From Hufsiella arboris (GTDB taxonomy: Bacteria; Bacteroidota; Bacteroidia; Sphingobacteriales; Sphingobacteriaceae): 64,000 nucleotides of DNA. Numbering within the stretch: position 1 is the first letter of the stretch; each line of letters starts with the position of its first letter. The stretch lies in NCBI RefSeq assembly GCF_009834875.1, contig NZ_WVHT01000007.1, positions 248,001 through 312,000 on the forward strand, read 5' to 3'. The notes under the pieces are model-generated. The model worked only from the letters and a program-made list of their open reading frames with translations, did no database searches and was not told the DNA's origin. The translations under genes and the position numbers were made by a program. This document shows, in pieces, positions 1 through 64,000 of the stretch.

Positions 1-1298
1 CGTTGCGAAATATAAAGTCCGATTTCATTGCCTTCAGATAATCCGTTCCTGATCGACGACATATAGTGTATGCCGCCGTAAAAGCGACTGATAGCAGCTT
101 CCTGCGCGGCATGATCAAAGGATTTAAATTTCCTCGGCGGCAGTTTAAATTCGGTTTCTGTTGAATCAGTAAAAGCAAAATTATTACCGAATAATTTTGC
201 TAAAACAACCGCCGATGCAGCCGAAATAACACTGTGGCCACTTGTGTATTCGGGAAATGGCGGTGTTTGAAGAAGCGGTGCCCATTTTTGATCGATGTAC
301 TGATTAATTACGGTTTCAGGTCTGATGGCCTTACTGCGGTACTTTTCATGCCAGCAGCCGATGAATGCATCGGCCAAAGTTATCGACAACCTGGCGTAAG
401 CCTCTGCGGAACGCACAAAATCCGCATTTTGCCGCTTGCAGGCCAGTCGGGTAATATTAATCCAATGACCGCCGGGAGAGATTTTTTTCGAAGCGTACAT
501 CACATGTCCGTTGATATTTAGCTTAAACGGGTTACAATCCCAGAAATTGGCTATTTCGGTTTGCAGGGACGTTGCTTGTGCCACTACATGGTACACGTCT
601 AAAACTTCATGGTAAAATGGGCTGCTTTTATCCATTGAAAAAGGAAACGGCGGCGTAGGCTTAAATTGTTGAGCCGAGTCAATAATGAACGTGCGGATTT
701 TGTTCCAGTGAGGCTCCACAGCTCGCATATATCCCGGCGGCGTCGGCTTCCAACTCGCTGAATCATCTTTCACCGTGTATTTTGGCAGCGAGCGGGTTTG
801 CTTATAATTGTCTGATTTTGACCATTTAATTACATGCTGAGCTACCTGGTTTCCAAACTCCAGTGAATTGTTAAATACCTCATCAGGCATTCCGGTTTCT
901 TTAAACTCATTTAAAATTTGCTCTTTAAATTGGTCAACCCGTCCTTCAGACAAAACCATCGTCTTGCCTACCGTTAAAATTGCGTTGACTGCGGCCAGCT
1001 GAAAAGCATATTTCTTGTTTTTATCGGGCTGTGGAAAAGCCGTTAAGCCATGTGCCTGGCCCGCAAGAGAACGATATGCCGGATTGTCGTGGATTGCTGC
1101 TTCATAGCCGGCAATGTTGATATAAGCGTAAGTACGGCTGGCAACAGGAGGGGAGTAAATGTCGTGTACCATCACATCAGTCATCAACTTAACCGATCTG
1201 TGCAAAAATTCAGGATTGCTTGACTCTTTTTTCCAATCGTTTGTTTTGCAGCAATTCAGACATAAGATGACAAGCAAAAAGAAGGGCGAAAATTTCAT
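1..1298 (-). CDS. Vanadium haloperoxidase/PAP2-like lipoprotein, partial
   Basis: The gene reads leftwards and is cut by the window edge, so its C-terminus is missing; about 432 residues are visible. The start at 1298 gives a hydrophobic leader ending in a Cys pair near residues 15-16 (LNCC), which suggests an exported lipoprotein. The vanadate/phosphate-binding signature of the PAP2/haloperoxidase fold is present: K-x6-RP near residues 318-326, SGH near 352 and SR-x5-H near 401. The acidic residue that follows the active-site His in classical haloperoxidases is Ser here (HYMSS). Halogenating activity is therefore uncertain, and a phosphatase or other vanadate-fold role is possible. It is divergent from the FG-GAP lipoprotein gene at 1455, a partner type often found beside such genes in Bacteroidota. 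Confidence 0.82.
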   Translation of the reverse strand, partial: MKFSPFFLLVILCLNCCKTNDWKKESSNPEFLHRSVKLMTDVMVHDIYSPPVASRTYAYINIAGYEAAIHDNPAYRSLAGQAHGLTAFPQPDKNKKYAFQLAAVNAILTVGKTMVLSEGRVDQFKEQILNEFKETGMPDEVFNNSLEFGNQVAQHVIKWSKSDNYKQTRSLPKYTVKDDSASWKPTPPGYMRAVEPHWNKIRTFIIDSAQQFKPTPPFPFSMDKSSPFYHEVLDVYHVVAQATSLQTEIANFWDCNPFKLNINGHVMYASKKISPGGHWINITRLACKRQNADFVRSAEAYARLSITLADAFIGCWHEKYRSKAIRPETVINQYIDQKWAPLLQTPPFPEYTSGHSVISAASAVVLAKLFGNNFAFTDSTETEFKLPPRKFKSFDHAAQEAAISRFYGGIHYMSSIRNGLSEGNEIGLYISQ

Positions 1299-1454
1299 TA
1301 AGTGGTTTTGATTTCGAGGCTTACCCTCAAAATTAAAGAAATCTCTTTTATTTGTCACAAATACCAGTGATATTTCAGGTTTGAAAATTGATCTTAAAGT
1401 TCGCCCCGGTTTTAAGATATTAGAGAACATACTGACAAAACCTAACTAACCGTA

Positions 1455-4400
1455 ATGAATCAAATCTATAACCGAATTAATTTCGCGTGCTTTTTTCTGC
1501 TCGCGTTGATCTGCGGATGCTCAGGTAAAAAGGCAAATACACTTTTTAGATTGCTGCCATCATCAGAAACGGGCGTCACATTTACTAATACTATAACAGA
1601 GAGCGATACAACAAACATCTTAAACCAGGCAAATCTTTACAATGGCGGCGGCGTTGGTATCGGCGATTTCAATAATGATGGTTTGCCCGACATGTATTTC
1701 GCCGGCAATATGGTTTCAAATAAACTATATCTTAACAAGGGTTCGCTGAAATTTGACGATGTTACAGATGCCGCCGGTGTTGGCGGTGAGGGCAGATGGT
1801 GTACCGGTGTTTCAGTGGTCGATATAAATGCTGATGGATTACTGGATATTTATGTGTGTACATCGTTTCGTAAAGATGTAAAAAGACGAACCAATCTTCT
1901 GTATATTAACCAGGGCGTTAATAAAGAAGGGGTGCCAGCCTTTAAGGAATCCGCTCAAAGCTATGGGCTTGCAGATACGGGTTACAGCACACAGGCTGAA
2001 TTTTTTGACTATGATCTGGACGGAGATCTGGATATGTATCTCGTTACGAATGAATTGAATGACCCTAAAACACCTATAAAATTTAGGCCAAAGGTAACTG
2101 ACGGATCGGCCCTTAATACCGATCGTTTATATCAGAATAATGGAAACGGAACTTTTACCAACGTTTCAAAAAAAGCTGGAATACAAATAGAAGGCTGGGG
2201 GCACTCAGCAACAATTTCTGACTTTAACATGGATGGCTGGCCCGACGTTTATGTAAGTAATGACTTTGTAGCAAACGATCTTCTTTATATCAATAACCAG
2301 GATGGAACATTTACCAACCGGCTTTCAGAATATTTGAAGCATGCCGGCTGGAGTGCAATGGGAACCGACGTAGTCGATGTTAACAACGACGGCTTGCCTG
2401 ATATCATGTCTTTGGAAATGCTTCCTGAAAAGAATTTGAGGAAGAAGGAAATGATAGGCGGCGACGAATATTTTAATTATTTCAACGCGAAAAGATTCGG
2501 CTATGAGCACCAATATGTGCGCAACGTTTTACAGCTAAACTCAGGCATGACGCCAGACAAACATCCTGTATTTAATGACATAGGTTATATGGCCGGCGTT
2601 TATGAAACCGACTGGAGCTGGACTCCGCTTGTCGCTGATTTTGATAACGACGGTTTGCGGGACCTGATCATTACAAACGGCCTTCCGCGCGACGTTACTA
2701 ACCTTGATTATATTGAATACAATAGCGGCCAGGGTGGTGGAAAGGCCGATCTTTCCTTAAAAATGGTTGATTCACTTCCGGTGGTCAAAATCGCTAATTA
2801 TGCTTTCAAAAATACCGCGAACGGCTATAACTTTCAAAATCAAACGCAAGCATGGGGCTTCGATAAACCTGCATTTTCAAATGGTGCTGCTTACGCCGAC
2901 CTGGATAACGACGGCGACCTGGATGTGGTGATAAATAATATTAACGATGAGTCTTTTGTCTACGAAAATCAGCTAAGCAAAATTAAACCTGGAGATCATT
3001 TTCTTACCGTGTCATTCAAAGGTGAAGGTTTGAACACGCAAGGCTACGGAGCTAAAGTCCGTATATATTACGACGGTGATAAACAGCAGTTTTATGAGCA
3101 TCAGCCTTGCCGCGGTTACTTGTCGACCGACGACCAGCGAGCTCACTTTGGATTAGGCGGCACGAAGCAAATTGATTCTTTGCGAATTCAATGGGCTGAC
3201 GGGAAAAGTCAGCTAATAACAGGCATTCAAGCCGATAAGCCGCTAACAATATTTCATAAAAATGCTAAAGATGTTTTTGATATCTACTGGAAAGAAAAAT
3301 CGCAAAAGCCTTTGTTTGCAGATGCTTCCGGCATATCGGGAATTCAATATACACATGAAGAAACGGATGTGATCGACTACAATATACAGCAAACATTGCC
3401 TCATAAACTGAGTCAGTACGGGCCGGGTATCGCTGTTGGTGATATAGATAACAACGGGTTTGATGATTTCTATATCGGCGGTTCAGCAGGTAAACCTGGT
3501 ATATTCTTTATGCAGGATGCTGGCGGCAAATTTACAAAGAGCAATCGTATTCTGAATGAGCCGCTCAAGGAAGAGGAAGATAACGGCGTTCTTCTTTTTG
3601 ATGCCGATGGCGATGGGGATCTTGACTTATATGCAGTCAGCGGAAGTTATGAATTTGAAAAGGGCCATACAGCGTCACAGGACCGTTTATATATCAACAA
3701 TGGAAAAGGTTTTTTCTCTAAAAGCTTTAACGCCCTGCCAATTGAATATTCCAACGGATCTTGTGTGAGAGCGGCAGATTTTGACTCTGATGGTGATCTT
3801 GACCTGTTTGTGGGCGGAAGAGTTGTTTCGGGCGAATATCCGCTTGCCCCTGAAAGCTTCCTATTTAGAAACGACCAGGGTAAATTTACTGATGTTACCG
3901 ACCAGCTTTGTCCCGAATTGAAGCATGCCGGTATGATAACTGATGCTTTGTGGTCTGATTTTGATCGCGATGGAAAGCCGGATCTTATTATAGCCGGCGA
4001 ATGGATGCCGGTTAGTTTTTACAAAAATACAGGATCAGGCTTTACAAATGTAACGCAGCAGAGCGGCATCCCCGGGCATTTAGGTTGGTGGAACAGCCTT
4101 GTTTCCGGCGATTTTGATAACGATGGTGATATTGACTACGTTGCCGGTAATCTCGGACTTAATTCGGATTATAAAGCTACCGACAATCAGCCGATGACAA
4201 TCCTTGCCAAGGATATTGATCAAAACGGCTCCACGGATGCCATGGTGTTTTGTTACCTGAGAGCGGAAGACGAAAGTATGCAGCCATTTCCGATGAGCAC
4301 CCGTGACGATGCGGTGGCGCAGGTAATTTCGTTCCGGAAGCAGTTTCCTTCGTTCAAATCATACGGAAAAGCAACGATGAATGATCTCTGGAAAGAAGAA

Positions 4401-5015
4401 AACCAGAAAGATGCCATTAAGCTTAAAGCGAATGACATGCAAACCAGTTATATCGAAAATAAGGGTAACGGAAAGTTTGTTATTTCACCACTGCCATTGC
4501 AGGCGCAGGCGGCGCCCATTTACGGTATGCTAAGTCTGGATACTGATAATGACGGGCTTCTGGATATTCTTATGGTTGGCAACGACTACGGCATGGAACC
4601 GGTGAGCGGAAGGCACGATGCATTTTCGGGACTAATGTTAAAAGGCGATGGAAAGGGAAAGTTTTCAGCTGTTCCGCTGCCTAAAAGCGGCTTCTATGTA
4701 AATGGTGATGGAAAAGGCCTGGCAATGGTCCGCACGGCTAAAAATGAAAATCTGTTACTCGCTTCGCAAAACCAGGATAAATTAAAAGTTTATAAAAGCA
4801 CGAATACTAAAAACTCAGCTGATAAAACAATTCGTTTATTGCCTGATGATTTTTATGCTGAAGTGGAATATAAAAATGGCTTAAAGAGGCGTGTTGAATT
4901 TTATTATGGATCAACTTACTTCTCGCAATCCAGCAGAATACTCAACGTTGGCGACAATGTGAAAAAAGTGGTTATTATAAATTTCAAAGGCGCTCAACGA
5001 ACCGTAATTCAATAA
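1455..5015 (+). CDS. FG-GAP/VCBS-repeat lipoprotein with ASPIC/UnbV domain
   Basis: This 1186-residue exported protein has a lipobox-type leader (LICGC near residues 20-24). It contains about fourteen DxDxDG calcium-binding loops spread over its length, for example DFNNDGLPD, DLDNDGDLD and DADGDGDLD, as in integrin-like beta-propeller FG-GAP repeats. Near residues 530-600 lies a GxGAKVRI...GYLS...HFGLG segment typical of the ASPIC/UnbV domain, which sits between two propeller-like blocks. This is the architecture of Bacteroidota CRTAC-like VCBS proteins, presumed to be surface-exposed; the substrate is unknown. The gene is divergent from the haloperoxidase-like gene and is followed by a strong hairpin terminator. 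Confidence 0.88.
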   Translation: MNQIYNRINFACFFLLALICGCSGKKANTLFRLLPSSETGVTFTNTITESDTTNILNQANLYNGGGVGIGDFNNDGLPDMYFAGNMVSNKLYLNKGSLKFDDVTDAAGVGGEGRWCTGVSVVDINADGLLDIYVCTSFRKDVKRRTNLLYINQGVNKEGVPAFKESAQSYGLADTGYSTQAEFFDYDLDGDLDMYLVTNELNDPKTPIKFRPKVTDGSALNTDRLYQNNGNGTFTNVSKKAGIQIEGWGHSATISDFNMDGWPDVYVSNDFVANDLLYINNQDGTFTNRLSEYLKHAGWSAMGTDVVDVNNDGLPDIMSLEMLPEKNLRKKEMIGGDEYFNYFNAKRFGYEHQYVRNVLQLNSGMTPDKHPVFNDIGYMAGVYETDWSWTPLVADFDNDGLRDLIITNGLPRDVTNLDYIEYNSGQGGGKADLSLKMVDSLPVVKIANYAFKNTANGYNFQNQTQAWGFDKPAFSNGAAYADLDNDGDLDVVINNINDESFVYENQLSKIKPGDHFLTVSFKGEGLNTQGYGAKVRIYYDGDKQQFYEHQPCRGYLSTDDQRAHFGLGGTKQIDSLRIQWADGKSQLITGIQADKPLTIFHKNAKDVFDIYWKEKSQKPLFADASGISGIQYTHEETDVIDYNIQQTLPHKLSQYGPGIAVGDIDNNGFDDFYIGGSAGKPGIFFMQDAGGKFTKSNRILNEPLKEEEDNGVLLFDADGDGDLDLYAVSGSYEFEKGHTASQDRLYINNGKGFFSKSFNALPIEYSNGSCVRAADFDSDGDLDLFVGGRVVSGEYPLAPESFLFRNDQGKFTDVTDQLCPELKHAGMITDALWSDFDRDGKPDLIIAGEWMPVSFYKNTGSGFTNVTQQSGIPGHLGWWNSLVSGDFDNDGDIDYVAGNLGLNSDYKATDNQPMTILAKDIDQNGSTDAMVFCYLRAEDESMQPFPMSTRDDAVAQVISFRKQFPSFKSYGKATMNDLWKEENQKDAIKLKANDMQTSYIENKGNGKFVISPLPLQAQAAPIYGMLSLDTDNDGLLDILMVGNDYGMEPVSGRHDAFSGLMLKGDGKGKFSAVPLPKSGFYVNGDGKGLAMVRTAKNENLLLASQNQDKLKVYKSTNTKNSADKTIRLLPDDFYAEVEYKNGLKRRVEFYYGSTYFSQSSRILNVGDNVKKVVIINFKGAQRTVIQ

Positions 5016-5026
5016 ATCGACAAAAC

Positions 5027-5060
5027 AAAAAGCGGAAGCCATTACTGATTTCCGCTTTTT
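5027..5060. terminator. Bidirectional intrinsic terminator
   Basis: An 11-bp perfect inverted repeat (AAAAAGCGGAA, 12-nt loop, TTCCGCTTTTT) lies between two convergent genes ending at 5015 (+) and 5080 (-). It has an A-run on one side and a T-run on the other, so it can terminate transcription from both directions. Confidence 0.85.
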
Positions 5061-5079
5061 CAAGATTTAAGTTGCCAGA

Positions 5080-5304
5080 CTACATTGAATCTTTCTTCGT
5101 TGTATCTGATTTAGACTTGCTTTTTTTATCCCACTTGGTTGAATCGCTTTTTGCTTTGTGCTTTTTCTTTGTTGTATCCTGCAGCTCGGTTGACTTGCCT
5201 GAGTAATTGAATGAGGAACTCGCTTTGATTAGTGGTGCACACCCGACGACCAAACCAAGAATCACAGCACCTTTAAGTAACGGTTTTTTAAGTAGATTTT
5301 TCAT
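5080..5304 (-). CDS. Small secreted Lys/Ser/Asp-rich protein
   Basis: The protein has 74 residues when started at the ATG at 5304. That Met begins a typical leader (basic MKNLLKK, then a hydrophobic GAVILGLVVG segment); the frame stays open 15 residues further upstream but without leader character. The mature part is low-complexity and highly charged, with repeated K/S/D/T stretches (KSDSTKWDKKSKSKSDTTKK). No catalytic family is recognisable. Short secreted proteins of this composition are common in Sphingobacteriaceae and have no assigned role. It may be cotranscribed downstream of the two propeller genes to its right, 66 bp away. Confidence 0.6.
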   Translation of the reverse strand: MKNLLKKPLLKGAVILGLVVGCAPLIKASSSFNYSGKSTELQDTTKKKHKAKSDSTKWDKKSKSKSDTTKKDSM

Positions 5305-5370
5305 AGTGTAAATTGTTAATTTATTATAAGATAACGCATTGATTTGCAAAAAGGTATTGAAAAATAAATT

Positions 5371-6342
5371 TTATTTCGCTGCTTTAAGCTCAACTTGCTG
5401 AATGAAAAAAGTTTTGGACGGAGGCGGATTGTTTTTTGCCTTTAGTTCGTCCAACTTTGCGTTTAAAACCCATATTTTATCGTTTTGTAGCGCGATTGTA
5501 GACGGGAACTGAAATCTTGCATAAGCATCAGTTGCTGCGATAACCTTAGCGGATTTCCAATTATCGATACTCTCTAGGCATGAGACTTTATTTATTCCTT
5601 TGTTTTGAGCTATTAAAAGGCGGTTTTGCTTGTCGATAATTAAACCGTCGCCGCCGGAGAAAAGCCTGTCGACCGCTACTTTTTGAACATCTGAAGGATT
5701 ATTGACTGCTATCTTTAAAATAGTGCCATCACCATTGTTAACAGCTAATAAAAAACCGGATGGATGAAACACAATTCCATTTAATCCGGTTGCCGCGGAT
5801 CTGAACAATTCATTTTGAGCGAAAATACTGGCTTTACCACTTTGATCGATTTTATAAATTACCGGCGAAAAGCTGTCGGTTATATATAGATTTCCCTTCG
5901 TGTCATAGGTTAAATCATTAAGAAAATGCGGCCCGTTATAAAGTGAAGCCAGGTCGACGTCGGCTACTTTTTTATTGGTTTTTAAATCAATCGCAATTAC
6001 ACGGGCCATTTTTTTTAAGGTTGAAGGACTTGAATAAATACTGTAAAGTGGATTCTGATCGCTTAAGCAAATCCACAACCGGGTTGTTGCAGGCACCACT
6101 TTCATACCGAAGCTTGAAATCAAGTCATTGCTTTTATAAATCTCTTTATAATTACCTTGTTCGTCGACACTTCCAATTGCCCCTGTACGCACCGAGCCTA
6201 CATAAAATAGCTTTTTTTGTTGATCGTAAGTAATTCCTTCAGGGTAAAGCTGTGGAGCCTGGAAATTTATCCGCCTGGATTGAGCCACAGATAACGATAA
6301 TATGACGAGCATCAATGCCCCGGTTAAACTAATCTTTTTCAT
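5371..6342 (-). CDS. Secreted SMP-30/NHL-like beta-propeller protein
   Basis: This 323-residue protein has a clear signal peptide (MKKISLTGALMLVILSLSVAQS). The body is built of repeated blades with motifs such as PEGITYD, LNDLTYDTKGNLYITDSF and GLNGIVFHPSGFLLAVNNGDG, resembling SMP-30/gluconolactonase/NHL six-bladed propellers. A lactonase or sugar-acid role fits the family and the neighbour: it starts 3 nt after the stop of the sorbosone dehydrogenase-like gene, so the two form one transcription unit. The specific substrate cannot be read from sequence. Confidence 0.75.
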   Translation of the reverse strand: MKKISLTGALMLVILSLSVAQSRRINFQAPQLYPEGITYDQQKKLFYVGSVRTGAIGSVDEQGNYKEIYKSNDLISSFGMKVVPATTRLWICLSDQNPLYSIYSSPSTLKKMARVIAIDLKTNKKVADVDLASLYNGPHFLNDLTYDTKGNLYITDSFSPVIYKIDQSGKASIFAQNELFRSAATGLNGIVFHPSGFLLAVNNGDGTILKIAVNNPSDVQKVAVDRLFSGGDGLIIDKQNRLLIAQNKGINKVSCLESIDNWKSAKVIAATDAYARFQFPSTIALQNDKIWVLNAKLDELKAKNNPPPSKTFFIQQVELKAAK

Positions 6343-6345
6343 AAA

Positions 6346-7545
6346 TCAAGGATGAGTTACACTGTAAATGACTCCATTTTCGTCATCAGAGATGAATAAA
6401 GTACCGTTCTTGGCGAACACCAAACCTGCCGGCCTTCCAAACCTTGACTTGCCGTCAGCGCTTAAAAAGCCTGAGAAAAAGTCTTCGACTTTCGTCGGGC
6501 GGCCGTTTTCAAAAATTATCCGCTGCACTTTATAGCCTTCCGGATTCTTACGGTTCCATGAGCCGTGCCAGCAAACCAAGGCATCATCCTGGTAGTCTTT
6601 CGGAAAGGTTTTAGCTGCTGTCATAAATCTAAAGTCAATCGGCGCCGAGTGCGCAGGAAATTCCATTACTGAGGGCTCCGTTGTTTTGGCGAACTCTGCC
6701 AGAGATTGTCCCGGGGGTTCTTCTCTGGTGTAGTCAGGTTGTTGTTTGCCAAATACCTGCGGCCAGCCATAATTCTTTCCCTCACTTATCTGGTTCAGTT
6801 CTTCTGGCGGTATTTCGTCGCCGCGCCAGTCTGTGCCGTTATCACAACCCCATATCTGCTTGGTTTGAGGTTGCCAGTCAAAGCCGATTGTATTTCGAAG
6901 CCCGCGGGCGAAAATCCGCCGGTCGCTACCATTAGCATTCATTACCAACATGGTAGCATGTTCCGGATTTGTTTCACCGCAATCATTACAGCTGCTGCCA
7001 ACTGTCATATACAATTTGCCATCGGCGCCAAATGCAATTACGCGGTTGTTATGCTGAGCACCCTCTGGCAAATCTTTAAGCAAGGTCACCGTGTCTGTCA
7101 GCGATCCATCGGGATTTATTTTAGCCCTTTTTAAATGCGTACTCGAACAGCCATAAAGCATTCCGTCATGTATCGCGATACCGTGTACGTCAGCGAAATT
7201 ACCCCATGCAGTTTTTAATGTTTCGTAACGTCCATCATTATCCAGGTCTTTCAGCATAAGGATATCACCGGCATCCCGACGGGTAACATACAAAGTTCCG
7301 TCATCAGATATGGCCATCATCCTTGGTTTGCCTAAGGAGGTAGCAGCTATCGCAACCTTAAATCCCTGTGGCACTTTAAGATTTTTTAAAAGCGATTCGC
7401 TAAAATCAATGTGTTCCGGAAAAGAAGTATTGACAGATGCTGAAACATCTTTTCCCGGCGGCAGACCTTTTTGCGCAACGATTTTTTCCGCATAAAGAAG
7501 CGGGGCGATTAGTACAATCGCTTTAGAAAGTAATTTGTAATTCAT
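6346..7545 (-). CDS. PQQ-type glucose/sorbosone dehydrogenase-like secreted protein
   Basis: The chosen ATG at 7545 gives 399 residues and a proper signal peptide (MNYKLLSKAIVLIAPLLYAEKIVAQ); the longer open frame upstream lacks leader features. The propeller carries signatures of the GSDH/sorbosone dehydrogenase family: HGIAIHDG, GAQHNNR, FARGLRNTIGFDW, DNGTDWRGDEIPPEELN and GKNYGWP. Members are periplasmic quinoprotein sugar or aldose dehydrogenases, although many Bacteroidota paralogues are untested. It heads a two-gene operon with the SMP-30-like protein, which suggests oxidation of a sugar followed by lactone handling. The pairing logic is inference. Confidence 0.82.
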   Translation of the reverse strand: MNYKLLSKAIVLIAPLLYAEKIVAQKGLPPGKDVSASVNTSFPEHIDFSESLLKNLKVPQGFKVAIAATSLGKPRMMAISDDGTLYVTRRDAGDILMLKDLDNDGRYETLKTAWGNFADVHGIAIHDGMLYGCSSTHLKRAKINPDGSLTDTVTLLKDLPEGAQHNNRVIAFGADGKLYMTVGSSCNDCGETNPEHATMLVMNANGSDRRIFARGLRNTIGFDWQPQTKQIWGCDNGTDWRGDEIPPEELNQISEGKNYGWPQVFGKQQPDYTREEPPGQSLAEFAKTTEPSVMEFPAHSAPIDFRFMTAAKTFPKDYQDDALVCWHGSWNRKNPEGYKVQRIIFENGRPTKVEDFFSGFLSADGKSRFGRPAGLVFAKNGTLFISDDENGVIYSVTHP

Positions 7546-7694
7546 TTGTTTTCTGGTAGATACAGTGGTAACATAAAAATTGAAGACGAAGTTTTGCGTT
7601 TTAAAGAAATTGTAAAAAAGAAAAGAATCGTTCATCGCAAGGCAAACCTTTTTCTTGTTTAAAAGTTAGAAACTAACATCTATCTGGCTGCCAT

Positions 7695-9410
7695 ATGTAC
7701 GTATTAGGAATTAATGCCGCCTTCCACGATTCGGCGGCTTGCCTGTTTCGTGACGGAGTTTTACTTGCTGCGGCCGAAGACGAACGTTTTACACATATTA
7801 AACATGGAAAACGGCCGGTTCCGTTTGCTACCTGGGAATTACCTTTTCATGCTATAGACTATTGCCTCGGTGTTGCAGGCATAAATTTGAGCGAAGTTGA
7901 CCACGTAGCGTATTCGTTTGATCCATATTTATTACTTGGCGGTGAATACAGCGACAAGAGTGCTATCGAAATACCGCTTGCCCTGGGAGCTGAGCCACAT
8001 GGTAAATGGCTGTCGCCCTGGGATCCGCTCTTTCTGTCTTCAATCGTAAATGCGCCTGCGCAGCTTGTAGACGGGTATCCTCATCATTTGCAAAAACGTT
8101 TCAGAGGAACCAGTGTGGATGATTTTACCTGGCATTTTGTGGAGCATCATATTTCTCATGCCGCGAGTTGTTTTCTGCCTTCGCCATTTCAGGATGCGGC
8201 TATTTTAACTCTTGACGGGAGAGGAGAGCTGGCAACCACTACATACAACATTGGCGCCGGAAATAACATGAACCGGATAGGGCAGGTAAATATGCCTCAT
8301 TCGCTCGGCCTTTTATACGAGCAAATTACAACTCATCTCGGCTTCCTGCATTCATCTGATGAATATAAAGTGATGGCTCTTGCATCTTATGGTAAGCCGG
8401 AATTTGTAAACGAATTCAGGGATATGATCAGGCTCGGGCAAAAAGGCCAGTATACCATTTGCGGTGAAAATCTCGAAAATCGCTTTGGGCCGATGCGCTT
8501 GCGTCATGAAGAATTTACGGCTCATCACTTTAATATAGCGCACTCTTTACAAATGGTTTTAGAAGAAACAGCGCTTGAAATCGTCAATTGGTTACACAAC
8601 GAAACGAAAAGTGATAATTTATGCATGGCTGGAGGCGTTGCTTTAAATTGTGTAATGAATGCCCGCATTCGTGATAAAGGCCCTTTCAAAAATATATGGG
8701 TTCAACCCGCGGCCGGCGATTCCGGTACAGCTCTCGGTGCGGCGCAATGGATTGATGTTCAAGTGCGCGCAAGCCAGCAAAAGGATTACGTGATGAACGA
8801 TGTCTATCTGGGACCTGATTACGACGATGAGGCAATTGAGCGCTTCATTAAATGGGCGAAGGTTCCTTATCGAAAATTAAATGATATTGCCAATGAAACA
8901 GCGGATATCCTTGCAGAAGATAAAATTATCGGCTGGTACCAGGGAAGAATGGAATTTGGTCCGCGCTCGCTTGGCAGCCGGTCAATTTTAGCTTCGCCGA
9001 TAAGCCCAAAAATGCAGGCTCGCTTAAATGACGTGAAAGACCGTGAAGACTTCAGGCCGGTAGCCCCAGTAGTTCTGCAGGAAGATGCACATGAATGGTT
9101 CGATGGGGCTGAGTATTCGCCTTTTATGCTGTTTGTTTATGATGTTAAAAAAGACAAAAAACAACTCATTCCAGCTGTAACGCACACGGATGGAACAGCC
9201 CGGATCCAAACAATTAACCGTGAACAACATCCCGAATATTACAGTTTACTAAAAGCATTTAAGGAAAAAACGGGCGTCCCGATTTTAGTAAATACGTCGT
9301 TTAATACGCTTGGTAAACCTATTGTTTGTTCGCCGAGAGACGCGATCGAGTGTTTCTGGACATCGGCATTTGACGCTTTGGTGATAGGATCTTTTTTAAT
9401 CGAAAAGTGA
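7695..9410 (+). CDS. NodU/CmcH-family carbamoyltransferase
   Basis: The 571-residue protein matches the usual length of carbamoyltransferases of the NodU/CmcH/TobZ family, which carbamoylate sugar hydroxyls using carbamoyl phosphate and ATP. The N-terminal kinase-like domain begins LGINAAFHDSAACL and carries AAEDERFT, HHISHAAS and TLDGRGE; AGGVALNC and AAGDSGTALGAA follow. The C-terminal YrdC-like part has GWYQGRMEFGPRSLGSRSI and ILVNTSFN. It opens the rightward arm of the glycan cluster and its stop overlaps the start of the next gene (TGATG), showing translational coupling. A carbamoylated surface or secreted glycan is the likely product. Confidence 0.92.
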   Translation: MYVLGINAAFHDSAACLFRDGVLLAAAEDERFTHIKHGKRPVPFATWELPFHAIDYCLGVAGINLSEVDHVAYSFDPYLLLGGEYSDKSAIEIPLALGAEPHGKWLSPWDPLFLSSIVNAPAQLVDGYPHHLQKRFRGTSVDDFTWHFVEHHISHAASCFLPSPFQDAAILTLDGRGELATTTYNIGAGNNMNRIGQVNMPHSLGLLYEQITTHLGFLHSSDEYKVMALASYGKPEFVNEFRDMIRLGQKGQYTICGENLENRFGPMRLRHEEFTAHHFNIAHSLQMVLEETALEIVNWLHNETKSDNLCMAGGVALNCVMNARIRDKGPFKNIWVQPAAGDSGTALGAAQWIDVQVRASQQKDYVMNDVYLGPDYDDEAIERFIKWAKVPYRKLNDIANETADILAEDKIIGWYQGRMEFGPRSLGSRSILASPISPKMQARLNDVKDREDFRPVAPVVLQEDAHEWFDGAEYSPFMLFVYDVKKDKKQLIPAVTHTDGTARIQTINREQHPEYYSLLKAFKEKTGVPILVNTSFNTLGKPIVCSPRDAIECFWTSAFDALVIGSFLIEK

Positions 9411-10381
9411 TGGAAGTTCTTGTCTCAGTTGTTATACCTACTTACAAACGCCCCGAATTACTGAAACGGTGCATCGAATCCCTGTTTATCCAAACGCTGG
9501 ATCATCAGTTGTATGAGCTGGTCATTGTTGGCGATGGCTTCGATAGCCAAACGAAGGAAGTCGTCAGGACATGGAAAGAAGCTGGTTTTGCAAATCTCAC
9601 ATACATTTATCTTCCGGATAAAAAGGGGCCGGCGGCGGCGCGTAATATGGGCTGGCTTAGTGCGAAAGCTAAATTGATTGCTTTTACTGATGATGATTGT
9701 TTGCCAAAATCAACCTGGCTGCAAACGATACTTCATTGCTGGAACGGAAACGAAGAAATAGCCTGTTCAGGAAAGCTGACCGTTCCCTTATCTGAGAATC
9801 CGAGCGATTATGAGTTGAACACGGCTAACCTGGAAACGGCCGAATTTATCACCGCAAATTGTATATGTACCAAAGCAGCACTTATAAAAACCGGGGGATT
9901 TGACGAACGTTTTTTTATGGCATGGCGGGAAGACAGCGATCTGCATTTTAAGCTGCTTGCCAATAATATTACCATTAAAAAGATACCGGAAGCAGAAGTG
10001 GTTCATCCGGTAAGAACCGCAAAATGGGGCGTCAGCATTAAAGAGCAAAAGAAAGGTATGTTCAACGCGCTTCTCTACAAAAAATATCCTAAGCTCTATA
10101 AAAATAGGATTGGAAATAAAGTGCCGTTGAATTACTATTTAATGGTTCTAACCTTTTTTTGCTTCCTGGTCTGCTTATTCTTCAAAGTTGAGCCATTAGC
10201 TGGATTATCGTTTTCTATATGGCTATTGCTTGTTCTAGAGTTTTTTATCCGGAGGCAGCGCAGAGCAAATCATTCGCTGGTCCATATCGCTGAAATGGCG
10301 GTTACGTCGGCCGTTATACCATTCGTTTCGGTATACTGGCAGTTTTATGGAGCAGTAAAGTATCGGGTGTTATTTATTTGA
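9410..10381 (+). CDS. Family 2 glycosyltransferase (membrane-anchored)
   Basis: This 323-residue GT-A fold enzyme opens with VSVVIPTYKRPELLKRCIESL and has the conserved GPAAARNMG and metal-binding TDDDC motifs typical of GT2. The acceptor-side segment includes GGFDERFFMAWREDSDL, the usual ED region. The C-terminus adds two hydrophobic segments near residues 240-280, so it is probably held at the inner membrane. The ATG at 9410 overlaps the preceding TGA by one base. The next gene starts 2 nt after its stop, so carbamoyltransferase, GT2 and GT9 form a tight operon. Confidence 0.9.
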   Translation: MEVLVSVVIPTYKRPELLKRCIESLFIQTLDHQLYELVIVGDGFDSQTKEVVRTWKEAGFANLTYIYLPDKKGPAAARNMGWLSAKAKLIAFTDDDCLPKSTWLQTILHCWNGNEEIACSGKLTVPLSENPSDYELNTANLETAEFITANCICTKAALIKTGGFDERFFMAWREDSDLHFKLLANNITIKKIPEAEVVHPVRTAKWGVSIKEQKKGMFNALLYKKYPKLYKNRIGNKVPLNYYLMVLTFFCFLVCLFFKVEPLAGLSFSIWLLLVLEFFIRRQRRANHSLVHIAEMAVTSAVIPFVSVYWQFYGAVKYRVLFI

Positions 10382-10383
10382 AT

Positions 10384-11385
10384 ATGAAACTTCCGTCAGG
10401 GTCAATAAAGAAAATTATTGTATTCAGGGCATTACAACTTGGTGACTTGCTATGTTCCATACCGGCCCTCAGGGCTTTGAGAAATTCATATCCAGATGCT
10501 GAGATCACTATAACAGGTTTGCGCTGGATGGAATCCTTGTTGAACAGATTTCCTGATTATTTTGACCGCTTTATTCACTTTCCTGGATATCCGGGGCTGC
10601 CTGAGCAACCATTGGATCCCATTCAGTTCACCGGGTTTTTAGCAGAAGTACAGGCTCAACGCTTCGATCTCGCTTTACAGATGCAGGGCAACGGTTCGCT
10701 GGTGAATCCGATGATTGAATTGTTCAACGCTCGTTACACAGCCGGTTTCAGTACACAAAATGATTATTGGCCGGATAAAGAACTGTTTATCGAATATCCT
10801 GGTTATGGTTCAGAAATCGAGCGGCATCTTCTTTTGATGGAGCACCTCGGAATACAGTTGCTGGGAACGGAGCTGGAGTTTCCGTTAACTGCTCAGGACG
10901 AATCTGATTATAAAACGCTGGATTTTTCCCTCGAACCGCAAAAATATGTCTGTGTGCATCCGGGTTCACGCGGAGCGTGGCGGCAATGGCCGGTAGAATT
11001 TTTTGCAAGTCTCGCTGATCAGTGTGCGGCAAAGGGATATGTTCCTGTTATTACCGGAACGAAGGATGAAATGCATATCGTATTGAAAGTAGCGGAACTG
11101 ATGACGTACGATCCCGTTATTGCGGCCGGCAAAACCAGTTTAGGCGCTGTCGGCGTTTTAATAAAAAATGCCGCTTTACTTATTTCAAATTGTACCGGGG
11201 TGTCGCATATGGCGGCAGCTTTTTCCACTCCAAGTATTGTGATCAGCATGGATGGAGAACCGGAAAGATGGGCGCCGCTTAACAGGGAAGTCCATAAGGT
11301 GTTTGACTGGACCCGCAATCAAGATTTCGGTATAATAAGCAATACCCTGGAAAATTTTCTCCAAAGTCAGGCAGTGGTTTCCTGA
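10384..11385 (+). CDS. Family 9 (heptosyltransferase-like) glycosyltransferase
   Basis: This 333-residue GT9 protein has the N-terminal signature FRALQLGDLLCSIPALRALR and C-terminal VHPGSRGAWRQWP and NCTGVSHMAAA, which match ADP-heptose:LPS heptosyltransferase relatives. The ATG at 10384 is preferred to the in-frame TTG at 10378. It ends the rightward arm of the glycan cluster. Its last 19 bases overlap the end of the opposing GT9 gene. The donor is probably ADP-heptose or a similar nucleotide heptose, by family and by the nearby GmhB-like phosphatase. Confidence 0.9.
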   Translation: MKLPSGSIKKIIVFRALQLGDLLCSIPALRALRNSYPDAEITITGLRWMESLLNRFPDYFDRFIHFPGYPGLPEQPLDPIQFTGFLAEVQAQRFDLALQMQGNGSLVNPMIELFNARYTAGFSTQNDYWPDKELFIEYPGYGSEIERHLLLMEHLGIQLLGTELEFPLTAQDESDYKTLDFSLEPQKYVCVHPGSRGAWRQWPVEFFASLADQCAAKGYVPVITGTKDEMHIVLKVAELMTYDPVIAAGKTSLGAVGVLIKNAALLISNCTGVSHMAAAFSTPSIVISMDGEPERWAPLNREVHKVFDWTRNQDFGIISNTLENFLQSQAVVS

Positions 11386-12494
11386 ATCATAATTAATTCA
11401 GGAATTTCCTCCAATTCATTATTAAGAATTTTAAGGGTGGCTTCCACTAATTCTTCCGGCTCAACGATCCGCGAAAAATCACCGAAATATCTCTCATTGA
11501 CATATTGGACGATGCGATTCTTACTTTGAATCTCCTGCGGAACAGGGAAAGGAAACAGTTTTCCAAAGGCCTTCCATGGGCTGTGTTGTGGATTTGTTAG
11601 CGCATAAAGAACCATCACCGGAGTTTTAACAGCGGCTGCAATATGGACCGTCGCTGTATTTACCGAGACAACGAGGGCGGAGTGCCTGATTAGTTCTGTA
11701 AATTCTTCTAGGGTCAGGGCACCTGCTACAGAGAATGAGTTTTCGCCGGCTGCAAATGCAAGTTTGTCCGTTAAAGTTTTTTCCGACCCGATACCTGTAA
11801 AAAGCAATTGGCAGTCTGTGGTTGCCAGAATAGATTTAGAAAATTTGACCCATGAAGCAAAAGGATATTCCCGCTTTCGTTCACTTACCCCGGCATGTAA
11901 AACGATTAAGGGTTTGATTGTGTCAACACCCATCTTTCTTAATTTGAGACTTGTTAGTTTCCATGCTTTTTCGTCGTAGTGTTCGAGAACAAACGATTCA
12001 TTGCCGGTGAACGCTCCAATTTGTGCAACCAGATCAAGGTCTCTGCGGACCTGGTGTTTGATAACGGAAAACGGTTCCGGATCGGGTACCCAGTGAGTGA
12101 GCAGCTCATAAGGGTTTTCCCTGGAATAGCCCAGGCGAAGCGGAATTTCGGCAAGGTACGCAAGCATGGCCGCCGGTTGGGAGTTTTGGCTATAAACGGA
12201 AAAAACTATGGCGCCGTCAAATTTTCGGCTTTTCAACGTTTGAACGAGTTCAAAAAAACTCTCCGGCCTGGCGGATTCCTTGGCCTGGACCCAGGGCAGG
12301 CTGTAAACGAGAACATCATCTATTTCAGGAATCTGTTTGGCGATTCCGGCCGCCATTGATGAGGTAAGTACGGTTATTCTGCTCTGAGATGTTTCTTTAA
12401 CCGCACGGATTGCAGGTGATGACATGATCAGGTCACCCATATTATCAGCCCGAATGATAAGAATTTCCTTACAACTGCTCCAGCCGCTGTTCAT
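11367..12494 (-). CDS. Family 9 (heptosyltransferase-like) glycosyltransferase, second copy
   Basis: Started at the ATG at 12494, the protein has 375 residues and reaches the GT9 signature ILIIRADNMGDLIMSSPAIRAV within the first ten residues. C-terminal motifs are VLHAGVSERKREYPF and SVNTATVHIAAAVKTPVMVLY. It is clearly divergent in sequence from the GT9 at 10384, so it probably adds a different residue or linkage. It overlaps the upstream phosphatase gene by 26 bases, which makes the leftward arm a coupled operon. Confidence 0.9.
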   Translation of the reverse strand: MNSGWSSCKEILIIRADNMGDLIMSSPAIRAVKETSQSRITVLTSSMAAGIAKQIPEIDDVLVYSLPWVQAKESARPESFFELVQTLKSRKFDGAIVFSVYSQNSQPAAMLAYLAEIPLRLGYSRENPYELLTHWVPDPEPFSVIKHQVRRDLDLVAQIGAFTGNESFVLEHYDEKAWKLTSLKLRKMGVDTIKPLIVLHAGVSERKREYPFASWVKFSKSILATTDCQLLFTGIGSEKTLTDKLAFAAGENSFSVAGALTLEEFTELIRHSALVVSVNTATVHIAAAVKTPVMVLYALTNPQHSPWKAFGKLFPFPVPQEIQSKNRIVQYVNERYFGDFSRIVEPEELVEATLKILNNELEEIPELIMIQETTA

Positions 12495-13065
12495 ATTTTG
12501 GTATTTCGAAAGTATTGAGGATTTTTTCAGCCGCTTCATTGACTGAGGATACCTTGTGATCAGGCACTCGGTCGACCGTCATTATCCATTCTGTTTCATT
12601 GCCGTTGTCAATCAGGATCGACCGGCATCCCGCAAGGTGGCCTGCCTCAACATCGTTTAAAATGTCGCCGATCATCCATGAACGACTTAAATCAATGTTT
12701 AATTCATGTGCAGCGCGAAACAGTAAACCTGGTTTCGGTTTTCGGCAGTCACAACTTGACTGGTATTTTGTCGAGCCGCCACCAGGATAATGAGGACAAT
12801 AATAAAAGCCGCTCAGTTTAATGTCCTCTGATTTCAGGAGGCTGTTGAGACGCGTCTCAACCTGTAATAATGCTTTTTCTGGAAAATATCCTTTAGCCAC
12901 GCCGGCTTGATTGCTGATGATCACTAATAAATAACCTTCACTTTCAAGCTTACGAAGCCCGTCCACAACGTTTTTTTCAAGCCGGATCAGCTCCGGATTA
13001 ACGTTGTAAGGGATATCAGGAATCAGCGTCCCGTCCTTATCCAGGAATATGGCTTTATTCATCAT
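12469..13065 (-). CDS. gmhB: HAD-IIIA heptose-bisphosphate phosphatase-like (GmhB)
   Basis: The 198-residue protein matches the usual GmhB/HisB-N size. It has the HAD nucleophile motif FLDKDGTLIPD at residues 7-17, motif II VIISNQAGV, and motif IV MIGDILNDVEAG. The zinc loop is intact: CPHYPGG and SCDCRKPKPG supply Cys/His ligands typical of GmhB. Family members remove the 7-phosphate of D-glycero-D-manno-heptose-1,7-bisphosphate. Its start shares one base with the stop of the GT4 gene upstream (TAATG). HldE-like and GmhA-like partners are not in the window. Confidence 0.85.
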   Translation of the reverse strand: MMNKAIFLDKDGTLIPDIPYNVNPELIRLEKNVVDGLRKLESEGYLLVIISNQAGVAKGYFPEKALLQVETRLNSLLKSEDIKLSGFYYCPHYPGGGSTKYQSSCDCRKPKPGLLFRAAHELNIDLSRSWMIGDILNDVEAGHLAGCRSILIDNGNETEWIMTVDRVPDHKVSSVNEAAEKILNTFEIPKYEQRLEQL

Positions 13066-14357
13066 TAAGCAGATCTCAGCAAATTTGACAGATCGGCGTT
13101 CTCTTTGATATTAACTGTTTGCCTAACCGATGTTTGAATTTCTTTATAAACATGATCGATCATTTTGCCAACCTTGCTCCAGGTAAATTCATTGTTTACA
13201 CGTTCAATAGCATTCTTTTTCATTGTTTGCAAAAGTTCCTGGTTGGTGAGCAGTACAGCCGCCTTTTCAGCCAGCGCTTTCGGATCGTTTGCCGGAACTA
13301 AAAAGCCAGTCAGATTATCGGCAACGCTGTATTTAATGCCGCCAACATCGGCGCCAATAACGGGCGTTCCACAAGCCATTGCTTCCAGCGGCGTGATGCC
13401 AAACGGTTCATACCAGGGTGTTGTAATGAAAATGTCGGCTGCCGAATAATAATATTTCAGCATATCCCTGTTCTTGCGCCCCGCAAAAATTACTAAATCT
13501 GCCACGTCGTGTTCCCTTGCTATGTCCATTAACCGAACCAGTTCAGGACATAATTCAGGATTGGAACTGCCTGTTTCACCGCCAACGATTACAAGCTTGG
13601 CTTCAACCGATTTTCGCTTCAATTCGCCCAGCGCTTTTATTACGTTGTCAACGCCTTTTCGCGGAACCATTCTTCCTAATTGTAATAGGATACGGTCGTT
13701 GGCGGGCAGTCCGGCGATTTTTCTTGCCTGGGTTTTATTAACAGGATAAAATTCCTTATCGCTAAATCCGCAAGGTATAACGTTGACTTTAGCTGGATCG
13801 GCATGATATAACTGTACCAGGTCTTCCAGGTCCTGCGGACACTCGGCAATCACTCGGTCGGCTTTTTTTACTGCCTCTTCTTCAAAAAACATACGCGACT
13901 CAGGAAATTTATCGGCTTCCTTCTGATGAATTCTTCGTACGTGGCCCAGGGCATGAAATGTAATTACAAACGGAATATTCAGGATCGCCTTTAGTTCACA
14001 GGCTACGATACCGGACATCCAGAAATTTGCATGAATTAATTCATACCTTATATTTTGATCGGTTATGAACTTCAGCATATTCCCGGTAAACTCCGGCATG
14101 TAATCAAATAGCTGTTCTTTGGGGATGATTTCGGCTGGACCTGCATAAACATGAATTACTCGGATTCCGGGTTCCCACTGTACTAAGTCCGGCAAAATTT
14201 TGTCATCTCTGCGCGTGAAAATGTCAATCTGGTATCCAATATAACTTAGCTGTCTGGCCAGTTCCGCCACATATACATTTTGTCCGCCGCTATCGACGCC
14301 GCCAAGCGCGGCCAGGGGCGAAGCATGCTCGCTTATAAATGCTATTCTGTTTTTCAT
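13065..14357 (-). CDS. Family 4 glycosyltransferase (sucrose-synthase/MshA-like)
   Basis: This 430-residue GT-B enzyme starts with RIAFISEHASPLAALGGVDSGGQNVYVAELA, close to MshA and sucrose-phosphate synthase-type GT4 enzymes. The C-terminal donor domain contains LLQLGRMVPRKGVDNVI and the EX7E motif in TPWYEPFGITPLEAMACGTPVIGADVGG. It is the second gene of the leftward arm of the glycan cluster, 34 bp after another GT4. The donor could be a nucleotide hexose or heptose; sequence alone does not decide. Confidence 0.9.
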   Translation of the reverse strand: MKNRIAFISEHASPLAALGGVDSGGQNVYVAELARQLSYIGYQIDIFTRRDDKILPDLVQWEPGIRVIHVYAGPAEIIPKEQLFDYMPEFTGNMLKFITDQNIRYELIHANFWMSGIVACELKAILNIPFVITFHALGHVRRIHQKEADKFPESRMFFEEEAVKKADRVIAECPQDLEDLVQLYHADPAKVNVIPCGFSDKEFYPVNKTQARKIAGLPANDRILLQLGRMVPRKGVDNVIKALGELKRKSVEAKLVIVGGETGSSNPELCPELVRLMDIAREHDVADLVIFAGRKNRDMLKYYYSAADIFITTPWYEPFGITPLEAMACGTPVIGADVGGIKYSVADNLTGFLVPANDPKALAEKAAVLLTNQELLQTMKKNAIERVNNEFTWSKVGKMIDHVYKEIQTSVRQTVNIKENADLSNLLRSA

Positions 14358-14391
14358 AGTTGATAGGTGTCATAGTTATTATTCCGATGAA

Positions 14392-15363
14392 TCAATTTGA
14401 GAAAAGCATAGGCCTGAAGGTGGCTATAACGTGTTTAATGGTTTCTTCCCAGTCGTTTGCGAAACGTTGAATATTGAAACGTTCCAGGGCGGTTTTTCTT
14501 CCGCCGGCACCCAATTCGGTTGCCATTTGCCGCGATTGAAGCAGCTCTTTCATTTTTTGTACCAACTTCTGAATGTCGGTATGAACATATCCGTTGATAT
14601 CGTTGCTGATCACCATAGGCATCTCGGTAGTTGCCATACCAATAACAGGTATGCCAAGCATCAAGGCTTCGCATACGGCCAGTCCGTGACTGGTATAGCG
14701 AATCGGGTTAAAGAAAAATCGGTATTTGCTAATAAAATCCGGCAATTGCGGATGCAGTACCTCACCAAGTCCTAAATCTTCGGTTCCCATACCGACAAGA
14801 TCAAGCGGAATATGCTTCCTGACTTCGAGGAAGATATCGAGGCCAAGCAGCCGCCCCCTGGTTGGCAGATTGTTGATTACCACGATACCTTTTTCCAGCT
14901 CGCCTGTATATTTCGCTTGCGGTTCTGTAACGCCGTGCTCAATCACCTTAAAGGGCGAATTATTGTTGTCCCACATCAAACTGTTAAAGTGCGTTACATG
15001 AACAATCAAAACTTCGGGGTCATCTACAACGTGTCTGGCATCGGTAGGGTGCTGCCATGGCGGATCATGTTCCAGGTAAATTTTCGGAAGCTGCCGTTTT
15101 TCCTCGCTTAAAATTTCGTGCTGGTCGTGGAGGTAATTTTTTTTGGATTGGAAAAGGATACAGTCGAAGTCCAGGTCGTTAATCTTTTCAACCGGCACTT
15201 CATGTACGTTATCGCCAAACGGAAAGGTTTCGCCACGGCCGTAATAGCCCTCGCTTTTTTCTTCTTTTACTGGAATATAAATGTCATAATTTCCTTTTGA
15301 TAAATAATAGAGATAGCTGCCATGAATATGCCAGGTAAAAATCCTCGGTCTCACAAATCCCAT
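14392..15363 (-). CDS. Family 4-type glycosyltransferase (short)
   Basis: The protein has 323 residues. Motifs in the C-terminal half fit GT-B glycosyltransferases: RFFFNPIRYTSHGLAVCEALMLGIPVIG (the EX7E-like region) and NLPTRGRLLG. The N-terminal half has YLEHDPPWQHPTD and a DVV-type acceptor region but no classical glycine loop, so the protein is shorter than a typical GT4 (about 370). It is the first gene of the leftward arm, and its promoter should lie in the 170 bp up to the pyrophosphatase gene. Confidence 0.82.
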   Translation of the reverse strand: MGFVRPRIFTWHIHGSYLYYLSKGNYDIYIPVKEEKSEGYYGRGETFPFGDNVHEVPVEKINDLDFDCILFQSKKNYLHDQHEILSEEKRQLPKIYLEHDPPWQHPTDARHVVDDPEVLIVHVTHFNSLMWDNNNSPFKVIEHGVTEPQAKYTGELEKGIVVINNLPTRGRLLGLDIFLEVRKHIPLDLVGMGTEDLGLGEVLHPQLPDFISKYRFFFNPIRYTSHGLAVCEALMLGIPVIGMATTEMPMVISNDINGYVHTDIQKLVQKMKELLQSRQMATELGAGGRKTALERFNIQRFANDWEETIKHVIATFRPMLFSN

Positions 15364-15532
15364 GAAATAGTAGTTAGATGTTATTGGTTAACAAGCTATT
15401 TTTGAGGATGTTTATTAAAAAGTAAAATCGTTTTCATCGTAACTTTTAAGCGTTTTATTTATTAAAAATATTTTCCTGCGTTTGGCAAACGACTCTTGCA
15501 ACAGGAACAGTAAGCCAGGGGTTCTGTCAGTT

Positions 15533-16006
15533 TCAGAGGTTTATCAATTTGTAAGCGTCTTCACTGCTTAGCCGTTCCAACACCTCGAATTTTTTGCCTG
15601 CCTGTTCGTTATAATTTTCGAAAAAACGCTCAAGTTCATCGATAATTCCATGGGGGAGATCGTCAATGTCCTTAACATTTACGAAGAGCGTTGAAACCTC
15701 CGGTATTGCTAGAAACCGGTCGTTCCGCATACTCTGGCCGTCGCGTTCGGTTTGAAGAGCTTTGATAGAGCCTATAATCCTGCAGTCCATGCAGCATCCG
15801 GTAAACGTTTTTATTTCGGAGATGACGATTACGTCCAGCGGATCGCCGTCCTCGCCTTTAGTATTGGTGATAAAGCCGAAATCAAACGGGAATGCCAGGC
15901 CGGCCGGCAATATTTTCTTCAGCTTAAAGCACTTTAAATCAGGTTCGTAATCGAATTTTTGTGTGCTGCCTTTTGGTGTTTCTATAATTACTGTTAATGC
16001 TTTCAT
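15533..16006 (-). CDS. ppa: Family I inorganic pyrophosphatase
   Basis: The 157-residue cytoplasmic enzyme hydrolyses pyrophosphate to phosphate. The metal-binding signature EDGDPLDVIVI is intact, and FPFDFGFI corresponds to the conserved substrate-binding strand. The C-terminus (DLPHGIIDELERFFENYNEQAGKKF) is also typical. It is slightly shorter than the E. coli enzyme (about 175). It lies behind the glycan cluster on the same strand but has its own 170-bp spacer, so coupling is not implied. Confidence 0.92.
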   Translation of the reverse strand: MKALTVIIETPKGSTQKFDYEPDLKCFKLKKILPAGLAFPFDFGFITNTKGEDGDPLDVIVISEIKTFTGCCMDCRIIGSIKALQTERDGQSMRNDRFLAIPEVSTLFVNVKDIDDLPHGIIDELERFFENYNEQAGKKFEVLERLSSEDAYKLINL

Positions 16007-16131
16007 GGCGTTTATTTACAATAACTTCCTATCGATTGTTGTGTTTCAGGGTGAGTTATCAAATGAATAGATAGTGTTTTTGATTATTATTAATGGATCA
16101 TGAAGGTTCTGCCGGTATTTTAGCGTGTCAG

Positions 16132-16416
16132 GATTTTGGAAACGAACGGTTTCTGCCATGATCAGTAAGCAGCCGCGCTTTTTGCTCATACTGCGCAGGC
16201 CTTAACCACTTGGCCGGTATCCGCTGAAATCGCGTTTATATTAAATATTCCCTGCAAAATTTGGCACCGTGTTCTGTCCGATGAAAGTATGTTCCGGCGG
16301 TTTTAAACCCGGTATAAGCGGTTACCCCGCACCGAAGCGGAAGCTCGTGCGGCAGAGTAGGAGTAATAGCTAATAACGGGGCTATCCGGAAATATAGTTG
16401 CCGAACCTTGCTTTTC
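16132..16416. repeat. Dispersed intergenic repeat, copy A
   Basis: This 285-bp non-coding block is repeated almost unchanged 381 bp further on (copy B at 16513) without net insertion or deletion. It has a left module around GCGCAGGCCTTAACCAC and GGCCGGTATCCGCT, and a right module around GTTTTAAACCCGG, CCGCACC...GTGCGG and GGGGCTATCC. Both modules contain short hairpins (GCGC...GCGC; CCGCAC...GTGCGG). No open frame of useful length spans it. Diverged relatives occur at 28574, 28796, 37348 and, inverted, 43118. Confidence 0.85.
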
Positions 16417-16512
16417 AAAAATCTGAACTAGGGCGATATGTCAATCGGTTTGCCTTAAAAAAATGGCTATTTGAACCATAGATATTGCAGTTAAGTTAAC
16501 GGGGAAATATTA

Positions 16513-16797
16513 TGATTTGGAAATGAACGGTTTCTGCCATGATCAGTAAGCAGCCGCGCTTTTCACTCATACTGCGCAGGCCTTAACCACTTGGCCGGTA
16601 TCCGCTGCAATCGCGTTTATACTGAATGTTTCTACTATAGATTTGGCGCCATGTTCTGCCCGATGAAAGTATGTCCCGACGGTTTTAAACCCGGTAGAAG
16701 CGGTTACCCCGCACCGAAGCGGAAGCTCGTGCGGCAGAGGAGGAGTAATAGCGAATAACGGGGCTATCCGAAAATATATTGCCGAACCCTGCTTTCC
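16513..16797. repeat. Dispersed intergenic repeat, copy B
   Basis: Second direct copy of the element at 16132, differing only by scattered substitutions. The same hairpins are kept. Its right end lies about 175 bp before the start of the membrane-protein gene at 16972. The two copies with their spacer occupy most of the gene-free interval 16007-16971; nothing else is recognised there. Confidence 0.85.
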
Positions 16798-16971
16798 AAA
16801 AGCGGCTTAAACTATTAAGTATTAAAAAATCGGCTCAAAAATTAGTCAATCTAACAACAATAGATATATCCGCACCGTATGATTTCTTTCACAATTCAAA
16901 TGCGCAGAAAAAAGTTGATTTAATAAACTATAACCGGCTAATTCGGTTGAGTATAAACCTATCTCTACACT

Positions 16972-17499
16972 ATGAAAACATTAAAAGTCGCATCGTCCAC
17001 AATAACTGCTACCACCTTAATGACGATGTACAGTTACCTGCTTTCGGCAAAAAAAGGCAAGGACTTCAGGGAGCCCGAAATACTGGCCAAATTAATAAAA
17101 CGCCTGTTTCCTGGCATGGACAATGCTTCTTGTAGGCTAAGCGGCTGGAGCGCTCACTACTTGGTGGGTTTAGTGTTTGTCTTGATTTATAGCGAGTTGT
17201 GGGAGAAGACAAAGTTAAAGCCGACCCTAATAAATGGCTTGATTTTAGGCGGTTTGAGCGGCGTATTTGGCGTCACAGTATGGAACCTGACCTTAAAGCT
17301 GCATCCCAACACACCGGCAATTGACGAAAAAAGATTTTTCGGCCAGCTTTTGCCTGCTCACCTGGTTTTTGGATTATTTGCGGTGATAGGATACCGTCTT
17401 GTAAGAGACGGGTATAAGCCCCTCGCAAAAAGACCTGAGCCATCGCCCGATGACGAAAATGCGGACCAATTAATTCCGCTGACCGCATCAAAGTACTAA
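16972..17499 (+). CDS. Hypothetical multi-pass membrane protein
   Basis: The 175-residue protein has about three to four hydrophobic segments (near residues 5-22, 58-75, 85-105 and 125-142) and a charged proline-rich C-terminus. No family is recognised with certainty; it resembles small DUF-type inner-membrane proteins. The start MKTLKVASST fits a membrane insertion signal. It converges on the DUF3037 gene with a 12-bp overlap of 3' ends and follows the duplicated repeat. Confidence 0.6.
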   Translation: MKTLKVASSTITATTLMTMYSYLLSAKKGKDFREPEILAKLIKRLFPGMDNASCRLSGWSAHYLVGLVFVLIYSELWEKTKLKPTLINGLILGGLSGVFGVTVWNLTLKLHPNTPAIDEKRFFGQLLPAHLVFGLFAVIGYRLVRDGYKPLAKRPEPSPDDENADQLIPLTASKY

Positions 17500-17871
17500 C
17501 TGCTCAAAAAGCTTTTTAAGCGCGGCTTCCGCATCGGAGCAAAGGCCGGGATGAACGCGCGACGATTGCACCATGGTGCTTCGCATTGCGGTCAACCAGC
17601 GAAAACGTGAGGCGATATCCAGTTCGGCGATTGGCCCGCCGTCCCTGTTTCCTTCGCTGATGTCCTCAAAAGTTTTTAAATACCTCTTAATTTCTTCTGC
17701 TCCGATTTCTGGTGAAAAGCAATGATAACGGCCTTCGTTCAGCCGGATCATAGCCTTTAAAAAGCGTTGCTGGCGGCAATAAAGTATCACTCCCGCGTTT
17801 ATAAACTCTTCGCGTTCAACCCTCGGCACAACGCGGATAACGGCGTACTCAAATACGTGTTTCTCTTGCAT
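17488..17871 (-). CDS. DUF3037 protein, partner of HipA-like kinase
   Basis: This 127-residue protein starts MQEKHVFEYAVIRVVPRVEREEFINAGVILYC, the hallmark of DUF3037 (a small alpha/beta protein of unknown function). Its start lies 23 bases inside the upstream kinase-like gene, so the two are translationally coupled. DUF3037 genes are commonly found directly behind short HipA-like kinase genes, so the pair probably works together, possibly as a regulator or antitoxin-like partner. That role is inference. Confidence 0.78.
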   Translation of the reverse strand: MQEKHVFEYAVIRVVPRVEREEFINAGVILYCRQQRFLKAMIRLNEGRYHCFSPEIGAEEIKRYLKTFEDISEGNRDGGPIAELDIASRFRWLTAMRSTMVQSSRVHPGLCSDAEAALKKLFEQLVL

Positions 17872-18646
17872 GTTGTGCTTCTTTTATAAAAATATCGGTA
17901 CTTGCTAAACGTGTTTCCAGGAAACTGGCGTAAATTCTCCTTGCTTCATCGGCCGGAATATCGAAAACTTCTTCGTTAAGCCACGCATCGGGAATCAATG
18001 ATACGATTGCCCAGATTTTTTCACTCGTCAGTACCGTACGGTATTCCTGGTCGACTTCATTCAGCCTGTTGGCGTTCGGCAATAAAACATGGTCTTTTAC
18101 CTGGACAAATGGCTTTTTAGCGTAATCTTCCCAGTTTTGCCAGGAGTGGTGGAAATAGAAAGACGCCCCATGGTCGATCAGCCATAACTCTTTATGCCAG
18201 ATCAGCATATTGGCATTCCGCGCGGTTCTGTCTACGTTCATCAGTAAACAGTCGAGCCATACGATCTGGGAGGCCAGCTTTTCGTTCAGAATGGTAACAG
18301 CCGGGTCGAATGTGATAGCTCCGGATAAAAAATGCATGGCGAGGTTCAGGCCAACGCTTGCTTTAAGTAAATCCTGGATCTCTTCGTCGGCTTCGGTGCG
18401 TCCAAATGCCGTGTCGAGATTCGCGAATACAATTTCAGGAATTTTGAAACCCAGTGATCTTGCTATTTCGCCACCAATCAGTTCAGCGATTAAGGATTTA
18501 ACCCCTTGTCCGGCGCCGCGGAATTTCAGTACATATAAAAATCCGTCGTCTGCTTCGGCAATTGCCGGCAGCGACCCGCCTTCACGCAAGGGGGTGACGT
18601 AGCGAGTAACGTTAACGGTGCGTAGTTCCGGGTTAAACTCTGTCAT
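17849..18646 (-). CDS. Short HipA-like kinase (HipA_2 type)
   Basis: The 265-residue protein resembles the short HipA-like kinase family. The glycine/lysine segment LYVLKFRGAGQGVKSLIAELIGGEIA probably binds ATP. DRTARNANML supplies the catalytic Asp and Asn, and LIDHGA sits at the metal-binding DFG-like position. It is much shorter than classical HipA (about 440) and lacks the N-terminal subdomain that binds HipB; no HipB-type gene is adjacent. The partner is the overlapping DUF3037 gene. Targets are unknown. Confidence 0.78.
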   Translation of the reverse strand: MTEFNPELRTVNVTRYVTPLREGGSLPAIAEADDGFLYVLKFRGAGQGVKSLIAELIGGEIARSLGFKIPEIVFANLDTAFGRTEADEEIQDLLKASVGLNLAMHFLSGAITFDPAVTILNEKLASQIVWLDCLLMNVDRTARNANMLIWHKELWLIDHGASFYFHHSWQNWEDYAKKPFVQVKDHVLLPNANRLNEVDQEYRTVLTSEKIWAIVSLIPDAWLNEEVFDIPADEARRIYASFLETRLASTDIFIKEAQHARETRI

Positions 18647-18692
18647 ATTTTTTCTGGCCCGAAGTTAGGCATTTTTCCGGATGGCGCAGGTT

Positions 18693-18753
18693 GATAGGTA
18701 TAGTTCGTAGTCCATGGTTAATAGTTTATAGTTGATGGTCAATAGTCAATGGC
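18693..18753. repeat. TAG-rich degenerate short-repeat tract (site 1)
   Basis: A run of imperfect 7-8-bp units such as ATAGTT, GATGGTC, AATAGTC and AATGGCT lies just upstream of the HipA-like gene start. Similar tracts occur at 40455 and 47717, the last in the opposite sense. Confidence 0.6.
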
Positions 18754-18783
18754 TGAAGCTTTATGGCTGATGTGCGGTTTTTT

Positions 18784-18868
18784 GGGCGTTGCCTGCGGCC
18801 GGGCTTTCCGTTGCAATCTTTTCCGCCCTGCGGACGGAAAAGGATTTCCACTTCAATCCCTAACGCGG
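18784..18868. repeat. Structured interspersed element with nested hairpins
   Basis: An 85-bp block is bounded by GCGTT (18786-18790) and AACGC (18862-18866) in inverted orientation. It contains an inner 8-bp perfect stem, CTTTTCCG (18818-18825) with CGGAAAAG (18835-18842). It is non-coding and present once here. It resembles structured intergenic elements common in Sphingobacteriaceae genomes, but that comparison is from memory. Confidence 0.6.
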
Positions 18869-18984
18869 AGGTTCGGTGCTGATTTCAGGTGTAGTCGGCG
18901 TTGCCACTTACCACGGTCCAGCGCGTTTTAGGTATGTTCTGTGGGGGGTATTTCGAAGGGTCACTCAACATCACGAACAGTATA

Positions 18985-19120
18985 ATCCAAATGCTTACGG
19001 AATGGTCCCAGATGCCCCCGGTTAGTATCCGGATGCTCACGGAATGGTTGCAAATGCCTCTGGTGGTATCGGGATGTGATCGGCGAGTGTCCGGATGTTT
19101 GTGAAATGGTTCCGGATGCC
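18985..19120. repeat. Degenerate 20-21-bp tandem repeat, about 6.5 units
   Basis: Consecutive units follow the consensus tCCGGATGC-n2-ACGGAATGGT, with CGGATG or AAATG near each unit start. The boundaries fall near 18985, 19006, 19027, 19048, 19068, 19089 and 19110. One unit is 20 bp, which breaks any reading frame, so the array is probably non-coding. It lies in the 724-bp gap before the hydrolase gene; the remaining gap to 19370 shows nothing further. Confidence 0.7.
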
Positions 19121-19370
19121 TTCATCACGCACCCTTGCTGGCGCGAGCGTGCCGCTCGTGATTTAAATTTCGCGAGCAAGATCAGTTATGCTTTGTCAGG
19201 TTTGCAGTATCAACTGGATCGATTTTTATATCAAAGTAAATGCTGACAGACAAAGCCTGATAATTACTAATTCAGAAAGATATATTCCTCAAATCGAACT
19301 ATTCAATCTCTTAACGCACGATAGGTTGTTCACAACAATAAAATTTTTTACCTTAAAAAAATTTTAGACC

Positions 19371-20741
19371 ATGAAAACCTTCATCACCTTTCTCTCCGTG
19401 TTCATCCTGGCATCGGTTACGGCATCAGCGCAAGACATCTCCGGTCGCTGGAGCGGCATTCTCGAAGTGCAGAATACAAAACTGACCGTCGTGTTTAATA
19501 TTTCAGCCGCTGAAAACGGTTACGCCACCACTATGGATAGTCCCGACCAGGGAGTAACTGGTATTCCTGCTACTTCAACGGTTTTTGAAAATTCAAGATT
19601 GAAAATCGCGGTAAAGAACGCCGGAATAGAGTACGAAGCCGAATTGAAAGAGAACAAACTTACAGGCATATTCCGGCAAGGGGGATTAACGCTTCCGCTG
19701 AACCTCACAAAAACTGAAACAGAAAAAAAAGCTTTATTACGTCCGCAGGAACCGGTGAAGCCTTATCCGTATTATACCGAAGATGTGAGCTTTCCAAGTG
19801 AGAAGGGTAAGATTACAATGGCCGGGACGCTGTCTTTGCCGAAAAAAGACGGGAAATTTCCGGTCGTGATCCTGATAAGTGGAAGCGGTCCGCAAAACAG
19901 GAACGAGGAGCTGATGGGGCATAAGCCTTTTCTTGTTATTTCCGATTATCTCACACGAAATGGTATAGGGGTTTTGAGGTATGATGACAGGGGAGTCGGG
20001 CAGTCCACTGGGAATTTCCAGGCGGCTACCTCTGCCGACTTTGCGGCTGATGCGGAAAGCGCAATAGCTTATTTAAAAACGAGAAAGGAGGCAGACCTGA
20101 ATAACATCGGTCTGGTAGGACACAGCGAGGGCGGCCTGATCGCACCGATGGTAGCTGCAAAATCCCGGGATGTGAAATTTATCGTACTGTTAGCGGGTCC
20201 GGGATTGCGAGGTGATAAGGTATTGCTGCGTCAGCAGGAAGTAATTGCTAAAGCTGCCGGAACTCCACAAAATGCAATTGATAAATCGATTCAGATGAAC
20301 GCCAAATTGTTCGATATGGTCGTTGCATCTAAGGATGACCAAAAGTTGAAAGCCGGGTTAACCAGTTATTTAAAACAGAGCATGCCAGATGTAGACAGTA
20401 ACTCAGTTGCCACTCTTGTAGCACAAACGACCAGTCCGTGGATGTTGTATTTCCTGCGATACGATCCTTCGTTGGCGCTGGCTCATGTGAAGTGCCCGGT
20501 ACTGGCGTTGAATGGTGAAAAGGATATGCAGGTGGACGCGGATCAAAATCTAAGCGCCATCGAACAGGCGCTTAAGAAAGCTGGAAACAAGGATGTGACA
20601 ACGGTAAAAATTTCGTCTTTAAATCACTTATTCCAGAAATGTGAAACAGGGGCCATTGCGGAATATACCAGGATCGAGCAAACGTTCTACCCGGCGGCCT
20701 TGGGAATAATGACTGATTGGATAAAGCGTGAAACGAAATAA
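19371..20741 (+). CDS. Secreted alpha/beta hydrolase
   Basis: This 456-residue protein has a signal peptide (MKTFITFLSVFILASVTASAQ). Residues 25-125 form a beta-rich N-domain (DISGRWSGILEVQNTKLTVVFNI), and an alpha/beta hydrolase domain runs from about residue 145 to the end. The nucleophile elbow is GHSEGG and the oxyanion region ISGSGPQNRNE. A late Asp (NGEKDMQV) and His (SLNHLFQ) complete a plausible Ser-Asp-His triad. This architecture is frequent in Bacteroidota as periplasmic esterase or peptidase-like enzymes. The substrate is not known. Confidence 0.88.
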   Translation: MKTFITFLSVFILASVTASAQDISGRWSGILEVQNTKLTVVFNISAAENGYATTMDSPDQGVTGIPATSTVFENSRLKIAVKNAGIEYEAELKENKLTGIFRQGGLTLPLNLTKTETEKKALLRPQEPVKPYPYYTEDVSFPSEKGKITMAGTLSLPKKDGKFPVVILISGSGPQNRNEELMGHKPFLVISDYLTRNGIGVLRYDDRGVGQSTGNFQAATSADFAADAESAIAYLKTRKEADLNNIGLVGHSEGGLIAPMVAAKSRDVKFIVLLAGPGLRGDKVLLRQQEVIAKAAGTPQNAIDKSIQMNAKLFDMVVASKDDQKLKAGLTSYLKQSMPDVDSNSVATLVAQTTSPWMLYFLRYDPSLALAHVKCPVLALNGEKDMQVDADQNLSAIEQALKKAGNKDVTTVKISSLNHLFQKCETGAIAEYTRIEQTFYPAALGIMTDWIKRETK

Positions 20742-20815
20742 TCAGTTATCTACCGCTCCGAGCTTCGTCAAGCGTCTCGTTTGTGATGAAGCTATACGCA
20801 ATTAGTAAAAATTAT

Positions 20816-21184
20816 ATGATTAAAGTAATTACAGTATTTATCTTTTTTGTAGCGGGTATAATCGTAAACGTTCCAAAATCTGAACTTTTAAATGGAAAGT
20901 GGATTTTTAAAAAAGCATTAAATAAAGGAATTGATAATTTGGGTAAAAGGAGTTTGAAGTCAGAGGTGATAAATAAAATGACTTTTGAATTTAAAAGTAA
21001 CGGTGAATTTAGAGCTTTTATCCTTAGCCAAAATATGAAGGGAACATGGGTGCTTTCTAAAGATTCAAAAGTCATATTGTTAAATACAGAGAACGAAGAT
21101 TATGAATTCACAGTTCTTAGACTAACTAAAACTGAATTAATATTAAAAGTAGGATTGGGTGAATTTTTAATGAAAAAGATTTAA
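20816..21184 (+). CDS. Lipocalin-like small exported protein
   Basis: The ATG at 20816 gives 122 residues beginning with an uncleaved or signal segment (MIKVITVFIFFVAGIIVNV). The rest reads as a beta-barrel fragment: LNGKWIFKKA, MTFEFKSNGEF, MKGTWVLSKDSKVILL and DYEFTVLRLTKTELIL, typical of Bacteroidota lipocalin-like domain proteins. Function is unknown. The gene is visibly richer in A and T than its neighbours and begins the A+T-rich patch that includes the broken higB and higA. Confidence 0.6.
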   Translation: MIKVITVFIFFVAGIIVNVPKSELLNGKWIFKKALNKGIDNLGKRSLKSEVINKMTFEFKSNGEFRAFILSQNMKGTWVLSKDSKVILLNTENEDYEFTVLRLTKTELILKVGLGEFLMKKI

Positions 21185-21206
21185 TCTCAACTAGCTGTCA
21201 AAATTG

Positions 21207-21371
21207 GATTATCCGAGCGTTAGCATCCTTGCACACAATAGGATTGTATTTAATATAAAAGGAAATAGTTACAGATTAATTGTCAAGATTAATTATGACT
21301 ACCAAATGCTTTGGATACGATTTATTGGAACTCACGCTGAATACGACAAAATTAATGCAAACGAAATCTAA
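21207..21371 (+). pseudogene. higB: Truncated higB toxin (C-terminal part only)
   Basis: The 54 codons before the stop at 21369-21371 encode a HigB-type mRNA interferase C-terminus: NRIVFNIKGNSYRLIVKINYD and WIRFIGTHAEYDKINANEI. The frame is closed by a TAG at 21192 and has no ATG, so roughly the first 40 residues of the toxin are missing. The three upstream frames show no HigB-like N-terminus either. The remnant ends 3 nt before the higA start, the normal toxin-first higBA order. It is presumably inactive as a toxin. Confidence 0.82.
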
Positions 21372-21374
21372 GCT

Positions 21375-21731
21375 ATGAATATTAAACTCATTAAAACTGA
21401 GAAAGATTATGAAGAAGCACTTGAAAGGCTTGAATTGCTTTTTGATGCCAGAAAAGGTTCTGTTGAAGGAGATGAACTTGAAATGCTCGGAATTCTTGTT
21501 GATCAATACGAAAATAAAAACTTTCCTATTGGCTTGCCAGATCCTGTTGAAGCAATCAAATTCCGCATGGAGCAATCAGGTTACAAACAATCTGATTTGG
21601 CAGATATCATCGGACTTAAAAGCCGGGCCAGCGAGATTCTTAATCGCAAAAGGAAGCTTTCGCTTGATATGATCCGATTGCTGCATGACCGATGGAATAT
21701 TCCAACCGATGTGCTAATTCAAGCTTATTGA
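21375..21731 (+). CDS. higA: HigA-type antitoxin / HTH regulator
   Basis: This 118-residue protein has an acidic N-terminal half (LIKTEKDYEEALERLELLFDARKG) that in HigA relatives contacts the toxin, and a C-terminal helix-turn-helix (MEQSGYKQSDLADIIGLKSRASEILNRKRKLS). Length and order match the HigA antitoxin family. Because the adjacent higB lacks its N-terminus, this is an orphan antitoxin that may act as a transcription regulator or neutralise HigB toxins encoded elsewhere. No promoter of its own was identified. Confidence 0.85.
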   Translation: MNIKLIKTEKDYEEALERLELLFDARKGSVEGDELEMLGILVDQYENKNFPIGLPDPVEAIKFRMEQSGYKQSDLADIIGLKSRASEILNRKRKLSLDMIRLLHDRWNIPTDVLIQAY

Positions 21732-21879
21732 AAATGACTATTTTTAATTCTAGTGAACACATCAATCGTCGCGGTTGTAACGATAAAATCATGAATTTCA
21801 GATGTCCCTGTTACAAATACGAATTATTAAAAGTTTTTGAAATTAGTAATTGAATGCCGTTTGCAATCTTGGGCTAAGT

Positions 21880-22365
21880 ATGAAAAAATATTATTTTTTG
21901 CTTTTGACCATGGCGTTGTTCTCTTGCAATGGTAACTTGGGGAATCAAGATTCTGCAAAAGGAAGTAGTTCGAATTTTAAACAAAAAGCGAAGTTAATAC
22001 CAGATCAAAAAATCTCCAGCGCCGATACTTTCCAAAATGAGAAAATATTTTTGCCGATTCTACCATCAGCTAAATATCTCGATAGTATTCAAAGAATAAC
22101 TCCGGAGGACGAATGGAGCGAGATTGTAAGTGACAATGAATATTATAGAAATCAAACACAAGAATATTTAAATAAGCAGGGTTATAAAGAAATTAAAATA
22201 CCATTAAAACGGTTTTGGTATTTTAAACTCAAAAACGGAAAGCTTCAAACTATCGATACAATCGATCTCGCAAATAGATGGGGTAGTTTGATTTATAATG
22301 GAAAGGACTCTGCAATTGTATTTGAGGGAACCATACCGGAAGAAGAATTAAAAAATAAATTGTAA
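21880..22365 (+). CDS. Hypothetical lipoprotein
   Basis: Started at the ATG at 21880, the protein has 161 residues and a lipobox leader (MKKYYFLLLTMALFSCNG, Cys at 16). An earlier in-frame ATG at 21850 would place an unneeded hydrophilic extension in front. The mature part is charged and Lys/Asn-rich, with no recognised domain (ITPEDEWSEIVSDNEYY, LKRFWYFKLKNGKL). It shares the A+T-rich composition of the preceding genes. Confidence 0.55.
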   Translation: MKKYYFLLLTMALFSCNGNLGNQDSAKGSSSNFKQKAKLIPDQKISSADTFQNEKIFLPILPSAKYLDSIQRITPEDEWSEIVSDNEYYRNQTQEYLNKQGYKEIKIPLKRFWYFKLKNGKLQTIDTIDLANRWGSLIYNGKDSAIVFEGTIPEEELKNKL

Positions 22366-22826
22366 TGCCATCTGCTATGCAGCGCCAGAGGACATTTGAT
22401 CCTTTAAACTACTAAAATTGATCCGTGCCTCGCAGTGACGGGCAACCACGTCGCTACCCTTCCGTTGATTGAAACACTGTTCCTGAAAAATAAACCCGAT
22501 GGTCGTAGAAAGCTTTTTTGTATGCAAGCTTTCAAAAAGCAAATCCGTTCACAAAAAACTTGTAACAGACAGCGGGACTGCAAATGCCAAGGACTGCTTG
22601 CGTTCGTTTTTGAAAAACATTTCTACTTGTCAATTTATTAAATGGCCATATATATACCGACCAACAATTGCTTTCATTAAGAATTTGTTATTATAACAAC
22701 CTCCAATAATTTGACCCAAAATATCTCACACCCCGCCATATTGGCAACCATTCCTTGCATTTAACTGACTGGCACATATTTGGATGAACAAGGTTAAACA
22801 TTACTTTTGCTTTTCAATTTATTTTC
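22366..22826. other. Gene-free interval before trxB
   Basis: About 460 bp without a convincing gene. It contains a perfect 8-bp inverted repeat, GAAAGCTT (22508-22515) and AAGCTTTC (22526-22533), and the trxB promoter at its right end. A short open frame at 22435-22641 has no protein-like features. Confidence 0.6.
22779..22809 (+). promoter_or_regulatory. Bacteroidota-type sigma-A promoter for trxB
   Basis: TTTG (22779-22782), 19 nt, TACTTTTG (22802-22809) matches the Bacteroidota consensus TTTG-N19-TAnnTTTG exactly. Transcription would begin just before the trxB ATG at 22827, giving a leader of about 10-13 nt. Confidence 0.8.
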
Positions 22827-23786
22827 ATGTCACAAGAAACAGAACACGTTCAATGTTTAATTATAGGATCGGGGCCTGCCGGTTATACCGCAGCGATTTA
22901 TGCTGCCCGCGCTGATCTGAAACCAGTTATGTACACCGGCATTGTTCCCGGCGGACAGTTGACCCAAACTACGGATGTTGAAAATTTCCCGGGCTATCCT
23001 AAAGGGGTTATGGGTCCGGAAATGATGGAGGATTTTCGGAAACAGGCAGAGCGTTTCGGTACCGATATCCGTTTTGGATACATAACTTCTGTGGATTTTT
23101 CGCAGGCACCACATAAAATTGTAGTCGACGATATAAAAACTGTTACCGCTGATTCGGTGATCATTGCCACAGGTGCAACGGCGAAATGGCTGGGCCTTGA
23201 AAGTGAACAAAAATATAATGGCTTTGGCGTTTCCGCTTGTGCCGTTTGCGACGGGTTTTTCTTTAAAGGTCAGGATGTCGCCATTGTAGGAGCAGGAGAT
23301 ACAGCTGCTGAAGAAGCCACTTACCTTGCCAAGCTTTGCAACAAGGTTCATATGCTTGTCCGCCGCGATGAATTCCGCGCCTCAAAAGCGATGATTAACC
23401 GCGTGAAAAACACTCCAAACATTGAGATTCACTATAATACCGAAACCAAGGAAATTGTCGGCGACGGACTAAACGTAACGGCAGTGAAGGTTTTAAACAA
23501 TAAAACGAACGAAGAATCGGCTATTCCCGTTTCCGGATTTTTCGTTGCTATAGGCCATCACCCGAATACTGATATTTTCAAGGGCTGGCTTGATATGGAT
23601 GACACCGGTTACCTGATAACACAGCCGGATAGTACGCAAACGAATATTGAAGGAGTATTTGCTTGCGGCGATGCCCAGGATAAGTTATGGCGCCAGGCAA
23701 TTACAGCGGCAGGCACTGGCTGTATGGCGGCGCTTGAAGCTGAACGCTACCTGGCGGCTAAGGAACACGATCCGGTAATTTCCTGA
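22827..23786 (+). CDS. trxB: Thioredoxin reductase
   Basis: This 319-residue FAD/NADPH enzyme reduces thioredoxin. It has an N-terminal FAD-binding loop (IIGSGPAGYTAAIYAARA), the redox-active CAVC disulfide at residues 138-141, an NADPH loop (IVGAGDTAAEEA) and the C-terminal FAD motif GVFACGDAQD. Length and all key residues match low-Mr bacterial TrxB. Expression should come from the strong promoter immediately upstream. The bTHX gene follows 43 bp downstream and may be cotranscribed. Confidence 0.96.
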   Translation: MSQETEHVQCLIIGSGPAGYTAAIYAARADLKPVMYTGIVPGGQLTQTTDVENFPGYPKGVMGPEMMEDFRKQAERFGTDIRFGYITSVDFSQAPHKIVVDDIKTVTADSVIIATGATAKWLGLESEQKYNGFGVSACAVCDGFFFKGQDVAIVGAGDTAAEEATYLAKLCNKVHMLVRRDEFRASKAMINRVKNTPNIEIHYNTETKEIVGDGLNVTAVKVLNNKTNEESAIPVSGFFVAIGHHPNTDIFKGWLDMDDTGYLITQPDSTQTNIEGVFACGDAQDKLWRQAITAAGTGCMAALEAERYLAAKEHDPVIS

Positions 23787-23829
23787 AACAATTCCATGGT
23801 CGATGAGTTATTTCCTAAATAATTCTATC

Positions 23830-23943
23830 ATGGGAAAAGGCGATATCAAATCAAAAAAAGGAAAAATTACAAACGGATCATTTGGCAAGAAAAGGCCACA
23901 TGACAAGAAAAAGCCGGCTACTGAAACCGAGGCTGGTAAATAG
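23830..23943 (+). CDS. Small ribosomal subunit protein bTHX
   Basis: A 37-residue very basic protein starts MGKGDIKSKKGKITNGSFGKKRP, matching the short bTHX (30S protein THX) family that binds the head of the 30S subunit. It is short enough to be missed by length filters. It lies 43 bp after trxB and just before a strong intrinsic terminator, which supports it as a real, transcribed gene. The C-terminal tail (KKPATETEAGK) is less conserved. Confidence 0.85.
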   Translation: MGKGDIKSKKGKITNGSFGKKRPHDKKKPATETEAGK

Positions 23944-23945
23944 GG

Positions 23946-23974
23946 AAAGGCGTCCAATCTGGACGCCTTTTCGT
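23946..23974 (+). terminator. Intrinsic terminator after trxB-bTHX
   Basis: A perfect 11-bp stem (AAAGGCGTCCA, 3-nt loop, TGGACGCCTTT) is followed by a T-rich stretch. It lies 2 nt after the bTHX stop. Confidence 0.9.
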
Positions 23975-24122
23975 TTTTCACAGGATTTCGAATATCGATC
24001 GGGAAGTGTAGCGAATCCACGATTTGTTGACTTTTACAAAGCTATCCTGCTGGTATTAATTGCACGTTAGCAAACTGTTATCTTATGAAAGCTGTTATTG
24101 GAGCTCTTATTAATTAACTTTA

Positions 24123-24719
24123 ATGATGGCAAATAATTCAATGCGCATTCGTACAACGATCATACTGATCACGACAGTTGTAACAGTTCTTTTCCTGGTT
24201 TTTGTGTTTTTCTATTTTAAGAGCCAGCTTTTTTCGAAAAAAACAGAGCTTAATGAAGATGTAATGGTTGAAAAAATCACCAGCATGGGTAAGCTTGAAC
24301 TGGTTAAATATTCCATGAAGGATGTTCTTGAAAAAAAAGAGATACGCCATATTCTGCCCGACAAGCGAATATTGTTTGTCGCTGTTGGTGAAGTTACAGG
24401 CTGCATTGATCTGACGAAAGTCTCAAAAAGCGATATTTCAATATCCGACGACTCAGTGACAGTCCATTTGCCAAAGCCTGAAATCTGCTATGCAAAAATT
24501 GATCATCAAAAATCTAAAGTTTATGATATCTCAGGCGACTGGTTTCCCGGCGATACGCAAGGAATGATGGAGGATATTTATAAGGTCGCCGAAAAAAGAA
24601 TTCTTCAAAATGCCGCCGATATGGATATTCTTGGCAAAACGAAAGAAAACGCCGCTTTAATTTTTAGGCCTTTACTCGAAAATATTTCAGGTAAGAAAGT
24701 TGGTATTGTTTTCAAATAA
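24123..24719 (+). CDS. DUF4230-type membrane-anchored protein
   Basis: The 198-residue protein has one N-terminal transmembrane helix (TTIILITTVVTVLFLVFVFFYF) followed by a soluble domain with DUF4230 features: LVAVGEVTGCIDLTKV-like strand, VTVHLPKPEI and ISGDWFPGDTQGMM. The family is widespread with unknown function and faces the periplasm or cell exterior. A second Met three codons in offers an alternative start. It is followed by a lipoprotein gene 70 bp downstream. Confidence 0.72.
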   Translation: MMANNSMRIRTTIILITTVVTVLFLVFVFFYFKSQLFSKKTELNEDVMVEKITSMGKLELVKYSMKDVLEKKEIRHILPDKRILFVAVGEVTGCIDLTKVSKSDISISDDSVTVHLPKPEICYAKIDHQKSKVYDISGDWFPGDTQGMMEDIYKVAEKRILQNAADMDILGKTKENAALIFRPLLENISGKKVGIVFK

Positions 24720-24752
24720 GATTGAATAGCAGCTTTGATTTATTTTTTTAGA

Positions 24753-24773
24753 TTTGAAATATCACATTTCAAA
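24753..24773 (+). promoter_or_regulatory. Perfect inverted repeat upstream of lipoprotein gene
   Basis: TTTGAAAT (24753-24760), 5-nt spacer, ATTTCAAA (24766-24773) lies 16 nt before the ATG at 24789. It overlaps a TAGATTTG box (24749-24756) that fits the -7 consensus, so it may be an operator on that promoter. Confidence 0.45.
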
Positions 24774-24788
24774 GTATTATCAAAATAA

Positions 24789-25424
24789 ATGAAAAGGGAA
24801 TATTTTCATCTGTTGCTAGCTTTAGCGTCCGTAAGTTTTGTCGCCTGTAATTCATCAGATAATTCTGTTGTAAAACCACAGGAGAAAATCGTTGAAAAGT
24901 TGCCGCAACCGTTTCGTTTTCAAAAAGCAATTGAAGTTGCTCCCGGTTTAACGTTTGATGTGCTAAGCTGGGGACGCGGCGGAGCTGACAGTGTTGGCGC
25001 CTTTACGATCTTTAGATCCGATTCAACTCATGCCAGGTACAGTTCAACAGAAAGTGAACTGGATGGAAAAATCACTGATGCCTGGAATATGGATATGGAT
25101 AGTGACGGCAGTCCGGAGATCTTTATCCAGTCGGCCGAAAAAGATCAAACTCTTAAAATGTATGTTTATGAATTTAATAACAGTGGCGACCCGAGAAAAA
25201 TAAACTTTCCAAAGCTCACCGATAAAACTAAGAAGTTATATCGCGGTCATGATTCGGTTTATGTAAAGGATGGTAAGCTGCGCCGTGAATTTCCGCTATA
25301 CAATGAAGGCGACGCTGATAACAAACCTGGCGGGGGTAAAAAGGTTGTCGAGTACGATCTCCGCGGAAATGAATTTGATATTCACGAAATAGAAAGTGAC
25401 CAGGACGGCAATAAAAAGAACTAA
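24789..25424 (+). CDS. Hypothetical lipoprotein
   Basis: The 211-residue protein has a lipobox leader (LLLALASVSFVACNSS, Cys near 21). The mature region has beta-rich segments and an Asp-rich loop, MDMDSDGSPEIF, reminiscent of a single FG-GAP/EF-like calcium loop, and a charged tail (QDGNKKN). No family is recognised. Its 3' end overlaps the convergent membrane-protein gene by 4 bases. Confidence 0.6.
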   Translation: MKREYFHLLLALASVSFVACNSSDNSVVKPQEKIVEKLPQPFRFQKAIEVAPGLTFDVLSWGRGGADSVGAFTIFRSDSTHARYSSTESELDGKITDAWNMDMDSDGSPEIFIQSAEKDQTLKMYVYEFNNSGDPRKINFPKLTDKTKKLYRGHDSVYVKDGKLRREFPLYNEGDADNKPGGGKKVVEYDLRGNEFDIHEIESDQDGNKKN

Positions 25425-26035
25425 TTTGCGGTGTCAGGTGTATCGTTGAACTGTTTTTGCAGTCTTTCCAAATTTTCGATCATGAAGTTGATACGGCTTT
25501 CCTCTTTCCGTATATAAGTTTTCATGAAGACGAAATAACACATCGCGAACCAGGCAATAGTTCCGGCAACAATCAGAACTACCTCCCAAAGAGGCATGTA
25601 AACAAATGCTTCGATATAAATAAGCCCAATAACAAGAGCGATAAAAAACATGTAAACCGTATAAATCCTGGTGTTTAAAATATAGCGCTGATGTTTGTAG
25701 TTCTTTAGATATTCAATGTATTCGCCGGGCTGCTGCGCTAGTTGCTCGCTATTGTTTATCTTCCTGTAGTCGCGCAACTGAACAAACAGGTAGTAAAACA
25801 GGCATAAAATAGCGATTAACATCGCGATTTGAGAAGTGCCATATCTGAAATCAGCCTTTAAAAACAGGTAAATAAAGGTGACAATAGCTATTGAAATGCT
25901 GAAAACCTGGAATAATAATTTGTTGGAAAACTTTTGTTTGGTTGAACGTATGTTTTTCAATATCTCTTCCGGCCCCAGTTTAGGTAGTGCCGTCTGACCG
26001 TGCCATATATCTCTCAGTGCATCAAAATCTTTCAT
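25421..26035 (-). CDS. Four-helix membrane protein, likely ECF partner
   Basis: This 204-residue protein has four hydrophobic segments (near residues 38-60, 70-88, 122-143 and 150-172), with a cytoplasmic N-terminus of about 35 residues. Its start overlaps the end of the ECF sigma-factor gene by 14 bases, which strongly suggests a functional pair. Genes in this position often encode anti-sigma or sigma-modulating membrane proteins. No known anti-sigma domain is evident, so the role is positional inference. Confidence 0.68.
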   Translation of the reverse strand: MKDFDALRDIWHGQTALPKLGPEEILKNIRSTKQKFSNKLLFQVFSISIAIVTFIYLFLKADFRYGTSQIAMLIAILCLFYYLFVQLRDYRKINNSEQLAQQPGEYIEYLKNYKHQRYILNTRIYTVYMFFIALVIGLIYIEAFVYMPLWEVVLIVAGTIAWFAMCYFVFMKTYIRKEESRINFMIENLERLQKQFNDTPDTAN

Positions 26036-26519
26036 AACGGTTGTATATTTCAGTCAGTTTCTGTTTTATACGATGAATTTTAACCCGCAAATTTCCTTCG
26101 GATATACCGGAAATCTGGGCAATTTCTGGGTACGGAAGCTCATCTAAAACCATAGTGATTATGATACGCTCATTTTCTTCGAGCTGTGAAATGCATTTGT
26201 AAAGCAGTGCCACCTTCTCATTCATCTCCGAATATTCTTCGGCTTTATTTTCGATGATCTTGTCGGTTAATTCATCCTTTTGCTGCCGTTTTTCAACCCG
26301 CAGCCAGGAAAGACAGGTATTTACTGCGATGCGATAAATCCATGTCGAGATCATGGCCTGGTTGCGAAACTTATCAAGGTTTTGCCAAACTTTCAAAAAA
26401 GTTTCCTGCATTAAATCATTGGCCGAATCCTCATCTCCTGTATAACCATAGCATAAATGGTAAATCTTTCGGGAGTTTTCCCTGAAAATTTTCCTGAAAG
26501 ATTCTTCTTTATGATCCAT
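26022..26519 (-). CDS. ECF RNA polymerase sigma factor
   Basis: The 165-residue protein has the sigma-70 region 2 (YGYTGDEDSANDLMQETFLKVW and MISTWIYRIAVNTCLSWLR) and region 4 helix-turn-helix (LDELPYPEIAQISGISEGNLRVKIHRIKQKL), with no region 1 or 3. This is a classic ECF factor. A TGTAACA-N15-CATCTA element lies 20 nt before its start and may be an autoregulated promoter. It is coupled to the four-helix membrane protein downstream. Confidence 0.93.
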   Translation of the reverse strand: MDHKEESFRKIFRENSRKIYHLCYGYTGDEDSANDLMQETFLKVWQNLDKFRNQAMISTWIYRIAVNTCLSWLRVEKRQQKDELTDKIIENKAEEYSEMNEKVALLYKCISQLEENERIIITMVLDELPYPEIAQISGISEGNLRVKIHRIKQKLTEIYNRYERF

Positions 26520-26538
26520 TTAACGCTAATGTGCCTGT

Positions 26539-26566
26539 TAGATGATTATGCCAAAAAAATGTTACA
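26539..26566 (-). promoter_or_regulatory. Candidate ECF-dependent promoter
   Basis: On the minus strand TGTAACA (26566-26560) and CATCTA (26544-26539) are separated by 15 nt. This resembles ECF promoters with an AAC-type -35 and a CGTC-type -10. It lies directly before the sigma-factor gene, overlapping the 3' end of the upstream gene. Confidence 0.5.
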
Positions 26567-27080
26567 ACATGAAATCTTTTTTATAAAAACTCTTCAGGTT
26601 GTTTTGAGCATTGTCTAGCAGAAGTTCGTACTCTTGAGAATAGTCAAATTGTAAGTCCTCAGGCAGCTTCGCTATCACTTTTTTGATTTTTTCCAATTGC
26701 CTGGTAAAGATTAGCCTGAGCGGTTTATGGCTCGAGCGTGTGTCGGTATAAATTAAAAAGTTGCCGGCAAACCATAATAGGAGTTCTGTTTCAACTTGTT
26801 TATCAGCGGTATATTTTGCGTAGCGATTCAACAATCTTAAAATTTTACGAAGGGACTTTACGCTATAATAATAATGCTTATTGATATTTTCAAATTCTAC
26901 TTTCAGCTCGCTCTTAACCGTTTCTGCAAACTGCATAGGATCAGAGGCGTCAAATAACAGATAGCTAATCAGTTCCTTGTTTTCCTTTTTATATTTCGAC
27001 ATCCGGAGGCATATTTCTGCCAGATCGGTAGCGTTTAAATGTTTTAACTCTTTTTTTATCTCCTGTAAAGTGTGCTGCAT
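26562..27080 (-). CDS. Hypothetical helical protein
   Basis: The ATG at 27080 gives 172 residues beginning MQHTLQEIKKELKHLNATDLAEICLRMSKYKKENKELISYLLF. The sequence is mostly charged alpha-helix with no signal or transmembrane segment, so it is probably cytoplasmic. Longer starts are possible but lack conservation-like features. Family and function are not recognised. It is divergent from the symporter gene and upstream of the ECF operon on the same strand. Confidence 0.65.
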   Translation of the reverse strand: MQHTLQEIKKELKHLNATDLAEICLRMSKYKKENKELISYLLFDASDPMQFAETVKSELKVEFENINKHYYYSVKSLRKILRLLNRYAKYTADKQVETELLLWFAGNFLIYTDTRSSHKPLRLIFTRQLEKIKKVIAKLPEDLQFDYSQEYELLLDNAQNNLKSFYKKDFML

Positions 27081-27166
27081 CGTAAATCGTTCTTTGTTCA
27101 GGGCCGGAAAACAACTTTTCGCCAAAATAGTAAATTGTTGTAGTTTTAGCTGCTCAAGTATTTTGA

Positions 27167-28540
27167 ATGAACAAAAACAAACTTACACTCTTTATATTCA
27201 TCGCGCTGGTAGCCGGAATTTTGTTTGGCTATATTTATAATATCCGATACCTGGATACTTACAATGAAACGATAGCAAGCGCCGACGCGAAAATTGAAAG
27301 CGTTCAAACACAAATAGTAAACCTTCCGGATACAACCGTTGCCCAATACCGCGAATTAAAAACACAAAAAGCTGATCAGGCTAAAATCCGTAAGGAAGCA
27401 ACGGCAATCAGGGAAGAAAAACTGCAATATTTTACACTGCTGAGTGATATATTTCTTCGCTTGATCAAGATGATCGTCGCTCCGTTAGTATTTACAACAC
27501 TGGTTGTCGGAGTTGCAAAGGTTGGCGATATCAAAGCAGTCGGCCGAATTGGCGGCAAAACGATGTTGTGGTTTATTTCCGCATCGCTGATGTCGCTGGT
27601 GCTGGGAATGATCCTGGTTAACTTGTTTGAACCCGGTAAAACTATGCACTTAGCTCTTCCGGACACTCATCTGGGGTCGGAAATTCAAAAAACGGCACTT
27701 TCCTTGAAGGATTTTATTGCACATGTATTTCCGAAGAGTATTGTTGAATCAATGGCTAATAATGAAATACTCCAGATTGTAGTTTTCGCCTTGTTTTTCG
27801 GGGTTTCTACAGCAGCTATTGGCGAAAAAGGGGAGATCGTTATCAAATTTATGGATGCTGTTGCACACGTCATTTTGAAGCTTACCGGTTATGTAATGAA
27901 TTTCGCGCCTTTCGCAGTTTTCGGCGCAATGACTGCAATTGTGGCAAAGCAGGGACTGAGTATACTGTCTACGTACGCCATCTTTATCGGCGAATTCTAT
28001 TTTGGATTACTGGTTTTATGGCTGGTTCTGATTTTAATCGGCTTTATAATTCTCGGTAAACGCGCTCTTAACCTGATCAACGGTTTAAAAGATGCAGTTT
28101 TGCTTGCATTTAGTACGGCGAGCAGCGAAGCGGCTTATCCACGCACCATGCTTGAACTGGAGCGCTTTGGCTGTAAAGACAAAATCGTGAGTTTTGTATT
28201 ACCCCTTGGCTATTCCTTCAACCTCGATGGATCGATGATGTACATGACTTTTGCATCTTTGTTTATCGCGCAGGCTTATAGCATTCATTTATCTTTTGAG
28301 CAGCAGATTTCCATGTTGCTGATCCTGATGCTTACCAGTAAAGGGATTGCCGGCGTGCCACGTGCTTCGCTGGTAGTAATTGCCGGAACAATCGCTTCTT
28401 TCAATATCCCTGAAGCTGGCTTGGCGCTGATTATCGGTATCGATCCTTTGCTTGATATGGGCCGTTCGGCAACCAATGTAATCGGTAATGCCATGGCTAC
28501 AGCGGTAGTGAGCAAGTGGGAGGGGGAATTAAAAGAGTAA
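27167..28540 (+). CDS. Dicarboxylate/amino acid:cation symporter (SDF family)
   Basis: This 457-residue inner-membrane transporter has the GltP/DctA family signatures: the serine-rich re-entrant loop AFSTASSEAAYPRTM, SFNLDGSMMYM, the TSKGIAGVPRAS hairpin and MGRSATNVIGNAM. It imports C4-dicarboxylates or acidic amino acids with Na+ or H+. An extra charged, probably coiled-coil segment of about 45 residues (near 30-75, with KIESVQTQIV and ELKTQKADQAKI) separates the first helix from the rest. Substrate choice is not determined by the sequence I can see. Confidence 0.92.
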   Translation: MNKNKLTLFIFIALVAGILFGYIYNIRYLDTYNETIASADAKIESVQTQIVNLPDTTVAQYRELKTQKADQAKIRKEATAIREEKLQYFTLLSDIFLRLIKMIVAPLVFTTLVVGVAKVGDIKAVGRIGGKTMLWFISASLMSLVLGMILVNLFEPGKTMHLALPDTHLGSEIQKTALSLKDFIAHVFPKSIVESMANNEILQIVVFALFFGVSTAAIGEKGEIVIKFMDAVAHVILKLTGYVMNFAPFAVFGAMTAIVAKQGLSILSTYAIFIGEFYFGLLVLWLVLILIGFIILGKRALNLINGLKDAVLLAFSTASSEAAYPRTMLELERFGCKDKIVSFVLPLGYSFNLDGSMMYMTFASLFIAQAYSIHLSFEQQISMLLILMLTSKGIAGVPRASLVVIAGTIASFNIPEAGLALIIGIDPLLDMGRSATNVIGNAMATAVVSKWEGELKE

Positions 28541-28573
28541 TAGCACGTGTTGTACTTGTACAAACTTTCAATA

Positions 28574-28645
28574 TAAACCCGGTTGTAACGAAAAACCCGC
28601 AGTGAGGTACGAACGAGGATTTGTAGTTGAAGACGGGGCTGTTTA
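28574..28645. repeat. Dispersed repeat, right-module fragment (copy C1)
   Basis: TAAACCCGG, CCCGCA and GACGGGGCT follow in the same order as the right module of copy A, but diverged. It precedes a left-module fragment at 28796, so the order is inverted relative to A and the two are probably separate truncated insertions. Confidence 0.55.
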
Positions 28646-28795
28646 CCGATAGTATTTCAAGCGTTCATTTTTAAAAAAATCACTTAAATCTCATATTAGA
28701 TATTAATGAGCGGCGAGTTAATAATTATAAAAGGTTTAAGCTATAATTGCAAAAAATAGCGTGGAAAGCAGATTTCGTCATCTATTTTAAAGTCA

Positions 28796-28864
28796 ATCCC
28801 GTGCTTTGCTTATACTACACAGGCCTTATCCTCCTGGCCGGTATCCGCTTCGCCCGGGTTTAAG
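28796..28864. repeat. Dispersed repeat, left-module fragment (copy C2)
   Basis: GTGCTTTGCTTATACTACAC followed by AGGCCTTA and GGCCGGTATCCGCTTCGCCC matches the left module of copy A. The hairpin arm changes from GCGC to GTGC and its partner from GCGC to ACAC, a compensating pair. It fills most of the gap before the gene at 28930. Confidence 0.7.
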
Positions 28865-28929
28865 AATGTCCTTTTCTGCTATTTTTGAAGGACTTTTGAA
28901 AAATAATTAAATAATAAATTACAATATAC

Positions 28930-29436
28930 ATGTCCGACAGAGGAAAAAAAATATTCCTGGCACTCAGCATCATCATCCCATTTTTAGTCTACTGTATCTA
29001 CTACTACGGTATTATGATCAAAAATGCTCCTTACCGTTTTAAAGATATGGAGTCCGTTGTTTTGAAATATGGAATAGGCGATAGTTTGATCAATCAGTTT
29101 GACTCGAAAACCGGCAATTACCAGTATGTGAATACACGTGATTCGCTGGTAAAAACCAATGTTAAACTGACAAAGGATGATCTTCTTTATTTACACCACA
29201 AGGCCGTGGAGCTTGGCTTTTGGGATTTCCCGAAGCAGATTATAGGTAATGATACCTTGGCCAGTAAGAAAGCGCCACACTTTTATCTGGAGTTTAAATA
29301 CAAGGAGAAAAGTAAAACGATGCTTTTTGATGTGAGCTATAATCAAAAACCTAAATTACGTGAGGCTGCTGAGCAGTTAATTAAACTTGTTCAGAAGACG
29401 ATAACAGATGCTGCCGACCGTGGGCTTGTAAAATAG
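28930..29436 (+). CDS. Hypothetical membrane-anchored protein
   Basis: The 168-residue protein has a single N-terminal transmembrane segment (IFLALSIIIPFLVYCIYYYGIMI) and an extracytoplasmic domain of mixed alpha/beta character (LTKDDLLYLHHKAVELGFWDFPKQI, FYLEFKYKEKSKTMLFDVSY). No family is recognised. It stands alone between a repeat-rich gap and the ribosomal protein operon. Confidence 0.6.
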   Translation: MSDRGKKIFLALSIIIPFLVYCIYYYGIMIKNAPYRFKDMESVVLKYGIGDSLINQFDSKTGNYQYVNTRDSLVKTNVKLTKDDLLYLHHKAVELGFWDFPKQIIGNDTLASKKAPHFYLEFKYKEKSKTMLFDVSYNQKPKLREAAEQLIKLVQKTITDAADRGLVK

Positions 29437-29491
29437 TGTAGCTGAGTTTTAAAAATTTACGTGCCCGCTTCCATTTTTGAATTATTACTTC

Positions 29492-29499
29492 TATATTTG
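29492..29499 (+). promoter_or_regulatory. -7 promoter box for rplU-rpmA
   Basis: TATATTTG fits the TAnnTTTG -7 element 28 nt before the rplU ATG at 29528. No TTTG at the usual -33 spacing was found. Confidence 0.5.
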
Positions 29500-29527
29500 C
29501 GCCTCATTAAAAAATAATTAACTAACA

Positions 29528-29839
29528 ATGTACGCAATAGTAAATATAGCCGGACAGCAATTCAAAGTTGCAAAAGACCAGTACATCTTTGTACATCGCT
29601 TACAAGGAGATGAGGGCGCTAGTATTGAATTTGACAATGTGTTGTTAGCTGCAGATGGTAGCAATTTTAAAGTAGGTGCTGATGCACTTAAAGGAGCTAA
29701 AGTTTCAGCTAAGATCGTGTCTCATTTAAAAGGTGATAAAGTAATCGTTTTCAAAAAGAAACGCCGTAAAGGTTACAAAAAGAAAAACGGTCACCGTCAG
29801 CAGTTCACGAAGATTGAGATAACAGGTATAAGTTTATAA
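29528..29839 (+). CDS. rplU: Large ribosomal subunit protein bL21
   Basis: This 103-residue protein matches bL21 in length and sequence ([20 protein letters not shown], and the basic [21 protein letters not shown] near the C-terminus that contacts 23S rRNA). It is followed 53 bp later by rpmA in the standard rplU-rpmA order. Confidence 0.97.
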
Positions 29840-29892
29840 CAAGCGTATAGCAGAAAGCGAAAGCTGGAAGCTTAGCATTAAAAAGATAAGAA

Positions 29893-30318
29893 ATGGCACA
29901 CAAAAAAGGGGCCGGTAGTTCCAAAAACGGTCGTGAATCACATAGCAAGCGCTTAGGTATCAAAATTTTCGGTGGTCAGGCTGCAATCGCTGGTAACATC
30001 ATCGTTCGTCAGCGTGGAACTCAGCATCATCCTGATAAGAACGTAGGTATTGGAAAAGACCATACGTTGTTCGCATTGATCGACGGAACAGTAGTTTTCA
30101 AAAAGAAATCTGATAACAAATCATACGTTTCTGTAAGCCCTGCAGTAGCAGTAGCTGTTGAAGCTCCGGTTAAAGAAGAAAAGAAAGCAGCTAAAGCTCC
30201 TAAAGCTGAGGTAGCGGAACCTGTAAAAAAAGCTCCTGCAAAAAAGGCAGCTAAAGTTGAAGAAGCTCCCGTAGCAGATACTGCTGCAGCTTCTGAAGGC
30301 GAAGCTGTTGAAGCATAA
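29893..30318 (+). CDS. rpmA: Large ribosomal subunit protein bL27 with long C-terminal tail
   Basis: Residues 1-85 are a standard bL27 ([58 protein letters not shown]). The N-terminus starts directly at MAHKKG with no cleavable Firmicutes-like extension. A tail of about 55 residues rich in Ala, Lys, Glu, Pro and Val follows ([29 protein letters not shown]), making the protein 141 residues instead of about 85. The tail is probably disordered. It ends just before an intrinsic terminator. Confidence 0.96.
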
Positions 30319-30337
30319 GTTTAGCATTACGATATTG

Positions 30338-30369
30338 AAACCCCGGTGATTTTTTCGCCGGGGTTTTTT
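30338..30369 (+). terminator. Intrinsic terminator after rpmA
   Basis: The stem AAACCCCGG (30338-30346) pairs with CCGGGGTTT (30358-30366), followed by a T-run to 30369, 20 nt past the rpmA stop. Confidence 0.9.
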
Positions 30370-30396
30370 GTTTTTCATTAATTTGTACCGCTTAAG

Positions 30397-30404
30397 TATC
30401 TTTG
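30397..30404 (+). promoter_or_regulatory. -7 promoter box abutting rpe
   Basis: TATCTTTG fits TAnnTTTG and ends 4 nt before the rpe ATG at 30409. If used, the rpe mRNA would be leaderless or nearly so. No -33 TTTG is seen at 19-nt spacing. Confidence 0.45.
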
Positions 30405-30408
30405 ATTG

Positions 30409-31080
30409 ATGAATCATTTAATTGCTCCGTCCGTTTTAGCGGCTGATTTTGCGAATCTTGGCCGTGATGTTGAAATGCTCAATGTAAGTGAAGCCGACTG
30501 GATCCATGTAGATATTATGGACGGCGAATTTGTGCCTAATATTTCATTTGGGATCCCGGTTGTTGAAGCAATTAAACGTTATGCAAAAAAGCCGTTGGAT
30601 GTTCACCTGATGATTGTTGAACCCGACAGGTATCTCGAAAATTTTAAAAAGGCCGGAGCAGACGGAATTACCGTGCATTTTGAAGCGTGTGTGCACCTTC
30701 ATCGCACGATCTCGGCGATCAAAGAACTTGGCTGTAAGGCCGGCGTGGCGTTAAATCCGCATACACCGGTTAGTGTTTTGGAGGATATCATTCAGGATCT
30801 TGATTTAGTCCTTATTATGTCGGTTAATCCTGGATTTGGCGGTCAAAAATTTATTTCTCGCACCTACGACAAAATTCGTCAGCTGAAAAATCTTGCGGCA
30901 AACCGGAATCCATCCCTGTACATTGAAGTAGACGGAGGAGTCGGAATCAATAATACCGCTTCACTTATCCAGGCAGGCGCTAATGTGTTAGTCGCTGGTA
31001 ACGCTGTGTTTGCTTCAGAGAATCCAGGTGAAATGATCAGGAAGCTTAAAAATAGTTCGCCTGAAGTTATGCGTGCCTGA
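30409..31080 (+). CDS. rpe: Ribulose-phosphate 3-epimerase
   Basis: This 223-residue TIM-barrel enzyme interconverts ribulose-5-phosphate and xylulose-5-phosphate. Family motifs are present: IAPSVLAADFANL, WIHVDIMDGEFVPN, DVHLMI, MSVNPGFGGQKFI and EVDGGVG. The metal-binding His and Asp residues in HVDIMDG and the late EVDGG are intact. The ATG at 30409 is used rather than the upstream in-frame TTG. The receptor gene starts 6 nt after its stop. Confidence 0.95.
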   Translation: MNHLIAPSVLAADFANLGRDVEMLNVSEADWIHVDIMDGEFVPNISFGIPVVEAIKRYAKKPLDVHLMIVEPDRYLENFKKAGADGITVHFEACVHLHRTISAIKELGCKAGVALNPHTPVSVLEDIIQDLDLVLIMSVNPGFGGQKFISRTYDKIRQLKNLAANRNPSLYIEVDGGVGINNTASLIQAGANVLVAGNAVFASENPGEMIRKLKNSSPEVMRA

Positions 31081-31086
31081 TAGCTC

Positions 31087-33468
31087 ATGAGATTGCTGTT
31101 TGCGGTATACCTGATCTTTTGTTGTGCCGGCAGCTTTGCACAAAATGCGCGGTTAATAAAGGGTACTGTAAAATCGGAGAAGGGCATCTCTCTTGAAGGT
31201 GTGATTGTGAAATGCCGGGTCGCCGCTACTGTTACCAAAACAGACCTGAACGGATTTTATACAATAAAAGCCCACAGCGGTGAGGTTATATTACAATTCT
31301 CTTTATTGGGATATCAGCAGCAAACTATTGTTTTACAACCCGGTGAAAACAACGTTAAAGACGTCATATTAACTGCGCAAGTTTTATCGCTCGATGAGGT
31401 CACCGTAACCAATGAAAATGGCAGGCGCCTCAACTCGGCAAGTATAGATCTAACTGAACTTAAGAGCTATCCGGCGGCCTCAGGCAATTTTGAGTCTTTT
31501 TTAAAAACGCAGCCGGGTGTATCTGTTAATAACGAACTTAGCTACCAGTACCAGGTTCGTGGTGGAAGTTACAATGAGAATCTCGTTTACATTAACGATG
31601 TGGAATTATTTAAACCATCGCTGATCAGCAATGGACAGCAGGAGGGTTTAAGCCTGGTAAACGCCGAGCTTGCGGGTTCTGTCGGTTTTTCGGCGGGAGG
31701 TTTTGAATCCCGTTACGGTGATAAAATGAGCTCGGTGTTAAACGTGCGTTATAACAAGCCTGACTGCACATCGATGACTGCTTCTGTTGGATTGTTAGGC
31801 CTATCCGCATCTTATAAAGGCCTTTTTAACAACAGTTTCATTCTCGCAGGATTTCGTGCAAAGACTAATAAGAGCATTTTGAATGATCAGCCGGTCAAAG
31901 GCAGTTATCAGCCTGATTTTTATGATTTTCAACTTTTAGCACAGTCGGATCTGTCGCCGAAATTTACCGGGTCGGTTATGAGTATTTATAATTTTAGCGG
32001 GTTCAAACTGGCGCCTCAAAACCGGGAAACAGTTTTCGGTGCCCAAAACCAGATTTTGGATTTGGCTGTGAATTACGCAGGTGAGGAGGAAGATACATTT
32101 CAGAGCTGGATGGGAGCCATGAACTTTACATGGAAGCCATCAAAAAATCTTACATTCAAATCGATTATATCGGCATTTATCATTAATGAAGATAAAACGT
32201 ACGATTTGTACGGCGCTTATAGTTTCGATGGTACGAACGACTATAGCAACGGTCCCGACAGTATAAAGCCCGTAACTATTTATGGTTATCAATCGCAATT
32301 GGGATTTAATAAGTTGAGAACGAGAATAATCAATTCAGAAGTTAAGTCTTACCTAAAGCATAAAGATTTCCTTTGGGAAAGTGGTCTGAAATATGAAAGG
32401 AACCGGTTCTATAACAATGAACATACCGTAACTGAGATTGATTCTGTCGCCGATTCTGTAAATTATAATAATAGGTTAATAGCCAACAGGTTGATGTTTT
32501 ATCTGCAAACGGCCGGTAAAATTTCTAGGGAACTTAACATTAATGCAGGATTTCGGATGAATTATAATTCTGTAAATAATGAAACATTGTTTAGTCCGAG
32601 GGCGGGTATTGCCTATTTTCCTGCAGCTCATCCAACGGTTAATTATAAATTTTCAATTGGTATTTATAATCAGCCGCCATTTTATATGGAGTTAAAAAAC
32701 AAAACCGGAGCATTAAATACGAGTATAAAATCTCAAAAATCCGTCCATTTCATTGGAGGCGTTAACCATTCGTTTCATGCGCTTGGTGAAACTCTGAATT
32801 TTTCATCAGAAGTATATTACAAGCTTCTCCGCGACCAGATTCCTTATAAAATTGATAATCTTACTATCAATTACCTTACCGATCAGAAATCAAAAGGATA
32901 CGCGATGGGCGCTGATTTCGCGGTCAATGGTGAGTTTGTCAGCGGTTTACGGTCGGCTTTCCGGTTATCTTTAATGAAGACGGCAGAAGATATCCAGGGA
33001 GATTATTATTACACTAAAGACGGCTCCGGTAATACAGTTAAGATCGAACCTGGCTATTTAAAGAGGCCAACGGATCAACGACTTAATTTTTCTGTTTTTT
33101 TCCAGGATAAATTTCTGAGTGATCCTACGTATAAAGTGCATTTAAATATGCTGTATGGCTCGTCTTTACCAGTCGGACCGCCTCAAACGCCGCGTTATAC
33201 CGATAATTTTGAAATTCCGTCTTATAAAAGGGTTGATATCGGCTTCTCAAAAGACCTGATTGACAAAGAATCCAGGAAAACACCTGCCTTTCTTAAACGA
33301 AATTTCAATACGCTTGCTATTTACCTGGAAGTGTTGAACCTGTTAAACATTAAAAATACCGTATCATATCTGTGGATTGCCGATATGAACAATAATCAAT
33401 ATGCAGTGCCAAATTATTTAACATCTCGTCAGATAAGTTTCAGAATTATTGCAAATTTTAAAAATTAA
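31087..33468 (+). CDS. TonB-dependent-receptor-like outer membrane protein
   Basis: The 793-residue protein starts with a signal peptide (MRLLFAVYLIFCCAGSFAQ). A carboxypeptidase-regulatory-like beta-sandwich follows near residues 22-105 (IKGTVKSEKGISLEGVIVKC, KTDLNGFYTIKA), then a plug domain (QPGVSVNNELSYQYQVRGGSYNENLVYINDVEL) and a beta-barrel to a C-terminal aromatic-ended strand (FRIIANFKN). There is no SusD partner next to it. It is in tight operon order behind rpe (6-nt gap), an unusual position for a receptor. The substrate is unknown. Confidence 0.9.
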   Translation: MRLLFAVYLIFCCAGSFAQNARLIKGTVKSEKGISLEGVIVKCRVAATVTKTDLNGFYTIKAHSGEVILQFSLLGYQQQTIVLQPGENNVKDVILTAQVLSLDEVTVTNENGRRLNSASIDLTELKSYPAASGNFESFLKTQPGVSVNNELSYQYQVRGGSYNENLVYINDVELFKPSLISNGQQEGLSLVNAELAGSVGFSAGGFESRYGDKMSSVLNVRYNKPDCTSMTASVGLLGLSASYKGLFNNSFILAGFRAKTNKSILNDQPVKGSYQPDFYDFQLLAQSDLSPKFTGSVMSIYNFSGFKLAPQNRETVFGAQNQILDLAVNYAGEEEDTFQSWMGAMNFTWKPSKNLTFKSIISAFIINEDKTYDLYGAYSFDGTNDYSNGPDSIKPVTIYGYQSQLGFNKLRTRIINSEVKSYLKHKDFLWESGLKYERNRFYNNEHTVTEIDSVADSVNYNNRLIANRLMFYLQTAGKISRELNINAGFRMNYNSVNNETLFSPRAGIAYFPAAHPTVNYKFSIGIYNQPPFYMELKNKTGALNTSIKSQKSVHFIGGVNHSFHALGETLNFSSEVYYKLLRDQIPYKIDNLTINYLTDQKSKGYAMGADFAVNGEFVSGLRSAFRLSLMKTAEDIQGDYYYTKDGSGNTVKIEPGYLKRPTDQRLNFSVFFQDKFLSDPTYKVHLNMLYGSSLPVGPPQTPRYTDNFEIPSYKRVDIGFSKDLIDKESRKTPAFLKRNFNTLAIYLEVLNLLNIKNTVSYLWIADMNNNQYAVPNYLTSRQISFRIIANFKN

Positions 33469-33521
33469 TCACAAGATCAATATTATTCTATTAAATTTGA
33501 CAGTACCAATTAGATCATTTT

Positions 33522-34589
33522 ATGAAGCACAATTTTGGCCCCGGGCCATGTATCTTACCGCAGGAAGTTTTTAAACAGGCATCACAGGCTGTTTTAAACT
33601 TTAATGATACCGGATTATCCATTCTTGAAATATCACACCGTACACCTGAGTTTGAATCTGTTGTTGATGAATCGGTGCGCCTGGTAAAGGAACTGCTAAA
33701 TGTTCCTGAAGGGTATTCTATTATTTTCCTTCAGGGGGGGGCTAGTTTGCAGTTTTCAATGGTTCCTATGAACCTGCTGCCTGATGGTAAATCGGCTGCT
33801 TATCTTGATACCGGCGTTTGGGCTAGCAAGGCGCTAAAAGAAGCTAAAATTATTGGTAACGTAAATGTTGTAGCGTCTTCCAAAGAAGCAAACTATACTT
33901 TTATACCAAAAGATTTTGAGGTGCCGGCAGATTCTGCTTACTTCCATACCACCTCAAACAATACGATTTACGGTACTGAGATGTATGAGTTTCCGAAAAC
34001 TTCCGTGCCATTGGTTTGCGACATGTCATCCGATATTTTCAGCCGTGTGATTAATGTAGCTGATTTTGGATTGATCTATGCCGGTGCGCAAAAAAATATT
34101 GGTCCTGCAGGAGCAACGCTTGTTATCGTTAAAGACGAACTGCTTGACAAATCTGGGCGTAAATTGCCTTCAATGCTTGATTACAAAGTTCAGGTTGACG
34201 GCGGCTCTATGTATAATACGCCTCCCGTGTTTTCAATTTATGTATCGATGCTTAACCTTCGCTGGTTAAAATCTAAAGGTGGAGTTGCGGATATAGAAAA
34301 AGAGAACATCGCGAAAGCCCGTGCATTGTATGAGGAAATTGACCGCAACCCTTTATTTAAAGGAACCTGCAAAGTTGAGGACCGCTCACGTATGAATGTT
34401 TGCTTCGTTATGGAAAATCCGGAACTGGAAAAACCATTCCTGAAGTTTGCCGAAGATCGGGACATCATTGGTATTAAGGGCCACAGAAGTGTAGGTGGTT
34501 TCAGAGCGTCAATGTATAATGCATTGCCGATTACAAGTGTTCACACACTGATTGACGCGATGCAGGATTTTGCTGAAAAACATAAATAA
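33522..34589 (+). CDS. serC: Phosphoserine aminotransferase
   Basis: This 355-residue PLP enzyme converts 3-phosphohydroxypyruvate to phosphoserine with glutamate as amino donor. It begins [16 protein letters not shown] and carries the PLP-lysine region [16 protein letters not shown] and phosphate-binding residues of the family. It is followed 49 bp later by serA on the same strand, so two serine-biosynthesis steps are together. A TAAATTTG -7 box (33492-33499) precedes it. Confidence 0.95.
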
Positions 34590-34638
34590 TAAACAGATTT
34601 TTAATTCCCCCGGCGCTCGCCGGCATATAAAAGATAAA

Positions 34639-35589
34639 ATGGCAAAGATTTTAGCCAATGATGGGATAGACCCAGTAGGAAAACTTTTGTTGGAGCAAGC
34701 AGGATTTACTGTTGACACCGACAATATACCGCAAGATCAGCTGATAAACCGCCTGAATGAATACGATGCAATTACTGTCCGCAGTGCGACAAAGGTCCGC
34801 AAAGACCTGATTGATGCTGTTCCCAACCTCAAATTAATTGGTCGTGGCGGTGTTGGTATGGACAATATAGATGTTGATTACGCCATTTCTAAAGGTCTGG
34901 CTGTAGTTAACACGCCGGCTTCTTCATCTTTATCTGTAGGAGAGCTTGTATTCGCACATCTGTTTTCAGGTATTCGCTTTTTGTATGATTCGAACCGCAA
35001 GATGCCTGTAGAAGGCGCTACAAAATTCAATGACTTGAAAAAAGCCTACGCAAAGGGAATTGAACTTCGCGGTAAGAAAATAGGTATTATTGGGTTTGGT
35101 CGCATTGGTCGCGAGACGGCAAGAGTAGCTTTAGGACTTGGAATGGATGTTCTTGCTTTTGATTTACACCCGGTTCCTGCCCAGCTTGAGCTTGAATTTG
35201 CCGGAAACACAAAGGTAAATATCCCTGTTAAGTCGGTTACTTTAAACGAACTTATCACTGAATCGGATTTTATCAGCTTACATATTCCTTTTGTTGATCA
35301 CCCGATTTTAGGTAAGGAAGAATTTGACCTGATGAAGAAAGGCGTTGGTGTTGTTAACTGTTCACGCGGCGGCGTAATTGATGAATTAGCATTAATCGAA
35401 GCTTTGAACTCTGGTAAAGTAGCATTTGCCGGACTGGATGTATTCGACAATGAGCCTACTCCACGTCAAGAAATCCTGACTCATCCGCGTATCTCATTAA
35501 CACCGCATATCGGTGCGGCAACTAACGAGGCGCAGGAGCGTATCGGGGTTGAGTTAGCGAACCTGATTATCGATCATTTCAAAAACTAA
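34639..35589 (+). CDS. serA: D-3-phosphoglycerate dehydrogenase, short form
   Basis: The ATG at 34639 gives 316 residues, starting MAKILANDGIDPVGKLLLEQAG. The NAD-binding loop GKKIGIIGFGRIGRETA and the catalytic region NCSRGGVIDE...HIGAAT are intact. It lacks a C-terminal ACT domain, so serine feedback control through ACT is absent. It oxidises 3-phosphoglycerate, the first step of serine synthesis, and partners with serC upstream. Confidence 0.92.
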   Translation: MAKILANDGIDPVGKLLLEQAGFTVDTDNIPQDQLINRLNEYDAITVRSATKVRKDLIDAVPNLKLIGRGGVGMDNIDVDYAISKGLAVVNTPASSSLSVGELVFAHLFSGIRFLYDSNRKMPVEGATKFNDLKKAYAKGIELRGKKIGIIGFGRIGRETARVALGLGMDVLAFDLHPVPAQLELEFAGNTKVNIPVKSVTLNELITESDFISLHIPFVDHPILGKEEFDLMKKGVGVVNCSRGGVIDELALIEALNSGKVAFAGLDVFDNEPTPRQEILTHPRISLTPHIGAATNEAQERIGVELANLIIDHFKN

Positions 35590-35594
35590 TATTA

Positions 35595-35618
35595 AAAGGC
35601 TGCTTTCGGGCAGCCTTT
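35595..35618. terminator. Bidirectional intrinsic terminator
   Basis: The perfect 9-bp stem AAAGGCTGC, 6-nt loop, GCAGCCTTT lies between convergent serA and the AhpD-like gene and can serve both. Confidence 0.85.
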
Positions 35619-35629
35619 CTTGTTTTATA

Positions 35630-36070
35630 TCAGGATAGTTCTGGCTCGAGCTTCGTGGTGATGGCAATGCGGTTCCAGCCGTTGATAACGATGATAGCCA
35701 TCAATATTTGCGATAGATACTTTTCATCAAATACTTTAGCTGCTTGTTCATACACCTCGTCAGAAACGTGGTTATTGATTAATGTAACGGATTCGGTCAG
35801 CGCTAAAATAGCCTGCTCTTGTTCGTCGAAAAAAGAGGTGTCGCGCCATGCACTTAAGGTATAAATTCGTTGTTCAGTTTCTCCGAGTTTTCTTGCATCT
35901 TTCGTGTGCATATCAAGGCAGTACGCACAGCCATTTACCTGAGAAGCCCTGATTTTAATCAGCTCTTTATGTTTCGCCGTGAGTGATGTGCCGGCAATAT
36001 ATTTCTCTAAAGCAAGCATAGCGTTGTATGCTGCAGGTTCCGCCTCGTTCAATTTGATTCTTGTTTTCAT
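35630..36070 (-). CDS. AhpD-like carboxymuconolactone decarboxylase family protein
   Basis: This 146-residue protein has the redox motif CAYCLDMHTKDA (CxxC plus His) of AhpD-type alkylhydroperoxidase relatives. The typical helices LTAKHKELIKIRASQVNG and ETEQRIYTLSAWRDT surround it. It probably acts in peroxide defence or thiol redox. The Crp/Fnr regulator gene lies just upstream on the same strand (about 70 bp), a common pairing in which the regulator controls the enzyme. Confidence 0.88.
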   Translation of the reverse strand: MKTRIKLNEAEPAAYNAMLALEKYIAGTSLTAKHKELIKIRASQVNGCAYCLDMHTKDARKLGETEQRIYTLSAWRDTSFFDEQEQAILALTESVTLINNHVSDEVYEQAAKVFDEKYLSQILMAIIVINGWNRIAITTKLEPELS

Positions 36071-36141
36071 ATCTACTTGTTATTTGCTGAAACAAATCTC
36101 GGAAGAAACAATGCCCGGAAAAATGAACTGAGTTTAAGAAA

Positions 36142-36717
36142 TCAGGCTTTTTTCGCCCGAAGCCTGCTTAGAAATTGCGGTGTGAATCCCAGGTAGCTGG
36201 CAAGCATGTACTGGGGAACCCGTTGAACAAAATCCGGGTACAAGCTTGTAAACTGCCGGTAACGTTCCTCATCGCTTTGGGTAAAAATAAAGCCGATACG
36301 GCGCTGTGCCGCCACGTACGACTTCTGCATCATGATTCTGAAATAGCTTTCGAGAGTGGGAATTTGCTTGAAGAGCGTGTCTTTATCTTTTTCATTGATC
36401 AAAAGCAGCTCACAATCTTCAATAGCCTGGATATAGCAACTGGATGGTTGTTTGTTCAGCAGGCTATCCTGGTCGGCGATCCACCAATTTTCCAAACCGA
36501 ACTGGATGATCTGTTCATTAAGCTTTTTGTTGACGAAGTACTGCCGGGTACAGCCCTTGATTATGAAATAACTGCCTTTACAATGCTTGCCGGGTTCAAG
36601 CAGGAACTCTTTCTTCTTCAGTTTTATCGTCTCAATTGAACCGCAAAGTAAATGCTGTTCCCCAGTTGTTAGTTGAACGTATCGGGCGATATGGGTAAGA
36701 ATTTCGGGATAAAGCAT
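36142..36717 (-). CDS. Crp/Fnr-family transcription regulator
   Basis: The ATG at 36717 gives 191 residues. An N-terminal cyclic-nucleotide-like beta-roll is recognisable (LLEPGKHCKGSYFIIKGCTRQYFV), followed by a short C-terminal helix-turn-helix (VPQYMLASYLGFTPQFLSRLRAKK). No Fnr-type Cys cluster is present, so it does not sense oxygen through a [4Fe-4S] centre in the usual way. It is divergent from the toxin-antitoxin operon at 36775. Confidence 0.88.
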   Translation of the reverse strand: MLYPEILTHIARYVQLTTGEQHLLCGSIETIKLKKKEFLLEPGKHCKGSYFIIKGCTRQYFVNKKLNEQIIQFGLENWWIADQDSLLNKQPSSCYIQAIEDCELLLINEKDKDTLFKQIPTLESYFRIMMQKSYVAAQRRIGFIFTQSDEERYRQFTSLYPDFVQRVPQYMLASYLGFTPQFLSRLRAKKA

Positions 36718-36720
36718 GTG

Positions 36721-36728
36721 CAAATGTA
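36721..36728 (-). promoter_or_regulatory. -7 box of the Crp/Fnr gene
   Basis: On the minus strand TACATTTG fits TAnnTTTG and ends 3 nt before the ATG at 36717, so a leaderless transcript is likely. No good -33 box is present. Confidence 0.5.
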
Positions 36729-36762
36729 TAAGTACAAGAGTGTTAAATCATAAACCATTCGT

Positions 36763-36770
36763 TATATTTG
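36763..36770 (+). promoter_or_regulatory. -7 box of the toxin-antitoxin operon
   Basis: TATATTTG ends 4 nt before the antitoxin ATG at 36775, again implying a leaderless mRNA. It lies in the 57-bp divergent spacer with the Crp/Fnr promoter. Confidence 0.5.
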
Positions 36771-36774
36771 TTTA

Positions 36775-36981
36775 ATGGATGCCATCATAGTTTACCCTGA
36801 AAATAAGGAACAGCTTGAAGCAGTGAAGGCCGTTATGAATGCAATGAAGATTTCCTTTGAGCAAAAAAGACAGGCGTATCCTTCTGTTGTTATTGAAGGA
36901 GTCAATTTCTCACTAAAAGAAGCTGAAAAGGGTTATTTAACCTCCTATAAAGGTATCGACGATATGTTGAACTCTAAATGA
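36775..36981 (+). CDS. Antitoxin (DUF2683-type)
   Basis: This 68-residue protein (MDAIIVYPENKEQLEAVKAVMNAMKISFEQ) matches small Bacteroidota antitoxins that precede RelE/ParE-type toxins. The C-terminal half (FSLKEAEKGYLTSYKGIDDMLNSK) is the probable toxin-binding helix. Its stop overlaps the toxin start (ATGA), coupling the two. It probably neutralises and co-represses the toxin. Confidence 0.78.
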   Translation: MDAIIVYPENKEQLEAVKAVMNAMKISFEQKRQAYPSVVIEGVNFSLKEAEKGYLTSYKGIDDMLNSK

Positions 36982-37268
36982 GTTATCAAGTTTTTTATAC
37001 TCCTCGTTCGCAGGAGACATTAAGATTGGTTTATGATTTTATCAACGGTAAATTCGGAAAAAGGGCTGCTGATAAGTTTTTAGCTAAGACCGGAAAAGTT
37101 ATTGAGTTAATCGCTGAACAACCGCAAATGTTTAAGGCGAGCATTTTTAATGATGATGTTCGTGTGGCTTTAATTACTAAACAAACATCAATGTTTTATA
37201 AAATAACTGATACATCAGTTTATCTTCTTTTCTTTTGGGATAACCGGCAGGATCCGATGATTTTATAA
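36978..37268 (+). CDS. RelE/ParE-superfamily toxin
   Basis: This 96-residue protein has the ParE/RelE fold pattern: VFYTPRSQETLRLVYDFINGKFGKRAADKFL, LIAEQPQMFKAS, RVALITKQTSMFYKI and YLLFFWDNRQDP. Length and gene order (antitoxin first, ATGA overlap) fit a type II toxin. Whether it poisons gyrase (ParE) or cuts mRNA (RelE) is not clear; the C-terminal WDNRQDP is typical of the plasmid stabilisation-system group. Confidence 0.85.
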   Translation: MSYQVFYTPRSQETLRLVYDFINGKFGKRAADKFLAKTGKVIELIAEQPQMFKASIFNDDVRVALITKQTSMFYKITDTSVYLLFFWDNRQDPMIL

Positions 37269-37347
37269 ACTATCATGATCACCGCGATTAGTACCAGTTA
37301 GCATTTAATGTAAGTTTTCAGAAAAGCTCAACCTGTATTTCAATCAA

Positions 37348-37590
37348 TTGCACTCTCGCGCTTTGTTCATATTGCGCAGGCCTTAGCCACATCGCAGGTA
37401 TCCGCTTCGCCCGCGTCTATCGAAGTTCTGATATGCTTCTGGTTAAAAGTTCCTTCCGTATAAGCCTTGTGTTTTAACCCGACAGCAGGAAAATCCCGCA
37501 GCGAAAGAATGGCTAACGCATGGTGCGAGGAATTACATCGGATTGCCGGACTTGCCGAAATAGTAGCAGAAACGGAACGTTTCCAACATT
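37348..37590. repeat. Dispersed intergenic repeat, diverged copy D
   Basis: The same order of blocks as copy A is seen, but diverged: GCGC (37358-37361)...GCGCAGGCCTTAGCC, GGTATCCGCTTCGCCCGCGT, GTTTTAACCCG, CCCGCAGCG...GGTGCGAGG and TTGCCGAA. The GCGC hairpin is kept. It fills the 480-bp gap between the toxin and the amine oxidase genes; nothing else is recognised there. Confidence 0.7.
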
Positions 37591-37748
37591 CATTTTAGGC
37601 GGATATCACAAGGGAACGTTGTAAAATCATGAGTGTGCCGTGCTTCCACAAACAAAATCAGCCCTGTTGGTATTTAAAGGTTGCTATGCGGTGGTCAGCT
37701 GCTGAGAAATTCCATATTATAACTTGAATCATTAGGCAATTACAACCT

Positions 37749-39023
37749 ATGAATAATACCGTACTTGTTATTGGCGCAGGCGTAAGCGGTTTATATGCCG
37801 CTGCCTTGCTTGCCGAAAAAGGCTACGCTGTAACCATACTGGAAGCTTCGAACCGAATCGGCGGGCGAATTCGTACTTACATCGATCAAGACTTTAAGGA
37901 CGCGGTAGAACTCGGTGCAGAATTTGTTCATGGCAATTTACCGGTTACGCTTTCGCTACTGAATGAAGCGGGAATTGGCTATCGAAAAATGGTATTTAAA
38001 GGAGTATCGTCTGAAAACGGGCTGCTGAAAAAAGGTGGAGGTTTTATTAAGGATTGGCACTTGTTCGAAGAGAAACTTGAAAACCTGGACCTTGACATAA
38101 CCGTAAACGACTTTCTTGAACAGGAGTTTTCTGCTGAGCAATTCAATGACCTCCGGCAATCAGTAAAGCGATATGCTTCGGGTTTTGACACGGCCGATAC
38201 TAGCGATGCCAGCATGCTTTCCCTGAAAAATGAATGGCTGCACGAAGAGGAAGAGCAATATCGTGTTGATGGCGGATATATCAGATTATTGAGTTTCCTG
38301 GAAGAAAAACTGGAAAAGCATGGCGTTCGCTTATTGTTAAATCAAAAAGTTGTATGGATAAAAACTGAAAATTATGGGGCTAGAGTAGCTACTTCAACAG
38401 GGGAATTTTGGGCGGGTAAAGCGATTCTTACCGTATCAATCGGTGTTCTTAAGTCGGGCGCTATAAAATTTCCTGATACTGCCTCACTGCATCAGGAGGC
38501 AATCCAGCAGATGGGTTTTGGTGCAATTATCAAAGTGTTACTTAAATTTAAACAGCCATTTTGGGAAACGGTACAAGGAGGTATTGCAAAAGATGCTGGC
38601 TTTATCTTTTCTTCCGAAGTTATTCCTACCTGGTGGACACAGGCTCCTGAGCGATCAAATGTGTTAACCGGCTGGCTTGGCGGGCCACCTGCCGACAAGT
38701 TAAAAGATGACTCCGATAAAGAAATTCTAATCAAATCGATCCAATCCTTATCGGCGATCTTTTCGATTCCTGTTAATGAGATTGAAAGCGGTCTCATCGC
38801 CTGGAAAGTCGCAAACTGGACAGCTGATCCGTTCATACTCGGCTCTTACAGCTACCCAACGGTGGGAAATGACGGATACATCGATGTCCTATCCGAACCG
38901 GTAGAAGAGAAAATTTACTTTTCCGGTGAGGCCCTGTACAAAGGCCAGGCGACAGGAACAGTAGAGGCCGCTTTAAGCAGCGCCAAAGATACCGTCGACC
39001 GGATCATACGCTATAATTCATAA
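37749..39023 (+). CDS. FAD-dependent amine oxidase-like oxidoreductase
   Basis: This 424-residue flavoprotein has an N-terminal FAD-binding loop (VIGAGVSGLYAAALLAEKGYAVTILEASNRIGGRIRTY) and a C-terminal flavin motif (IYFSGEAL...GQATGTVEAALSSA). The middle domain contains ELGAEFVHG, as in monoamine and polyamine oxidases. No covalent-flavin Cys site is obvious. The natural amine is unknown. Its 3' end overlaps the convergent MBL gene by 13 bases. Confidence 0.88.
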   Translation: MNNTVLVIGAGVSGLYAAALLAEKGYAVTILEASNRIGGRIRTYIDQDFKDAVELGAEFVHGNLPVTLSLLNEAGIGYRKMVFKGVSSENGLLKKGGGFIKDWHLFEEKLENLDLDITVNDFLEQEFSAEQFNDLRQSVKRYASGFDTADTSDASMLSLKNEWLHEEEEQYRVDGGYIRLLSFLEEKLEKHGVRLLLNQKVVWIKTENYGARVATSTGEFWAGKAILTVSIGVLKSGAIKFPDTASLHQEAIQQMGFGAIIKVLLKFKQPFWETVQGGIAKDAGFIFSSEVIPTWWTQAPERSNVLTGWLGGPPADKLKDDSDKEILIKSIQSLSAIFSIPVNEIESGLIAWKVANWTADPFILGSYSYPTVGNDGYIDVLSEPVEEKIYFSGEALYKGQATGTVEAALSSAKDTVDRIIRYNS

Positions 39024-40396
39024 CTCACACCCTTTTCTGCAATCGTCGTATTAAAGCCTTCGGCCTGCAGCGCATCTGAAAAGGACTTCAAACTGTTCAT
39101 TTCGCCATGCACCAGGAATATCCTTTTAAGATTGCCAGCTTGCTGCGAGGACACGAATTGCATCAAATCGTCATGATCGGCATGTCCGCTTAATGTATCG
39201 GTTTGTTTAATAGTGGCATACACCGAAAGATCACGGTTTCGCAGCCTGACGATCGGGTCGCCGCGCAACAGCCGATTGCCTAACGTTCCCTTGGCACAAT
39301 AGCCGATGAATAAAATAGTACAGTAATAATTCTGAATGTTATAGTACAAATGGTCCTGAATGCGCCCGCCTTCCAGCATACCGGCCGAGGAGATTATTAT
39401 ACATGGCTCGAAGTAGTTCGAAATCTCTTTACTCTCTTTCAGGTTATGTACATACGTGAGATTCTCAAACTCAAACTCATCACCTTTCTCACGATAGAAT
39501 TTTTGTGAATCCTGGCTTAACAGGCTTTGATATTTACGATACACTTCGGTCGCGTAATTGGCCAGCGGACTATCAACAAACACCTTTACCGGCGGCAGCA
39601 AACCCTGGTCGAAAATTTTGTTTAAGCTATAGATCAAAGCCTGGGTACGACCGATACTGAAGGCCGGAATAATCAATCGTCCCGGATTTTTAACACAGGA
39701 CTCGTTAATGGTTCCTACCAGCACTTGTTCAACATTCTGCGTTTTGTTATGCTTGCGTCCGCCGTATGTAGATTCACATACCAGGTAATCGACGGGTGGA
39801 AGCAGGGAAGGATCAGTTAAAGTAGGGTAGTTTTCGCGGCCGATATCACCAGTAAATGCGATCGTTCGGTCGGGGCCATGCCCCGAAACTTTTATAACTG
39901 CCGCTGCAGCTCCAAGTAAATGCCCGACAGAATAAAAAGTAAGTTCGGCTTGTCCGTTCAGTCGGAATGGCTTGTTAAAACCGATGGTTACAAAACGCTC
40001 CACCGTATCCATCACATGCTTTTGCAGGTATAGTAGTTTCGGTTTATAAGCATTTTTGTGCCTTTTTACGGGTTTCCGTTCCTTACCAGCGAAGATCGAT
40101 GCGGAATCCAACAGCAGGAGTTCCGCCAGATCGGCGGTAGGAGGGGTACATAATATCTGTCCTTCGAAACCCATTCGTACCAGAGTCGGCAAGTTTCCTG
40201 AATGGTCAATATGTGCATGCGTTAATATCACTACGTCGATTTCCGCCGGGTCGAATGGGAAATACTCATTATCTTCTAGCCGGGTATCACGCTCATAATC
40301 CAATCCACAATCGATCAGTATCTTGTAATGATCCAATTCCAACAAATGCATGCTCCCTGTAACCTGCTCTGCCGCTCCGAAAACTGTTAACCTCAT
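39011..40396 (-). CDS. Beta-CASP metallo-beta-lactamase-fold nuclease-like protein
   Basis: The 461-residue protein has the MBL metal signature THAHIDHSGNLP and downstream ligands, then a beta-CASP insert (motif near SSAGMLEGGRIQDH). It closes with the RMMBL region GTLGNRLLRG...TLSGHADHDDL. This is the architecture of RNA-processing CPSF73/YSH1-like nucleases. It probably cleaves RNA or DNA in the cytoplasm, but the bacterial subgroup is poorly characterised. It has no operon partner. Confidence 0.88.
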   Translation of the reverse strand: MRLTVFGAAEQVTGSMHLLELDHYKILIDCGLDYERDTRLEDNEYFPFDPAEIDVVILTHAHIDHSGNLPTLVRMGFEGQILCTPPTADLAELLLLDSASIFAGKERKPVKRHKNAYKPKLLYLQKHVMDTVERFVTIGFNKPFRLNGQAELTFYSVGHLLGAAAAVIKVSGHGPDRTIAFTGDIGRENYPTLTDPSLLPPVDYLVCESTYGGRKHNKTQNVEQVLVGTINESCVKNPGRLIIPAFSIGRTQALIYSLNKIFDQGLLPPVKVFVDSPLANYATEVYRKYQSLLSQDSQKFYREKGDEFEFENLTYVHNLKESKEISNYFEPCIIISSAGMLEGGRIQDHLYYNIQNYYCTILFIGYCAKGTLGNRLLRGDPIVRLRNRDLSVYATIKQTDTLSGHADHDDLMQFVSSQQAGNLKRIFLVHGEMNSLKSFSDALQAEGFNTTIAEKGVSYEL

Positions 40397-40454
40397 AAGC
40401 CTGCAAGATAGTAATAGTGGCAGTTTACAGTCAAAGGATCGCCGATTTTAATTA

Positions 40455-40553
40455 GGTGACGGTTTATAGGTGATAGTTTATCGCTCATAGCCCGATAGCT
40501 AATAGTCCATACATATAGTCGATGGCTGTCAGCTAATGTCTGTCTGACAGGTG
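40455..40553. repeat. TAG-rich degenerate short-repeat tract (site 2)
   Basis: Repeated imperfect units (TTTATAGGTGATAG, TCATAGC, CGATAGC, AATAGTC, ATAGTCGATGGC) fill the spacer between the MBL gene start and the ABC gene end. The tract ends with an inverted repeat CTGTCAG...CTGACAG. Confidence 0.6.
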
Positions 40554-40557
40554 ATAC

Positions 40558-42387
40558 CTATACTTCAAATTGCAGCTGGCTTAAATATCTATAAAGCCCC
40601 TGTTCATTCGTCATCAACTCTGTGTGGCTTCCGTTCTCAACTACTTTTCCTTTCTCAAGAACCACGATTCTGTCGGCTTCACGGATAGTGGACAAACGGT
40701 GAGCTATTATAATGGAAGTTCGGTTTTTCATGAGTTCTTCGAGTGCTTCCTGTACAAGTCTTTCTGATTCTGAATCAAGAGAAGAGGTTGCTTCATCAAG
40801 TATTAATATAGCAGGATTCTTAAGCAGAGCTCGGGCAATTGCGATGCGCTGCCGCTGCCCGCCGGAAAGCTTCACGCCACGTTCACCAACAACCGTATCA
40901 TAACCTTCGGGGAATCCTGTAACGAAGTTATGTGCATTGGCACGTTTAGCTGCGTCGATTATGGCTTCCCGCGAGGCGGACAGATCGCCATACGCGATAT
41001 TTTCCAGGATTGTCCCACCGAATAAAAGCACATCCTGTGGTACGATTGCAACCTGGTTACGTATATCTGTTAAAGAGTAGTCATTAGAGGTTTTTCCATC
41101 GTACCTTATCTGTCCGGAGTAAATATCGTAGAACTGAAGGATGAGTGAAGCGATAGTCGACTTTCCGGCACCGCTGGGTCCAACAATTGCCACTTTCTCT
41201 CCGGCGGAAGCTTTGAAAGAAACGCCGTCTAACACCGTGATTTCTTTGCGCGACGGGTAGGAGAAAACAACGTCTTTAAACTCAAGGTCGCCTTGTATAT
41301 GTACATTAGTTCGGTTGTCTTCTTCGTTCATTGAAATAGGTTCGCCTTTTTCTTCCAGTATTTCCAATACGCGCTCGCTTGATCCTAGTGCCTTTTGAAC
41401 ATTGGCGTATAACTCAGGAAAACTTGCCATGGCTGCGCCGACAAATACTGCATATAATATATAAGTGGTAAGGCTGCCGACGGTCATGTCATGGCGTGAT
41501 ACCAGGATAGAGCCATACCAGATTACGGCGACAATAGCGCCGAACAGGCAGAAAATAACAAAAGAAACGAAACCACCGCGAAAAGTAGCGCCGCGCATCG
41601 CGATCCTCACAACGTCAGAAAGGCTGCGGCTGTACCGGCCGGCTTCATAAGCTTCATTAACAAACGCCTTAACATTACTTATTCCCTGTAAAGTTTCCTC
41701 TACGACGGTATTTGATTCTGCTAGTTTATCCTGGGCCTCGCGCGCTATCCGACGAATGAATTTACCAAAGGAAACTGCTACAATAACCAGTACTGGCAGT
41801 ACCGAAAGGTTCAGCAAGGTCAGCTTGGTCGACAAGGTAAACAGCAGCGTTACACCGCCTATCAGCAACACGATCTGCCGGGTAATTTCGGCAAGTGTAG
41901 TAGTCAGAGTATCCTGTATCTGCGAAAGGTCGGCCGAAATGCGGCTGTTTAATTCGCCCACACGCCGGTTCGAAAAGAAGTTCATCGGCAGGGTGATCAG
42001 CTTAAAGTATGTGTCGCGACGAATGTCTGCCAACGATTTTTCGGCTACTTCCACAAAAAGCCTGATACGGCCGAATGAAACGAATGCCTGAAAAAATAGG
42101 ATCGTAAAGGCGATAATGCCTATGGTATTTACATTAGCAGGTATAAAGGGGATCTTTTGTTTGCCTTGCGCCGCATCGATCATCCCCCCTAATAAAGCAG
42201 GAAAGGCCAAACCAACAAGGCTGGAAAGGAACAGGAAAAACATGCCGAATATAAACTTCGTGCGATAAGGTTTAACGTATTTTAATAGTGCTGCAACCTT
42301 CTTCAGGTTTTTCGCATTCAGCCTGGCTTTAGGTAATTCTTCACCTTGTTTATTGCCGCTGTTAAGTGTTGATCGTGAACGTGCCAT
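40558..42387 (-). CDS. ABC exporter, fused membrane and ATPase domains
   Basis: This 609-residue half-transporter has an N-terminal six-helix membrane domain (about residues 40-330) and a C-terminal nucleotide-binding domain. The latter contains Walker A GPSGAGKST, the Q-loop region VPQDVLLFGGTI, the signature LSGGQRQR, Walker B ILILDEATS and the switch His AHRLS. It resembles MsbA/lipid- or drug-exporter type ABC proteins. Homodimerisation is expected. Substrate is not inferable; no operon partner is present. Confidence 0.93.
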   Translation of the reverse strand: MARSRSTLNSGNKQGEELPKARLNAKNLKKVAALLKYVKPYRTKFIFGMFFLFLSSLVGLAFPALLGGMIDAAQGKQKIPFIPANVNTIGIIAFTILFFQAFVSFGRIRLFVEVAEKSLADIRRDTYFKLITLPMNFFSNRRVGELNSRISADLSQIQDTLTTTLAEITRQIVLLIGGVTLLFTLSTKLTLLNLSVLPVLVIVAVSFGKFIRRIAREAQDKLAESNTVVEETLQGISNVKAFVNEAYEAGRYSRSLSDVVRIAMRGATFRGGFVSFVIFCLFGAIVAVIWYGSILVSRHDMTVGSLTTYILYAVFVGAAMASFPELYANVQKALGSSERVLEILEEKGEPISMNEEDNRTNVHIQGDLEFKDVVFSYPSRKEITVLDGVSFKASAGEKVAIVGPSGAGKSTIASLILQFYDIYSGQIRYDGKTSNDYSLTDIRNQVAIVPQDVLLFGGTILENIAYGDLSASREAIIDAAKRANAHNFVTGFPEGYDTVVGERGVKLSGGQRQRIAIARALLKNPAILILDEATSSLDSESERLVQEALEELMKNRTSIIIAHRLSTIREADRIVVLEKGKVVENGSHTELMTNEQGLYRYLSQLQFEV

Positions 42388-42465
42388 TAAAGTATAAAGA
42401 CGACCAAGGTAGACTTAAATTTTAAGCCCTATGAAGTTTTTATAGGTGGTGACGTTGGTATTACG

Positions 42466-42978
42466 TTAATGTGACGCTCTGTGCTGACGCCTGCTGAAAA
42501 TGAATACGAGCAGCCCTAATGCAATAAGGCCGGATACGATGGAGATCCATAAAAGAGTACTGTTACGCTTTTCGGCGTCCTGCAATTCAGTATTGAGCCT
42601 GTCATTCTGTATCTGGAGTTTGGTGATCGTTTTCATGTAATTATTTATACGTCCGCTCACATCAATAACCTTTGTTTGTACCTGCGATTTTTGCAGGTCT
42701 TTATAATCAAGCAGAACCTTCGTTTCCTTTAAGATGTTATTGTCGGTCTTGGCAATTTCAGCAAGAATGTCGAGCGATCGCTGCATATCCTTCTTCGTTT
42801 TCCAGCCAAAAATGCCGGTCTTCTGACTAAGGCTTACATCGAATTGCCCGAAGCGTTCGTTACGCTCGTCGAGCAAGTCGTTTATTTTTTTACGCTGCCG
42901 TTCGTAAACTATTGAATCGGTTTGAGCAAACGCCGATAAGCCTGAAAGTATAAACAGGGTAAGAAAAAAACATTTCAT
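42466..42978 (-). CDS. Hypothetical exported coiled-coil protein with C-terminal helix
   Basis: The ATG at 42978 gives 170 residues and a signal peptide (MKCFFLTLFILSGLSAFAQTDS); two earlier Met codons only add basic residues. The middle is helical and coiled-coil-like (INNYMKTITKLQIQNDRLNTELQDAEKRNS), and a transmembrane helix ends the protein (LLWISIVSGLIALGLLVFIFS) with a basic tail. The topology suggests an inner-membrane-anchored periplasmic protein. Family unknown. Confidence 0.7.
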   Translation of the reverse strand: MKCFFLTLFILSGLSAFAQTDSIVYERQRKKINDLLDERNERFGQFDVSLSQKTGIFGWKTKKDMQRSLDILAEIAKTDNNILKETKVLLDYKDLQKSQVQTKVIDVSGRINNYMKTITKLQIQNDRLNTELQDAEKRNSTLLWISIVSGLIALGLLVFIFSRRQHRASH

Positions 42979-43117
42979 GCCTTTTAAACACATTTTCCCT
43001 GATTTTATTTTGAGTTTTTTCAAAATGTCGTGGATGAAGTCTTAATAATACATTTGAGCTTATCTATGCAACTAGCATATCAAAAGCCAGGTGGCTAAGA
43101 TGTTTGATTATAATTAG

Positions 43118-43260
43118 GAAGGCAAGGTTCGGCGATAGGAAAAGATAGCCCCGCTAATGCTGCAAGCCTAAAGCGAACGGCGGTGGCAAACTGAAAAAGA
43201 ACTACATCTTTAAGGCTTTTCGCGAATATCGGGTTTAAAACTGTCGGGACATTGCTGCTA
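43118..43260. repeat. Dispersed intergenic repeat, inverted diverged copy E
   Basis: GCAAGGTTCGGC (43122-43133), GATAGCCCCG (43144-43153) and GGGTTTAAAACTGTCGGGAC (43231-43250) are the reverse complement of the right module of copies A and B in matching order. The remainder of the gap to 43551 contains only weakly similar sequence. Confidence 0.65.
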
Positions 43261-43551
43261 AATTATCCGGAGCAGCGTCCCATTTCCGATGAAAAGAAAC
43301 ATCGTGCAATAAACCTGACAGCAGTGAAAAGCCTGGAACGAAGCCAAGACTGTGCGGCTGGGTGAGGACTTGCAACGGATGGCAGGGCTGCAGGAGCCAA
43401 GAGCCACAAACGTACGTTTTCAAATTTTACATGGTTTAGAGAAGTAAGGAAATGACAAACTAAATCACTCACGTCGCTTGAAACTAAAGTTCGCAAAACC
43501 AGCGTCGAGATTAGTTAAACTACTATAAACTCAATTTAAACACGATAGCGC

Positions 43552-44343
43552 CTATACCGCCATACCCGGATAAAACTCGATCCTCACAATATCCCCAAGG
43601 TTTAAACCAAGCAAACCGCTGGCGTTTCCTTTATTAATCGCGATCTCCAAATGGTTGCTGATGCCGAATAAGCACAGTTTTTCACCTTCGGGCACCTCAT
43701 TATAGTGCCAGCTTAATTTAGAAATCGACTCATTTCTCCTGAAATAAAGAGCGAAGTCGCGGTTGCGCTGTATCCTCGAGAAAAGATCTTTTGTGATATT
43801 GGTAATAACGTTCTGGAAGGAATCGACGTAAATAACACTTCCCCGGATGATGTCGCGCTCGATAACAGGCTGCAGGTTCATCTTTTCTTCAAGTTCGTTG
43901 ACTTGCAAGCCGATGTCTTTTAATTTACCGCCTTTTGCGAGATGAGTTGCTGCTTTTGCGAAAATATCTGTTAGAGGAAAATGGAGAAATTTGAGATCCT
44001 GCATAATATGAAGTTCCACAATTTCTTCCGCCGACTGGTCGAATAACAAGGAAAAAATTCCGTTGTCAGAACCCACAAAGTAATGATCGCGAAACTTTAC
44101 CGCAAGGTAGCGCGTGTCTTTATGATAGACAGAGTCAATGCCGATTAAGTGAACGGTTCCTTTTGGAAAATACGGATATGCGTTTTTAAGAACGAAGGCC
44201 GCCTGCGCAATGTTAAATGCGGAAATATCATGTGTTATATCAACAATATTAGCTGCTGGCAACAGGCTTAAAAGGCTTCCCTTCAATGCAGCCTGGTAAA
44301 AATCTTTGTAACCTAAATCAGTCGTAAGAGTGATTATTGCCAT
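43552..44343 (-). CDS. S-adenosyl-L-methionine hydroxide adenosyltransferase (DUF62)
   Basis: The ATG at 44343 gives 263 residues starting MAIITLTTDLGYKDFYQAALKG, the conserved N-terminal SAM-binding strand. VDITHDISAFNIAQAAFVL, VHLIGIDSVY and VGSDNGIFSLL are characteristic of the duf-62 family, which hydrolyses SAM to adenosine and methionine and is related to fluorinase and chlorinase. I see no fluorinase-type signature. The gene is divergent from phoH. Confidence 0.9.
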   Translation of the reverse strand: MAIITLTTDLGYKDFYQAALKGSLLSLLPAANIVDITHDISAFNIAQAAFVLKNAYPYFPKGTVHLIGIDSVYHKDTRYLAVKFRDHYFVGSDNGIFSLLFDQSAEEIVELHIMQDLKFLHFPLTDIFAKAATHLAKGGKLKDIGLQVNELEEKMNLQPVIERDIIRGSVIYVDSFQNVITNITKDLFSRIQRNRDFALYFRRNESISKLSWHYNEVPEGEKLCLFGISNHLEIAINKGNASGLLGLNLGDIVRIEFYPGMAV

Positions 44344-44444
44344 TAATATGTGAATATTATTTACTAATCTTGCGATAGCTTTTACCCTGCAAATATTCAA
44401 ATTTTAATTGCAATTAAAGCACCGCAAACTTAAAATACACACGC

Positions 44445-45401
44445 TTGAACGAATTAAAACTTACCCTTGAAAACATTAACCCTGTAATACTCTGGGGCTC
44501 AAACAATGAGTATTTCGAAGTCATAAAAAAGCAATTTCCTAAAATTAAGATCGTAGCCCGTGGAAACGAGGTGAAAGTTTTGGGTGATGAATCTGAACTT
44601 GCCGCTTTCAATATTCGTTTTTCAGAGTTGCTTAATCATGTTGAAAAGTTTCAAAGTTTAAGTAATAACGAGCTGGAAAGTTTGTTGGGTGCTAAAATAA
44701 CGGTTAGTTCATCGGGTGAAGTTTCTGCCGATAAATCTAGCGGGGAAGCGATTGTGTTCGGTCCGAACGGTATAGTTGTGAAAGCTCGCACCGCCAATCA
44801 ACGGCGCATGGTCGACAGCATCAATAAAAACGATATCCTGTTTGCTATCGGCCCAGCGGGTACTGGTAAAACCTATACGGCTGTTGCGCTTGCGGTAAGG
44901 GCATTGAAGAACAAAGAAATTAAAAGAATAATACTTACCCGGCCGGCTGTAGAAGCGGGCGAGAACCTTGGTTTTCTTCCGGGAGATTTGAAGGAGAAGA
45001 TCGATCCATATTTGCGCCCGCTTTACGACGCGCTGGACGATATGATCCCCGCGGAGAAACTTAAAGTATACCTCGAAAACAGAACTATCGAAATCGCACC
45101 GCTTGCATTTATGCGTGGACGTACCCTGGATAATTGTTTTGTAATCCTTGATGAAGCGCAGAACGCTACCGATATGCAGCTGAAAATGTTCCTTACCCGT
45201 ATGGGACCGTCGGCAAAGTTTATCGTGACCGGCGACGTAACCCAGATCGATTTGCCGAAAAAACAACAATCAGGTTTGCACAACGCCTTACGCATCCTTC
45301 CGGATATAAAAGGAATCGATATTATTTACCTTAGCGGCGAAGACGTCGTACGGCATAAATTAGTAAGAAGGATACTCGAAGCTTATGGCGATATTCAGTA
45401 A
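44445..45401 (+). CDS. phoH: PhoH-family ATPase, TTG start
   Basis: This 318-residue protein has an N-terminal KH-like part and a P-loop ATPase with Walker A FAIGPAGTGKTYTA, ILTRPAVEAGE, and Walker B FVILDEAQN. The start is TTG at 44445: the frame is closed by TAA at 44415, and the first internal ATG would delete about 120 residues including the KH-like part. PhoH proteins probably act on RNA. It lies 24 bp before purC. Confidence 0.9.
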   Translation: MNELKLTLENINPVILWGSNNEYFEVIKKQFPKIKIVARGNEVKVLGDESELAAFNIRFSELLNHVEKFQSLSNNELESLLGAKITVSSSGEVSADKSSGEAIVFGPNGIVVKARTANQRRMVDSINKNDILFAIGPAGTGKTYTAVALAVRALKNKEIKRIILTRPAVEAGENLGFLPGDLKEKIDPYLRPLYDALDDMIPAEKLKVYLENRTIEIAPLAFMRGRTLDNCFVILDEAQNATDMQLKMFLTRMGPSAKFIVTGDVTQIDLPKKQQSGLHNALRILPDIKGIDIIYLSGEDVVRHKLVRRILEAYGDIQ

Positions 45402-45425
45402 CCTCATATTAAGATACTTTTTACA

Positions 45426-46373
45426 ATGTCAGCAATAAAAGAAACACATTTTAATTTTCCCGGGCAAACAGGTTTTTATAAAGGAAAAGTACGGGATGTT
45501 TATACTATATCAGATAAATACCTGGTAATGGTTGTTTCTGATCGTATTTCGGCATTTGATGTGGTTTTACCTGAACCGATACCATACAAAGGCCAGGTTT
45601 TAAACCAGATTGCCGCGAAGTTTTTACAGGCAACACAGGATATCGTGCCTAACTGGGTGATCGATGTTCCTGATCCTAGTGTTACCGTTGGAAAGATTTG
45701 CCAGCCTTTTAAAGTTGAAATGGTGATCCGTGGTTATCTCGCTGGCCACGCCTGGCGTGAGTATAACGCAGGAAAGCGTGAAGTATGCGGCGTCAAACTT
45801 CCGGAAGGGCTAAAAGAAAACGATAAACTTCCTGAGCCGATCATAACGCCGACCACTAAAGCCTCTGTTGGGCATGATGAAGATATTTCACGCGAAGAAA
45901 TAATAAAAAGGAATATTGTTTCGGAGGAAGATTATGTAAAACTGGAAGAATATACACGCCTGCTATTCCAACGCGGAACTGAAATGGCAGATGAACGGGG
46001 TTTGATCATGGTCGACACGAAATATGAATTCGGCAAAGCTGACGGAAAAATTACGCTGATTGACGAAATCCACACACCGGATTCGTCGAGATATTTTTAT
46101 AAGGAAACTTACCAGGAACTTCAGGATAAAAACGAACCTCAGCGTCAGCTTTCTAAAGAATTTGTAAGAAAGTGGCTTATTGAAAACGGCTTTCAGGGCA
46201 AGGAAGATCAACTGGTTCCGGAAATGTCGCCGGAAGTTGTGAAATCAATTTCGGATCGCTATATTGAACTTTATGAAAACATCACCGGCGAGAAATTTCG
46301 GAAAACAGAATCGTCTGAAATTTTGAATCGCGTGGAAAAAAATATTAATGAGTTTTTAAATCGTCTGAATTAA
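45426..46373 (+). CDS. purC: SAICAR synthase (purine biosynthesis)
   Basis: This 315-residue enzyme joins CAIR and aspartate using ATP. Conserved features are [54 protein letters not shown] and [13 protein letters not shown]. It is the longer SAICAR synthase form (about 300 residues) rather than the compact 240-residue type. It starts 24 bp after phoH and is followed by the STAS and rnz genes on the same strand. Confidence 0.95.
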
Positions 46374-46415
46374 GTTTTATTTTTAATATTTGTAATCTAA
46401 ACACAATCATTCTTT

Positions 46416-46790
46416 ATGAAATTTTCGGTCGACAAGCATGAAAAATATGTTCTTATTAAACTTAATGAGTCGAAACTGAACACATTAATTGCTCCGCAGC
46501 TTAAGTCTGAATTTATCCTGATCAACGCTGAGGGTCAGCGAAACGTGATTCTTGATCTGTCGTCTGTAAAATATTCAGACTCATCAGGTTTAGGATGTTT
46601 GCTGGTAGGCCATCGCTTATGTAAGAATTCAGACGGACTTTTTATTTTATCAGGTATTAACGATAATATCGGCAAGCTCATTACCATATCTCAGCTTGAA
46701 AATGTCTTAAACATTGTGCCTACTGTAGAAGAAGGTATCGACCTGATTTTTATGGAAGAAATCGAAAAAGAACTGAGAAGAGAAGTTTAA
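46416..46790 (+). CDS. STAS-domain anti-anti-sigma-like protein
   Basis: The 124-residue protein is a single STAS domain. Its core, VILDLSSVKYSDSSGLGCLLVGHRL, contains the conserved Ser in DSSG that partner kinases phosphorylate in SpoIIAA-like proteins. No partner kinase is adjacent, so its target is unknown. It lies 15 bp upstream of rnz and is probably cotranscribed. Confidence 0.88.
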   Translation: MKFSVDKHEKYVLIKLNESKLNTLIAPQLKSEFILINAEGQRNVILDLSSVKYSDSSGLGCLLVGHRLCKNSDGLFILSGINDNIGKLITISQLENVLNIVPTVEEGIDLIFMEEIEKELRREV

Positions 46791-46805
46791 CTTTATCTGC
46801 CCGAA

Positions 46806-47717
46806 ATGAGATTTGAAGTAACCATTTTAGGCAGCAGTTCAGCAACCCCCATTTTTAACAGAAATCCAAGTTCACAGCTGTTAAACGTTAATGATCGTTA
46901 CTTTCTTATTGATTGTGGAGAAGGTACGCAGCTTCAGCTATTAAAATATGGATTTAAGGCTCAGCGAATTGAGCACATTTTTATAAGCCATTTGCATGGC
47001 GACCATTACCTGGGCCTGGTAGGCCTTCTTTCTTCCTTGCATTTAAACGGGCGCACCAAGCCGATGCACATTTTCGGGCCAGCTGATTTAAAAGAGATCA
47101 TCGAAATCCAATTCAAATACTCGCAAACGGATCTGCGTTATCCCATCTATTTTTTTGCTGTCGATCCGCAAAACCCGCAAAAAATATTTGAAAATTATGA
47201 TGTCTATGTTGAGACGATAATTTTGAATCACCGGATACCTTGTACCGGATATAAATTCAGTCAGAAAAAAAGGCAGCGAAAAATAAACCGCGAACTGGTG
47301 GAAAAGCTTGGAATTCCGGTGGAATATATTCCTTTGCTGAAAAGAGGTAATGATTATACCGACAAGGCTGGTGTAATCCATCGGGCACTTGACCTCACTT
47401 TTGAAGCCGAAGAACCAAGATCGTATGCCTATTGCTCTGACACGATTTGCAGTTGGGGCTATCTGGAGCAAATAACAGGAGTGAATACTCTTTACCACGA
47501 AGCCACTTTTTTACATGATATGTTGCCACGGGCGGAAGAAACCTATCATACAACCGCGCTTCAGGCTGGTGAAGTAGCACTAAAAGCCAATGCTTCCCAG
47601 CTGCTAATCGGGCATTTTTCGGCAAGGTACCGCGATCTCATTCCGCTGCTGGATGAAAGCCGGAGCGTATTCACCAACACGCAACTTGCCATAGAAGGAA
47701 ATACTTTTCAATTGTAG
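46806..47717 (+). CDS. rnz: Ribonuclease Z
   Basis: This 303-residue tRNA 3'-end-processing nuclease has the zinc motif SHLHGDHYLGLVGLL, DCGEGTQ, and C-terminal His/Asp ligands (YCSDT, EATFLHD, IGHFSARY). Length and motifs match the short bacterial RNase Z. The ATG at 46806 follows the STAS gene by 15 bp. Confidence 0.93.
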   Translation: MRFEVTILGSSSATPIFNRNPSSQLLNVNDRYFLIDCGEGTQLQLLKYGFKAQRIEHIFISHLHGDHYLGLVGLLSSLHLNGRTKPMHIFGPADLKEIIEIQFKYSQTDLRYPIYFFAVDPQNPQKIFENYDVYVETIILNHRIPCTGYKFSQKKRQRKINRELVEKLGIPVEYIPLLKRGNDYTDKAGVIHRALDLTFEAEEPRSYAYCSDTICSWGYLEQITGVNTLYHEATFLHDMLPRAEETYHTTALQAGEVALKANASQLLIGHFSARYRDLIPLLDESRSVFTNTQLAIEGNTFQL

Positions 47718-47805
47718 GTTCAGCTATCAGTGATGAACTATCAGCCATTAGCTAATGACTATGGACTATGAACCATGAACTATCGACTACTATGAGCTAT
47801 GCCGC
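47717..47805. repeat. CTA/TAG-rich degenerate short-repeat tract (site 3)
   Basis: Units such as CTATCAGTGATGAA, CTATCAGCC, CTATGGA, CTATGAACCATGAA and CTATCGACTA fill the spacer between the converging rnz and MlaD-like genes. The sense is opposite to the tracts at 18693 and 40455. Confidence 0.65.
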
Positions 47806-47816
47806 CTCTAATCCAA

Positions 47817-48761
47817 CTAATCTTTCTTTCCGCCGAACACTGAGAAGCTTACGTAGCGTTTAGGATGTGCTTTCAGGTCAATCATCAGCTTGTTAAGATT
47901 TGCCGCTGAACTGTTCAGGTTTTTGTAAAGCTCTTCGTCGTTAAGTAGTTTGCCTAAAGATCCCTGACCCTGGTTAATTTTCTCAACCTGCGCCTGGAAG
48001 TCGGCGATTGCTTTGTTAGCATTTTCAATCGTCTGCTGGAAGTTCGCTTTAGCAACCTCATCTGTAACTTTATCAATATTGTTCATGATCGAGGTGATCT
48101 TGGCATTGTTGTTCTTAAAGTTCGCTGAGATCGATTCAAGATTGCTTAAAATTCCTTCGATATGTGCGCTTTGTCCGCCAACAAGACCATCTACGCGTTT
48201 AGTTGTTCCTTCCAGAGTTTCAAGAGTATTTGCAATGCTGGCAAAGCTCCTGTTGAAATTCTTTTGAAATGCGGGACTGATCGTTCCGTTGATCGAAGTG
48301 AGGATTGAATCAAGCCGCGCCACCATTAGCTCTGCTTTCTTCTGAACAGGCTGAACTTGTTCAAGAAAGTTTTTTTGAATATTTGAATTGAGCGTATCGC
48401 CATCTGTGGCGTACTTCATGCTCGTCCCCAGGTCGAAAATTATCGCTTTCCCACCAAGTAAGTCGGTGCTTTCTAAACGCGCGATCGTATTTACCGGAAT
48501 TTCGTATCGTGGATTAATCTTAAATTGCGCTAAAACTTCCCCGTTTGGCTGTAAAGTCAGCGCCGCAACACGTCCGATCTGAAAACCATTAACCAATACT
48601 GGTTTTGAAACGGCAAGTCCGTCAACTCTTTCATATTTAGCGTAATAGACATCTTCGGATGAGAAAACATCGTTGCCTTTTAAGAAGCTATATCCGATGA
48701 TGAGCAAAACAATTGCTAGTATGGTAAGTACGCCGACTTTGGTTTCGTTTGAGATTTTCAA
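47817..48761 (-). CDS. MCE/MlaD-family lipid-transport protein
   Basis: This 314-residue protein has a single N-terminal transmembrane helix (VGVLTILAIVLLIIGYSFL) and an MCE domain (YYAKYERVDGLAVSKPVLVNGFQIGRV), followed by a long helical region (ANKAIADFQAQVEKINQGQGSLGKLLNDEELYKN). MlaD relatives carry phospholipids between the inner and outer membranes. It is 6 nt downstream of the amidase gene. No Mla-type ABC genes are in the window. Confidence 0.88.
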   Translation of the reverse strand: MKISNETKVGVLTILAIVLLIIGYSFLKGNDVFSSEDVYYAKYERVDGLAVSKPVLVNGFQIGRVAALTLQPNGEVLAQFKINPRYEIPVNTIARLESTDLLGGKAIIFDLGTSMKYATDGDTLNSNIQKNFLEQVQPVQKKAELMVARLDSILTSINGTISPAFQKNFNRSFASIANTLETLEGTTKRVDGLVGGQSAHIEGILSNLESISANFKNNNAKITSIMNNIDKVTDEVAKANFQQTIENANKAIADFQAQVEKINQGQGSLGKLLNDEELYKNLNSSAANLNKLMIDLKAHPKRYVSFSVFGGKKD

Positions 48762-48767
48762 TGTGTG

Positions 48768-49643
48768 CTATTCTAATTCTACTTGTTTCTTATATCCCTG
48801 AATTGCGTTTAACAAACAATTCACTACTTCTGTTTGACCGTTTTCCGAGTTCAGATAATCCTCTTCTTCAGGATTACTCAAAAATCCTATTTCTGTTAAT
48901 ACAGCCGGCATGGTAGCATGTCTCAAAACAGCAAGGCTCTGTTCCTGTACGCCTCTGTCAACACGGCCGGTTTTTATGTACTCGTCCTGTATGAGTGAGG
49001 CAAATTTAAAGCTTTGGTCCCGATATTTACTCTTAATCAGCGAAAGAAGTATTGCACTTTCCGGATCATTAGGGTCAAAACCATCGTAGTTTTCCTTATA
49101 ATCGCTTTCCAATAGAACTGCTGCGTTTTCACGGATAGCCGCGTCCTGTTCACCAAGACGCTTTGAGCCTGCGACAAAAGTCTCCACACCATGAGTAGAT
49201 GTACTTTTGGCTGATATCGTCCTGTAAACAGGTACTTTCTGCCCTTTTTTATTTCGTGTATAACCATCCTGTACACGCCGAGTTTCAACAGGCATGTTGT
49301 TGCAGTGTATCGATATGAATAAATCGGCTTTTGCGCGATTAGCAATATTCATACGTTCATAAAGCGGAATAAAAACATCCTCGCTTCGGGTATAAATAAC
49401 CCGGACGTCCTTTAAATTGCTTTCTATTGCCTGGCCAAGTTTTAGGGCAACGGAAAGGGAAACATCTTTTTCCTTCGAATATATACCGCGGTTTACACCA
49501 TCTTTACCGCCATGACCGGCGTCGATCACGATGGTTTTAATACGGTACGGCGGAAGTTTAGCAGAATAGGCAGATGATACAAACGGATGTAGGAATAAAA
49601 TTAGTAAAGAACTAATGACTCTTCTCAATGGCATTATTTTCAT
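48768..49643 (-). CDS. N-acetylmuramoyl-L-alanine amidase
   Basis: This 291-residue Amidase_3 enzyme cleaves the amide between N-acetylmuramic acid and the stem peptide. It has a hydrophobic signal region (VISSLLILFLHPFVSSAYSA), the zinc motif VIDAGHGGKDGV, the second metal His in FISIHCN and the catalytic Glu in LTEIGFLSN. A Bacteroidota-type insert with Arg/Lys-rich loops follows the second motif. It forms an operon with the MCE gene and is divergent from lptD. Confidence 0.93.
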   Translation of the reverse strand: MKIMPLRRVISSLLILFLHPFVSSAYSAKLPPYRIKTIVIDAGHGGKDGVNRGIYSKEKDVSLSVALKLGQAIESNLKDVRVIYTRSEDVFIPLYERMNIANRAKADLFISIHCNNMPVETRRVQDGYTRNKKGQKVPVYRTISAKSTSTHGVETFVAGSKRLGEQDAAIRENAAVLLESDYKENYDGFDPNDPESAILLSLIKSKYRDQSFKFASLIQDEYIKTGRVDRGVQEQSLAVLRHATMPAVLTEIGFLSNPEEEDYLNSENGQTEVVNCLLNAIQGYKKQVELE

Positions 49644-49698
49644 TAATTTTGACGGGACTTGTAATGTATCATTGCAAAAATAATATTCATCACCGAAT

Positions 49699-52332
49699 TT
49701 GAAATCTATTAACGCTTTTTTTACACGCTGTTTATTTTTGCTTTTGATACTTCTTGCCGTAAAACAGCAGGCTCATTCACAGCTTCGTGGACGTCCACCG
49801 GGAAGCGGGAGAACTCAGTCGCGTTCCGCCGCTAAAAAAACAACACCTGATACGCTAAAATCGGATACCGTTATAAATAAAAAAACAGCTACCGGGCTAA
49901 CCGCGGCGGTAAAGGCCGTAAGTGAAGATTCGATGTATATCGATAAAATGCGCGGTACGATGTATTTGTGGGGGAAGGCGCGCGTTACTTACGAGGATTT
50001 TGAACTTGACGCCGATTATATACGCCTCGATCAGAAAAATAATAAAGTTTTTGCCAGCGGGATGCATGATAAGCGTACCGGCAAATATACCGGCAGGCCA
50101 ATCTTTAAAACCGGAGGCGAGCCACCAGCGGCAACCGATTCAATGTATTACGATTTTAAAAGCAAACGGGGAAAAACGTTTGGTGTTTCTTCTGAAGTAG
50201 AAGGCGGTTACATACTTGCAGGTCAATCGAAAAAAAATGAATACGACGAGGTATTTATTAAAGATGCCATTTACACTACATGCGATTTACCGCATCCACA
50301 TTACGGCATTCACCTTAACAAAGGCATCGTCAGTGAAAAAAATATTGTCACGCGGAGTGCTTACCTGGTTATTGAAGATGTGCCATTTCCATTAATACTT
50401 CCGTTTGGATTTTTCCCGAAAGCGAACCATCGTGCTTCCGGCATATTGTTCCCGACATTCGGTGAAGATGCGTCACGAGGCTTTTACATGCGCGATTTAG
50501 GCTGGTATTTTGGTATCAGCGACTATTGGGACGCGGAGCTTCGCGGTTCGATCTATTCCAAAGGCTCCTACGAAACTAGTTTGCTGGCGCGCTACCGTAA
50601 AAATTATAAGTATGATGGTAACATCAGCTTGCGTTATGCTTCTATCAAAACCGGTGTTGAAGGTACAGTGGAAAACAAGCCGTCGAAACAATTTAACATT
50701 CAATGGTCACACAGTCAACGCCAGGAAGCCAATCCCGGAACTACTTTCGGAGCTAGTGTAAATGTGGGTACCAGTCAATACTTCACAAAGACGGCTGCCG
50801 GTGGTACTTATGACTTAAATGCGATTACACAAAATTCTCTTAGTTCAAGCATAAACTATGGAAAAACCTTTGCAAACAACCTGTTCAATTTTACTGCAGC
50901 CCTGACTCACAGACAGGACCTGCAACGTCATACAGTTGATCTTACTTTGCCGTCGTTCAGTTTAAATATGAGCACGTTGAGCCCGTTTGATAAAAAAGAC
51001 CGGGTAGGTGAACAAAAATGGTATCAGCGGCTTACAGTCGGCTACAGCTTGCAGGGTAGCAACAGTGTAACTACTTTTGATAGTTTGCTGTTTAAACCCG
51101 GTGCTTTTCAGCGTTTCCAGAATGGCTTTCAACAAAATATACCGGTAAGTTTGTCTTTGAATGTGCTGAAGTTTTTCCAGTTCAACTCCAGTGTGAATTA
51201 TACGGATCGGTTATACCTTCAGTCTTACCGAAAAAGTTACCTTTTCGCGCCAGCGCAAGAAGATGTGATTGACACCGTTCGTGGATTTGGCCATGCGTAT
51301 GACTATAGTTTGTCCACCGGGCTATCGACAAAATTGTATGGAACGGTAAATTTTAAAAAAGGGAAACTGGTAGCGTTACGCCACATTATCACTCCGCAGG
51401 CAAGTTTCAACTATAGGCCGGACTTCGGCGCGTCCAAATATGGCTACTATCGAGATATCCAGCGAAGCAAGGATCCTAATGCGCCTGTTCAACATTATTC
51501 GATTTATGACGGTGCCATATACGGTACACCTCCTTATGGAAAGCAGGCCGGAATCAGCTTCTCGGTGGATAATAATATCGAGGCAAAAGTCAGGTCGAAA
51601 TCCGATACGACAAACGCTTTTGAAAAGATACCGATTTTACAGGGTCTGTCCTTTAGCGGTAACTATAATTTTGCAGCCGATTCATTTAAATTATCACCGA
51701 TAAGTTTTTCGGGAAGAACCGCGCTTTTAAAACAGAAGCTGGGAATAAATTTTTACGGAACATTCGATCCATATCAGGTTAACTCGCTGGGCAATCGTGT
51801 TAATGAGTATGCGTTAAGCAGGGGCCAGATCGCACGTTTAACCAACATTGGCTTGTCCTGCGATTTTAGCTTTAATTCGGAGGCCGTGAAACGTCGTAAC
51901 GATAATGCCGATAAGATCGGCCAGAGTCGCAATAATATGACTCCTCAACAGGCGGAGGCACTGGCAAGGATAAGCCGTGATCCAAATTCTTTTGTCGATT
52001 TTAACGTTCCATGGAATATCACAGCATCATACAGCTTTAATTACAGCAAACCAGGATTATATACGACGGTTTCAAATACATTGAACTTTTCTGGCGATCT
52101 AAGTGTAACGCCAAAATGGAAAGTTCAATATACATCGGGCTATGATTTCCGGGCACAGAAAATGAGTTTGACGCAATTTTCCTTCTATCGTGATCTACAT
52201 TGCTGGGATATGTCGTTTCGCTGGGTTCCGTTCGGTCCGTACCAGAGCTATAGTTTCGACCTCCGCGTAAAAGCATCTATTCTGCAGGATTTGAAACTAA
52301 ATCGTCGCCGCGATTATTTTAACAACTATTAA
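49699..52332 (+). CDS. lptD: LptD-like LPS-assembly outer membrane protein, TTG start
   Basis: The 877-residue protein has a signal peptide (FFTRCLFLLLILLAVKQQAHS), an OstA/jellyroll N-domain (KMRGTMYLWGKARVTYEDFELDADYIRLDQKNN) and a long beta-barrel that ends in aromatic strands. It would insert lipopolysaccharide into the outer leaflet. The start is TTG at 49699: no ATG precedes the signal peptide, and the next in-frame Met lies beyond it. LptE is not in the window. Confidence 0.87.
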   Translation: MKSINAFFTRCLFLLLILLAVKQQAHSQLRGRPPGSGRTQSRSAAKKTTPDTLKSDTVINKKTATGLTAAVKAVSEDSMYIDKMRGTMYLWGKARVTYEDFELDADYIRLDQKNNKVFASGMHDKRTGKYTGRPIFKTGGEPPAATDSMYYDFKSKRGKTFGVSSEVEGGYILAGQSKKNEYDEVFIKDAIYTTCDLPHPHYGIHLNKGIVSEKNIVTRSAYLVIEDVPFPLILPFGFFPKANHRASGILFPTFGEDASRGFYMRDLGWYFGISDYWDAELRGSIYSKGSYETSLLARYRKNYKYDGNISLRYASIKTGVEGTVENKPSKQFNIQWSHSQRQEANPGTTFGASVNVGTSQYFTKTAAGGTYDLNAITQNSLSSSINYGKTFANNLFNFTAALTHRQDLQRHTVDLTLPSFSLNMSTLSPFDKKDRVGEQKWYQRLTVGYSLQGSNSVTTFDSLLFKPGAFQRFQNGFQQNIPVSLSLNVLKFFQFNSSVNYTDRLYLQSYRKSYLFAPAQEDVIDTVRGFGHAYDYSLSTGLSTKLYGTVNFKKGKLVALRHIITPQASFNYRPDFGASKYGYYRDIQRSKDPNAPVQHYSIYDGAIYGTPPYGKQAGISFSVDNNIEAKVRSKSDTTNAFEKIPILQGLSFSGNYNFAADSFKLSPISFSGRTALLKQKLGINFYGTFDPYQVNSLGNRVNEYALSRGQIARLTNIGLSCDFSFNSEAVKRRNDNADKIGQSRNNMTPQQAEALARISRDPNSFVDFNVPWNITASYSFNYSKPGLYTTVSNTLNFSGDLSVTPKWKVQYTSGYDFRAQKMSLTQFSFYRDLHCWDMSFRWVPFGPYQSYSFDLRVKASILQDLKLNRRRDYFNNY

Positions 52333-52393
52333 TATTTGAGTTAAGGATCCCGGTGCACGACACACCGGATTTCTTACCTACCAGATCAAGTTT

Positions 52394-53665
52394 ATGTTAG
52401 CAGAGATAATAACGATAGGTGATGAAATTCTAATCGGTCAAATCGTAGATACGAATTCGGCCTGGATGGCTACGAAGCTAAATCAAGCCGGTGTATTAGT
52501 GAAACAGATTACGTCAGTCTCCGACGATGCTGAACATATCACAGAGGCTTTGCGGCAGGCCGCTAATCGTGCGGATATCATCATCATGACCGGTGGTCTC
52601 GGTCCAACGAAAGACGATATAACAAAAAAAACACTCGCGAAATATTTTAATGCAGGTTTCAAACGCGACGAGAAGACACTCGAAAACGTAAAAAATATCT
52701 TCAAAAAATTTAACAGGCCCCTGCTTGACGTTAATATACAGCAAGCCGATGTTCCTGAAAATTGTAAGGTACTGTTAAACGAAAATGGCACAGCTCCGGG
52801 TATGTGGTTTGACGAGGATGGAAAGGTTTACGTTTCATTGCCCGGCGTTCCGTTCGAAATGATGTATCTCATGGAAGATAAGGTAATTCCAGAGTTGCGG
52901 AAAAGGTTTGAAATGGATGTAATTGTTCATCAAACAATTTTAACAGCCGGTGTGGGTGAGTCTTTTCTTGCCGAGCAGATCGCCGACATCGAAGAATCTT
53001 TGCCATCTCATATTAAGCTTGCCTATCTGCCTAAGCTCGGCATAGTGCGTTTGAGATTGAGTGCTTCTGCAGCAATAGAAAATCAAAAAACAGTCGCGGA
53101 AGTTCATAAAATATTAGCTGACGAAATCGGCGCTTATTCGAACAGGATAATCGAAAGGGTAGGAGACGCCGTTTTTGCGGTAGAAGACATTTCGCTCGAA
53201 AAAGCGCTTTTAAACTATCTTGAAAAGAGTAAATTGACGCTTTCGGTTGCGGAGAGCTGCACAGGAGGGTTTATATCGCAACTGATTACGCAGCACCCGG
53301 GTAGCAGTAAGGTTTTCTTAGGGGGTGCCGTTACTTATTCAAACGGGCTAAAAAAATCTGTATTGGGTGTTGCGAATGAAACACTGGAAAATTTTGGTGC
53401 CGTAAGTGAGCAGACAGTGCTTGAAATGGCGCAAGGCGCTATCAGGCAGCTTGGCTCGGATTGCTCGATAGCGGTAAGCGGCATAGCCGGGCCCGATGGT
53501 GGAACTGAGGAGAAGTCCGTGGGAACAGTTTGGATAGCAGTTGCTTCGGCTGATGGCGCTATCGCTAAAAAGTTCCAATTCGGTAACAAACGCCAGCAAA
53601 ATATTGAACGGGCGGCTATCAGTGCATTGACAATGCTTTTTAAATTTGTAAGAAAGTCAGTGTAA
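52394..53665 (+). CDS. cinA: CinA-family nicotinamide-nucleotide amidase
   Basis: This 423-residue two-domain protein has an N-terminal molybdopterin-binding-like domain (EIITIGDEILIGQIVDTNS, TGGLGPTKDDIT) and a C-terminal CinA/PncC domain (SVAESCTGGFISQLITQHPGSS, SVGTVWIAVA). PncC-type enzymes deamidate nicotinamide mononucleotide in pyridine-nucleotide salvage. It is followed 80 bp later by the E2 gene, which has its own promoter-like sequence. Confidence 0.93.
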   Translation: MLAEIITIGDEILIGQIVDTNSAWMATKLNQAGVLVKQITSVSDDAEHITEALRQAANRADIIIMTGGLGPTKDDITKKTLAKYFNAGFKRDEKTLENVKNIFKKFNRPLLDVNIQQADVPENCKVLLNENGTAPGMWFDEDGKVYVSLPGVPFEMMYLMEDKVIPELRKRFEMDVIVHQTILTAGVGESFLAEQIADIEESLPSHIKLAYLPKLGIVRLRLSASAAIENQKTVAEVHKILADEIGAYSNRIIERVGDAVFAVEDISLEKALLNYLEKSKLTLSVAESCTGGFISQLITQHPGSSKVFLGGAVTYSNGLKKSVLGVANETLENFGAVSEQTVLEMAQGAIRQLGSDCSIAVSGIAGPDGGTEEKSVGTVWIAVASADGAIAKKFQFGNKRQQNIERAAISALTMLFKFVRKSV

Positions 53666-53691
53666 ATTAATAATGGCAAAGCAAAGATAGC

Positions 53692-53724
53692 TTGCCTCCA
53701 AAAGCAGAAAAAAATTACTTTTGC
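53692..53724 (+). promoter_or_regulatory. Candidate promoter of the E2 gene
   Basis: TTG (53692-53694), 22 nt, TACTTTTG (53717-53724) approximates the Bacteroidota TTTG/TAnnTTTG promoter, 21 nt before the ATG at 53746. Confidence 0.5.
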
Positions 53725-53745
53725 ATCTATCACTAATTAACCGAT

Positions 53746-55104
53746 ATGGCTCAATTTGAACTTCTACTTCCTAAGATGGGTGAAAGCGTGGCTGAAGCTA
53801 CAATTATCAAGTGGTTGAAAAATCCCGGTGATCAGATTGAACTTGATGAGCCGGTAATGGAAATTGCCACCGATAAAGTTGATTCTGAGGTTCCGTCGCC
53901 TGTGTCTGGAAAGTTGGTTAAGCAGTTTTTTAGTGAAAATGATGTAGCTCAGGTAGGAAATGTTTTGGCGATTATCGAAACCGATGAGCCTGTGTCTGAA
54001 AAAGAAACGGAGTCTAAAACTGTTGCGGAGCCTGATACAGTCGAACAGTCTATTGCTATACCTGTAGCTAAAGAAACTTCTATTCCGGGAATGGATCAGA
54101 TTGCAGAGGAAAAACCTGCTCAAAAGGTTTCGTTCGAATCTTCGACCAGATTTTATTCGCCGCTTGTAAAAAATATCGCTGCTGAAGAAGGAATCTCGCT
54201 TACAGAGCTTGAAAACTTAACGGGCACCGGAGCGGACGGGCGAGTAACAAAGCAGGATATTCTCGACTATATAAACATGAAAGGTGTTGCCGGATCTTCT
54301 GCCAGGCCAGCCGCTACTCAGGATGCTTTTAATCAGAAAGTAACATTAAACGAAGCCATATATAATGAATCGAAGCCAGGCTCAAGTTTCAGCGGAAGCG
54401 ATGAAATAATAGAGATGGACAGAATGCGCAAGCTTATTGCCGAACACATGGTGATGAGCAAACAGGTATCTCCGCATGTAACATCGTTTGTCGAAGCAGA
54501 TGTTACCAACCTGGTGCTATGGCGAGAGAAAGTAAAGAACGAGTTCGAGAAACGCGAAGGAGAAAAAATAACGTTTACCCCAATTTTTATTGAAGCTGTG
54601 GCTAAGGCGATCCGGGATTTCCCAATGATCAACATATCAGTAAACGGCACGCAAATTATAAAAAAGCGAGATATCAATATTGGCATGGCTGCGGCCCTTC
54701 CTTCAGGAAATCTCATTGTGCCGGTTATAAAAAACGCCGATCAGTTAAATTTGGTGGGTTTAACCAAGGCTGTCAACGATCTTGCAAAGCGGGCGAGGAT
54801 CAACAAGCTTCAACCAGACGAAGTTAAAGAAGGGACATTTACTATAACCAATGTGGGTACTTTTGGAAACGTTTTGGGGACTCCAATCATCAATCAGCCT
54901 CAGGTTGCTATTTTGGCAGTTGGCGCAATAAAGAAGAAGCCCGCGGTGATTGAAACGGAATTTGGTGATGTAATTGGAATTCGTCACATGATGTTTTTAT
55001 CACTATCCTACGACCACCGGGTAGTCGATGGCGCATTAGGAGGTTCGTTCGTTAAACGTATCGCAGACTATCTCGAAGCTTGGAAAATAGATAGAGAAGC
55101 GTAA
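53746..55104 (+). CDS. 2-oxoacid dehydrogenase E2 (dihydrolipoyl acyltransferase)
   Basis: This 452-residue protein has an N-terminal lipoyl domain with Lys44 in the EIATDKVDSEV motif, a flexible acidic linker, an E3-binding domain near residues 135-175 (SPLVKNIAAEEGISLTELENL), and the catalytic domain from about 220 (RMRKLIAEHMVMSKQVSPHVT) ending in the His-containing DHRVVDGALGG. It transfers the acyl group to CoA. The linker and context do not tell whether it belongs to a pyruvate or branched-chain complex. Confidence 0.92.
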   Translation: MAQFELLLPKMGESVAEATIIKWLKNPGDQIELDEPVMEIATDKVDSEVPSPVSGKLVKQFFSENDVAQVGNVLAIIETDEPVSEKETESKTVAEPDTVEQSIAIPVAKETSIPGMDQIAEEKPAQKVSFESSTRFYSPLVKNIAAEEGISLTELENLTGTGADGRVTKQDILDYINMKGVAGSSARPAATQDAFNQKVTLNEAIYNESKPGSSFSGSDEIIEMDRMRKLIAEHMVMSKQVSPHVTSFVEADVTNLVLWREKVKNEFEKREGEKITFTPIFIEAVAKAIRDFPMINISVNGTQIIKKRDINIGMAAALPSGNLIVPVIKNADQLNLVGLTKAVNDLAKRARINKLQPDEVKEGTFTITNVGTFGNVLGTPIINQPQVAILAVGAIKKKPAVIETEFGDVIGIRHMMFLSLSYDHRVVDGALGGSFVKRIADYLEAWKIDREA

Positions 55105-55142
55105 CTTAAACATCTTGTGATTTTCAAGTTTGCATAAAAAAT

Positions 55143-55163
55143 CTGATGTTACATCAGTTTTTT
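55143..55163 (+). terminator. Intrinsic terminator after the E2 gene
   Basis: CTGATG (55143-55148), TTA loop, CATCAG (55152-55157) and a six-T run form a compact terminator. The rest of the 302-bp gap to 55406 holds no recognised feature. Confidence 0.8.
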
Positions 55164-55406
55164 GAATTTGCGTTATTTCACATTTCTTCTCACCCCTTAT
55201 GTGAAATTTTATAGCCCTTCAATATCTGAGATCATTGATATTTCCTTTCTGGATATATCCCGGATTCACGAATATTCAAGATGATTTTTGCTGATTTGTG
55301 CAAAGTGTGTTATCCTTTCTCGCAAATAATCAAATATAGCACAAGTTAATTTTTGGTCGTCACGTGGCACTTAAATTTCCTTTCATTCGGGAAAGAATTG
55401 GTGCTT

Positions 55407-58400
55407 ATGAAAATAAAATTAACGCTTCTAATTTTTCTTTTAGTAATACTAAATAGTGGTTTGCCGTTAACAACGAGTATAGCCAAACCGTTGGGAGACC
55501 CGGCTCCAAGCAAGCCGATTGTAACTATCGTCGAACCAGACTGTACAACTGCAACGGGAACTATAACAGTGACAAATCCCCTAACGGGTGCGGGATTATA
55601 CTTTTCAATCAACGGCAGTTCCTATACAAATACGACCGGCATTTTTAAAAATTTAGTACCGGGAACATATTCCGTGACATACAAAGATGCCAGCGGTAAA
55701 ATATCGCAGGCCAGTAAAGTTTGTATTCACAAACAGCCAGCTAAACCTTCAAAGCCTGTAGCGTCGGTTACTCAGCCTACCTGCAAAACTGCAACGGGAA
55801 CTGTAAAAGTAACGGCGCCAGCTCCAGCTGCGGGCCTCACGTATTCAATTGATGGGATTACCTATGCTAACACCAGCGGTGTTTTCACGGGACTAGTATC
55901 AGGAAATTACACAATTACGGTAAAAAATGCTGCTGGCTGTATCTCGGCTGAGACCAAAGTATGTGTTCATCCTCAGCCCTCTACTCCGGTTAAGCCAACA
56001 ATAACAGTTGTCGAAACAAACTGTACAACGGCAACTGGTTCAATCAGGATTACGTCGCCCGTACCCGCCAGTGGTCAGACATATTCCATCAATGGATCAA
56101 CCTACCTGAATGTTGGCGGGGTTTTTAAAAACCTCGTTCCCGGAAATTATTCGGTTACTTATAAAACAGCTTCGGGATGCATTTCCGCACCCGCGATTGT
56201 ATCTATACATCCACAGCCACAAACTCCTGCAAAACCAACAGTGCAACTGACGCAACCAGACTGTATAACAGCCACCGGGATCATCAGAATTACCTCGCCG
56301 GCACCGGCTACAGGTCAAACATATTCCATCAACGGAACGACTTACCAAAATATAGGGGGCGTCTTTAAAAACCTTAAGCCCGGAAATTACCTGGTAAGCG
56401 TAAAAGGTCCCGATGGATGTATATCTGATGTGACAAAAGTTTGTATTCACGCCCAGCCGGCAAAGCCATCGAAACCTGTCGCAACTGTAAAACAGCCAGA
56501 CTGTAACAGGGCTACTGGCGTGATTAAAGTTTCCTTACCTGCCGCAACAAATGGAACAACCTATTCTCTCGATGGCGTGTCGTATTCTAACACTACAGGT
56601 GTTTTTAACGATGTTTCATCAGGGGTGTATTCGGTTACTGCCAGAAATGCCGCGGGATGTACTTCTGATACTACGAAGATTTGTGTACATAAACAGCCGC
56701 AGGCTCCTGATGCACCGGTTGTAGCAGTAACGCAACCTGACTGCACTACCTCAACAGGTATCATTCGGATCAATTCCCCTGCGCCTGCAACAGGTCAGAC
56801 ATATTCCATCAACGGAACGACTTACCAGAACGTTGGCGGTGTATTTAAAAACCTGGCAGCCGGGAAATATATGGTTACCGTAAAAAGTGCCGCCGGCTGT
56901 ATTTCAGATGCCACCGAGGTAACCATATTGAAGCAAACGCTGCCACAAAAGCCTGTGCTAGCTTTGACTCAGCCGAATTGCTCCACAACTACAGGGGCTA
57001 TCAAAATCACGTCGCCGATTCCGGCAGATGGCCAAACTTATTCAGTTGACGGGCTGACGTATGATAATACGAGCGGCGTATTCGAAAATTTGGTGCCAGG
57101 AATGTATAAGGTTACTGTGAAAAATAGCTCAGGCTGTATTTCAACGGTTACTGAGGCGTGTTTACATAAACAGGAAATTCCATCCTCTCCGGTTCTTGCA
57201 GTCACCCAACCAGATTGTTCGTTGGCTACGGGTTCGATCCGTATAAGTTCACCGGCGCCTGCAGCAGGCCAAACTTATTCAATCAATGGATCTATATATC
57301 TGAATGTTAGTGGAGTGTTTAAAAATCTTCTGCCGGGGACATATCCCGTCACGGTAAAAAATGCAGCAGGCTGCATATCAGCGGCTGTGGAAGTTGTTAT
57401 CAATCAGCAACCCTCGACACCAACGGCTCCTGTACTTGTTGTTGCACAACCCACTTACCAAATCGCCACGGGCACAATTACCGTAATAGCTCCTGCCCCG
57501 GAAGCCGGTATTACCTATTCTATCGATGGGTCGGATTTTTCAAATACGAGCGGTGTTTTTACCGGCCTACAACCAGGAAATTACATGGTGTCTATTAAAA
57601 CGGCTGCGGGATGTATCTCAACCGCTGAAAACGTAACGATAAGTACTCAGCCGGTCCCGCCAGCCCCACCGGTCAACAACAAACCTGTTATTGCGCCGGC
57701 GACATTCACAATTGTGGAGAAATTGCCAGTCGGTACTTATGTCGGCACACCGGAAGCCTCCGATCCTGACGCAGGTACAACTTTCAGCAGCTGGACACTT
57801 GTTAACGGGAATGACAATAATGCATTTGCAATTAATCCGGCAACCGGGATAATTACTGTTGCAAACAGTGAAGTTCTTGACTTCGAAAGCCGGCAGGTTT
57901 TTCATCTGGGTGTTACAGTAAGTGATGGTACTAATGTAAGCGAACTGCAGGTAGTTACAGTTAAGTTGATCAACGTTAATGAACCGCCTGTGGATATTGC
58001 GTTAAGCAATTCTCAAATTTACGAGAATAATGCCAATGGAGCGGTAATAGGCAAATTCAGCTCAGTAGACTACGATAGCTCTTCAGGATTTGTATATTCT
58101 CTTGTACCGGGTCCAGGTAGTGGAGGTAATGCATCTTTTGATATCGATAACAGTGGCAATCTGCTAGCTGCTGCCTCTTTCGATTACGAAAGCCAAAATA
58201 GTTATTCCATCCGTGTCAGGTCGACTGATAATAGTGGCGAATATTTTGAAAAACTGTTCAATATTAATGTATTAGATGTCAACGAAGCACCTCAAATAGC
58301 GGCGATTTCCGATCAGGCAATCTGCTACGACGCATCCGAGAAAAGCCTTTCTATAAGCGGCTTATCCGCAGGTCCGGAAGCAGGACAGCAGATCGAACTG

Positions 58401-59105
58401 GCGGCATCCGCGGACAACGCCGCAATGTTTGACAAGCTGTCTGTAATAAAGGTAAATGGAACATCAGGCGAATTAGTTTATAAACTTAAATCAGGCGCGA
58501 CAGGTACAGCCTGGATTACGCTTTCAGTAACAGATAATGGCGGGGTAGACCATGGAGGAATTAACACAGCCTTTAGCAAATTTAAAATAACTGTGACAGC
58601 CCCTCCTGTTGCAAAAATCAGTTCTGAAAAAAGCCTTAGTATTTCGAAGGGCGATGATATCATCCTCAAAGCAGAGGGCGGATCGACTTACAAATGGTCA
58701 GCAGCAAATGGCATAATCGGAGGTACAGACGCTGCTGAGCTGAAAGTCCGTCCGCAGGAAACGACTACCTATTGGGTTACCGTGTCTAATGTTTCAGGCT
58801 GCAGCAGCATCGCACAGATCACTGTGATCGTGAAGGAAGATTACGCATTAATTCCTAATAATGTAATTACGCCAAACAACGATGGCAATAACGATACCTG
58901 GGTCGTGAAAAACATTGACTATTATAAAGACAACAAGGTTGATGTTTTTGATCGGGCCGGTCGGCTGGTTTATTCTGCAAGCGGCTACAATAACAGCTGG
59001 GACGGTAGTTTTGATGGGAAACCGTTAACGCAGGGCACCTATTACTACATTATAACCTTTAAAAATGTCGGAGCACTAAAGGGCTTCATTACTGTGATCA
59101 GATAA
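55407..59105 (+). CDS. Large type IX secreted protein with nine tandem domains
   Basis: Started at the ATG at 55407, the protein has 1232 residues. It has a signal peptide (MKIKLTLLIFLLVILNSGLP), nine tandem beta domains of about 79 residues (residues about 34-750), two cadherin-like domains (DPDAGTTFSSW, LDFESRQVFHLGVTVSD; and FDYESQNSYSIRVRSTD), further Ig-like regions, and a C-terminal gliding-motility domain (VITPNNDGNNDTW...GTYYYIITFK). The repeats share ATGxIxIxSPxPxxGQTYSING, GVFKNL and AAGCIS motifs. It is probably a cell-surface or secreted adhesin. PorP/SprF follows 17 bp downstream. Confidence 0.9.
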   Translation: MKIKLTLLIFLLVILNSGLPLTTSIAKPLGDPAPSKPIVTIVEPDCTTATGTITVTNPLTGAGLYFSINGSSYTNTTGIFKNLVPGTYSVTYKDASGKISQASKVCIHKQPAKPSKPVASVTQPTCKTATGTVKVTAPAPAAGLTYSIDGITYANTSGVFTGLVSGNYTITVKNAAGCISAETKVCVHPQPSTPVKPTITVVETNCTTATGSIRITSPVPASGQTYSINGSTYLNVGGVFKNLVPGNYSVTYKTASGCISAPAIVSIHPQPQTPAKPTVQLTQPDCITATGIIRITSPAPATGQTYSINGTTYQNIGGVFKNLKPGNYLVSVKGPDGCISDVTKVCIHAQPAKPSKPVATVKQPDCNRATGVIKVSLPAATNGTTYSLDGVSYSNTTGVFNDVSSGVYSVTARNAAGCTSDTTKICVHKQPQAPDAPVVAVTQPDCTTSTGIIRINSPAPATGQTYSINGTTYQNVGGVFKNLAAGKYMVTVKSAAGCISDATEVTILKQTLPQKPVLALTQPNCSTTTGAIKITSPIPADGQTYSVDGLTYDNTSGVFENLVPGMYKVTVKNSSGCISTVTEACLHKQEIPSSPVLAVTQPDCSLATGSIRISSPAPAAGQTYSINGSIYLNVSGVFKNLLPGTYPVTVKNAAGCISAAVEVVINQQPSTPTAPVLVVAQPTYQIATGTITVIAPAPEAGITYSIDGSDFSNTSGVFTGLQPGNYMVSIKTAAGCISTAENVTISTQPVPPAPPVNNKPVIAPATFTIVEKLPVGTYVGTPEASDPDAGTTFSSWTLVNGNDNNAFAINPATGIITVANSEVLDFESRQVFHLGVTVSDGTNVSELQVVTVKLINVNEPPVDIALSNSQIYENNANGAVIGKFSSVDYDSSSGFVYSLVPGPGSGGNASFDIDNSGNLLAAASFDYESQNSYSIRVRSTDNSGEYFEKLFNINVLDVNEAPQIAAISDQAICYDASEKSLSISGLSAGPEAGQQIELAASADNAAMFDKLSVIKVNGTSGELVYKLKSGATGTAWITLSVTDNGGVDHGGINTAFSKFKITVTAPPVAKISSEKSLSISKGDDIILKAEGGSTYKWSAANGIIGGTDAAELKVRPQETTTYWVTVSNVSGCSSIAQITVIVKEDYALIPNNVITPNNDGNNDTWVVKNIDYYKDNKVDVFDRAGRLVYSASGYNNSWDGSFDGKPLTQGTYYYIITFKNVGALKGFITVIR
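55503..57650 (+). repeat. Nine in-frame tandem repeats (about 237-240 bp each)
   Basis: The repeats cover the coding region from about residue 33 to 750 of the large secreted protein. They alternate similarity; for example the TYSINGTTYQN-x-GGVFKNL segments of units 4 and 6 are nearly identical in DNA. Such runs can expand or contract by recombination. Confidence 0.85.
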
Positions 59106-59122
59106 TATCAAAACTTAGTCTT

Positions 59123-60013
59123 ATGAACAAAATCTATCTAAAAGCGCTTTTGCTGATTGGATCAGTGTGTCTTCTATCAGCAAACGGAAATGCGCAAATA
59201 AACCCAATGGGAGCGTCATTTTTCCAGAACCAGTACCAGTTTAACCCGGCAATGGCCGGTCTCACCGATAAAAAAGTTGCCTTGAATTTCGGATTCAAAG
59301 CTCAATGGAATGCATTGCCGGGTGCACCTTTTGAGGGCAGTGTAACAGCAGACTATGGCGCGAGCGACCATGTTGGCCTTGGAGTGAACTTGTACAATGA
59401 GAAGGCCGGCTTGATTAAAAGCCTGCGGGCCCTGGGGACCTATGTTTACCGGGTAAAATTTAATCCCGAAGGTAGCAAGCAGCTTAGATTCGGCTTGTCG
59501 GTTGGCGTAAGTAATGAATGGATTGATCCGAATGATGTTATAGGAAGTAACGCGGATCCGCTCGTTTCTCAGTTTAATCAGCGCAGCGCATACCTGGATG
59601 GTGATTTCGGTATTGCTTACACCGGCGAACGCCTGACTATCCAGGGAGCGGTTCCAAGATTAAAAAAGTTTTTAAATCGCGACGACGATCTGTCTACTTT
59701 CGATTACGAGACGTTCTACAGCGCTGTTAGTTATAAATTTTCCTCTAATGGTGGGCTCAATGTTGAGCCGATGCTGTGTTATCGCGGCATTCACGGAATG
59801 GATAACATCGTTGATTTCGGAGCCAATGCAACGTTGCTTAATGAGCAACTGATCCTGATGGCTATGTATCACACTACCAAATCTACAACGTTCGGGTTAG
59901 GTATGAACTTCCGGCAGAAATTCACCATCAATGGAATGTTTACGACTGAAAACCCTATGATGCAGGGGTACACAGCGGGAGAGTTTGAGGTTAATTTGAA
60001 GTTTCACTTGTAA
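59123..60013 (+). CDS. PorP/SprF-family type IX secretion membrane protein
   Basis: The 296-residue protein has a signal peptide (ALLLIGSVCLLSANGNAQ) and the beta-barrel outer-membrane motif pattern of PorP/SprF (INPMGASFFQNQYQFNPAMAGL, YRVKFNPEGSKQLRFGLSVGVSNEWID). Members are attached to specific type IX secreted or gliding substrates. It sits 17 bp after the large secreted protein, in the usual substrate-then-SprF operon. Confidence 0.92.
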   Translation: MNKIYLKALLLIGSVCLLSANGNAQINPMGASFFQNQYQFNPAMAGLTDKKVALNFGFKAQWNALPGAPFEGSVTADYGASDHVGLGVNLYNEKAGLIKSLRALGTYVYRVKFNPEGSKQLRFGLSVGVSNEWIDPNDVIGSNADPLVSQFNQRSAYLDGDFGIAYTGERLTIQGAVPRLKKFLNRDDDLSTFDYETFYSAVSYKFSSNGGLNVEPMLCYRGIHGMDNIVDFGANATLLNEQLILMAMYHTTKSTTFGLGMNFRQKFTINGMFTTENPMMQGYTAGEFEVNLKFHL

Positions 60014-60032
60014 GCGAAAATCAAAACTATGA

Positions 60033-60062
60033 AAAAAAGGCATCAAAGTGACGCCTTTTTTT
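60033..60062 (+). terminator. Intrinsic terminator after the PorP/SprF gene
   Basis: AAAAAAGGCATCA pairs with TGACGCCTTTTTT with one mismatch and a short loop, followed by T residues, 20-50 nt past the stop. Confidence 0.8.
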
Positions 60063-60063
60063 A

Positions 60064-60129
60064 TATGTAAATGAATAATTATGTAAATATGTATAAGTTT
60101 GAATTGTAAATTTCTATAATTATGTATGT
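60064..60129. promoter_or_regulatory. TATGTA boxes, left flank of parA cassette
   Basis: TATGTA boxes start at 60064, 60080, 60088 and 60121, the first three in 8-bp register. A reverse ATTTACATA box follows at 60183. A candidate partition site or operator for the small DNA-binding protein encoded at 60261. Confidence 0.55.
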
Positions 60130-60260
60130 CGGTTTGGAACGTATTAACTTCTAGAAAATAATGGTAAAGTGCCTGGATGTAGATTTACATATATGCATAA
60201 TTGTTAACTCGCTTACACATCGCTAAAGAGGAGTTGAAAGTTTTTGGTGTTGATGAAGAA

Positions 60261-60497
60261 TTATGCATTTATGTAAGCCGTTAAGGCTTGTATCGCCATT
60301 TCCTTTAACGAGAGGTCATGTTCAATTCCGTGTGATTTTACTTTTTTCAATAGCACTTTCGGGATCCAAACGTTAAGCTGAGCTTCTTCTTCCTTAATTT
60401 TTTGTTTAATCGGAGTAACCTCCTGGATTGGCATTTTAGGCTGTTCAGTCTTTAATTTATTCGCAAGATTTCCCAGTTTGTTTTTATAGTCGGTCAT
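60261..60497 (-). CDS. Small ribbon-helix-helix-like partition protein
   Basis: This 78-residue protein has a charged, proline-containing N-terminal half and a C-terminal segment (AQLNVWIPKVLLKKVKSHGIEHDLSLKEMAIQALTAYI) that fits a ribbon-helix-helix DNA-binding fold: a short strand then two helices. It follows parA by about 40 bp on the same strand, the normal order for plasmid type Ib parA-parG-type pairs. It probably binds the nearby TATGTA boxes; this is inference. Confidence 0.68.
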   Translation of the reverse strand: MTDYKNKLGNLANKLKTEQPKMPIQEVTPIKQKIKEEEAQLNVWIPKVLLKKVKSHGIEHDLSLKEMAIQALTAYINA

Positions 60498-60537
60498 TTT
60501 TTACAATTATAGATATACAAATTTATGTAATATTGTA

Positions 60538-61137
60538 TTATAGAGCATTAATTATTTCCTCAGCTAGTGAGGATATTTCTTCTTTTGCCTTTTCATCTTC
60601 GCTTTGCAACACTCCACCTGTTATCGGCGAACGTGCAAAAGAAACACGATCATGGATGATGGTCTTAAGCATCGGAATGCTAAACGATTTAAGTAAATTT
60701 TTAACTTCCTTCGTTATTCCGGAACGGTGTTTAATCATATTCATAACGATGCCCGCCTTAAGACTTGGGTCTTGCTTTTTAGCTTCATTTACAAGTTGAA
60801 GTGTCGAGCGAATAGCCATTACGTCGAAGAAGCCCGCTTTGGTAGGAATTAATATGTAATCGGAAATCAGAAAAAGATCAGCTAAGCGATTGGTAAGGTA
60901 AGGTGGTGTGTCAACAATGATGAGATCGTAATCCAGAGAACGGATTTTTTCAAAATGATCTTCACTTATAATAGTCAATTCAGGGTGTTCTTCTTTCAGG
61001 TCTGAAAGACTCCCTTGTAAATCGATATCAACAAGCGCGACGGTTAACTGATCTTTAAAACAGGCGGCAAAGTTTAGGGCGAGCGTGCTTTTTCCGACGC
61101 CACCTTTCTGATGAGCAATTGTGATAATTTTTCCCAT
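60538..61137 (-). CDS. parA: ParA-family partition ATPase (short plasmid type)
   Basis: This 199-residue deviant-Walker ATPase starts MGKIITIAHQKGGVGKSTLALNFA (signature lysine in KGGVGKS), with ALVDIDLQGSLSD and IIVDTPPYLTNR completing the nucleotide pocket. It is short and has no N-terminal HTH, unlike chromosomal ParA/Soj, so it resembles plasmid type Ib proteins. It is followed by the small DNA-binding partner and preceded by two palindromes. No replication gene or integrase is near. Confidence 0.9.
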   Translation of the reverse strand: MGKIITIAHQKGGVGKSTLALNFAACFKDQLTVALVDIDLQGSLSDLKEEHPELTIISEDHFEKIRSLDYDLIIVDTPPYLTNRLADLFLISDYILIPTKAGFFDVMAIRSTLQLVNEAKKQDPSLKAGIVMNMIKHRSGITKEVKNLLKSFSIPMLKTIIHDRVSFARSPITGGVLQSEDEKAKEEISSLAEEIINAL

Positions 61138-61151
61138 GCGGCAAATATAAA

Positions 61152-61197
61152 TTTAGAATTCTAAAAATAGAATAATGTCAAAATTTAGAATTCTAGG
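61152..61197. promoter_or_regulatory. Two palindromes before parA
   Basis: TTTAGAATTCTAAA (61152-61165, perfect 14-bp palindrome) and TTTAGAATTCTA (61184-61195, core TAGAATTCTA) are centred 32 bp apart, about three helical turns, with a half-site TAGAAT at 61168 between them. They lie 15-60 bp upstream of the parA start, a likely operator. Confidence 0.65.
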
Positions 61198-61207
61198 CTT
61201 TTGTTTA

Positions 61208-61224
61208 TATGTATTTATGTATAA
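61208..61224. promoter_or_regulatory. Two TATGTA boxes, right flank of parA cassette
   Basis: TATGTATTT (61208-61216) and TATGTATAA (61216-61224) repeat at exactly 8-bp spacing, as on the other side of the cassette. Confidence 0.5.
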
Positions 61225-61645
61225 AAATATATTTTTTCTTCGATGAAGTCAGCTACGGAGCTGTTAAAATAGGCGTGGGGATATTTGTGACCGCATTGTG
61301 TACCCCGATCATCACAAAACTGAGAAAAATGATAATCGCGTTTACTCGTGCAAAAGAATATTTTAATGTTGAGATTGTTCAAAACCTCATGTATACGATT
61401 AAAGTGTTTGTTAGTTTCGTTTTATAGACAAGAATGTTAGAAAATAAGGAAAATGTACTTTAAAGTAATTTAAAGTGATATCTATTATAAGTTTAATGCT
61501 TTCGTTAGCAAAAAAATCAATTATACCGGCGCGTTAAGAACCTTCGTCGGAAGCAGTTGCACAATCAATTGTGTATAACTGTGAAATTTTAATTAGGCCG
61601 TGGCACAATAATTTCTTTTCGCATGCGAGAACCTGAACTGCTTGC

Positions 61646-64000
61646 ATGAGAAAATCTTTACTTGTCATTCTGAAATATAGAATTTTATCCATTAACAAAT
61701 TCTTTGGAATAAATAGAAATCTCTCTACCAGATTTAGCACGGCTCTGGTAAAAAAGGCATTCTTGCTTTTTTTTATCGCACTTTCATTTTGCAAATCATA
61801 CGGTCAATCTGGGATTACAGAAATTTACACCGATTATAAAGGTTATTGGGCTTCAGGATCTGGAACTACAGGAAACCTGGCCACAAGTTCGGTGAAACCC
61901 GATAATGATCATAATGTATTGGCATTTAAATGGAATGGGACGATCTATTCGACAGGCGTAAATGATGCAACGCTAACCAGTAAGGGCGTAACATTTACAC
62001 CTATGCGATTTCAGGCGTTCCCGGTTCGGAATTATGCGCTCGATGCAGGTTCTTTGCCGGGCGTAGGAGCAATGAAAGACGGTACGCTGAGTGTAGCCGT
62101 TACGCCTCCTTATTTTTCGATTCCAGCAAATGTTTCAGATTTTTTAACTGACGGCATCAACGGATTAAATATCGGGACTGGTATTGCAAACGTTAAAGCA
62201 GGTACCCTAACTTTCGACTTTGGCGGAATTATCACACCTGCGCAAATTAATGATGGTATTCCGGATATCATTGTAAGCCAGGTTGCCCAGCCGGATGCTA
62301 CATTAGATTCAGTATATTTTACTGATGGATCAGGCGCATTAGTTGGAAATAGGGTAGCAATAAACCATACTCTTAGTCCTTCTGTAGGTAACTGGATGAT
62401 CGATTTTTACCGGGCAACTGATGGAGCTGTACAATATACCAATACCGAACGCCCGATTCGGATTTGGGCTGCAGATCTGAGCGCCTTCGGTATTACATCA
62501 GCGAATTATACACCTGCCTTAATTTTAAAATACAAATTAAATGGTTCCAGCGATCCCGCGTTTTTAGCATTTAACGATCAGGCAATCCAAGTCGTAAGTG
62601 CAAATGATGATAATGCTTCAACAGCGATAAATACGTCAACCAGCATTGATGTTTTAGCAAATGACAAACCTTCAGCCGCATTAAAAGTTTCGAGTGTTAC
62701 GGTAACCATCGCGCCGCTGCACGGAACAACTTCAGTGAATAGCAGCACCGGCGCCATTACTTATACGCCAACAGCAGGTTATTATGGTACGGATCAATTT
62801 ACCTATAGCGTTTGTAATAATAATACATCAAACCCCCAATGCGACGATGCCAAGGTCTCAATAAATGTAGGTCCTGATGTAGCAACACCAGTATTTACAA
62901 GTGGAAGTTCCTCTTCGCGGTGCCAGGGATCCGGAACAGTTACCTATTCTGCTACCGCGAATAACTCAACAAGCATAAGCTATTCGTTGACACCTACGAC
63001 GGCGGGAACGATTAATTCCTCTACAGGGCTAGTTACCTGGGCTGCGGGCTTTTCAGGAATCGCAACTATTACAGCTGTTGCAACTGGTGTTAACGGACCA
63101 AAGTCTGCTGCACATACGGTAACTGTTTATGCCCCTCCGGTGTTATCAAGTGCTGCAGCAGTTTCGGTATGCAACAATACGGCTTTGGGCTACACCGCCA
63201 CAAGCTCCACAAGCGGTACAACGTTTAGCTGGACCCGCGCGGCGGTTACTGGTATCAGCAACGCCGCTTCAAGCGGGAACGGAGCCGGTATAAACGAGAC
63301 GTTGATTAATACGACCGGCAGTCCGGTTGATGTGACCTACGTAGTTATGCTTACGGCAAATAGTTGTCCAAATACCCAAAATGTTGTCGTAACAGTTGGT
63401 GCTGCTAATATAATTGCGGCGCCGACAACAACAACGTTTTGTATTACAAGTTCACCAACTAATATTAATCTGACCGGATCTAATATTTCAGGAGCAACTT
63501 ATCAATGGCAGATTAATACGGACCCATATAATTTTGGCACTAACGGAGCATATTCGGATATTTCAGGCGCAACTTCAAAGGATTATGATCCCGGAGTAAT
63601 AACACAATCTACTGCTTACAGACGAAAAGTAACAAGCGGCTGTATATCGACAAGTGATTATGTTGCTTTTTACGTTACTCCAACGGTAACAGGAAATAGT
63701 ATTACCGCTCAGGGTTCAACCACCACTTGCGGAAGTTTTACTAATAAATATATCGATGGTACTTATCCGTCCGGTGGAAACAATAACACACACACGTTTC
63801 AATGGCAAAGCTCTGCAGATGGTACAAACTTTACCAATATAGCTGGAGCTACAAGCCAGCAGTACACAGCTGCAACGATTAATACCTCAACCTATTTTAG
63901 AAGATTAACGATCTCCGGATATTGTACATATCCAAGTAACACTGTTTATTATAATACTAACGGCGCCGAAACCCCCGGTTCTATTTGGGGCAATAGTTCT
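61646..64000 (+). CDS. Large secreted multi-domain surface protein, partial
   Basis: The open frame runs from the ATG at 61646 past the right edge (785 residues seen). The first 36 residues are basic and precede a hydrophobic segment (KKAFLLFFIALSFCKSYGQ) that looks like the true export signal; no closer ATG is available. Residues about 320-410 form a cadherin/VCBS-like domain (IDVLANDKPS, GYYGTDQFTYSV). Later Ig-like domains contain paired Cys and TYQWQ / TFQWQSSADGTNFTNIAGATSQQY motifs, common in Bacteroidota type IX secreted proteins. The C-terminal sorting domain is outside the window. Confidence 0.85.
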   Translation, partial: MRKSLLVILKYRILSINKFFGINRNLSTRFSTALVKKAFLLFFIALSFCKSYGQSGITEIYTDYKGYWASGSGTTGNLATSSVKPDNDHNVLAFKWNGTIYSTGVNDATLTSKGVTFTPMRFQAFPVRNYALDAGSLPGVGAMKDGTLSVAVTPPYFSIPANVSDFLTDGINGLNIGTGIANVKAGTLTFDFGGIITPAQINDGIPDIIVSQVAQPDATLDSVYFTDGSGALVGNRVAINHTLSPSVGNWMIDFYRATDGAVQYTNTERPIRIWAADLSAFGITSANYTPALILKYKLNGSSDPAFLAFNDQAIQVVSANDDNASTAINTSTSIDVLANDKPSAALKVSSVTVTIAPLHGTTSVNSSTGAITYTPTAGYYGTDQFTYSVCNNNTSNPQCDDAKVSINVGPDVATPVFTSGSSSSRCQGSGTVTYSATANNSTSISYSLTPTTAGTINSSTGLVTWAAGFSGIATITAVATGVNGPKSAAHTVTVYAPPVLSSAAAVSVCNNTALGYTATSSTSGTTFSWTRAAVTGISNAASSGNGAGINETLINTTGSPVDVTYVVMLTANSCPNTQNVVVTVGAANIIAAPTTTTFCITSSPTNINLTGSNISGATYQWQINTDPYNFGTNGAYSDISGATSKDYDPGVITQSTAYRRKVTSGCISTSDYVAFYVTPTVTGNSITAQGSTTTCGSFTNKYIDGTYPSGGNNNTHTFQWQSSADGTNFTNIAGATSQQYTAATINTSTYFRRLTISGYCTYPSNTVYYNTNGAETPGSIWGNSS

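Follow-up and report, generated by a model that had tools for sequence, protein, structure and literature searches.

The window, i.e. the whole stretch of 64,000 nucleotides of Hufsiella arboris DNA that was analysed, carries a two-gene cassette at positions 60062-61221. Both genes are on the minus strand: parA (61137-60538, 199 aa) is followed by a gene for a 78-aa ribbon-helix-helix-like (RHH) protein (60497-60261), and both open reading frames are as an earlier, sequence-only reading of this DNA had described them. The neighbours are given as context outside the cassette. On the left lies a gene for a PorP/SprF protein of the type IX secretion system (59123..60013, plus strand; PF11751, 5e-37), on the right a gene for a large Ig/cadherin-like surface protein (61646..64000, plus strand; PF17963), a frame of 1225 aa that runs to, and is open at, the end of contig C54. 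The cassette is placed between a CHU_C adhesin-PorP pair and the surface protein. There are 60 kb of chromosomal genes to its left, and the contig ends about 2.1 kb to the right of the array upstream of parA and 2.2 kb past the start of the right-hand neighbour, so that the right flank is short. Relatives of the right-hand gene were sought in 60 genomes and none were found. An additional open reading frame at 61209-61427 (plus strand, 72 aa) is regarded as a chance one: it has no family match and overlaps the array of repeats upstream of parA.

The parA and RHH proteins

The ParA protein belongs to the size class of ParF and is a deviant Walker ATPase in which the motifs KGGVGKST, DIDLQGS and LIIVDTPP are all intact; the N-terminal HTH domain is absent, as had been claimed, and all this agrees with the small, HTH-less ParA of type Ib systems. 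It matches Pfam AAA_31 and CbiA, and scores 141 bits against the NF041546 ParA_partition family, i.e. under the family cut-off of 180. The alignment to the plasmid ParF structure 4dzz is full-length (1.4e-12), and only one of 72 near-invariant columns is altered in the window protein.

The small protein consists of a conserved N-terminal tail (TDYKNKLGNLANKLK..PIQEV; the family pattern is YKxKLGxLAxKLK...PIQEV) and a C-terminal beta-alpha-alpha domain whose beta-strand reads QLNVWIP. When searched alone against the curated Pfam and NCBIfam families it gave no match above cut-off; a Pfam RNA_helicase_helical match (0.002, below cut-off) was dismissed as spurious. A profile was built from 56 relatives and searched against solved structures, where it matches 9kkd (1e-8), SvtR 2kel (1.5e-5) and Omega (0.006), with ParG at E = 1.1. 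In the AlphaFold2 model an N-terminal helix and a linker lead up to a strand-like segment and two helices (47-60 and 64-77, pLDDT 93-95), laid out as in RHH proteins. Foldseek matches of this model to CopG, Arc and CdbA are each weak (E > 0.4) and were taken merely as consistent with the RHH fold. Taken together, the profile and the model support an RHH fold for the small protein. A scan of IMG/VR with the RHH alignment returned no relative.

The gene order, the profile, the model and the conserved neighbour genes bear out the type Ib arrangement with an RHH-like partner proposed by the sequence-only reading, i.e. an adjacent small protein with a C-terminal RHH domain (the Foldseek support for which is weak) and an N-terminal tail. 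The tail of the window protein holds no arginine, and near-invariant lysines are found there instead; it lacks the ATPase-stimulating arginine-finger motif of the ParG tail, a trait of that subgroup that does not define RHH-ParB systems as a whole, and for this reason we do not call the protein a ParG. A lysine may replace the arginine finger.

Octamer arrays in the window

TATGTA boxes are present at 60064, 60080, 60088, 60121, 60270, 60524, 61208 and 61216, exactly where the sequence-only reading had listed them, with others on the minus strand at 60186 and inside parA at 60853. The box at 60270 falls within the 3' end of the RHH gene, and the one at 60121 lies 33 bp from that at 60088, i.e. 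one base out of register. The hexamer as such shows only mild enrichment in the window (39 copies, where 27.6 +/- 5.7 are expected; 4 of 100 shuffles reach 39). The 8-bp doublet TATGTANNTATGTA, on the other hand, occurs twice (60080-60093 and 61208-61221) against 0.00 expected, and its degenerate form TAYRTANNTAYRTA twice against 0.04 expected. In the 4.8-Mb genome there are exactly two phased doublets, both at the flanks of the cassette, while a reversed-pattern control gave 1.

The 8-bp phasing was also scored independently of any motif, as the self-identity at lags 8, 16 and 24 over 84-bp stretches. The two flanks of the cassette rank above all other stretches of the 64 kb, the downstream one as the second-highest region, which together with the doublet counts shows that the phasing is real. 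For the upstream 84 bp the lag-8 z is 4.1, and 0 of 1000 dinucleotide shuffles are as high.

The upstream pair of boxes begins an unbroken octamer run that the sequence-only reading had missed. This predicted operator/centromere array (61142-61221, minus strand) consists of ten octamers in one register over 80 bp, TACATAAA TACATATA AACAAAAG CCTAGAAT TCTAAATT TTGACATT ATTCTATT TTTAGAAT TCTAAATT TATATTTG, followed by CCGC-ATG, and rests on the sequence, on the periodicity and on the same position being occupied in homologues. Among the ten, the TATGTA-like and TAGAAT-like octamers alone look strong. The last octamer, TATATTTG (61142-61149, minus strand), lies just before the parA ATG, so that the array reaches into the predicted parA promoter. 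Bacteroidota-type -7 promoter elements have the consensus TAnnTTTG, and we take TATATTTG to be one of them; an element of this type also precedes the start codon in four relatives (L007, L014, L015 and L135).

The remaining arrays, all on the minus strand, are shorter. The one between parA and the RHH gene (60498-60537), TACAATAT TACATAAA TTTGTATA TCTATAAT TGTAAAAA, was recognised by its periodicity (lag-8 z = 2.3; 15 of 1000 shuffles as high). Downstream of the RHH gene, a phased array TATGCATA TATGTAAA TCTACATC (60176-60199), absent from the earlier list, has a core, TATGCATATATGTAAAT, that is also found 3' of the RHH gene in L014. Next come TACATAAT TATAGAAA TTTACAAT (60103-60126), an array that is weak alone and one base off the register of the outermost one, and finally TACATATT TACATAAT TATTCATT TACATATA (60062-60093), which contains a phased doublet. 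An array of short phased repeats near the operon, here with a phase of 8 bp, is a further trait of type Ib systems.

A scan of GTDB genomes gave more than 50 close relatives (58-76% identity), in nearly all of which the small gene lies directly 3' of parA; about 50 homologous loci have kept the gene pair together with the 8-bp phase. This conservation is comparative evidence for the phasing that the sequence-only reading had pointed out. Upstream of parA, 123 of 130 distances between TATGTA/TACATA pairs are multiples of 8 (residues modulo 8: 123, 1, 0, 0, 6, 0, 0, 0), and between the genes 101 of 119 (101, 3, 0, 0, 4, 3, 0, 8), where the mean lag-8 z is 3.96 over 43 loci. The homologous loci hold 224 such boxes against 38.9 in shuffles. 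Some loci contain no TATGTA at all and have other boxes in the identical 8-bp phase. Even in distant plasmids, with ParA 40-55% identical, the lag-8 periodicity upstream of parA is mostly kept.

It is conspicuous that the class of box follows the beta-strand of the RHH protein. QLNVW/QLNTW goes with TATGTA (29 of 30 classified loci), RFNNW with CATTTG/TGTTCA (7/7), QFNNW with TCTATA (5/5) and QFNNR with TAGCAA/TATCAA (5/5), i.e. the pairing holds in 46 of the 47 classified loci. This fraction is optimistic, since the two main groups had been seen before the box lists were drawn up, and loci that are related do not count as independent. L048 is the single exception, and a few loci are unclassified. 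Since the box sequence changes together with the beta-strand, the comparison implies that the small protein is the one that binds the octamer boxes. Moreover, the strand classes are scattered on the ParA tree, with RFNNW nested in the QLNTW clade, so box and strand have probably switched together more than once; for binding of the boxes by the small protein this is the best, if indirect, evidence. A further class of box is seen in a distant copy (L197:9605-10600 in genome G089), where an 8-bp array of the GTATAAAC/GTATATAC type lies directly 3' of the small gene; this copy has an integrase at a distance of about 1.5 kb.

Origin of the cassette and orphan copies in other genomes

The same gene order is found on complete plasmids, in many cases close to a replication gene; the pair is annotated there as ParA with a 'CopG' or a 'hypothetical protein'. 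Copies on Bacteroidota plasmids (Sphingobacterium pWB1, Runella and Spirosoma plasmids) and in Mucilaginibacter ICEs show the same cassette and the same periodicity; unlike the window copy, they adjoin rep or mob genes, and they are unnamed in annotation. Among 70 other copies of the family, 61 lie beside plasmid or ICE genes: 13 are near Rep_3, and 48 are near the MobC-relaxase-TraG genes of ICEs.

In the tree, the window ParA falls within the clade of Rep_3 plasmids, as sister to a copy from a Desertivirga plasmid (L008; 89/90), and outside the clade of Mucilaginibacter ICEs (100/99). Substitutions between the window copy and L008 are saturated for dN/dS. No rep, relaxase, TraG or integrase gene was found around the window copy, in agreement with the earlier statement that neither a rep gene nor an integrase accompanies it. 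MobC, relaxase and TraG genes directly after the RHH gene, which are the trait of the Mucilaginibacter-type ICEs, are likewise missing from the window, so a remnant of such an ICE is rejected on gene content and tree position alike. Of the origins that the sequence-only reading had left side by side (plasmid, ICE or chromosome), the plasmid is favoured by the tree and by the Rep_3-linked sister, and the ICE drops out. Because the cassette belongs to a clade of Rep_3 plasmids yet has no rep, relaxase or integrase gene alongside, we regard it as very probably a plasmid-derived, ParF/ParG-like RHH type I partition module that is stranded on the chromosome. The stranding, already suspected in the sequence-only reading, is supported within the contig by the chromosomal genes on the left, with a short right flank, and by the whole genome, in which a search for Rep_3 found none, although the genome may have a replication gene that belongs to a different family.

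The sister genome G001 has no copy of the cassette. There cinA-odhB is followed by an rsmD-like gene, and the adhesin, porP and par genes are all missing. The homologue of this rsmD-like gene lies deep within contig C12 of the genome of the window (G000), and we therefore read the difference as a rearrangement and not as a clean empty site. The same genome has, at G000:C53:113216-114864, a MobA-type relaxase and next to it a second ParA-like gene (29% identity); this is probably an ICE that resides in the genome and carries a distantly related ParA.

We note several other observations on mobile copies. The copies of Pedobacter mendelii and P. jejuensis (L006 and L007) have identical parA proteins and an identical gene layout over 5.9 kb, which suggests a recent plasmid transfer between the two species. 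The Desertivirga plasmid cassette (L008:4800-6400) is flanked by inverted AAACAGGTTTTATAA / TTATAAAACCTGTTT, and the Pontibacter copies L009 and L012 have a similar motif on their upstream side; it may mark a site of replication or recombination. The record PP438423.1, named Microcystis phage Mwe-JY31, encodes at 14074-14652 (H31) a ParA with 49% identity to that of the window; the record could stem from a phage-plasmid or from a plasmid of Bacteroidota that was misassigned. Among decaying ICE-type copies the RHH gene is lost in L180:9591 (G205), parA has a nonsense codon in L053/L185, and parA is frameshifted in L056/L191.

Three copies elsewhere, L135, L138 (=L014) and L187, have both genes and the arrays, and about 10 kb of flank without the mobility genes that were searched. 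L135 (5303-10400; genome a single contig of 5.3 Mb) and L138 (reverse, 8113-10400) are orphan parA-rhh pairs of two Mucilaginibacter genomes that share SusC, SusD and two more neighbours (86-95% identity) on one side; L135 has extra genes in between, and the other side differs between the two. Given the shared SusC/SusD neighbours, the orphan was most likely inherited in place. Between L135 and L138 the dN/dS is 0.03-0.05 for parA and about 0.03 for rhh, rough values as dS is saturated (> 1), close to the 0.025 of the neighbouring susD, and the boxes are kept in phase while the surrounding spacer has diverged. These two features show that orphan cassettes can be maintained by selection, as seen for the two Mucilaginibacter copies and not for the window copy.

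The orphans, together with the intact motifs and arrays of the window copy, are what speaks for a module that has been domesticated by the chromosome and has its own task there, such as secondary segregation or tethering, or the exclusion of plasmids and ICEs that carry TATGTA boxes. We consider this possible, if rather unlikely, for the window: its copy has no synteny partner, the cassette is missing from G001, and purifying selection in the window lineage may reflect time spent on plasmids. It is improbable that the cassette is part of an integrated plasmid or ICE that continues past the contig end. The contig end is indeed close on the right and ICE copies are common in the family, but the genome has no Rep_3, its three relaxase genes all lie well inside other contigs, and both immediate neighbours are surface-protein loci; moreover, in ICEs mobC and the relaxase directly follow the RHH gene, whereas in the window porP does.

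Proposed mechanism and comparison with known systems

The reading of the cassette as a type I partition system with an RHH ParB (type Ib, ParF/ParG-like) is supported by sequence comparison and by the structural model. RHH dimers would bind tandem 8-bp boxes, best TATGTA/TACATA, with one beta-ribbon per octamer, and would cover the upstream, the intergenic and the downstream arrays. Binding at the upstream array would also repress the parA operon; as this array extends into the promoter predicted for parA, such autoregulation is likely. On a plasmid, the arrays in their coated form would serve as the centromere and be captured by nucleoid-bound ParA-ATP, whose hydrolysis of ATP would be stimulated by the conserved tail at the N-terminus of the RHH protein, by analogy with ParF/ParG and pSM19035. 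With both genes intact and all arrays present, and with no replicon of its own, the window cassette is most likely an autoregulated relic or a module that has been retained.

The nearest known counterpart is ParF/ParG/parH of plasmid TP228 (type Ib), in which the roles of the array and the tail have been described (PMC7308502, PMC5016525). A ParF-size ATPase, a downstream small RHH protein with an N-terminal tail and a box period of 8 bp are common to both, and a TP228-type parFG of an E. coli IncX1 plasmid (L204), used as a control, gave upstream z values of 4.4, 3.8 and 3.1 at lags 8, 16 and 24. Unlike TP228, where the boxes of ParG are tetramers, the window has TATGTA as its box and further arrays in the intergenic spacer and 3' of the operon; unlike that of ParG, its tail is strongly conserved (PIQEV), has a predicted helical start and no arginine, and the sequence similarity to ParG stays at E = 1.1.

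The delta/omega system of pSM19035 is similar in that the RHH profile matches Omega. Omega is an RHH dimer that binds contiguous short repeats in either orientation, and ParA activation needs at least four contiguous 7-bp repeats (PMC9499535), to be compared with the ten octamers upstream of the window parA. Delta and omega are transcribed separately and not as a single operon (PMC5016525). The period of pSM19035 is 7 and that of the window 8; the window arrays have a signal at lag 8 and none at lag 7, which sets them apart from the heptads of the Omega/delta group. With chromosomal ParABS the cassette shares the function of the ParA class, and it differs in having neither an HTH/CTPase ParB nor a parS of the spreading type, the partner being the 78-aa RHH protein.

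It is also quite unlikely that the arrays are transcriptional operators of the parA operon only, with the RHH protein an ordinary Arc/CopG-like repressor. The upstream array does run into the promoter and the fold resembles CopG/Arc in the weak Foldseek matches; yet some arrays are found in the intergenic spacer and 3' of the genes, distant from the promoter, the RHH protein is in all cases paired with a ParF-like ATPase, and the cassette travels on plasmids and ICEs. Chance boxes in spacers of about 80% A+T, in keeping with a mildly enriched hexamer, are of negligible probability, refuted by the doublet counts, the periodicity rank and a phase that relatives conserve with different boxes.

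The type of cassette is thus already known, and the window copy is a new RHH type I partition system of this type. A search of the literature, covering papers outside subscription, found no described RHH partition system of Bacteroidota, and what the comparison defines is a family of centromere-binding RHH proteins of Bacteroidota that apparently has no name, with 8-bp sites, on plasmids and ICEs. The interest lies in the covariation of box and strand and in the syntenic orphans, the machine itself being of no new kind. Natural switches of box that go with few beta-strand residues offer a test bed for DNA choice by RHH proteins and for the origin of plasmid incompatibility groups. That stranded partition copies can be kept under selection is unexpected, and the syntenic orphans under purifying selection make a chromosomal use of RHH partition testable. 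It is conceivable, if on present evidence unlikely, that some Bacteroidota chromosomes keep an orphan RHH partition cassette for auxiliary segregation or as a centromere-based barrier to plasmids and ICEs with the same box; if true, the statement that HTH-ParB is the sole partition type on bacterial chromosomes (PMC13245405) would need an exception.
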